IMG/VR virus record: IMGVR_UViG_3300031951_000863
Span: 1-29,971 of that record
DNA from: a virus
Reading direction: 5' to 3' (one strand)
Length of the DNA: 29,971 bases
The position numbers and the translations under genes are program-made. Numbering within the stretch: position 1 is the stretch's first letter; every line of letters begins with the position of its first letter. Of the stretch, positions 1 through 29,971 are shown piece after piece. The notes under the pieces were generated by a model, which was not told the DNA's origin, ran no database searches, and saw nothing but the letters and a program-made list of their open reading frames with translations.

Positions 1-1
1 T

Positions 2-3000
2 AGCTTACAAAGACAAAGAGCAATTGAGCAACTATTTGGTAAGTTCCAACAAGCACGTCTTTCTGCATTATTTGATAACGTTATTCGTGATGGTAACCAG
101 GCATCTCGTGTTCTTGATTTAGCGTCTGCTTCTGTAGAAGATCTTGCAGCTCTTGCTGAAAAAGAATTAGGAATTACTGCAGATTCTGCAATGAATAAAT
201 TTAAAAAATCTGTTGAAGATTTAAAGGTTGCCTTAGTACCAGTTGGAGAAGTATTTTTACAAATAGTAACTCCAATTTTAGAAAAACTTTCCTCATTGGT
301 TGAATGGTTTAATGGATTATCTGATACTAGCAAAAAAGCTATTGCCAAGGTAGTATTGTATTTAGGTGGCATTGCTCCAGTGCTACTTATGACTCTAGGC
401 TTGATGTCAAACTTTGTTGCTAATGGTATAAAAGGATTGATGTTATTAAGAAATGGATTTTTAAGATTAACTGGTCAATCAAAAATTTTGGGTGAACAAA
501 CAAATTATTTAACAGTTGAACAACAGAATGCAATATCTGCTGCAGCGTCACTAGAACAATCACATATTAATTTACAACAAGCTTTTACAGGAGAAACAGC
601 TGCAGTTAGACAGTTAATATCCGAGTATCAAAGAATGGTTGCTGCACAAAATATGGCAGCAACAAGATTCCCTGGGATGATGGCTTCAGGATATGTTGCA
701 CCAAAGAAATTTGCAAAGGGCGTTATGAGTGTTCCAGGACCTAAAGGTGCTGGCGATATAGTTCCAGCAATGCTATCTCCAGGAGAAGCAGTTATTCCAG
801 CTAAGATGACACAAAAATATGGTGGTTTGATTAATGGAATGATTTCTGATAATATTCCAGGTTTTCAGGGTGGACTAGGAGTTGCAACTGGCGTATCAAG
901 CGCATCTGGGTTAGTATTTACACATGGTATTGCACCAAAAGAAATTGGAAAAGAAATAGCTGATGCTCTTATAAGTGTTGTTTCGCCATCACAAAGAACA
1001 GCATTATCACAAGCAACATCATTAAAAGGCTTAACAAATTTTGGATTTATTGCACCAGAAACATTGAATATGGGAAGAATGAGTGGTACAGATGCCTCAT
1101 CATTCTTTGGTCAAAACACAGAATTAGCAACATCAAGAATATTAAAAAGTATTTATGATTTAGTTCCATCTGCAGCAAGTGATCCAGCAGTTAAAGATGA
1201 CGTTCTTTTATTTGGAAGAAATATATCAAAAGAATTAGCTACTGCAGGATCTAGAGCAGTATCTGAAAAAGATTTCTACGTACATGTAGAAAGAGCATTA
1301 TCAAATACAATGAAAACGGCAACAACAAATGCTTTTAGAAATAGCATACCGTTAATTCAATCACAATTAACAACGGTTGCAGCTTATGGTGGTGAAGTTA
1401 ATAGAGGAAAGCGTGGACAAAGACTTGCAATCTCAAAGAAAGCTCAAATGGCTGCATTTGGATATACTGCTGGAATGGCATCTTATAAATCACAAACATT
1501 AACTAGCCAAATTAGACGATCAGGATATAATGCTGGAAATACTGCAGTTACTGCAGTTGCCGAAGGTGCTGCAACAAAGTCCCCATCTAAGAAAACAATT
1601 TTAGTTGGAGAAGATATTGCTCGTGGTTTACAGGTTGGTATGGCGAACCAAATTGATGAAACAAAAGATATGGCATCAAAACTTGCAGTAGCAGGATCAT
1701 CACTAATTAATCCTAAAACTGGTAGACCATTTAATGTTCAAGATATAGCAGCACAAACAAGAGTTACTGGACCACAGGTCGGAGGAATGGCAAGTGGTTT
1801 AATTTTACCAGGCCAACTTGCAGCACAACAAGGTCTTATTCTTCCAGGACAAACTGGAGCAAAACCAAAAGGGCTCATTATTCCAGGAAGGCCAAACTCA
1901 TTCGGACCTCCTCCACTTATCATACCAAGTGAAATGAATCGTAAAACTGCAGGTGGATTAATTGATCCAAGAACTGGTGGATATTTTCCACCATTGGTAG
2001 CAGCACCACCAGTAGCAAATGAAGTACAACAAGATAGACAGTCTAGATTTAGTAGGGTTAGGGGAGCTGTATCAAATAGATTTAGAAGATCTCCAAAAGA
2101 ACAGGGTGCACCTAGCACTGGTAAAAGAGGAATGGGTAGGGTATCTGGTGCTGGTATGGGTATTTCTGCATTAGTTTTTGCTTTATCAATGCTTCCTGGA
2201 AAACTTGGACAGCTTGCACAATCTATAATGCCAGCTGTTTTTGCATTACAGGCTTTTGCAATGTTGGCAGGAGCTATAGGCGGAATTGGCGCTGCAGTTG
2301 TTGCTGTAGGTGTTGGTTTGTATATGTTGAATAAATCTGCTCAAGAAACTGCACAAAAACTTGTAGATTCTGCCAATATGGAAGCAGAGGCTCGTTATGG
2401 AAGCGCAAAATCAATTGAACAGTTTGCAGAGTTTAGTGGAAGGTCGCTTCCAAGTGGAAGAGAATTTACTAGAAATAATAGACAGATTATTTCTGCTAGT
2501 GGTGCAGCAGTAGGCAGGTTTAATGAGTTTTATGGACAAAAAGATAATAGGGCAACACAAGTTATAAATGCTGCTGCAATACGAGGTCCAGAAGCAGGAA
2601 TACAGGCAGCTGCTATAGATGTAGCACAAAGAGCAGCAATTTTTGGCCTTGGCCCAGCAGACATTGCAGCTAATATTAAATCTGCTGCAGACCTTATAGG
2701 GGCAGATCAAGTAAAACTAAAAATGGCTGTACAAGAAATATTGTCTCCAGATGGTAAAGATATTACAAAAGAGCCACTTACCGTTAAAGCAAGAATGGAA
2801 TTTTTACAGGATCAAGCAACACAAAATATTAAGTCAATTAATGAATCTATAGCAAGCCTTGCTGGGGTAAAGATGCCAAAAGTTGAAGCAGTAGGAACTA
2901 AGCAGTTCTTATCAACTGGTGGTCTTGGAGCAGCAAGAAGATTAATAGACATAGGCAAACGTGTTCGTGGCGGAGAAACATTTGACAATGCAGCGACAAC

Positions 3001-4420
3001 AATGAGCTATCAAGAGCTCAAACAGGCTGCTGGGTATCAACAAGGAATTAACGAATCATATAGTGGTGGATTCGGTAGCGAAGTAATGGGCGTTCTTAAG
3101 CAAGGGGCAAGAAATGCATTAGGATTTGCGTATGAGATAGATCCTATAAAAGAATTTGATAGAATTCAAACTGCTGTTTCTTCTTCAACAGTACAGCTTT
3201 CTATAGCATTTACACAACAAAAAGAATCATTGGCATTACTAAATCAACAATATGCTGACGGAATAATAACTAAAGAAGAATATGATAGACAGATAGCAAT
3301 ATCTTCTTCAAATTTTGCACAGCTTGGAGAATCAAGCAAGACACTTATTACTGAACTAGACAAAATTGATAGCTCTGGTGCATTATCTGCAGATGCATTA
3401 AAATCTATGGGAAATGAAGCATTTGCTGCATTAAAAAAATCAAATCCAGAATTATTTAAAAAAATTACTAAATCAATGAAAGACCTTAATGGTGCATCAC
3501 AAATTGACATTATGATGGGGTATGCACAAGGCAGTTTAACAATTTTGGATGTTGCAAGACTACCAGAAGTTTTAGAAAAAATTGATGGTAAAACAGTAAC
3601 TGCTGCAATTAAAATATTACAAGAAGAAGGATTTTCTGCTGGCTTAAAAGAAAGTGATATTAGATCAAGACTTTCTACTCTTGATAAAGAACTGATATCT
3701 TTAGCACCATCTGGCCCAGAAGGAGCAAAAAGAAGAGCCGAGCTTCTAGATGAACAAAAATTTTTACAAAAAACATTAAAAGATATAGAGGAATCTAAAA
3801 AAGTTGGGCAAGGAACATTTGATACAGATAAGACAAGAAAAAAGGTAGCGTCTGGTGTAGGGAAAATTACTGATGCATATGACAAAGAGCTAGAGGCATT
3901 AAGAAAGAAAAGAGATGCCCTTAAAGATGTTAATAATGAGCTAGATCGTCAAAACCAGTATCAGATGAAACAGATGGATCTTATTAATCAAGCAGCTAGA
4001 GCAAAAATATCTGGAGATTTCTTACAAGCAGCCCAACTACAGCAACAATCAATGTTTGAGGGTGCAAAGTTTGCAAGAGAAAGCACTGAGCTTCAGATGG
4101 ATAGAGTTATTACGAAAGTAGAAAATGCAAGATCTAGGGTTGAAGATACTAAAAAGTTTACCTCAAAAGATAAAGAGCTACTGGCAAAACTAAGAGCTAA
4201 AGACTATGAAGGTATATCTGCAACTCCAAAAACACCACAGGTGGGATTTAATGAATCTGCAACAGGGTTTGCTGGATCTACCACAAATATTGGTGGAGCA
4301 ATGTATACTGTTACTATGAACATATCTGGAGAAAATGCACAAGACATTGCTGATAAGGTTATTAATAAATTAAATGTTTTAAACAATAAAAATAATAAGA
4401 GCAATAAGGTGAAGAAATAA
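2..4420 (+). CDS. Tape measure protein, 5' end outside window
   Basis: Sets tail length and occupies the tail tube lumen before DNA ejection. The frame is open from base 2, so the first visible ATG (191) is internal; about 1472 residues are present and the true start lies upstream. The motif LSPGEAVIPA near base 770, often seen in tape measure proteins, is followed by a long Ala/Gly/Gln-rich helical region. Bases 2140-2335 encode strongly hydrophobic segments that could insert in the host membrane. Bases 3826-4205 encode a charged coiled coil (DKELEALRKKRDAL). Bases 1795-1980 hold five degenerate GLIxPG motifs. It is followed by tail-tip genes, the usual order. It overlaps the next gene by one base (TAATG). 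The function is a family-level inference from length, composition and context, and is quite secure. Confidence 0.88.
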   Translation, partial: SLQRQRAIEQLFGKFQQARLSALFDNVIRDGNQASRVLDLASASVEDLAALAEKELGITADSAMNKFKKSVEDLKVALVPVGEVFLQIVTPILEKLSSLVEWFNGLSDTSKKAIAKVVLYLGGIAPVLLMTLGLMSNFVANGIKGLMLLRNGFLRLTGQSKILGEQTNYLTVEQQNAISAAASLEQSHINLQQAFTGETAAVRQLISEYQRMVAAQNMAATRFPGMMASGYVAPKKFAKGVMSVPGPKGAGDIVPAMLSPGEAVIPAKMTQKYGGLINGMISDNIPGFQGGLGVATGVSSASGLVFTHGIAPKEIGKEIADALISVVSPSQRTALSQATSLKGLTNFGFIAPETLNMGRMSGTDASSFFGQNTELATSRILKSIYDLVPSAASDPAVKDDVLLFGRNISKELATAGSRAVSEKDFYVHVERALSNTMKTATTNAFRNSIPLIQSQLTTVAAYGGEVNRGKRGQRLAISKKAQMAAFGYTAGMASYKSQTLTSQIRRSGYNAGNTAVTAVAEGAATKSPSKKTILVGEDIARGLQVGMANQIDETKDMASKLAVAGSSLINPKTGRPFNVQDIAAQTRVTGPQVGGMASGLILPGQLAAQQGLILPGQTGAKPKGLIIPGRPNSFGPPPLIIPSEMNRKTAGGLIDPRTGGYFPPLVAAPPVANEVQQDRQSRFSRVRGAVSNRFRRSPKEQGAPSTGKRGMGRVSGAGMGISALVFALSMLPGKLGQLAQSIMPAVFALQAFAMLAGAIGGIGAAVVAVGVGLYMLNKSAQETAQKLVDSANMEAEARYGSAKSIEQFAEFSGRSLPSGREFTRNNRQIISASGAAVGRFNEFYGQKDNRATQVINAAAIRGPEAGIQAAAIDVAQRAAIFGLGPADIAANIKSAADLIGADQVKLKMAVQEILSPDGKDITKEPLTVKARMEFLQDQATQNIKSINESIASLAGVKMPKVEAVGTKQFLSTGGLGAARRLIDIGKRVRGGETFDNAATTMSYQELKQAAGYQQGINESYSGGFGSEVMGVLKQGARNALGFAYEIDPIKEFDRIQTAVSSSTVQLSIAFTQQKESLALLNQQYADGIITKEEYDRQIAISSSNFAQLGESSKTLITELDKIDSSGALSADALKSMGNEAFAALKKSNPELFKKITKSMKDLNGASQIDIMMGYAQGSLTILDVARLPEVLEKIDGKTVTAAIKILQEEGFSAGLKESDIRSRLSTLDKELISLAPSGPEGAKRRAELLDEQKFLQKTLKDIEESKKVGQGTFDTDKTRKKVASGVGKITDAYDKELEALRKKRDALKDVNNELDRQNQYQMKQMDLINQAARAKISGDFLQAAQLQQQSMFEGAKFARESTELQMDRVITKVENARSRVEDTKKFTSKDKELLAKLRAKDYEGISATPKTPQVGFNESATGFAGSTTNIGGAMYTVTMNISGENAQDIADKVINKLNVLNNKNNKSNKVKK

Positions 4421-4893
4421 TGGCATACAAATTAAACGCTGGTCTTGAGATATCTCTTAATAATAGTACTTGGTATAAACTTACAGACCATAATCGCACA
4501 GAAATAGTAGTAAGTCCTATTGTGATTGAAAAAGAACAAAGAATGGCAAACGGTACTCTAAGAAAATTTGTTGTCAGTAAAAAAGATGTCATATCAACAT
4601 CCTGGTCATTTTTACCAGCTCAATCTGCAGATATTGTTGATGGCAACTATAGTGGTTCGTGGCTTACATCATTTTATAATGCTAATGTTGGAACCCCTAT
4701 TTATGTTAAGCTTACTGCTGCTAAACATACAGATCCGTCTATTGGACAAGTTCCAGTTGCAAATACATATGTTTCAGCATCAACTGGAACAAAAACATAT
4801 CAAGCTTTTATTACTAACTTTAGTAGAACAATAAGAAAAAGAACAATAGTAACTGACTATATTGATTTGACTATTGAGTTTACGGAGATCTAA
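4420..4893 (+). CDS. Minor tail protein, distal-tail-like
   Basis: This 157-residue protein is probably part of the tail tip, joining the tube to the hub. It is rich in predicted beta strand with no cysteine, signal peptide or membrane segment. Notable stretches are MANGTLRKFVVSKKD near residue 42 and RTIVTDYIDLTIEFTEI at the C-terminus. The second ends in alternating strands, as in tube or Dit-type beta-sandwich proteins. It is shorter than classical distal tail proteins (about 250 residues), so it may be only the N-terminal, ring-forming part. It sits exactly between tape measure and hub genes, where a distal tail protein is expected. The ATG overlaps the upstream stop and the stop overlaps the next ATG, implying coupled translation. 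The exact role is inference. Confidence 0.6.
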   Translation: MAYKLNAGLEISLNNSTWYKLTDHNRTEIVVSPIVIEKEQRMANGTLRKFVVSKKDVISTSWSFLPAQSADIVDGNYSGSWLTSFYNANVGTPIYVKLTAAKHTDPSIGQVPVANTYVSASTGTKTYQAFITNFSRTIRKRTIVTDYIDLTIEFTEI

Positions 4894-7800
4894 TGCTAGA
4901 TGTTGTAAGCTCTAATGTTTTTGCAAATTCAAATTCAATAAAACTAACACCAGTAGTTTTTGCTGAATGGAATCAAAATATATTTAATCCACCATATGCA
5001 ACTGTTGCTGGAGATGGTACACTTCAAACAGGAATATCAACCACAACAACATTGACAGATGTTTCTGGATCGTCTGCAAAAACTGGTTTTACAACTAAAA
5101 AATTTGCTATGGCTGCAGATAAAGATACAATTGAATACTCTATAACGCCTACAGCAACTAGTAGTGCTTTTAAAATTATTACATATATAAAAACAAATCA
5201 AAACAATCCAATCATGGCTAGTGTTTTTGCACAAGGATCATCTAGTCAGTTTGGATCATCTAGTGTTGAAATTAATTCATTTGGATGGTTAAAGGTTGAA
5301 ACATATATTGGTGGTGCTTCTAAAACAGATAATATTTCTTCTTTTACATATAAGATTATTTTAAATAGATTTAGTACTGCAGATCCAATTCCAGAAGTTT
5401 TATTTACAGTACCGCAGGTATATGCAACAACATATTTTGATTACCAGTATAATTCTATGTGGCCCTCAGACTCTGTATTTACAAATTTTAGACCAGGTGA
5501 GTCATATGTAAATACAGGAAGTTCAAAATTTTCTTTTCCATCTAATTTCAGAAAAGTAAATGAAAATCTTGTTAATGGATATACTGGCGATGCTTATATG
5601 CCAGTAAGCCCAATTGTTCAAAATCCACAATCAATAAATGTTGCTCCACCAGTTCCGCTTTATAAAAATGGACTACTTAGTGATATGAATCAATATAAGT
5701 ATTTTATATCAGACAACACATCAAAATCAATTACTGGGATATATGACCCATCTGGCATTATTGCAAATAAAATAGTAATTAAGTTTAATACACTAATGGC
5801 TGTTCCTACAATAAATGTTGCAGTAAATGGATCAAACATCACTGTTGATGGATCTCAAGCAATCAGTTTGGCAACAAACTCGGGCAAAGAAAGTAATGGT
5901 GTTAGAGAAGACGCAGGGGTGCTTGTATTATATTGGACTGGCTCAGCATGGACAAGATCTAGGTGGTCAGTTATGCCAACATTTTCTTCAACTGGATCAA
6001 TTGCTACGTCTACCACAATTAATAAAATAACTGTGACTCAAACAACTAATACTGCAAGGACTCAGTTTGCATCATATACGTCTGCAGCTTTTATTGAGGA
6101 TTTAGCTAGAATGCAAGTCATTGAAATATCTCCAAGGCTTGAACTAGACTTAACTAATTATTTGCTATCTATATCAATAAACAAATCTATTGATTCTAAA
6201 AATACGTTTTTACCAATTTCATCAGTTAATTCAGATGACTGCTCAATAACTCTTTCTGGATTACCAGCTGGCAATATATCTTCTTTTGTTCCAATTTTTT
6301 CAAGCCAAAGCAATAAAACTCAAACATTTTTAAAAGGCATGCTTAGAAAAAATATTAAATTTTATACAGGTTTTTATTTAGAAAATTATTTTGATAATAC
6401 CACTAATGCTTTTATTTCTCCCAACACATTTATTCCTGGGGGAATATTTTATTCAGATACATGGGAAGAGTCTGATATAAACGAGGTAACAATACAAACA
6501 TATGATATAGGAAGATATTTACAATCAACGCCAGTATCAGACTATGTATCAAACTTAAAAACGGTAGTTGATGTAATATCAAACATTTTAGATTTATCAG
6601 GATTTACTGATTATGACTATGACTCTTTATATACTGTATGTAATAATAAAAATGTTCCAATTGACTTAGCTTATTTTTATGTTAATTCTAAAGATACAAC
6701 ATTAGTAGATGCTTTAGATCAAATATTTCTTCCATATCAAATAGGAGCATTTATTAATGAATATGGCATTATGAAATTTTTAAGCTTGTCTGAAATACTA
6801 GGAACAACTTCAACTGTACTAACAGTTGATGATTCTGATATTTTAGAAAATGGATATTCAGTAGTTAATAATGCAAAGCCAGGAAAAGTTTCACTTAGAT
6901 ATCAATCGCCAAAAATTAAACAATCTTTAGCATTACAAAATTTGTTACTAGAGGCAAATTCTCCATCATTTATTTATACGACTGGAAGTGATATTGTATG
7001 GGCACAGCAAAACGCAGATTCGGTTGGGATGAACTATTTAAATGAAAACATGGATAGTTCTCAAAATTATTTTGTAATGGACAATAATGATTTATTAGAT
7101 ATATTTCATACGTATAACTTAAATACAACTGGATATGCAGCTATTGAAAATGAAATAGTTTCTTTTGTTTATAAAGAATATACTATTGAAGATCAATCTA
7201 ATAATATAGTTTATGCTAGTGTAAAAAATGATATAGAGCTTGCTGCAGAAATTGATAGATTTAATAAAAAATATATGGTTGGTTTAAAAACAACTGACGG
7301 CAGTGTTAAGACTGGATATAATAAAATTATTGAGCCAACTGGCAAAATTACTAATGTACAAAGAGGTATGTTTGGAACAAAAATATCTGATCATACGGTT
7401 TTAGATTCTTCAAATGCTGCAAGCAAAAATATATCATGTAAACAAATGTCTAATACATATGTTGTAACTGGGCTTGGAACTTATTCTTCATCTACTGATA
7501 ATGAGTTTAAGGCTACAACAGCAACAGGTGGAAAAACATTGTTTTATCCTACTACAGAAAGAAGCTCTGTATCTATAAATAGCACTACAGAACCATATAA
7601 AACATACTCTTGTAAGTTTAATTTAGCTGACATAGACCTAGCATCTGGCGGATTATTTTTTAATTTAGCAAATACTGAAGTTGATGCAACTAATGCATAC
7701 TTTTTAGAGTTAGTAAAATATAATACTTTTACTATTACAGAACAAGGAGAAGTCCCCTTTGATCCACCAAGATATATGTATGCCCTTGTTTTCTACCAGT

Positions 7801-9059
7801 TTAATGGTACAGAAAATGTAATAGCATATGCGGATGTTACTTCAACTATAAAAAATATTATAGCTAATACAGAAAAGGTTTTAGAAAAAAGTGGTACTGG
7901 AGAAGATGCCATATATACTCCTACAACAGATCCACGCTATGACTATTTTCATTTAAAAGCGACAACTTATAAATCGTCTGGCACAATAAACTATACAAAT
8001 GATCAAGGACAGCCAGCAACTACTGATGATGGAGAAAGCACTACTGTTGTAAATTTACTATCTGTATTCTTAAATAATGTTGAAATACGTGGCTGGAAAG
8101 TTTACGATGATCCAGCATGGGTTCCAATTGCTATTAATGAAAAAACTGGTCTGCCTAAAAAAGTTCAGCTAAATTCTAATATTACAGCTGGAACAATTTT
8201 TGGATCATTTATTTCAACAGATCCAGTAGAGGTTAGTGAATTATATTATCCAGAACAAAATGGTGCTGTAGCTGGAGCAGTTAGAGAAATTTATGCAACA
8301 CATAAATCTTTGAAAGAAAGAAGTGTAAATTATTATTTTCAAGATAGAGAATTTTTAAATGGCATGATTCAAAATCAAAATATATTTTCTAAATCAAAAT
8401 CTTATATGATGCAGACTAAGCCATCTGTTCTTGGAATAAACACCTATGATGTTCAGTATACTACTCCAGCAGCTGTTTCTGTAGATGTATTGCCAGTGGA
8501 ATATCTGCTACAATATTTTCCAGGATCTGAGCCAGTAGACAAAAAATATTTACAGAAAAAAGAAGTTGACGAATACTCACTGTCATACTCTACAATTTTA
8601 AACACTGGATTTAGAGCAAAATTTGCTATTGCAAATAATACATCTCATATGGTATTTCTTAAAAAAGATTCTACAGAAATTATGCCACTAACTGTGGTAT
8701 TGAATTTATGGACACAAGAATTAATAGCTCCTTCAGATCCAGAAGTTATAGAAAAAGTTATGGATAAAAACAATATGGCAGAAACTATACAACTTGACTC
8801 AAACTGGATACAATCTAAAGAATCTGCAAATAAACTTATCAATGTAATCGCAAGAGGAATAGATAATTTTTCTAAAGAAGTAAGATTACAAATTTTTGGT
8901 AATCCGTTGATACAGGTAGGAGATATTGTCCAGGTGAGTTATTCTTTGTCTGGACTCAATCAACAAAAATATATGGTTAACTCGGTTTCACACTCATTTG
9001 ACACTGGGTTATCAACAAGTTTATCGCTAAATATGATTGATAGCGGAATATCATATTGA
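4893..9059 (+). CDS. Tail hub / baseplate protein with inserted beta-sandwich region
   Basis: This 1388-residue protein is probably the tail-tip hub. The C-terminal part, from about residue 1290, reads GNPLIQVGDIVQVSY followed by YMVNSVSHSFDTGLSTSLSL. This pattern is typical of gp27/Gp37-like siphovirus hub proteins, in which a strand-rich domain ends in a sensing or structural beta barrel. The middle part (about residues 400-650) also looks hub-like (EISPRLELDLTNYLL, then VVDVISNILDLSGF). Residues about 830-1090 resemble a separate beta-sandwich of LamG or carbohydrate-binding type (LFFNLANTEVDATNAYFLEL); no family can be assigned by eye. No peptidase or lysozyme motif was recognised. The ATG overlaps the upstream stop (TAATG). 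The tail-hub assignment is fairly sure; the insertion is inference. Confidence 0.72.
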   Translation: MLDVVSSNVFANSNSIKLTPVVFAEWNQNIFNPPYATVAGDGTLQTGISTTTTLTDVSGSSAKTGFTTKKFAMAADKDTIEYSITPTATSSAFKIITYIKTNQNNPIMASVFAQGSSSQFGSSSVEINSFGWLKVETYIGGASKTDNISSFTYKIILNRFSTADPIPEVLFTVPQVYATTYFDYQYNSMWPSDSVFTNFRPGESYVNTGSSKFSFPSNFRKVNENLVNGYTGDAYMPVSPIVQNPQSINVAPPVPLYKNGLLSDMNQYKYFISDNTSKSITGIYDPSGIIANKIVIKFNTLMAVPTINVAVNGSNITVDGSQAISLATNSGKESNGVREDAGVLVLYWTGSAWTRSRWSVMPTFSSTGSIATSTTINKITVTQTTNTARTQFASYTSAAFIEDLARMQVIEISPRLELDLTNYLLSISINKSIDSKNTFLPISSVNSDDCSITLSGLPAGNISSFVPIFSSQSNKTQTFLKGMLRKNIKFYTGFYLENYFDNTTNAFISPNTFIPGGIFYSDTWEESDINEVTIQTYDIGRYLQSTPVSDYVSNLKTVVDVISNILDLSGFTDYDYDSLYTVCNNKNVPIDLAYFYVNSKDTTLVDALDQIFLPYQIGAFINEYGIMKFLSLSEILGTTSTVLTVDDSDILENGYSVVNNAKPGKVSLRYQSPKIKQSLALQNLLLEANSPSFIYTTGSDIVWAQQNADSVGMNYLNENMDSSQNYFVMDNNDLLDIFHTYNLNTTGYAAIENEIVSFVYKEYTIEDQSNNIVYASVKNDIELAAEIDRFNKKYMVGLKTTDGSVKTGYNKIIEPTGKITNVQRGMFGTKISDHTVLDSSNAASKNISCKQMSNTYVVTGLGTYSSSTDNEFKATTATGGKTLFYPTTERSSVSINSTTEPYKTYSCKFNLADIDLASGGLFFNLANTEVDATNAYFLELVKYNTFTITEQGEVPFDPPRYMYALVFYQFNGTENVIAYADVTSTIKNIIANTEKVLEKSGTGEDAIYTPTTDPRYDYFHLKATTYKSSGTINYTNDQGQPATTDDGESTTVVNLLSVFLNNVEIRGWKVYDDPAWVPIAINEKTGLPKKVQLNSNITAGTIFGSFISTDPVEVSELYYPEQNGAVAGAVREIYATHKSLKERSVNYYFQDREFLNGMIQNQNIFSKSKSYMMQTKPSVLGINTYDVQYTTPAAVSVDVLPVEYLLQYFPGSEPVDKKYLQKKEVDEYSLSYSTILNTGFRAKFAIANNTSHMVFLKKDSTEIMPLTVVLNLWTQELIAPSDPEVIEKVMDKNNMAETIQLDSNWIQSKESANKLINVIARGIDNFSKEVRLQIFGNPLIQVGDIVQVSYSLSGLNQQKYMVNSVSHSFDTGLSTSLSLNMIDSGISY

Positions 9060-9062
9060 AAA

Positions 9063-9071
9063 TGATATAAT
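9063..9071 (+). promoter_or_regulatory. Extended -10 promoter (TGATATAAT)
   Basis: A perfect TATAAT (9066-9071) preceded by TGn lies in the 33-base gap before the lectin-like gene. No convincing -35 box lies 16-18 bases upstream, which extended -10 promoters can lack. The start site would be near 9078, giving a leader of about 15 bases that still contains AAGGAG (9082-9087). Similar TGn elements precede other block-leading genes. Confidence 0.5.
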
Positions 9072-9092
9072 GGTAGACAACAAGGAGATACT

Positions 9093-9575
9093 ATGTCTTA
9101 TGTAAAAATATCAGACCCAGCCATCATGGACTTAGCGGGTATGCAACAAATTATTAATGTTATTAACCAACATAGCGATTATCTTAATGTTTTAATTAAT
9201 AGGTTTGGAACAGTTATTACTCCTACTTGGGATGAAAAAGCTGCTCAACAAATATATGATCCAGCAACCAGCGTAATCGCCTATGGAAAAACACCAATAG
9301 AATCGGATGATGATAATGAGGTTGGTGCTAATAAAACATTTTATGATCAATCTGTAACTTTTGACGGTGTTACATTTTCTCAGGTGCCACATATAGTTGC
9401 AACACTTGATAATAGTCAGGGCTCACTAAGTGGTCAACTTGATTTTATGATATCTGTCCATGGGGCTACAACTAGTGGATTTACTCTTAGAGCTATGAGG
9501 GCTGGCGTATTTAATGATAAGTGGACCATTGATAACGAAATAAGAGTTAACTGGATTGCTATTGGGCCAAGATAG
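9093..9575 (+). CDS. Tail protein with H-type-lectin-like domain
   Basis: This 160-residue protein has a short helical N-terminus (MQQIINVINQHSDYLNVLINR) that could trimerise or attach to the tail. Residues about 84-159 carry a pattern matching H-type lectins: VTFDGVTFSQVPHIVATL, then SVHGATTSGFTLRAMR, and a terminal VNWIAIGP. In that family, trimeric or hexameric beta-sandwiches bind N-acetylgalactosamine and similar sugars, so a host-glycan receptor role is plausible. It has a strong Shine-Dalgarno site (AAGGAG, 5 bases from the ATG) and its own extended -10 promoter, unlike the coupled genes around it. It lies between hub and fibre genes, fitting an adhesin. The domain call rests on visual motif matching only. 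Confidence 0.6.
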   Translation: MSYVKISDPAIMDLAGMQQIINVINQHSDYLNVLINRFGTVITPTWDEKAAQQIYDPATSVIAYGKTPIESDDDNEVGANKTFYDQSVTFDGVTFSQVPHIVATLDNSQGSLSGQLDFMISVHGATTSGFTLRAMRAGVFNDKWTIDNEIRVNWIAIGPR

Positions 9576-9586
9576 GTAAAAAATAA

Positions 9587-11905
9587 ATGGCTAAATATAG
9601 TTCACCGTTTTCAGTAGGCAAAAGGCAAACTGTATTTATTGATCCAAATGACCCACGAGTTCGTGGACTAAAAGCTGGAATAACAGAATCAAGACTTGGT
9701 GCTGAAATAAAAGTTGTAGATGCTGCTGGACTATCACAGTCTGGTTTTTCTTCATACTTAAAAAGTTCGGCACCTTCTTCAAATTTTATAAATACAAAAA
9801 CTGGATTAAGTCCTAAAAGCACAACTGATCCAGCTAGTTTTACAGATATATCAAATCTTTCTGCTGAATGGATTGGTGAAAGTTTTGTTATAACATTTAA
9901 TTATGATTTTTCTAATGAAAAAAATAAATATGTTTCAGAATTTAGATATAGATTAAGAACGTCTTCGTATACACCATTTACATTTGAGATATCAACAGTA
10001 TTAAATAAATCAACAGCCTTACAAACTATTACTTTTACAGAAAAAAACAACCAGGCTGTTTTTGGAGAATTTGCTGGAGAATTTTCTTTATTAGAAGTTT
10101 ATCCATATGATAGTTTTGGAAATATTGGAAATACTTCAACTTTAGACGTTACTGGAATAATATATAATTCAGATTTACCAGCTCCAGTTCTTCAGGCTAA
10201 TGCAATAACCTCTGGGTATCTTATTGATTGGACTGAAATTACAGAATCATATGCAAACATTCTTTTAGAAGAGGTTGTCTCAAGTGCAAACTCTGCCCCC
10301 GTATCTGGATATTTAAGTGTATATTTTGATCAAATAAAGCCCGCCAAGGTTATAACTGGAAATACAAATCAAAGATGGGTAAGAGGAAGATTTGCAAAAA
10401 GTAATGGAACTCTTGGACCATTATCAAATGCAATTAGTGTTACCCCATTAAGTCCTGTTTCTGTTGATAATACTGCTCCAAATGCACCAGCTAGTGGAAA
10501 TGTAACTGCTGGCATAGATTATGATCCAACATCGCTTGAAGTAGTTGGATTTAATGCATATATAGATATTTCTTGGACTGCAGTTAGTGACAGCACTTTA
10601 AAAGGATATAGGATTAGATTTAAAGATAATGCTAGTGCTGGCCCATATTCTTATGTAGATTCTCCAGGAACTGGAACAACATACAGGATTACTGGATTAT
10701 CAATTGGAACAACATACAGAATAGAAATTGCATCTTATGATGAATTTAATAATACATCATCTGCATATACAAATATAGGAACAGCGGTAGCAACTGGAAC
10801 TCCATTTATTGGAAAGAATGTTGAAACAACTGGATATTTTCAAGCTTTTCCTGGTGGTGGCAGTACTGCTAATGCATTTAGATTTGGATATGGGGTTGAA
10901 TCTGGTAAAAGAGGTCTTAGATTTAATGATAGCAACTATTGGTATATAGACTCTTCAGCAAGTGCAACATTTAAATTAGGTGGAGATACCAATAACTATA
11001 TTGAGTGGAATGGTGCACAATTTGTTATTCAGGGAGATCTTAGGGCACAAAAAGGACAGTTTGATGGCAATGTTCAAATAAAATCTGGAGGATCGTTATA
11101 TTCTGGAACACTGTCTGGCAATAATTTATCTGGTGCAGGCTTTATATTAAATAATACTGGAATTACATTTAATTCATCAACTGCTAATAACATAACAACT
11201 ATAAATGGAACAACGGGGTTGCTTACAACAACATCAGCAAAAATTGGTAATTGGGATGTAAATTCAGCATATGAAAATTCAATTTATTCTATATCTGGCA
11301 ATAATATAATAAAATTAGATTCTTCCGATGGATCAATAACTATTTCTGGAACTGGATATAGTTCTGGTATTGGAAGACCAGATGCCAATAATATTGTTTT
11401 TTGGTCTGGATCAGATAGAAGTACAAGTTCTCCATTTTATGTAACAAAAGAAGGACTTCTAAAGTCTGCAAATGCAGACATTACTGGTGTCATACGAGTT
11501 GGTGCTAGTGATATGAAATTTGGAGATAATGTTGGTGTAAATGGAAAAAGTGGTTTGCATATTGATTCTGTAAATTATTGGTATTCTGATGCAACATTTA
11601 AAGTTGGTAATGCAATAACAGCAACCAATACGTCTGTTACTATTGCTGGAAATACAACAATTAAGGGTGGAGAAATAACTCTTGAAGCAATAGGAACAGT
11701 TGAAAGTGACTCTAATAATTTTGCTGGAGATCCAACATTAACTTTAAACACTAGCAATAAAATAGTTAAGGGAAGAAGATTTATATTTAATGGGTCATCA
11801 TCTCCATCATCAAATGTTATTTTGAGTGGCGGAGAAGGAACCTGGGTAACTGGCGGTGGAACAACTACTTCAGTTAAAGTTGGCGATATTTTAATGGTGT
11901 CATAA
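9587..11905 (+). CDS. Tail fibre protein with fibronectin type III domain
   Basis: This 772-residue protein is probably an elongated, virion-attached fibre. The N-terminus (KRQTVFIDPNDPRVRGLKAG) is probably the tail-attachment part. Residues about 296-405 form a fibronectin III domain: YIDISWTAVSDSTLKGYRI, then YRITGLSIGTTYRIEIASYD. After this comes a Gly/Ser/Asn-rich region of short strands with fibre-like turns (VIQGDLRAQKGQFDGNVQI), ending in a compact tip near GGEGTWVTGGGTTT. A motif NYWYxD...ATFKxG occurs twice (near bases 10940 and 11575), suggesting internal duplication. No enzymatic motif was seen. It starts with a weak site (AGGTAAAA) 12 bases after the lectin-like gene and its stop overlaps the next ATG. 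Confidence 0.72.
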   Translation: MAKYSSPFSVGKRQTVFIDPNDPRVRGLKAGITESRLGAEIKVVDAAGLSQSGFSSYLKSSAPSSNFINTKTGLSPKSTTDPASFTDISNLSAEWIGESFVITFNYDFSNEKNKYVSEFRYRLRTSSYTPFTFEISTVLNKSTALQTITFTEKNNQAVFGEFAGEFSLLEVYPYDSFGNIGNTSTLDVTGIIYNSDLPAPVLQANAITSGYLIDWTEITESYANILLEEVVSSANSAPVSGYLSVYFDQIKPAKVITGNTNQRWVRGRFAKSNGTLGPLSNAISVTPLSPVSVDNTAPNAPASGNVTAGIDYDPTSLEVVGFNAYIDISWTAVSDSTLKGYRIRFKDNASAGPYSYVDSPGTGTTYRITGLSIGTTYRIEIASYDEFNNTSSAYTNIGTAVATGTPFIGKNVETTGYFQAFPGGGSTANAFRFGYGVESGKRGLRFNDSNYWYIDSSASATFKLGGDTNNYIEWNGAQFVIQGDLRAQKGQFDGNVQIKSGGSLYSGTLSGNNLSGAGFILNNTGITFNSSTANNITTINGTTGLLTTTSAKIGNWDVNSAYENSIYSISGNNIIKLDSSDGSITISGTGYSSGIGRPDANNIVFWSGSDRSTSSPFYVTKEGLLKSANADITGVIRVGASDMKFGDNVGVNGKSGLHIDSVNYWYSDATFKVGNAITATNTSVTIAGNTTIKGGEITLEAIGTVESDSNNFAGDPTLTLNTSNKIVKGRRFIFNGSSSPSSNVILSGGEGTWVTGGGTTTSVKVGDILMVS

Positions 11906-14904
11906 TGGCTAACAAAAGATGGCATAGATTGTCAAGTGGGGGAAGTTGGTCCCCACTTATAATATATAGATTAAACTCTAGTGGTGTTTGGAATCAACTT
12001 AATAAGATATATAGGTTGGCATCTGACGGAGTTTGGAAGCTTGTTCATTATGTTCAAAATCTTCCAACAGCAATAATATCTCCTACCTTAACTAATCAAT
12101 CTTCTATCTCTACAGAATTTTTTGGTGGTGACACGTTAACTTTAACAAGAGGACAATATACAAATACTACAAATAATTCAAATACTTCATACAGAATGAC
12201 TATATACAAAGGTAATGATCAAAATCTTTCTGTTAACGATACTAATTGGATCCCAGAAATAAGGCAAACTTTTACTGGTGATAACTCTACACAAAATACA
12301 ACAATAACATATAACTTAACAGATTCTGATGCAGAACTTGGATATTATCTTGTAGGAGAGGTAAAAGTAGATAATGATGTCGCTACTGCAGATTCTGAAA
12401 AAATAGATTTTTTAACTACGCCAAAAGTTTTATCAAAAATATCTTTTACTTTGGGAGATTTAAATATAACCAATATCACACATACTGGAGCAACATTTAC
12501 ATGGAGTACATCTGGAATTACAACAGCAAGAATTTTTTCTCAAACACTCACAATTAGACAGGGAAGTTCTACTGGAACAATAGTTAAAACGGTTTCAGTA
12601 ACACCAGGAACAACAACTACGGTAGTTTCAGACTCTGTTAATATTCTTCCAAGTACATCATATCATGCAACAATTGAGGTTGTGGCAAATGACGGATGGA
12701 AACTTACTGCTACCCCAAATAAGCAAACAAAAACAAATACATTTTCAACTACTGCTACTCCACCAACAATAACAAATATATCTAGATCTAATGGAACAAT
12801 TAAACCAACACCAAGCAATATCTCATTTTCTTCATCAAACAATACAGTTACAACTACGTGGACAAATGGTTCTCCATTAACATCTGTAACTTTTGATCCA
12901 GATGGTGCTGGTGCAGACGGAACTCCAGTAACAGACATCTCTTCTCCTTTTATAACATCAGACTCAAGATCATATTCATCAAGTGGCACATATTCTGTTG
13001 TTGTAAGTAATACAAATGATAATACACAAATAAATGTTTCTTGGGATCAAACAAATGCAGCCAGCTATGTTATTAACTATACTGGATCAACATCTGGTGC
13101 TGGATCTGTATCTGGAAATAATAGCGGTACAAGTGTTTCAGTAAACATACCCTGGGAAACAAGCCTTGTTGGTACTTTTAGATTAGATAGTATTGTTCTT
13201 TATACTGAAGCAAACCAATCTGGGGCATCAATAACTGGATCTGGAATATCTGGTTTTATTAGTGCAACTTCAGAAACTGGTACAGCATCTGCAAGCACAA
13301 GCCTCACATATGTTGAACCGATAGGTCCTTTTACATATACAGTATCCAATGCAACACTTGATCCAGCAAGACCAGACCCATATACTAACACATTTAATGC
13401 TGCTGGAACACAAATTAGTTCAGACTGGAATAATACAGCAAATACATCATATTGGAAATATTCAATAACAGGCGGTTCTCAAGGATCTAGAACAAGCAAT
13501 GTAACTGTTTCAAATGGATCTTTTTCTGTTACTCCAGGAAGCTCTTATACTACTACTGTAGTATCTGTAAATGAAGATAGAAGGGTAAGTGTTTCTTGGA
13601 ATGCTGCAAGTGGGGCAAACAGCTATGTTGTTTCATATACAAATGTTGGATCTCCTACTTCTGAAACTGTTACAGGAACATCTTTAAATATAGTTACCTT
13701 TGGAACAGTTGTTATTAATTCAGTTACTGCATATACTAACTCAAATGCAACTGGATTTTCTCGTTTAGGAACTTTATCTGGAAGTAATACAGTTACTCCA
13801 GTTGATAAAGAATCTGAATCAAGATCAGCAGGTCCAGATACGGCTCCTTCTGCTCCAGTCAATACTGTTGCTCCAGTCGCTTCTCCATCAAGTGGTGTTG
13901 TAGGAACAACATTTACTTGCTCCACTGGTACCTGGACTGGATCACCAACTTCATACTCCTATCAATGGCAAACATTTGAAAGTGGTTTTGGATGGTCAAA
14001 TATTTCTGGAGCAACCACAAATACATTTACCCCTGGATCTGGATATGCTGGAACAACTAACAAATGTATAGTTACTGCAACAAATGGTGCTGGTAGTAAC
14101 AGTGCAGAATCTAATACAATTCAGGTTACAATTCCTACACCTTTCTTCCCGCCTTTCTTCCCTCCTTTCTTCCCACCATTCTTCCCACCATTCTTTGCCC
14201 CAGTTTATACCCTTACTGTTAATTGTAATGGAGGAACTGGTTGCCCAGATTCTGGAACACATACTGGTTCATATACTATACCAAGTACTAATCCAACAAG
14301 AACAGATCATTCATTTAATGGATATGGCGTCACATGTTCTGGATCTTCTATTGGAACATACACTGCTGGACAAACAATCCTTTGTGAAGGTGCGTTAGTG
14401 CTAACAGCATCATGGACTTCTCTATTGGCTTCTCCAGTTAATACCGTTGCTCCAGTTGCCACTCCATCAAGCGCTGTCGCTGGATCAACATTTAGCTGTA
14501 CAACTGGTACATGGACTGGGTATCCGACACCTACGTACACTTATCAGTGGCAATCATTTGAAAGCGGATTTGGATGGTTTAATATTTCTGGTGCTACTAG
14601 CAGCTCATTTACTGCAGGATCTGGATATGCAGGAACTTCTCTTAAATGTATAGTTACTGCAACCAATAGTCAAGGAAGTGCATCTGCAGAGTCTAACAAT
14701 GTTCAGGTTACAGCTGCCCCACCGTTCTTCCCACCGTTCTTCCCTCCGTTCTTCCCTCCATTCTTCCCAGGGTTTGGACCGTTCTTCCCACCATTCTTCC
14801 CACCGTTCTTCCCACCGTTCTTCCCACCATTCTTCCCACCGTTCTTCCCACCATTCTTCCCACCGTTCTTCCCAGGGTTTGGACCATATTTTGGACCATG
14901 GTAA
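11905..14904 (+). CDS. Modular fibre protein with Ig-like domains and FFPP arrays
   Basis: This 999-residue protein is likely a surface adhesin at the tail tip. In order: three tandem YRLxSxGVW-type repeats (residues about 3-48); several FN3/Ig-like segments, two with VSWxxxxxAxSYVVxYT strands; an Ig-like domain (about 650-742); a first FFPP array; an InlB-repeat-like domain with four cysteines (about 767-839); a second, near-duplicate Ig-like domain (about 843-933); and a second FFPP array running to the C-terminus (YFGPW). Both Ig domains keep the paired cysteines and central tryptophan (TCSTGTW, YQWQ, KCIVTATN). Serine and threonine are abundant and lysine is scarce. No catalytic motif was recognised. 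The ATG overlaps the upstream stop. The fibre role is inferred from position and domains; the FFPP function is unknown. Confidence 0.75.
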   Translation: MANKRWHRLSSGGSWSPLIIYRLNSSGVWNQLNKIYRLASDGVWKLVHYVQNLPTAIISPTLTNQSSISTEFFGGDTLTLTRGQYTNTTNNSNTSYRMTIYKGNDQNLSVNDTNWIPEIRQTFTGDNSTQNTTITYNLTDSDAELGYYLVGEVKVDNDVATADSEKIDFLTTPKVLSKISFTLGDLNITNITHTGATFTWSTSGITTARIFSQTLTIRQGSSTGTIVKTVSVTPGTTTTVVSDSVNILPSTSYHATIEVVANDGWKLTATPNKQTKTNTFSTTATPPTITNISRSNGTIKPTPSNISFSSSNNTVTTTWTNGSPLTSVTFDPDGAGADGTPVTDISSPFITSDSRSYSSSGTYSVVVSNTNDNTQINVSWDQTNAASYVINYTGSTSGAGSVSGNNSGTSVSVNIPWETSLVGTFRLDSIVLYTEANQSGASITGSGISGFISATSETGTASASTSLTYVEPIGPFTYTVSNATLDPARPDPYTNTFNAAGTQISSDWNNTANTSYWKYSITGGSQGSRTSNVTVSNGSFSVTPGSSYTTTVVSVNEDRRVSVSWNAASGANSYVVSYTNVGSPTSETVTGTSLNIVTFGTVVINSVTAYTNSNATGFSRLGTLSGSNTVTPVDKESESRSAGPDTAPSAPVNTVAPVASPSSGVVGTTFTCSTGTWTGSPTSYSYQWQTFESGFGWSNISGATTNTFTPGSGYAGTTNKCIVTATNGAGSNSAESNTIQVTIPTPFFPPFFPPFFPPFFPPFFAPVYTLTVNCNGGTGCPDSGTHTGSYTIPSTNPTRTDHSFNGYGVTCSGSSIGTYTAGQTILCEGALVLTASWTSLLASPVNTVAPVATPSSAVAGSTFSCTTGTWTGYPTPTYTYQWQSFESGFGWFNISGATSSSFTAGSGYAGTSLKCIVTATNSQGSASAESNNVQVTAAPPFFPPFFPPFFPPFFPGFGPFFPPFFPPFFPPFFPPFFPPFFPPFFPPFFPGFGPYFGPW
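11934..11958 (+). repeat. Inverted repeat (8-bp stem) just inside a start codon region
   Basis: AAGTGGGG (11934-11941) and CCCCACTT (11951-11958) are perfectly complementary around a 9-base loop, 29-53 bases after the ATG of the FFPP fibre gene. Such a GC-rich stem is unusual in this AT-rich sequence. It lacks a following T-run, so it is not a standard terminator. It also encodes the first of three GxW repeats and may simply reflect coding. Confidence 0.4.
13852..14130 (+). repeat. Ig-like domain repeat, copy 1
   Basis: Encodes residues about 650-742 of the fibre protein, beginning APVNTVAPVASPSSG and ending SAESNTIQVT. It is nearly the same as copy 2 at 14431-14712 (FESGFGW, NISGAT, GSGYAGT and KCIVTATN are shared). 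Each copy is followed directly by an FFPP array, so the duplicated unit is Ig plus FFPP. Confidence 0.75.
14140..14201 (+). repeat. FFPP 12-base repeat array 1
   Basis: Five Phe-Phe pairs separated by Pro-Pro, encoded by a 12-base unit of the form TTCTTCCCxCCx, then Ala-Pro. Nine of ten phenylalanines use TTC although TTT dominates the rest of the gene. It links the first Ig-like domain to the InlB-like domain. Confidence 0.85.
14431..14712 (+). repeat. Ig-like domain repeat, copy 2
   Basis: Encodes residues about 843-933, from SPVNTVAPVATPSS to SAESNNVQVT. It is the second copy of the Ig-like domain at 13852-14130, with conserved cysteine pair and tryptophan, and leads straight into FFPP array 2. 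Confidence 0.75.
14719..14901 (+). repeat. FFPP 12-base repeat array 2
   Basis: Twelve Phe-Phe pairs in two runs (four, then eight), each run closed by PGFGP, ending PYFGPW at the stop. The unit is TTCTTCCCACCG/A. All 24 paired phenylalanines use TTC, while those in the GFG and YFG closers use TTT. Proline codons alternate between CCA and CCG. The array forms the C-terminal 61 residues of the fibre protein. Confidence 0.9.
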
Positions 14905-14920
14905 TATGAAACCAAAGACC

Positions 14921-14929
14921 TGGTATAAT
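14921..14929 (+). promoter_or_regulatory. Extended -10 promoter (TGGTATAAT)
   Basis: A perfect TGnTATAAT element lies in the 40-base gap after the fibre gene. No -35 box is evident. The start site would fall near 14936, inside the AAGGAGG site (14934-14940), giving an almost leaderless mRNA. Either initiation is further downstream or the element is not used as a promoter for this gene. Confidence 0.4.
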
Positions 14930-14944
14930 ATATAAGGAGGAAAA

Positions 14945-15157
14945 ATGAGCACACTAACTAATGAAGATAAAATATCTATCATTAATCAGCATAAAAGAAA
15001 TTTAGATTATACTAAATATGGACTTGAACTTTCATTAATGGAAGAGCAGGCTGTTCCAGAGCCAAATGAAATGAGAGTTAAATCTTTAGGTGATCAAATA
15101 GAAGAGCTCAATAAAAAAATACAGGTATTAGATAAAGAATTAGAATCTTTATCTTAA
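14945..15157 (+). CDS. Small coiled-coil protein, unknown function
   Basis: This 70-residue protein is not recognised. Its C-terminal half (SLGDQIEELNKKIQVLDKELESLS) has hydrophobic residues in heptad spacing, predicting a coiled coil that could dimerise or trimerise. It is acidic overall and lacks cysteines, a signal peptide and membrane segments. It has one of the best ribosome sites in the window (AAGGAGG, four bases from the ATG) and heads a run of small genes after the fibre genes. It is followed by another coiled-coil protein, so the two may pair. A tail chaperone or small virion part is possible but unsupported. Confidence 0.65.
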   Translation: MSTLTNEDKISIINQHKRNLDYTKYGLELSLMEEQAVPEPNEMRVKSLGDQIEELNKKIQVLDKELESLS

Positions 15158-15172
15158 AAATAGCAGGGGTGT

Positions 15173-15358
15173 ATGGATAAAACCGAATTAATTATAACTG
15201 CATTACAACAAAGAATAGGTGAGCTAGTTTCCGCATATGAAACTCAAATTGCCGTTCTTCGTGCAGAAATTACAAGCATGATCAATGATGAAAAACAAAA
15301 AAATGTTGATGTTGAAGAGTACTCTAATGAATTGCTTTCTAAGATAGATAGTATGTAA
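15173..15358 (+). CDS. Small coiled-coil protein, unknown function
   Basis: This 61-residue protein is not recognised. Residues about 5-40 (ALQQRIGELVSAYETQIAVL) form an amphipathic helix with heptad-like leucine/isoleucine spacing, so a coiled coil is likely. No cysteine, signal peptide or membrane segment is present. The ribosome site AGGGG lies close to the ATG. It comes 15 bases after the other coiled-coil gene and 6 bases before a zinc-ribbon gene in one transcription unit. Its position suggests neither a clear structural nor a replication role. Confidence 0.6.
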   Translation: MDKTELIITALQQRIGELVSAYETQIAVLRAEITSMINDEKQKNVDVEEYSNELLSKIDSM

Positions 15359-15364
15359 TTAAAT

Positions 15365-15553
15365 ATGTTATGTAAAAAATGTAATGGCAGAGTTTTTGTA
15401 GATAGGCAATATAGTAGCTCTATACACCTAGAAACTTTTTGTATAATGTGTGGTCAAAGAAAATTTTTTCATCCACCATCTGATAGTGCGGAGGGTTTAT
15501 GGCTACTGGAAAAAGAAAAATTGTTAGCCAAGAGTACAATAACGACCCTGTAA
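15365..15553 (+). CDS. Small zinc-ribbon protein
   Basis: This 62-residue protein has two CxxC knuckles (C3-C6 and C26-C29) about 20 residues apart, the spacing of a zinc ribbon. The second knuckle sits in TFCIMCGQRKFF. Zinc-ribbon proteins of this size often bind nucleic acid or a polymerase partner; nothing here shows which. The C-terminal 18 codons overlap the start of the next gene in another frame. No clear Shine-Dalgarno precedes the ATG, which comes six bases after the previous stop (AATTAAAT between them), so re-initiation is plausible. Confidence 0.6.
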   Translation: MLCKKCNGRVFVDRQYSSSIHLETFCIMCGQRKFFHPPSDSAEGLWLLEKEKLLAKSTITTL

Positions 15554-16041
15554 TATCTGGTAATAAAAAGGTTTGGTTTCTTAATGGAGATCTTGTAAGA
15601 CTTCATCATAGCTCAAGATCCACTGGAATGGTAACTGTTTATAACATAACAAAAGATAGGCTTGAAACTTGTTTACGTTCTGACTTTAGAAAAAATAGAC
15701 AAAAGGCATATACTGTAGCAGAAACTGCCGTTCTTGTCAATAGGCATAGAAAATATTTTCCAAGATTAATAAAATGGGGAGTTATACCTCCGCCAATTGG
15801 ATCTAAAATAAATGGTGAAAGAGGATGGCAAATAAGATCATACTATTCTGAATCACAAGTAAAAGACATACGTGATATACTAGCATCTAGACATATTGGA
15901 AGACCAAGAAAAGATAATTTAATAACAAACAACCAAACTCCTACTTCTCAAGAATTGACACGTAGAATGGGCGATGGTATACTTACATATACAAAAACTT
16001 CAGACGGTAGGTTTATACCAGTTTGGACAGAGAGCATATAA
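15499..16041 (+). CDS. MerR-like helix-turn-helix DNA-binding protein
   Basis: This 180-residue protein probably binds DNA as a phage regulator. Residues about 69-130 have the winged-helix pattern of MerR-type domains: AYTVAETAVLVNRHRKYFPR, then LIKWGVIPPP and GWQIRSYYSESQVKDIRDIL. In this arrangement the recognition helix is followed by a wing carrying the R/Y-rich turn. A basic segment (ASRHIGRPRKDN) follows and resembles a minor-groove-binding AT-hook (GRPRK). The N-terminal part is of unknown function. The start codon has GGAGGG four bases upstream and overlaps the zinc-ribbon gene by 55 bases; the next in-frame ATG (residue 43) would remove conserved-looking sequence. It could control early or replication genes downstream. 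Confidence 0.65.
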   Translation: MATGKRKIVSQEYNNDPVISGNKKVWFLNGDLVRLHHSSRSTGMVTVYNITKDRLETCLRSDFRKNRQKAYTVAETAVLVNRHRKYFPRLIKWGVIPPPIGSKINGERGWQIRSYYSESQVKDIRDILASRHIGRPRKDNLITNNQTPTSQELTRRMGDGILTYTKTSDGRFIPVWTESI

Positions 16042-16057
16042 AGCCTGGGGAGGGCAA

Positions 16058-16264
16058 ATGCAAAACGAAGAAACAAAGGTTAGTGTAACCTTGGGTTATA
16101 CCTTAAACTTAGGAAATTTTCAATCCTTGAGATTAGACCTAGGAATTATTGATTCTAGGCGTGATGGTGAAAATATAGATCAAGCTTTTGAAAGAGTTTA
16201 TAAGTTTGTTGAAGATAAGCTTACATCAAAAATCAATGAAGCAAAAGTTGAGCTAGAGTCATAA
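16058..16264 (+). CDS. Small conserved-type phage protein, unknown function
   Basis: This 68-residue protein begins MQNEETKVSVTLGYTLNL and has two parts: a beta-hairpin-like N-terminus (VTLGYTLNLGNFQSLRLDLG) and a helical C-terminus (FERVYKFVEDKLTSKINEAK). The pattern resembles a class of small phage-genome proteins near replication genes, but no function can be assigned. An ATG at 15974 in the same frame lies inside the upstream gene with no ribosome site. The ATG at 16058 has GGGGAGGG four to eleven bases before it, so it is preferred. The stop overlaps the next ATG (TAATG). Confidence 0.6.
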   Translation: MQNEETKVSVTLGYTLNLGNFQSLRLDLGIIDSRRDGENIDQAFERVYKFVEDKLTSKINEAKVELES

Positions 16265-16572
16265 TGGCTGAACGCAAAGACCGAATGGCTTTGCTCAGTC
16301 GCTACAATAAGCTTTATTTGCAGAGATACGAGCAAAAGTCTAATATTAATCTTAACGTAGAACAATGGGCAGCAGATGCTTTAGTTGAATCATATGGATT
16401 AAAGGCTTGTTGTGATTTATTAGATTATTATTTTAAAATAGCCAATGATCCGTCGTGGAACTATTTTGCATATAATGCTGAAAAGATATTATCTGGTAAG
16501 CTTGAAGTTGAACAAGATAAAAAAGAAAGACGGCATCGCAGAGAGCTGGCTAGGAAGTGGTTAAGTGAATAA
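16264..16572 (+). CDS. Unknown helical protein upstream of helicase
   Basis: This 102-residue protein is not recognised. It looks all helical, with a Trp/Tyr-rich middle (VEQWAADALVESYG, then NDPSWNYFAYNAEKIL) and a strongly basic tail (KKERRHRRELARKWLSE) suited to nucleic-acid or partner binding. It overlaps the previous stop (TAATG), and the helicase GTG begins eight bases before its own stop, so it is coupled to the helicase. Phage helicase loaders are often small helical proteins encoded right beside the helicase, so a loader role is one guess. It is inferred from position only. Confidence 0.55.
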   Translation: MAERKDRMALLSRYNKLYLQRYEQKSNINLNVEQWAADALVESYGLKACCDLLDYYFKIANDPSWNYFAYNAEKILSGKLEVEQDKKERRHRRELARKWLSE

Positions 16573-17785
16573 TTCAGAGGCAAAGGTAATATCAGCAGTA
16601 CTAAATGATAAGCAGATGCATGTTTTGCTTCAGGCCAATCTAGATAACTTACTTAGAACCCATAATGATGTATGGAACTTTATTAGGCATTATTTTGATA
16701 TTAATGGATCTGTTCCGCCATCATCATTAGTAGTTGAAAAGTTTAGAGATTTTCAAATTATTCCAGATATTGGAGCAACCAAACACCATCTAGATGAGCT
16801 ACAGGTTGAGTATTTAAATGATAGCTTAAAAGATATCTTAAGAAATGCTGCTACAGATGTTCAGGGTGGCAATGCAACGCAAGCACTTGATCAGCTTATT
16901 ACTAAGACCTCAGAACTCAAAAAAAATACATCAGCAATAAGAGATGTTGATGTAACTGATATTGATTCTGCCGTTGCCTATTATGAAAATGTTCAAAAGA
17001 TGAAAGAGTCTGGGCAAGTAGGAATCAAGACTGGCTTGCCAGGGTTTGACAATTATCTCCCATCTGGAATTATGCCAGGTCAGCTTGGGGTATTCTTGGC
17101 ATATCCAGGGATTGGAAAATCCTGGCTTGCTCTTTACTTTGCAGTGCAAGCTTGGAAGCAAGGTAAGTCTCCACTAATCATTTCTCTTGAAATGTCAGAA
17201 ACTGAAGTGCGTAATCGTGTATTTGCAATTATGGGCGAAGGCTTGTGGTCACATCGTAAATTAAGTAATGGCGAAGTAGAAATTGATATGTTAAAAAAAT
17301 GGCATACTAGCAAGCTTGAGGGCAAGCCAGCATTTCATATCATCTCAAATGATTCTGGTGGAGAAGTTACGCCATCTGTAATTCGTGGAAAGATTGATCA
17401 GTATAAGCCAGACTTTGTTGTTGTTGATTATCTTCAACTTATGTCTCCTAATCAAAAGTCTGATAATGAGACGGTACGCATGAAGAATCTTTCTCGTGAA
17501 CTTAAACTTATGGCTATTAGCGAAGAGGTACCAATTATTTCAATTTCTTCTGCTACGCCAGATGATGTGAAGGATCTTAGTAGCGCTCCAACACTTGGTC
17601 AAACTGCTTGGTCACGACAAATTGCATATGATGCTGACTGGGTAATGGCACTTGGTCGTGCTACAAATAGTGATATTATTGAGTGTGTATTTAGAAAAAA
17701 TAGAAATGGTTTTATGGGAGACTTTTTAGTTCAAGTAGATTTTGATAGAGGATATTATAGATACAAGGATTTTGAAGAAAAATAA
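16565..17785 (+). CDS. dnaB: Replicative DNA helicase, DnaB-like
   Basis: This 406-residue protein is the probable hexameric fork helicase, moving 5'-3' on single-stranded DNA. The N-terminal region (about 1-135) resembles the helical DnaB N domain. The RecA-type core follows. Its P-loop is A179-YPGI-GKS, with K185 and S186 but alanine in place of the usual first glycine. Walker B is VVVDYLQL with D288. The segment SLEMSETEVRNRVFAIM after the P-loop is typical of DnaB. The GTG start has AGGAAG seven bases upstream. Arginine codons include many CGT, unlike the AGA-dominated tail genes. It is followed by an oxygenase and primase. Confidence 0.9.
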   Translation: MNNSEAKVISAVLNDKQMHVLLQANLDNLLRTHNDVWNFIRHYFDINGSVPPSSLVVEKFRDFQIIPDIGATKHHLDELQVEYLNDSLKDILRNAATDVQGGNATQALDQLITKTSELKKNTSAIRDVDVTDIDSAVAYYENVQKMKESGQVGIKTGLPGFDNYLPSGIMPGQLGVFLAYPGIGKSWLALYFAVQAWKQGKSPLIISLEMSETEVRNRVFAIMGEGLWSHRKLSNGEVEIDMLKKWHTSKLEGKPAFHIISNDSGGEVTPSVIRGKIDQYKPDFVVVDYLQLMSPNQKSDNETVRMKNLSRELKLMAISEEVPIISISSATPDDVKDLSSAPTLGQTAWSRQIAYDADWVMALGRATNSDIIECVFRKNRNGFMGDFLVQVDFDRGYYRYKDFEEK

Positions 17786-17786
17786 T

Positions 17787-18341
17787 ATGTCCATAACTCC
17801 AAGAATTGACAACGGCATAGTTACTGTTTATTCTAATAATATAGATATAGATTACTGGATTAATATTTTAGAAAAGGTAAGTAGCGATTCTTATCCATTT
17901 GAAAATGTAGATCGTAGACCACATCAAACAATGGAAATACCAGCGCTGTATGATAGGCGTGATAGCTACGCATCAATTGAGGTTCGTGCAATGTTTTATA
18001 ATATATTGCACATATCTCTTATTGATTTTATGAAAAAAAATAACATGAGTAAAATGGAACCACTAAGAAGCACAATAACAGCATCCAAGCTTCTACCAAA
18101 TACTCCAATGAATGCACATCAAGATATTACAGATTCAAGAGTAGATAGTTTTATTGCTCAACTATATATTAACGATGATTACGATGGTGGAGAATTATTT
18201 TTTCCAGATCATTCGTATGCTTATAAGCCTAAAGCTGGAGATATGGCATATTACAAAATGAACGATATGCACGGAGTTCTTGAAACAAAATCTGGATTAA
18301 GGTATACTATAGGATACAGTCTATTGGGGCCATACTATTAA
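17787..18341 (+). CDS. 2-oxoglutarate/Fe(II)-dependent dioxygenase, P4H-like
   Basis: This 184-residue enzyme probably hydroxylates a protein or nucleobase with 2-oxoglutarate, O2 and Fe(II). The double-stranded beta-helix core shows all expected ligands: H111-x-D113 (AHQD), distal H162 (MHGV) for iron, and R172 ten residues later (GLRYT) for the 2-oxoglutarate carboxylate. DDYDGGELFF is the strand pattern of prolyl-4-hydroxylase relatives. The substrate cannot be told. The ATG follows the helicase stop by one base (TAATATG) with no ribosome site, so it is translated by coupling. The in-frame ATG at 17742 lies inside the helicase gene and is less likely. It is located between helicase and primase. 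Confidence 0.85.
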   Translation: MSITPRIDNGIVTVYSNNIDIDYWINILEKVSSDSYPFENVDRRPHQTMEIPALYDRRDSYASIEVRAMFYNILHISLIDFMKKNNMSKMEPLRSTITASKLLPNTPMNAHQDITDSRVDSFIAQLYINDDYDGGELFFPDHSYAYKPKAGDMAYYKMNDMHGVLETKSGLRYTIGYSLLGPYY

Positions 18342-18342
18342 T

Positions 18343-19272
18343 ATGAATAAAAACAAGGATACATATACAGAAGATCAGGTTAAAAGAGTGTTGACTGGAA
18401 TTGGAGTTGACATAGAATCTGAGGTAGGGTTAGAGTATATTGTTTTTTGTCCATTTCACAATAATTCTAGAACAGCAGCAGCAGAAATAAATAAATATAA
18501 TGGCATGCTTTTTTGTTTTTCATGTCAAAAAGTTGCAGATTTATTAGAAACAGTTATGCAGGTTAGTGGTAGAACATATTTTGAAGCACTAAGATACATA
18601 AAAAGCAAAGAAAAAGAATCAGATATATCTTTAACAATAAATAAAACACTGTATTCAAAACCAGATTTTGTTCAGTTTGATGAACTATTAATTAAAAGAT
18701 TAAATATTCAAGCACTTGAATCACCTAGGGCCATGAGATATTTTGAGGGAAGAAACATAACAAAAGATTCTGTATCCAGATTTAGTTTAGGATATTCTGA
18801 AAAACAAGATTCAGTAACGATACCAGTACATTCACCAGACGGTATGTGTATTGGTTTTGTTGCAAGAAGTGTTGAGGGTAAAGATTTTAAAAATACACCA
18901 GGACTGCCTAAGAGCAAAGTGCTTTTTAATTTACATAGAATTAAAAATTCTGAAATAGTATACTTAGTAGAGTCTTCATTTGATGCTATTAGATTAGATC
19001 AAGTAGGTTTCCCAGCCGTTGCAACGCTTGGGGCTAATGTTTCTGTATCTCAAACTGAGTTGCTTAAAAAATATTTTAGCAACATAATTTTGATTGCAGA
19101 CAACGATGATGCAGGAAAAACAATGTCAGAGAAACTTATTGAAAAATTAGGATCTCAAATAACAATAATAAATATAGATAAAAAATATAAAGATATTGGA
19201 GACATGGATGATGATTCAATTAGACAACTTGAGTATAAGTTTGACAATTCCATTATCGCTATGCTACAATAG
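18343..19272 (+). CDS. dnaG: DNA primase, DnaG-like
   Basis: This 309-residue protein makes RNA primers for the phage fork. The CHC2 zinc finger is C36-x2-H39 and C58-x2-C61 (FCPFH, FCFSC). The Toprim domain carries E210 (VESSFDA) and D253-N-D255-D (IADNDDAG), the metal-binding residues. It is only about half the length of cellular DnaG and ends soon after Toprim, so the C-terminal helicase-binding domain is missing. It may interact with the helicase in another way. The ATG comes one base after the oxygenase stop (TAATATG) without a Shine-Dalgarno site. Its last codons contain the promoter for the next operon. Confidence 0.9.
   Translation: MNKNKDTYTEDQVKRVLTGIGVDIESEVGLEYIVFCPFHNNSRTAAAEINKYNGMLFCFSCQKVADLLETVMQVSGRTYFEALRYIKSKEKESDISLTINKTLYSKPDFVQFDELLIKRLNIQALESPRAMRYFEGRNITKDSVSRFSLGYSEKQDSVTIPVHSPDGMCIGFVARSVEGKDFKNTPGLPKSKVLFNLHRIKNSEIVYLVESSFDAIRLDQVGFPAVATLGANVSVSQTELLKKYFSNIILIADNDDAGKTMSEKLIEKLGSQITIINIDKKYKDIGDMDDDSIRQLEYKFDNSIIAMLQ
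19241..19270 (+). promoter_or_regulatory. Strong sigma-70-type promoter upstream of SSB-like gene
   Basis: A perfect TTGACA (19241-19246) is followed after 18 bases by TACAAT (19265-19270), which also carries the extended TGn (TGCTACAAT). The start site would be near 19277, giving a leader of about 23 bases with CAAGGAG at 19281-19287. It lies in the last codons of the primase gene and would drive the SSB-like gene and DnaE. It is the best-matched promoter in the window. Confidence 0.7.
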
Positions 19273-19299
19273 AAAAAACACAAGGAGAAACAAAACAAA

Positions 19300-19953
19300 A
19301 TGGCAATCGTAAAAGGACTAAAAAACATAAATGCATTAGTAGATAAGCCTAAGTCCGAAGGAACTGGACTTAAGGTTCGCTGGGTTAAATTGGCAGATGG
19401 TCAATCTGCAAAAATTAGATTTGTTAATGAGCTAGATTCTGATTCTGCACATTTTAACGAAGATCGTGGTTTGGCAGTTGTGGTTTCAGAACACACTAAT
19501 CCAAAGGATTATAAGCGCAAGGCTGCTTGTACACAGGAGTCAGAAGGTCGCTGCTTTGGCTGTGAAATGGCCCGTAAAGAGCCTAAGAGTGGCTGGAGAG
19601 CACGTCTTCGCTTCTATACTAATGTGCTTGTAGAAGATGGATTAGAAGACCCTTATGTGGCTGTTTGGTCACAAGGTATCAGCAAGCAATCAGCATTTAA
19701 TACAATTCGTGAATACGCACTTGAGACTGGTAGCGTATCCAACGTTCAGTGGAAGCTTAAGAGAAATGGTCAGGGTACTGAAACAAACTATACCCTAATC
19801 CCCTCAGCTCCAGATGCAGAACCTTTCAAGTGGGATGGTATTGAACCATTCAATCTTGAAAAGGTTGTTCGTGAAGTTCCATATCCAGAGCAAGAAGCTT
19901 TTTACTTTGGATTTGATACACCTTCCGTTACTGCAACAAACGTTGACTGGTAA
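19300..19953 (+). CDS. gp32-like single-stranded DNA-binding protein
   Basis: This 217-residue protein probably coats single-stranded DNA at the fork. The zinc-ligand pattern H65-x11-C77-x7-C85-x2-C88 is nearly that of T4 gp32 (H64, C77, C87, C90), at almost the same residue numbers. Basic and aromatic patches (WRARLRFYTNVLV, then VQWKLKRNGQG) could bind DNA. The C-terminus (ATNVDW) is only weakly acidic, unlike bacterial SSB tips. Promoter and ribosome site are strong, and codons favour CGT/CGC and AAG, suggesting high expression, as needed for a stoichiometric DNA-coating protein. The position between primase and DnaE agrees. Family membership is by motif match only. Confidence 0.65.
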   Translation: MAIVKGLKNINALVDKPKSEGTGLKVRWVKLADGQSAKIRFVNELDSDSAHFNEDRGLAVVVSEHTNPKDYKRKAACTQESEGRCFGCEMARKEPKSGWRARLRFYTNVLVEDGLEDPYVAVWSQGISKQSAFNTIREYALETGSVSNVQWKLKRNGQGTETNYTLIPSAPDAEPFKWDGIEPFNLEKVVREVPYPEQEAFYFGFDTPSVTATNVDW

Positions 19954-19956
19954 TAT

Positions 19957-22900
19957 ATGAATTATGTTGGGCTTCATGTCCACACACATTACTCGCTAAT
20001 GGATGGTGTGGCAACTCCGCAAGAATATGTAAATAGAGCAGTTGAACTGGGTATGCCAGCAATTGCAATTACAGATCATGGCACTCTTTCTGGACACCGT
20101 GAAATGTATCGTCTTGCAAAAGAAGCAGGTATCAAACCTATTCTTGGCGTAGAAGGCTATATGACGACTAATCGTTTTGATAATAGGGCGAAAGCAGATA
20201 GAACTGATCCATTAGATCAAAACTATCACCATATAGTTCTTCTAGCCAAGAACCAACAAGGATTAGAAAATCTAAACAAGATAAATGAAATTGCTTGGAC
20301 TGAAGGATTTTTTAGTAAACCAAGATTTGACTTTGAAATATTAGAAAAATATAAAGAAGGAATTATTGTAACCTCTGCTTGCCTTAGTGGTTGGATAGCC
20401 AAGGCGGTAGAGTTAGATGAACTTGCTATTGCAAAAAAACATATTAAATGGTTCAAACAAACATTCGGCGATGATTATTATATTGAAGTAATGCCACACA
20501 ATCCAGAATATGTTAATAAGGGACTCATAAGCTTGGCAAAGTCAATGAATGTAAAAATAGTTGTTACACCAGATTGCCATCATTCTGATACCAGTCAAAA
20601 AGAAATTCAAGAACTCATGCTTATTCTTAATACTCATGCCAAATTACAAAAAGATGTAACATATGATAAATCCAAAAAACATAAAGATATGATGGAGCGC
20701 TTGGATTATTTGTATGGAGCAGACCGTCAAATGTCTTTTAGATCTTTTGATATTCACCTGCTTTCCTATGAGGAGATGAAGCAGTGTATGAAAAATCAGG
20801 GTATTGAAAATGAAGAAATGTTTCAATCTACTATTGATATTTATAATAAAGTAGAAGAGTATGATATCAAGTCTGGGCTTACGCTCTTGCCAGTTCAGTA
20901 TAAAAATCCTGATCAAGAGCTTGCCAATCTTGCACTTGCTGCATTAGAAGAAAAAAGATTAAATAGCAACTGGCTTGGTAATGATATTTATGAACAAAGA
21001 CTTGACGAAGAGCTTTACATTATTAGAGAAAAAAAGTTTGCTCCATACTTTCTTGTAGTTCGTAACATGATTAATTGGGCTAAGAAAGAAGGGATTATGG
21101 TTGGTCCAGGTCGTGGATCATCTGCTGGTTCTTTGCTTTGTTACCTTCTTGGAATTACTGAGATTGATCCAATTGAGCATGGACTTCTATTCTTCCGATT
21201 TATTAATCCAGAACGAAATGACTTTCCAGACATTGATACAGACATTCAAGATTCTCGTCGTGATGAGGTAAAAGATTATCTTGTTAGACAATACCGACAT
21301 GTAGCATCTATTGCAACATTTTTAGAGTTTAAAGATAAGGGTGTTGTTAGAGATGTATCTAGAGCTCTCAATATTCCTTTGCCAGATGTTAACAAAGTTT
21401 TAAAAACAGTTGATACTTGGGATGAGTTTTGTACATCTAAAAACTCAGCGTGGTTTCGTGAAAAATATCCAGAGGTAGTGACATACGGTGATCAGTTGCG
21501 TGGTCGTATTCGTGGAACTGGAATTCATGCTGCAGGCGTTGTAACTAGTAAAGAACCAATTTTTAAATACGCTCCACTTGAAACACGCAATGTTACTGGT
21601 GCTGATGAGCGCATTCCAGTTGTAGCGGTAGACATGGAAGAGGCAGAAAGAATTGGTCTTATTAAAATTGACGCTCTTGGTCTAAAAACTTTAAGTGTTC
21701 TTAAAGATACCATAGATATTATTGAGCAAAGACATGATAGAAAGATTGATCTTCTTTATATTGATATGGATGACAAGAATGTTTATCAAATGTTATCTGA
21801 TGGATATACAAAAGGTGTGTTTCAGTGCGAAGCAACGCCTTATACAAATCTATTGGTAAAAATGGGTGTAAAAAATCTTGCAGAATTAGCTGCTTCAAAT
21901 GCTCTTGTTCGTCCAGGTGCAATGAATACCATTGGAAAAGATTATATTGCTCGTAAGCACGGTAGACAAAATATTGATTATATGCATCAAATAATGAAAC
22001 CTTTTACAGAGGAAACATATGGGTGTATCCTATATCAGGAGCAAGTTATGCAGGCCTGTGTAGAGCTCGGCGGTATGACTATGGCAGAGGCTGATAAAGT
22101 AAGAAAGATTATTGGTAAAAAGAAAGATGCAAGAGAATTTAATGCATTCCAAGATAAGTTTGTTAAAGGCGCTTCTGCTTATATTGCTCCTAATGCCGCT
22201 TTGGATCTGTGGCACGATTTTGAGGCGCATGCGGGATACTCGTTCAACAAGTCTCATGCGGTTGCTTACTCTACGCTCTCTTATTGGACGGCGTGGCTAA
22301 AATATCATTATCCTATAGAGTTTATGTATTCTCTTTTAAAGAACGAAAAGGACAAGGACACACGAACGGAGTATTTAATTGAAGCAAAAAGAATGGGCAT
22401 TCCGATTAAGCTACCTCATATTAATGATTCAGATAAAGATTTTAAAATTGAGGGTAAGGGTATCAGGTTCGGTCTTTCTGCCATTAAGTACATCTCTGAT
22501 ACTATTGCTGACAGGTATATTGCTGCTCGTCCATTTAGCTCATACAAGGATGTAGAAGAGTTTACCTTTACAAAAGGTAATGGTGTAAATAGTCGTGCAC
22601 TACAAGCAATGAATGCTATTGGTGCATTAACATTTGCAGATAATCCTTCAGATCAAAATAAAGTAAGAGAAAATCTTTATGAGTATCTTAATTTGCCTGA
22701 ATTTAATATGCCAATTCCTCAGCATTACTATGCATACATAAATGACATTGAAGAGTATGAAGAAAAAGGTGCTTTCATTTTGATGGGTATGGTAAAATCA
22801 ATTAAGAGAGCAAAAGGTTGGTCTAGAATAGAGCTATTAGATAAAACAGGAAGTGTTGGTATATTTGATGAAGAAAATACGGATATTGAGGCTGGTCGTA

Positions 22901-23244
22901 CTTATATTATCCTTGCAAACGATAATAGGGTTGTTTCTGCAGTACCTGTTGATGAAATATCTAATTCATCCGATGCCCTGATAAAGTTTCTTAATTATAA
23001 GATGTTGCCATATAAAGATGACGAAATGTTTGTAGTTTCGTTTAAGCCCAGAATAACTAAAGCTGGTAAAAAGATGGCATCTCTTACAGTTGCAGACTCT
23101 GGAAGAGAGTTACATGCAATTACAGTATTTCCAACAGCATTTCCTAAAGCATATATGCATGTGCAACCAGGAAATGTATATAAGTTTGAACTTGGTAAAA
23201 CAAAAGATGGTACAGTGATAATGGAGGATGTGGTAAGTGTTTGA
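19957..23244 (+). CDS. dnaE: DNA polymerase III alpha subunit (DnaE)
   Basis: This 1095-residue C-family polymerase replicates the phage genome. The N-terminal PHP domain has HVHTHYS (H7, H9), TDHG (D40, H41), E66 and DCHH, so most metal ligands seem intact. The palm carries PGRGSSAGS and the catalytic aspartates D427 and D429 (PDIDTDI) and D572 (IKIDALGL). The C-terminal half has helix-hairpin-helix-like sequence and an OB fold (LMGMVKSIKRAKGWSRIELL). Length is slightly under cellular DnaE. There is no separate proofreading exonuclease gene nearby. The ATG comes three bases after the SSB stop without a ribosome site. The next gene overlaps by eight bases. Confidence 0.96.
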   Translation: MNYVGLHVHTHYSLMDGVATPQEYVNRAVELGMPAIAITDHGTLSGHREMYRLAKEAGIKPILGVEGYMTTNRFDNRAKADRTDPLDQNYHHIVLLAKNQQGLENLNKINEIAWTEGFFSKPRFDFEILEKYKEGIIVTSACLSGWIAKAVELDELAIAKKHIKWFKQTFGDDYYIEVMPHNPEYVNKGLISLAKSMNVKIVVTPDCHHSDTSQKEIQELMLILNTHAKLQKDVTYDKSKKHKDMMERLDYLYGADRQMSFRSFDIHLLSYEEMKQCMKNQGIENEEMFQSTIDIYNKVEEYDIKSGLTLLPVQYKNPDQELANLALAALEEKRLNSNWLGNDIYEQRLDEELYIIREKKFAPYFLVVRNMINWAKKEGIMVGPGRGSSAGSLLCYLLGITEIDPIEHGLLFFRFINPERNDFPDIDTDIQDSRRDEVKDYLVRQYRHVASIATFLEFKDKGVVRDVSRALNIPLPDVNKVLKTVDTWDEFCTSKNSAWFREKYPEVVTYGDQLRGRIRGTGIHAAGVVTSKEPIFKYAPLETRNVTGADERIPVVAVDMEEAERIGLIKIDALGLKTLSVLKDTIDIIEQRHDRKIDLLYIDMDDKNVYQMLSDGYTKGVFQCEATPYTNLLVKMGVKNLAELAASNALVRPGAMNTIGKDYIARKHGRQNIDYMHQIMKPFTEETYGCILYQEQVMQACVELGGMTMAEADKVRKIIGKKKDAREFNAFQDKFVKGASAYIAPNAALDLWHDFEAHAGYSFNKSHAVAYSTLSYWTAWLKYHYPIEFMYSLLKNEKDKDTRTEYLIEAKRMGIPIKLPHINDSDKDFKIEGKGIRFGLSAIKYISDTIADRYIAARPFSSYKDVEEFTFTKGNGVNSRALQAMNAIGALTFADNPSDQNKVRENLYEYLNLPEFNMPIPQHYYAYINDIEEYEEKGAFILMGMVKSIKRAKGWSRIELLDKTGSVGIFDEENTDIEAGRTYIILANDNRVVSAVPVDEISNSSDALIKFLNYKMLPYKDDEMFVVSFKPRITKAGKKMASLTVADSGRELHAITVFPTAFPKAYMHVQPGNVYKFELGKTKDGTVIMEDVVSV

Positions 23245-23554
23245 TGAACTAGCAGAAAAAATACATGATAATGCAAAATCAAAAGGATTCTGGGATAGAC
23301 CTGCAGATGAAATATTTGTTGCAAAACAAATGATGATGATTGTTTCAGAAGTAGTAGAAGCAATGGAAGTTGTTCGTAAAGATATGGATCCAGATAAACT
23401 ATCTGATGAGTTTGCGGATATTATTATTCGTACCCTTGATCTGTATGCAGGCATGGTGGATGCAGGATATATGAAAAAATCTCTTGATTATGCTATTAAA
23501 GAAAAGATGGATATTAATTCTAATAGGCCAAAGAAACATGGTGTTAGATTCTAA
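23237..23554 (+). CDS. MazG-like nucleoside triphosphate pyrophosphohydrolase
   Basis: This 105-residue all-helical protein probably cleaves nucleoside triphosphates or their alarmone-like relatives to monophosphates and pyrophosphate. The metal-binding pattern E38-x2-E41 (SEVVEA) and E58-x2-D61 (DEFADIII) matches the MazG fold. It is a single-domain form, as in many phages, and shorter than two-domain cellular MazG. It starts with GTG at 23237, nine bases after GGAGG, overlapping the end of dnaE, and stops in TAATG with recA. A role in nucleotide-pool control beside replication genes is known for phage MazG, but the substrate here is unknown. Confidence 0.75.
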   Translation: MFDELAEKIHDNAKSKGFWDRPADEIFVAKQMMMIVSEVVEAMEVVRKDMDPDKLSDEFADIIIRTLDLYAGMVDAGYMKKSLDYAIKEKMDINSNRPKKHGVRF

Positions 23555-24570
23555 TGACACCAAGTGTAGAGGAAGTACTTGCACAGCTTAATCCTAAATT
23601 ACGAAAAAATATTTTAATTGGAGACTCTGTTCCAAAAACAGAATATGCTACTACTCCTAGCTTTGGACTTAATCGTGCCCTTAACGGTGGACTTCCGTAT
23701 GGCAGACAAGTGCTTATATGGGGTAGTAAATCTTCAGCCAAGTCATCTCTATGCCTACAAATGATTGCGCTTGCTCAGAAAGAAGGCAAGGTTTGTGCAT
23801 GGATTGATGCAGAAATGTCATATGACAAAGCATGGGCAGAAAAGCTTGGGGTAGATACATCAAAACTTATTGTCTCTCAAGCAAGAACTATTAATGAAAT
23901 GGTTGATGTTGGTGTAAACCTAATGGAAGCTGGAGTTGATCTTATTGTAGTTGACTCTATTACATCTTTACTACCTGCAATTTATTTTGAAAAAGATAGC
24001 GATGAACTAAAACAACTTGAGAATACAAAGCAGATTGGTGCAGAGTCTCGTGACTTTAGCAATGCTTGGAAAATGCTTAACTATGCAAATAATAAAGTCA
24101 AGCCAACACTGCTTGTTCTAATTTCACAATCAAGAAATAATATTAGTGCAATGTATACAAGTCAGCAGCCCACTGGAGGACAGGCCACTAAATTTTATTC
24201 ATCTACTGTTATAAAACTATTTTCATCTGAATCAGATAACCAAGCAATTAAGGGGAAGATTAATGTTGGAGATAAACTTATTGAAGAAAAGATTGGTAGA
24301 AAAGTTCGTTGGGAACTTCAGTTCTCTAAAACTTCTCCTGCTTTCCAGTCTGGGGAATATGATTTTTATTTCAGAGGCACTGATGTTGGGGTTGATACCA
24401 TTGGCGATCTCGTTGACACTGCTGAACTGATGGGCATTGTTGAAAGAACAGGTGCTTGGTATGTTTTACCAGATGGCACTAAAGTTCAAGGCAGGGAAGG
24501 CTTTATAAATCGTGTAAAAGAGGATTTAAACCTACAAGATGATATTAGGTCTAAGGTAATGAATGCTTAA
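23554..24570 (+). CDS. recA: RecA/UvsX-like recombinase
   Basis: This 338-residue recombinase forms filaments on single-stranded DNA and promotes strand exchange. The core starts with LNRALNGGLPYGR. The P-loop is G57-SKSSA-K63-S64, with alanine where the last glycine of GxxxxGK[ST] is usual (a GCC codon). Walker B ends in D134 (LIVVDSITS). The ATP-binding core has LVLISQSR and PTGGQATKFYSS, matching RecA L2-type sequence. It has no long C-terminal domain, like phage UvsX. It starts in TAATG with the MazG-like gene; a small zinc-protein gene starts eight bases before its stop. Confidence 0.88.
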   Translation: MTPSVEEVLAQLNPKLRKNILIGDSVPKTEYATTPSFGLNRALNGGLPYGRQVLIWGSKSSAKSSLCLQMIALAQKEGKVCAWIDAEMSYDKAWAEKLGVDTSKLIVSQARTINEMVDVGVNLMEAGVDLIVVDSITSLLPAIYFEKDSDELKQLENTKQIGAESRDFSNAWKMLNYANNKVKPTLLVLISQSRNNISAMYTSQQPTGGQATKFYSSTVIKLFSSESDNQAIKGKINVGDKLIEEKIGRKVRWELQFSKTSPAFQSGEYDFYFRGTDVGVDTIGDLVDTAELMGIVERTGAWYVLPDGTKVQGREGFINRVKEDLNLQDDIRSKVMNA

Positions 24571-24754
24571 TTACACAACCTATCCTGGCATTTTTCCATG
24601 TAAAACGTGTAAAGAAGATGTAAAGACATGCAGGGTATATCCTGATACGGGAGAGTCAACATGGCTTTGTAGTAAAAAACACTTATCAAAATGCCAGCTT
24701 TATATAGTTGGATATAAAAAGAAAAGAGATTATGAGCGAAAAGAACGAGAGTAA
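24563..24754 (+). CDS. Small cysteine-rich, probably zinc-binding protein
   Basis: This 63-residue protein carries CKTC (C13-C16), C23, C36 and C44, plus H40, in an arrangement that could bind zinc; it matches no ribbon I recognise. The end is strongly basic (KKKRDYERKERE). The ATG overlaps the recA stop and has AAGG six bases upstream. It overlaps the following gene by 23 bases. A nucleic-acid-binding or recombination accessory role is inferred from its place between recA and the resolvase-like gene. Confidence 0.55.
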   Translation: MLNYTTYPGIFPCKTCKEDVKTCRVYPDTGESTWLCSKKHLSKCQLYIVGYKKKRDYERKERE

Positions 24755-25025
24755 AAGACTTGGTGCTAAGCAGCATAAAAACTCTGGTAGGAATACAAAA
24801 AAGGGTGACGCTACTTGGAAAAATTTTACGGTTGATTTTAAAGAAAGCTCTAAATCCTTTACTATAAATAAAGATGTCTGGGCAAAAGCAGTAACAGATG
24901 CAATTAGAAATGGAAATGATCCAGCTATAGTAATTGTTTTGGGAGATTCTGGAGTAAGAACAAGATTAGCTGTAGTAGAAGTAGGACTTTTAGAAGATAT
25001 TTTAGGAGAATATAATGAAAAATAA
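24732..25025 (+). CDS. Holliday-junction-resolvase-like nuclease (PD-(D/E)XK)
   Basis: This 97-residue protein probably cuts branched DNA. Near the N-terminus lies RLGAKQHKNSGR, then KGD with D26, then D35-x-K37 (FTVDFKES) and WAKAVTDAIRNG. That order matches phage resolvase-like members of the PD-(D/E)XK superfamily. The start at ATG 24732 is preferred over the in-frame TTG at 24708, which has no ribosome site; the chosen one has AAGAGA just upstream. It lies among recombination genes. A second junction-cutting enzyme of RuvC type is encoded 1.4 kb downstream. Its specificity is inference. Confidence 0.65.
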   Translation: MSEKNESKRLGAKQHKNSGRNTKKGDATWKNFTVDFKESSKSFTINKDVWAKAVTDAIRNGNDPAIVIVLGDSGVRTRLAVVEVGLLEDILGEYNEK

Positions 25026-25329
25026 TGAGCAGTCAAAAACAACACTTGATATGATTAATGGACTTTCTGAGATTTCTGATTATATGAATGATGAGGAACT
25101 TACTACTGCTTTAACCATGATTGCAAAATTAATCATTAAACCAGATATTCCCCCACATGTAGCAAGTCTTGAAATTGTTAGGCTGCAGGCTATTGCAGCA
25201 AAAATGTCATTTAAGGCTACTTGGATGACAAATGTAGATAAATCTGATAGAGGAAAGAAAAATATTTATTACACGGCAGCTGAGTCCATAAACAATCTTG
25301 TGTCAGCACTCAAGTATATAATGCGCTAG
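25015..25329 (+). CDS. Unknown helical protein
   Basis: This 104-residue protein is not recognised. It looks helical (DMINGLSEISDYMNDEELTT, then HVASLEIVRLQAIAAKMS), with no cysteines or membrane segments. The C-terminus contains a Lys/Tyr stretch (DRGKKNIYYTAAE) that might contact DNA or a partner. The start overlaps the resolvase-like gene by 11 bases and has a good AGGAG site. It is the last gene before a promoter-like element, so it probably ends a transcription unit. Its neighbours suggest DNA metabolism. Confidence 0.55.
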   Translation: MKNNEQSKTTLDMINGLSEISDYMNDEELTTALTMIAKLIIKPDIPPHVASLEIVRLQAIAAKMSFKATWMTNVDKSDRGKKNIYYTAAESINNLVSALKYIMR

Positions 25330-25331
25330 TC

Positions 25332-25340
25332 TGATATACT
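25332..25340 (+). promoter_or_regulatory. Extended -10 promoter (TGATATACT)
   Basis: TATACT preceded by TGn lies in the 34-base gap before the Cas4-like gene. The start site would be near 25347, leaving a leader of about 17 bases with AAGGA (25354-25358). No good -35 box is seen. Confidence 0.4.
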
Positions 25341-25363
25341 TATATATAACAAAAAGGATAACT

Positions 25364-26197
25364 ATGACCAAAAATTTATTAAAGCAAGTTATGTTAAAAG
25401 AATCAGACAGCAAAAAAGAAAAAAAACGACAAGAAAAAATTTTTGATTCTGAAAAAATTATTGAAAAGATTAATTCTGGGTACACCGTAATGCGTGGACC
25501 TAAGCATACTAAGAAAAAAACATTTGCCCCATCTACTATAGTTTATGGACATGGGGAATGCCCACGCTATTGGTATTTGGCTTTTAATGGTGCAATTTTT
25601 CAAGATGATACAGATGCATATGCTGCAGCCAATATGCAGTCTGGAACAATGTCACATGATAGAATCCAGCAAGCAATGATTAATTCTGGAATTGCTAAAG
25701 TATTTACCAATGATAAAAATGAAAAAACAACAGAGTTTAAAGTAACATATGATGATCCTCCAATATTTGGTTATGGTGATGCCATGATTGACTGGGAAGG
25801 CGAAGAAGTTATAGCAGAAATTAAAACTATGATGAGTGAAGCATATGAATATCGTAAAAAAACAAATAAGCCTAAAATTGGTCATCTTGTTCAGCTTTTA
25901 ATATATATGAAAATTTTAAAAAAATCTAAAGGAGTATTAATTTATGAAAATAAAAATACTCATGATTTAATGATAATCCCAGTTGAAGTTAATGATGATT
26001 ATAGACAATGGATTGACTATGCTTTTGAGTGGATGAAAGAAGTAAGGCAGGCTTGGAAAAATCAAACATTGCCAACAAAAAATTATCGCAATAATTCAAA
26101 AATTTGTAAAGGGTGCCCAGTAAGAGATGCATGTACAGAGGCAGGACCTGGATCAATAAAGATTGCTTCCTTGGAGGAATTGAGTGAAGCTCTGTAA
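25364..26197 (+). CDS. Cas4-like Fe-S cluster nuclease
   Basis: This 277-residue protein probably degrades or trims DNA ends. All hallmarks of the Cas4/RecB-type fold are visible: C66 (GECPRYWY), H98 (MSHDR), D139 (GYGDAMI), E152-x-K154 (AEIKT) and Q177-x3-Y181 (VQLLIY), then C248-x2-C251-x5-C257. The four cysteines would hold a [4Fe-4S] cluster. No Cas1, Cas2 or CRISPR array is nearby. The ribosome site is AAGGA, five bases from the ATG. The next gene starts 14 bases before its stop. A role in recombination or repair with recA is likely; related proteins occur in other phages without CRISPR. Confidence 0.85.
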   Translation: MTKNLLKQVMLKESDSKKEKKRQEKIFDSEKIIEKINSGYTVMRGPKHTKKKTFAPSTIVYGHGECPRYWYLAFNGAIFQDDTDAYAAANMQSGTMSHDRIQQAMINSGIAKVFTNDKNEKTTEFKVTYDDPPIFGYGDAMIDWEGEEVIAEIKTMMSEAYEYRKKTNKPKIGHLVQLLIYMKILKKSKGVLIYENKNTHDLMIIPVEVNDDYRQWIDYAFEWMKEVRQAWKNQTLPTKNYRNNSKICKGCPVRDACTEAGPGSIKIASLEELSEAL

Positions 26198-26474
26198 TAG
26201 ATTTGATTGTGAAATATATTTTCGTCCTAAAGTAAGCTATCAGGTTTACTGTTCAGATGAATGTAGAGATATAGCAACCAAAGAAAAAATTGCAGAAAGA
26301 TACCAGGTAACAAAAAGACTAAAAAGAAAAGGCAAGATAAGAAAATGCCTTGGTGGTTGTGGAGTTAAATTATCAATTTATAATGATGAAGGATTTTGTT
26401 CAAATTGTAATATTGTACAAAAAGAAGTTAATAAAATGCTAAGGCAAATTAAAGGATATTTTGATTATGAATAA
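26184..26474 (+). CDS. Double zinc-finger protein
   Basis: This 96-residue protein has two cysteine clusters: C4, C9, C23, C27 (YCSDEC) and C55, C59, C72, C75 (FCSNC). Between them lies a very basic helix (KEKIAERYQVTKRLKRKGK) that could bind DNA or RNA. The GTG start has GGAGG six bases upstream and overlaps the Cas4-like gene by 14 bases. It overlaps the RuvC-like gene by eight bases. It may be a nucleic-acid-binding adaptor for nearby nucleases, but its function is unknown. Confidence 0.6.
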   Translation: MKLCNRFDCEIYFRPKVSYQVYCSDECRDIATKEKIAERYQVTKRLKRKGKIRKCLGGCGVKLSIYNDEGFCSNCNIVQKEVNKMLRQIKGYFDYE

Positions 26475-27036
26475 TGTCAAACCCAACAATATTTGTGCTA
26501 TTGATGCAAGTACAAGTACTGTTGCTTTTGCTATTTTTTCAGATAATAAAATAAAAAATACTGGTAAAGTTGCATTTTTTGGTCATGATATATATGAAAA
26601 AGTTATAGATGCAACTGCTAAAACCAGAGCATTTTTTAGACTATACGAAATAGATGCTGTTGTTATTGAACATACAGTATTTATGAACTCCCCTAAAACT
26701 GCAGCAGATTTGGCTATGGTGCAGGGGGCAATTATTGGTGGTATTGGATTAACTGGTATTAATCAAATAGGAAAGGTATCTCCCATTACCTGGCAAAACT
26801 ATTTAGGAAACAAAAAATTAAGTAAAGAAGAACAGTTAGCAATAAGATCTGCAAACCCTGGCAAGTCAGATTCTTGGTATAAGTCTTATGAAAGAGGCTT
26901 GAGAAAGCAAAGAACAATTAATCTTATTGATATTATTTATGATAAAAAGATAGAAGATAATGATGTTGCCGATGCCTGCGGTATAGGTCATTGGGCTATT
27001 CATAATTGGGAAAAAGCTATTGGGGTTGACAAATAA
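26467..27036 (+). CDS. RuvC-like Holliday junction resolvase
   Basis: This 189-residue protein probably resolves four-way junctions. The RNase H-like fold shows D13 (AIDASTST), E68 (VVIEHT) and D166-x2-D169 (NDVADACG), the expected acidic catalytic set. The start chosen is the ATG at 26467, ten bases after AAAGGA; the TTG at 26461 would add two residues. It overlaps the zinc-finger gene by eight bases. Together with the PD-(D/E)XK resolvase-like gene, this gives two unrelated junction-cutting enzymes. RuvC-like proteins in phages can serve DNA packaging or replication-intermediate clearance. Confidence 0.8.
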   Translation: MNNVKPNNICAIDASTSTVAFAIFSDNKIKNTGKVAFFGHDIYEKVIDATAKTRAFFRLYEIDAVVIEHTVFMNSPKTAADLAMVQGAIIGGIGLTGINQIGKVSPITWQNYLGNKKLSKEEQLAIRSANPGKSDSWYKSYERGLRKQRTINLIDIIYDKKIEDNDVADACGIGHWAIHNWEKAIGVDK

Positions 27037-27054
27037 TAATATGCCTGCTAAACT
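27026..27054 (+). promoter_or_regulatory. Candidate promoter (TTGACA, 17 bases, TAAACT) near small HTH gene
   Basis: TTGACA (27026-27031) is followed after 17 bases by TAAACT (27049-27054), and TGn precedes the latter (TGCTAAACT). The start site would be near 27061, inside the 51-residue HTH gene, so it would serve the membrane protein, DUF3310 and terminase genes. TTGACA lies in the last codons of the RuvC-like gene and may be coincidental. Confidence 0.4.
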
Positions 27055-27196
27055 ATATACAAGCGAGTCTTGGCTTCGTAAGCGTTATGTTATGGATAAA
27101 AAAACTCCACAGGAAATGGCAAAAGAATGTGGAACAAGCGTAGAAACAATATACGTTTATCTAGCTAAATTTGGATTAAGGAAGTCTAAAAGATGA
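27041..27196 (+). CDS. 51-residue helix-turn-helix protein
   Basis: This very small protein starts MPAKLYTSESWLRKRYVMDK. It then has the helix-turn-helix TPQEMAKECGTSVETIYVYL, followed by KFGLRKSKR, a pattern close to resolvase- or homing-endonuclease-associated HTH domains. It is basic and likely binds DNA. The ATG follows the RuvC-like stop by four bases with no Shine-Dalgarno site. Its stop overlaps the next ATG (agATGA), so it looks coupled on both sides. It could repress the promoter that overlaps its own 5' end, but that is inference. It is easily missed in annotation because it is so short. Confidence 0.6.
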   Translation: MPAKLYTSESWLRKRYVMDKKTPQEMAKECGTSVETIYVYLAKFGLRKSKR

Positions 27197-27327
27197 AGAA
27201 GTTGGCAGTTGGTTTATTTATTTTAGGAGCTATTGCTTCTGTTGGCACTGCGTACGGATTATTAGCTTTTGGAAAAATACTAGAAGAAGACGATAACTAT
27301 TTTGATGAAGAAGACTATGAAAACTAA
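27193..27327 (+). CDS. 44-residue single-pass membrane protein
   Basis: This 44-residue protein begins MKKLAVGLFILGAIASVGTA. It has one hydrophobic segment (residues about 4-27) and a strongly acidic tail (EEDDNYFDEEDYEN). No signal-peptidase site is clear, so it is probably a membrane-anchored peptide, possibly holin-, pinholin- or superinfection-like; its function is unknown. The ATG overlaps the HTH stop. Its last bases overlap the DUF3310 gene. Coding is supported by its place in the coupled chain, not by homology. Confidence 0.5.
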   Translation: MKKLAVGLFILGAIASVGTAYGLLAFGKILEEDDNYFDEEDYEN

Positions 27328-27577
27328 ACCTACTAAATTAGTAACTAAGGTAGATCAAGTTAATCATCCAGAGCATTACACTACAGATCCTTCTGGTGTT
27401 GAGTGTATTGAAATAACAAGGCATCGTAACTTTAATATTGGTAATGCATTTAAATATTTATGGAGAGCTGGACTTAAAGATGAAAAAAAACATGTTGAAG
27501 ATTTAAGAAAGGCTATGTTCTATATACAAGATGAGATCAATAGATTAGAAGGAAAATATGACAAGCACAGAGATTGA
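27317..27577 (+). CDS. DUF3310-like protein
   Basis: This 86-residue protein has VNHPEHY, then VECIEITRHRNFNIGNAFKYLWRAG and KHVEDLRKAMFYIQDEI, a pattern closely matching DUF3310, a family common in phages and usually near replication or nucleotide genes. Its biochemical role is unknown. The start is uncertain: ATG 27317 (with GAAGAAG upstream) is preferred over ATG 27305 and TTG 27302. It overlaps the membrane-protein gene by 11 bases and terS by 20. Confidence 0.75.
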   Translation: MKTKPTKLVTKVDQVNHPEHYTTDPSGVECIEITRHRNFNIGNAFKYLWRAGLKDEKKHVEDLRKAMFYIQDEINRLEGKYDKHRD

Positions 27578-28097
27578 TCTAATTAATCATCTTGATGAGG
27601 TAAATCGTGTTGTAGAAGAATATTTAAAAGGTAGTGATCCAACAAGAATATCTAAAGATCTGGCTATTCCAAGGACTCGCGTTGTTGCACATCTTGATGA
27701 GTGGAAGAAGATGGCATCAGATAATACGGTAATCCGTGCCCGTGCCAAAGAAGCGCTTGCTTCTGCCGATGCACACTATAATAAACTTATTAACAAGGCA
27801 TATGAAGTTATTGAGGATGCAACAACTACAGCAAATTTAAATGCAAAAACTGCAGGCATCAAGCTTGTTATGGATATTGAATCAAAAAGAATTGATATGT
27901 TGCAAAAAGCTGGATTGCTTGAAAATAAAGAACTTGCAGAAGAAATGGTTGAAATAGAAAAAAGACAAGAAGTTCTTGTTGGAATTCTAAAAGATATTGC
28001 TTCTTCGCATCCAGAAATACGTGATCTTATTATGCAACGGCTTTCAGCTATTGCAAAAGAGGGTGAAGTGATTACGATTGTCCACGATGTTCAATGA
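27558..28097 (+). CDS. terS: Terminase small subunit
   Basis: This 179-residue protein probably recognises phage DNA and loads it onto TerL. The N-terminus carries an HTH-like segment (EEYLKGSDPTRISKDLAIPR). Long helices follow (ALASADAHYNKLINKAYEVI), the oligomerisation region, and the C-terminus has ELAEEMVEIEKRQEVLV and PEIRDLIMQRL, which could contact TerL. The assignment rests mainly on its place right before terL and on the HTH plus helical layout typical of TerS. It has a good ribosome site (AAGGA) and overlaps the DUF3310 gene by 20 bases. Confidence 0.75.
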   Translation: MTSTEIDLINHLDEVNRVVEEYLKGSDPTRISKDLAIPRTRVVAHLDEWKKMASDNTVIRARAKEALASADAHYNKLINKAYEVIEDATTTANLNAKTAGIKLVMDIESKRIDMLQKAGLLENKELAEEMVEIEKRQEVLVGILKDIASSHPEIRDLIMQRLSAIAKEGEVITIVHDVQ

Positions 28098-29859
28098 TTT
28101 TCTTGAGGCATTACAGGATAATCATTTTGAAGAAAAACCTGTAGATGTAAAAACATTTGTAGAGTCGCCAGACTATTTGGCCCAGCCACCACTTTCTGAT
28201 ATTCAGTATGATGTAGTTGAAGCGATGAGTCAAATTTATCGTAAAGAAGATTTACAAGTTCTTTTAGGAACAGAAGAAGGCAGCAGACATTATAGTAAAT
28301 ACACCAAAAATGAAATTATTCTGCAGCTTGGCAAGGGTAGTGGTAAAGACTTTGTTTCTACAGTAGCATGTGCATATGTAGTATATAAACTGCTATGCCT
28401 TAAGGATCCAGCAAGATATTATGGGAAGCCAGCTGGAGATGCTATTGACATTATTAACGTTGCTATTAATGCTGAACAGGCTAAGAACGTGTTCTTCAAA
28501 GGCTTTAAGACAAAGATTGAAAAGTCCCCATGGTTTGCAGGAAAGTATGACCCCAAGGTAAATTCAATTGGTTTTGATAAATCTATTACTGTTTATTCAG
28601 GACACTCAGAACGTGAATCTCATGAAGGTCTAAATCTTTTCATGGCTGTACTTGATGAGATATCTGGCTTTGCTACAGAGGTTGGCACTGGAAATGATCA
28701 AGGAAAAACTGCTGATAATATATACAAAGCGTTTCGTGGTACTGTAGATTCTCGTTTTCCAGATCTAGGCAAAGTAGTTCTTCTTTCATTCCCCCGCTAT
28801 AACGGCGACTTCATTTCAAAGCGGTATGAAGAAGTAATTATGGAAAAAGATGTAATAGAACGCAGACATAAGTTTATTATTAATGAAGAATTACCAGAAG
28901 GACCAGATAATGAGTTTGAGATTGTTTGGGAAGAAGATCAAATTAAATCATATAAATACCCTAGAATGTTTGCACTAAAGCGTCCAACATGGGATGTAAA
29001 TCCCACTAGAAAGATAGATGATTTTAAGATTGCATTTTTAACTGATCTTGGTGATGCAATGATGCGTTTCTTGTGTACACCGACATATTCATCTGATGCA
29101 TTTTTTAAACAAAAAGATAAACTAGAAAAATGTATGACATTAAGAAATCCTGTGGATACCTATAAAAGATTTGAAGAAAACTTTAAGCCAGATCCAGATA
29201 AAACTTACTATGTACATGCTGACCTTGCACAAAAACATGATAAGTGTGCAGTTGCAATAGCACATGTTGAACGATGGGTTAACATTCAAGTAATTAAAGA
29301 TTACGAACAGGTTGCGCCAATAGTTGTTGTTGATGCAGTTGTTTGGTGGGAGCCTAAAGTTCAGGGTCCAGTTGATTTATCCGAAGTTAAAAAGTGGATA
29401 CAGAATCTTCGTAGAGAAGGATTTAATATAGGAATGGTCACATTTGACCGATGGCAATCATTTGATATTCAACAAGAATTAAAAGCGGTAGGTATGAGAA
29501 CTGATACAGTTTCCGTTGCTAAAAAACATTATGAAGACCTAGCTATGATGGTATATGAAGAGCGTGTTGCAATGCCCATGATTCCACTTTTATTAGAAGA
29601 AATGTCAGAATTAAAAATCACTGATAATGGTAAACGAGTAGACCACCCACGTAAAAAGTCTAAAGATCTTGCAGACGCTGTTTGCGGTGCTGTATTTGGA
29701 GCAATATCACATACAAGTAGAGATTCTAATATAGAAATTGAAGTTCACACATGGTCTTCTGCCTCCCGACTTGCAGAGCAAAATAAGGATATGGTAGAAT
29801 TAGACGAGGAAATTCCTGACGAAGTTATGGACTTTCTTGATTCGTACAAACTAATATAA
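28087..29859 (+). CDS. terL: Terminase large subunit
   Basis: This 590-residue protein packages and cuts phage DNA. The ATPase part has the P-loop G82-KGSG-K87-D, with aspartate in place of Ser/Thr after the lysine, and Walker B D190-E191 (MAVLDEI). The C-terminal RNase H-like nuclease keeps three acidic residues: D379 (VHADLAQKHD), D454 (VTFDRWQ) and D530 (KDLADAV). Both domains look intact. The start is uncertain: ATG 28087 overlaps terS by 11 bases, while an in-frame TTG at 28078 would add three residues; neither has a close ribosome site, so coupling with terS is likely. Portal and capsid genes are expected beyond the window. Confidence 0.92.
   Translation: MFNDFLEALQDNHFEEKPVDVKTFVESPDYLAQPPLSDIQYDVVEAMSQIYRKEDLQVLLGTEEGSRHYSKYTKNEIILQLGKGSGKDFVSTVACAYVVYKLLCLKDPARYYGKPAGDAIDIINVAINAEQAKNVFFKGFKTKIEKSPWFAGKYDPKVNSIGFDKSITVYSGHSERESHEGLNLFMAVLDEISGFATEVGTGNDQGKTADNIYKAFRGTVDSRFPDLGKVVLLSFPRYNGDFISKRYEEVIMEKDVIERRHKFIINEELPEGPDNEFEIVWEEDQIKSYKYPRMFALKRPTWDVNPTRKIDDFKIAFLTDLGDAMMRFLCTPTYSSDAFFKQKDKLEKCMTLRNPVDTYKRFEENFKPDPDKTYYVHADLAQKHDKCAVAIAHVERWVNIQVIKDYEQVAPIVVVDAVVWWEPKVQGPVDLSEVKKWIQNLRREGFNIGMVTFDRWQSFDIQQELKAVGMRTDTVSVAKKHYEDLAMMVYEERVAMPMIPLLLEEMSELKITDNGKRVDHPRKKSKDLADAVCGAVFGAISHTSRDSNIEIEVHTWSSASRLAEQNKDMVELDEEIPDEVMDFLDSYKLI
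29771..29800 (+). promoter_or_regulatory. Candidate promoter (TTGCAG, 18 bases, TAGAAT) for signal-peptide gene
   Basis: TAGAAT (29795-29800) preceded by TGn (TGGTAGAAT) has a weak -35 (TTGCAG, three of six bases) 18 bases upstream. The start site near 29807 gives a leader of about 65 bases. It lies inside the last codons of terL and would drive the gene at 29872. Confidence 0.35.
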
Positions 29860-29871
29860 ACAAGGAGAAAA

Positions 29872-29971
29872 ATGAATTCATTTAAGAAGATTGCAATGGC
29901 CTTGGCTGCAGCCTTGGCATTTAGCACATTTTCTGCAATCCCATCAAAGGCAGCAGTCCTTGCTGATAGCT
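29872..29971 (+). CDS. Secreted or surface protein with signal peptide, 3' end outside window
   Basis: Only 33 codons are seen: MNSFKKIAMALAAALAFSTF, then SAIPSKAAVLADS. This is a Sec-type signal peptide: a basic start, about 17 hydrophobic residues, and a PSKA/A cleavage site near residue 27. The ribosome site is strong (ACAAGGAG, four bases from ATG) with a candidate promoter inside terL. It shares the ACAAGGAGA leader with the lectin-like and SSB-like genes. The rest of the protein is unseen. A signal peptide on a gene after terL is unusual; the protein could be displayed on or secreted from the infected cell, or be acquired from the host. Its role is unknown. Confidence 0.7.
   Translation, partial: MNSFKKIAMALAAALAFSTFSAIPSKAAVLADS

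Follow-up and report, generated by a model that had tools for sequence, protein, structure and literature searches.

Phe-Phe-Pro-Pro arrays on phage tail-fibre-type proteins and a candidate link to virus-encoded prolyl-hydroxylase-type oxygenases

Plant extensins and hydroxyproline-rich glycoproteins are extended surface rods with repeated aromatic and proline-rich motifs, which are hydroxylated by prolyl-4-hydroxylases (P4H) and often glycosylated. Among viruses, the prolyl-4-hydroxylase gene (P4HA) is one of the most widespread 'auxiliary metabolic' genes of the Baltic water column, being present at 62% of stations, and its viral use 'remains cryptic' (PMC9301287). Such viral oxygenases have been assigned to DNA repair (PMC2984593) and to secondary metabolism (PMC12542629). 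The P4H encoded by virus PBCV-1 uses viral proline-rich peptides as substrates, according to Eriksson (1999) as cited in PMC9301287, and an unpublished analysis, as it is cited in PMC7019647, found no hydroxyproline in PBCV-1 particles despite the presence of the enzyme.

The stretch of DNA analyzed here (the window) comprises 29,971 bases and is a virus record of IMG/VR. Its terminase and DnaE are 53% and 55% identical, over their full length, to those of the closest relatives, Streptomyces phages of the Stanwilliamsviridae, with which it has in common the gene order tape measure, minor tail genes, DnaB, primase, DnaE, RecA and terminase. Taking homology plus gene order as the criterion, the homologous replication and packaging genes, found in the same order, would place the window phage in the Stanwilliamsviridae. 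In addition, its tail module is collinear with those of Streptomyces phages Muntaha and EGole. The nearest isolates have Streptomyces as host, and the host of the window phage is, by inference, an actinobacterium. Protein P0001 (999 aa; 11905..14904, + strand), assigned as a minor tail or fibre-type protein from its ORF, translation, gene order and orthologues, is encoded by the final gene of the tail module, after the tape measure and minor tail genes; upstream of it, an fn3-containing minor tail protein is encoded (9587..11905, + strand; phrog_11445; 31% identity to a Muntaha minor tail protein). This position is conserved, as orthologues occupy it in L143, L144, L145, L361 and L362, and they also display the short repeats (IYRLNSSGVW...) of the P0001 N-terminus.

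The remainder of P0001 is organized as two Ig-like domains, each followed by an array. Ig-like domain 1 (aa 650-744; 13852..14136, + strand) was recognized from AF2 modelling (pLDDT >85 over most of it), Foldseek matches to tandem Ig proteins and the match of phrog_26223 to domains of this type, and it precedes array 1 (aa 746-764; 14140..14196, + strand), with the sequence PFFPPFFPPFFPPFFPPFF and 5 FF pairs. A Cys-containing domain (VYTLTVNCNGGTGCP...TASW; 14200..14430, + strand), defined by sequence and conserved in L362, lies between the arrays; it gave no match in a Pfam search and, by eye only, resembles Listeria-Bacteroides-type repeats. Then come Ig-like domain 2 (aa 843-937; 14431..14715, + strand; phrog_26223, E=1e-14; pLDDT >90 over most of it) and array 2 (aa 939-999; 14719..14901, + strand), which has 12 FF pairs and two PGFGP interruptions, and which forms the C-terminus of the protein, ending in ...FFPGFGPYFGPW. 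The models of both Ig-like domains have an Ig fold and RB49 Hoc is one of their Foldseek matches, while AF2 modelling of the array region yielded no secondary structure, low confidence and no usable structure. Both arrays were located by translation and by TRF, which reports them as 12-bp tandem repeats. Phenylalanine is encoded within them by TTC 33 times and by TTT 4 times, and in the rest of the gene by TTT in 28 of 28 cases, a bias that may stem from avoidance of T-runs or else indicate that the module was transferred.

A previous sequence-only reading of this DNA had counted seventeen FF pairs in two Pro-Pro-spaced arrays, the second C-terminal, each after a near-identical Ig-like domain, and had deduced a recent duplication; it had also suggested that the segment might insert in or stick to host membrane or cell wall, or serve as a stiff spacer, roles that stay hypothetical. 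The count and the layout agree with ours (5 + 12 pairs, an Ig-like domain before each array). However, near identity was rejected, as the two domains are 73% identical at the protein level (70/96 columns) and 75% at the DNA level (216/288). The duplication itself is not as recent as claimed, since L362 also has the Ig-array-X-Ig-array layout, and it therefore predates the split between the window and L362; repeat expansion, on the other hand, is supported. Copy number also proved to vary among related phages. The same reading had argued that a surface role would become unlikely if relatives lacked the array or carried it internally, and both cases occur, which tempers the proposal: the orthologues in L143, L144 and L361 have no array, and that in L145 has a short internal one. 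As the array is absent or internal in close relatives, it appears to be an optional module. Moreover, its unit changes fast, the L362 orthologue having PFFPPSF instead of FFPP.

We then focused our attention on the distribution of the repeat. A degenerate DNA pattern for FFPPFFPPFFP, scanned over IMG/VR, matched at least 120 viral stretches. Among the matches listed, the FFPP frame was the longest ORF in 106/120, as compared to 12/120 for a control (FP)n pattern, and a chance DNA repeat was rejected on this basis. In 84,980 cellular genomes the pattern matched 12 times, with about four contigs encoding genuine FFPP proteins, all of them in metagenome bins. A cellular origin was likewise rejected, given that most of the 12 were in the wrong frame or lacked an array ORF, and that the genuine cases sit in short or low-coverage bins. 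The restriction to phages that a repeat search had been expected to test was supported. Contigs L123, L126, L131 and L132, from bins labelled Verrucomicrobiales, Gammaproteobacteria and Chitinophagaceae, carry FFPP genes together with oxygenases, and have the appearance of phage DNA binned with bacteria. When P0001 and three further FFPP proteins were compared by tblastn with 50,697 isolate phages, no match was obtained, low-complexity masking limiting the sensitivity of this search.

FFPP carrier proteins contain fn3 (62/100), Ig-like or PASTA domains, some having a Hint or S74-chaperone domain after the array, and in PHROG they match tail, fibre and virion proteins; together with the place of P0001 at the end of the tail module, this is in agreement with the earlier assignment to a phage fibre. 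Genes upstream of FFPP genes encode tail fibres, and five upstream neighbours contain collagen repeats. Over 855 array units, position 1 is occupied by F (625), Y (179), H (18) or W (9), and position 2 by F in 829, followed by a Pro-Pro that retains synonymous variation. As L, S, I, V and C are nearly absent at the aromatic positions, even though they are equally close by mutation, the aromatics are maintained by selection at the protein level. The analogy of the pattern to polyproline, drawn from the sequence alone, was also supported. Most arrays lie at or near the protein terminus and are followed by nothing of substance, and internal ones exist (array 1 of P0001, L145, L008 and L010).

Some features of the array ends were recorded in addition. 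In L007, L029, L030, L040, L054, L067, L075, L089, L109, L316 and L342, the array is directly followed by a Hint (intein/hedgehog-type) domain with a Cys at the would-be self-cleavage start; in several of these domains, other catalytic residues seem to be missing. An S74 intramolecular-chaperone domain or its remnants ('PPAFK|SDVRDK') follow the array in L043 (1085-1762), L077, L115, L058 and L090, and many arrays terminate in xFK-stop, resembling the processed end of S74-chaperone proteins.

Array genes co-occur strongly with genes of one oxygenase family. PF13640 (2OG-FeII_Oxy_3) matches 40 of the 104 ORFs directly downstream of FFPP genes, and a local profile detected an oxygenase in 60/68 FFPP loci that have 3 kb or more of downstream DNA (58 of them within 3 kb), counts to be read knowing that most records are fragments and that phage relatedness inflates the association. 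Oxygenase ORFs around FFPP genes lie downstream rather than upstream (307 vs 5) and on the same rather than the opposite strand (294 vs 18); the first is at most 130 bp from the FFPP gene in 36 loci, and up to 11 occur in tandem. FFPP records of at least 40 kb have oxygenases in 30 of 31 cases, often 5-12 each, the figure for (FP)n control records being 1/25 (weak). Nine FFPP records of 7-38 kb have no oxygenase at all, and the 56-kb record G100 also has an array without one. The 112-kb L145 record contains a dedicated FFPP gene between a tail fibre gene and a series of oxygenases.

Sampling by other markers led to a similar picture. When loci were sampled by one oxygenase, an array was present in 38/38 loci that have 3.3 kb or more of upstream DNA, as against 1/120 and 1/80 in control loci. 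When loci were sampled by a tail-fibre domain, 10 sequence clusters had array and oxygenase, 9 had neither, 2 had the oxygenase only and none had the array only (Fisher p=2e-4); subsequent reading of whole records resolved several mismatches in favour of the link, with an array detected in L286 as well as in L287, and both features in two of the 'neither' records. An oxygenase without a known array occurs in the L360, L402 and L341 records and in cyanophages S-H9-1 and S-CRM01. FFPP-negative oxygenase loci often have other Pro-rich arrays at the same gene position, namely (GFFxPP)n, (SFPP)n or polyproline, and simple count thresholds for a 'Pro array' miss the GFFxPP type. In L453-L530, many contigs start near the array, at 1.5-2.9 kb upstream of the oxygenase; assembly seems to break at the repeats, and arrays are probably undercounted as a result. 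A DUF6065 protein (L004:4318-5031 and homologues) occurs with the oxygenase run at 26 of the 30 loci inspected, and may be a partner. In L314 (7900-9900), two consecutive ORFs after a tail gene appear, by eye, fatty-acid-desaturase-like.

In the window, the corresponding gene encodes a 2OG-Fe(II) oxygenase of the prolyl-hydroxylase type (17742..18341, + strand), identified from its triad, AF2 fold and profile; it lies between the DnaB helicase and primase genes, in the replication module and apart from the array. Its true start is likely ATG 17787, a conserved Met just past the helicase stop. The HxD...H iron triad (H126, D128, H177) is invariant across 15 aligned sequences, and a profile from this alignment has P4H as best PDB match (E=2e-12). 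The protein alone has no Pfam match below 0.01 and a weak single-sequence match (E=0.08), while array-adjacent homologues match PF13640 above the cut-off. Its AF2 model (pTM 0.79) retrieved prolyl hydroxylases at all of Foldseek PDB ranks 1-24, including B. anthracis P4H, PBCV-1 vCPH, human P3H1, C-P4H-II and PHD2, and not AlkB. A fold of this type does not, however, fix the substrate.

Within the window clade, which has more than 599 relatives in IMG/VR, 45 loci sampled by helicase had at least 5 kb upstream. Arrays were found only in the window and L362, and an oxygenase between helicase and primase only in the window, L362 and L360 (p=0.003), an association resting on few lineages; both features are absent in 42/45. 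Over 81 relatives, window included, three have the oxygenase at this place. L361, with a helicase 96% identical, has neither array nor oxygenase. The 76-kb L360 record has the oxygenase and no array in its last tail gene, and may have lost its array recently.

A constant partner of the prolyl-hydroxylase type points to a proline array that is post-translationally modified. The reading that we favour, and hold to be reasonably probable, is that the array stands at the tip of a tail-fibre-type protein with its prolines hydroxylated by phage 2OG-Fe(II) oxygenases. The FFPP array would be a solvent-exposed, extended aromatic-proline module ending the protein, and its prolines would be substrates of oxygenases encoded nearby or elsewhere in the genome, the candidate enzyme in the window being the 17742-18341 product. 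Hydroxylation could provide stiffer Pro-Pro steps and place hydroxyls, possibly bearing sugars, beside a ladder of aromatic rings, so that a sticky hydrophobic polymer might become a soluble amphipathic rod, or an adhesin touching the host surface in attachment. Counting against this reading are the oxygenases that occur without a known array, the FFPP records that have no oxygenase, the place of the window enzyme in the replication module with its weak single-sequence match, and the negative result for hydroxyproline cited for PBCV-1 particles. Alternatively, the array may work unmodified, as a hydrophobic adhesive for host envelope, polysaccharide or particles, and the oxygenases may share a lateral-transfer module for another reason. 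This would be compatible with the strict aromatic selection at unit positions 1 and 2, and with the Ig, fn3 and PASTA domains of the carriers, which are of a kind usual in weak surface binding, but it leaves unexplained both the array-oxygenase co-occurrence across fibre types and phage lineages and the other proline arrays at oxygenase-positive, FFPP-negative loci; we regard it as unlikely.

Most arrays being terminal or near-terminal, and their invariant aromatics being unneeded by a simple spacer, it is rather improbable that the array serves as a stiff spacer or as an oligomerisation rod keeping the fibre end off the tail with no direct binding, even if a Pro-rich array fits hydroxylation for stiffness, and even if arrays may be internal, as in P0001 array 1, L145, L008 and L010, or precede Hint and S74-chaperone domains. 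The oxygenases could also act elsewhere, on DNA or nucleotides as proposed for Syn9, on pigments or secondary metabolites, or on glycans, in which case shared lineage would account for the link to the array. The position of the window enzyme between helicase and primase suits such a role, as do the cyanophage homologues adjoining UvsX, interpreted as DNA repair (PMC2984593), and the secondary metabolism proposed in PMC12542629. Nevertheless, this seems very unlikely: oxygenase and arrays appear together within one clade of which 42/45 members have neither, the fold is that of prolyl hydroxylases rather than AlkB, and oxygenase-sampled loci with enough upstream DNA always have an array (38/38).

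Next to arrays, single matches to a GlcNAc-transferase (PF11397, which we take to be the Skp1 hydroxyproline GlcNAc-transferase family) and a sulfotransferase were noted, together with a sulfotransferase-like ORF recognized by eye (L033:3164-3928), and their products could cap hydroxyproline. A more speculative and doubtful extension of the favoured hydroxylation reading is that freshwater and marine phages carry an extensin-like, hydroxyproline-rich fibre tip, an aromatic-proline polymer decorated by varied prolyl hydroxylases and serving as a tunable receptor-binding surface, with the GlcNAc-transferase or sulfotransferase-like genes of some loci possibly capping its hydroxyprolines.

If hydroxylation of the arrays is true, these phages chemically modify their own attachment fibres, and many such genes would shift from 'metabolism' to 'virion modification'. 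An encoded, constant proline-rich partner makes the enzyme-substrate question directly testable for a common viral enzyme family, and the arrays would constitute a novel type of low-complexity fibre module that follows a clear sequence rule and by which such phages could easily be recognized. A text search of the papers covered found no mention of the PFFPPFF string; viral P4H with proline-rich substrates is known, and, to the extent that this could be tested, the pairing of an array with an oxygenase battery has not been described. Collagen-like (GXY) and polyglycine modules are comparable as low-complexity repeats in phage fibres, but FFPP is strongly aromatic and lacks Gly at every third residue. 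Hoc and the Ig-like decoration or tail domains of T4-like phages also place tandem Ig-like domains on virion proteins, whereas those of P0001 carry FFPP arrays in a tail-module protein. Plant extensins have different units and no homology to the phage arrays, whose hydroxylation is inferred. A close likeness on the enzyme side is PBCV-1 vCPH (PDB 5C5T), also a P4H-type enzyme encoded by a virus, and one of the best structural matches to the window enzyme; PBCV-1, however, is an algal virus with one enzyme and other repeats, while here phages combine FFPP tail arrays with up to a dozen tandem paralogues.
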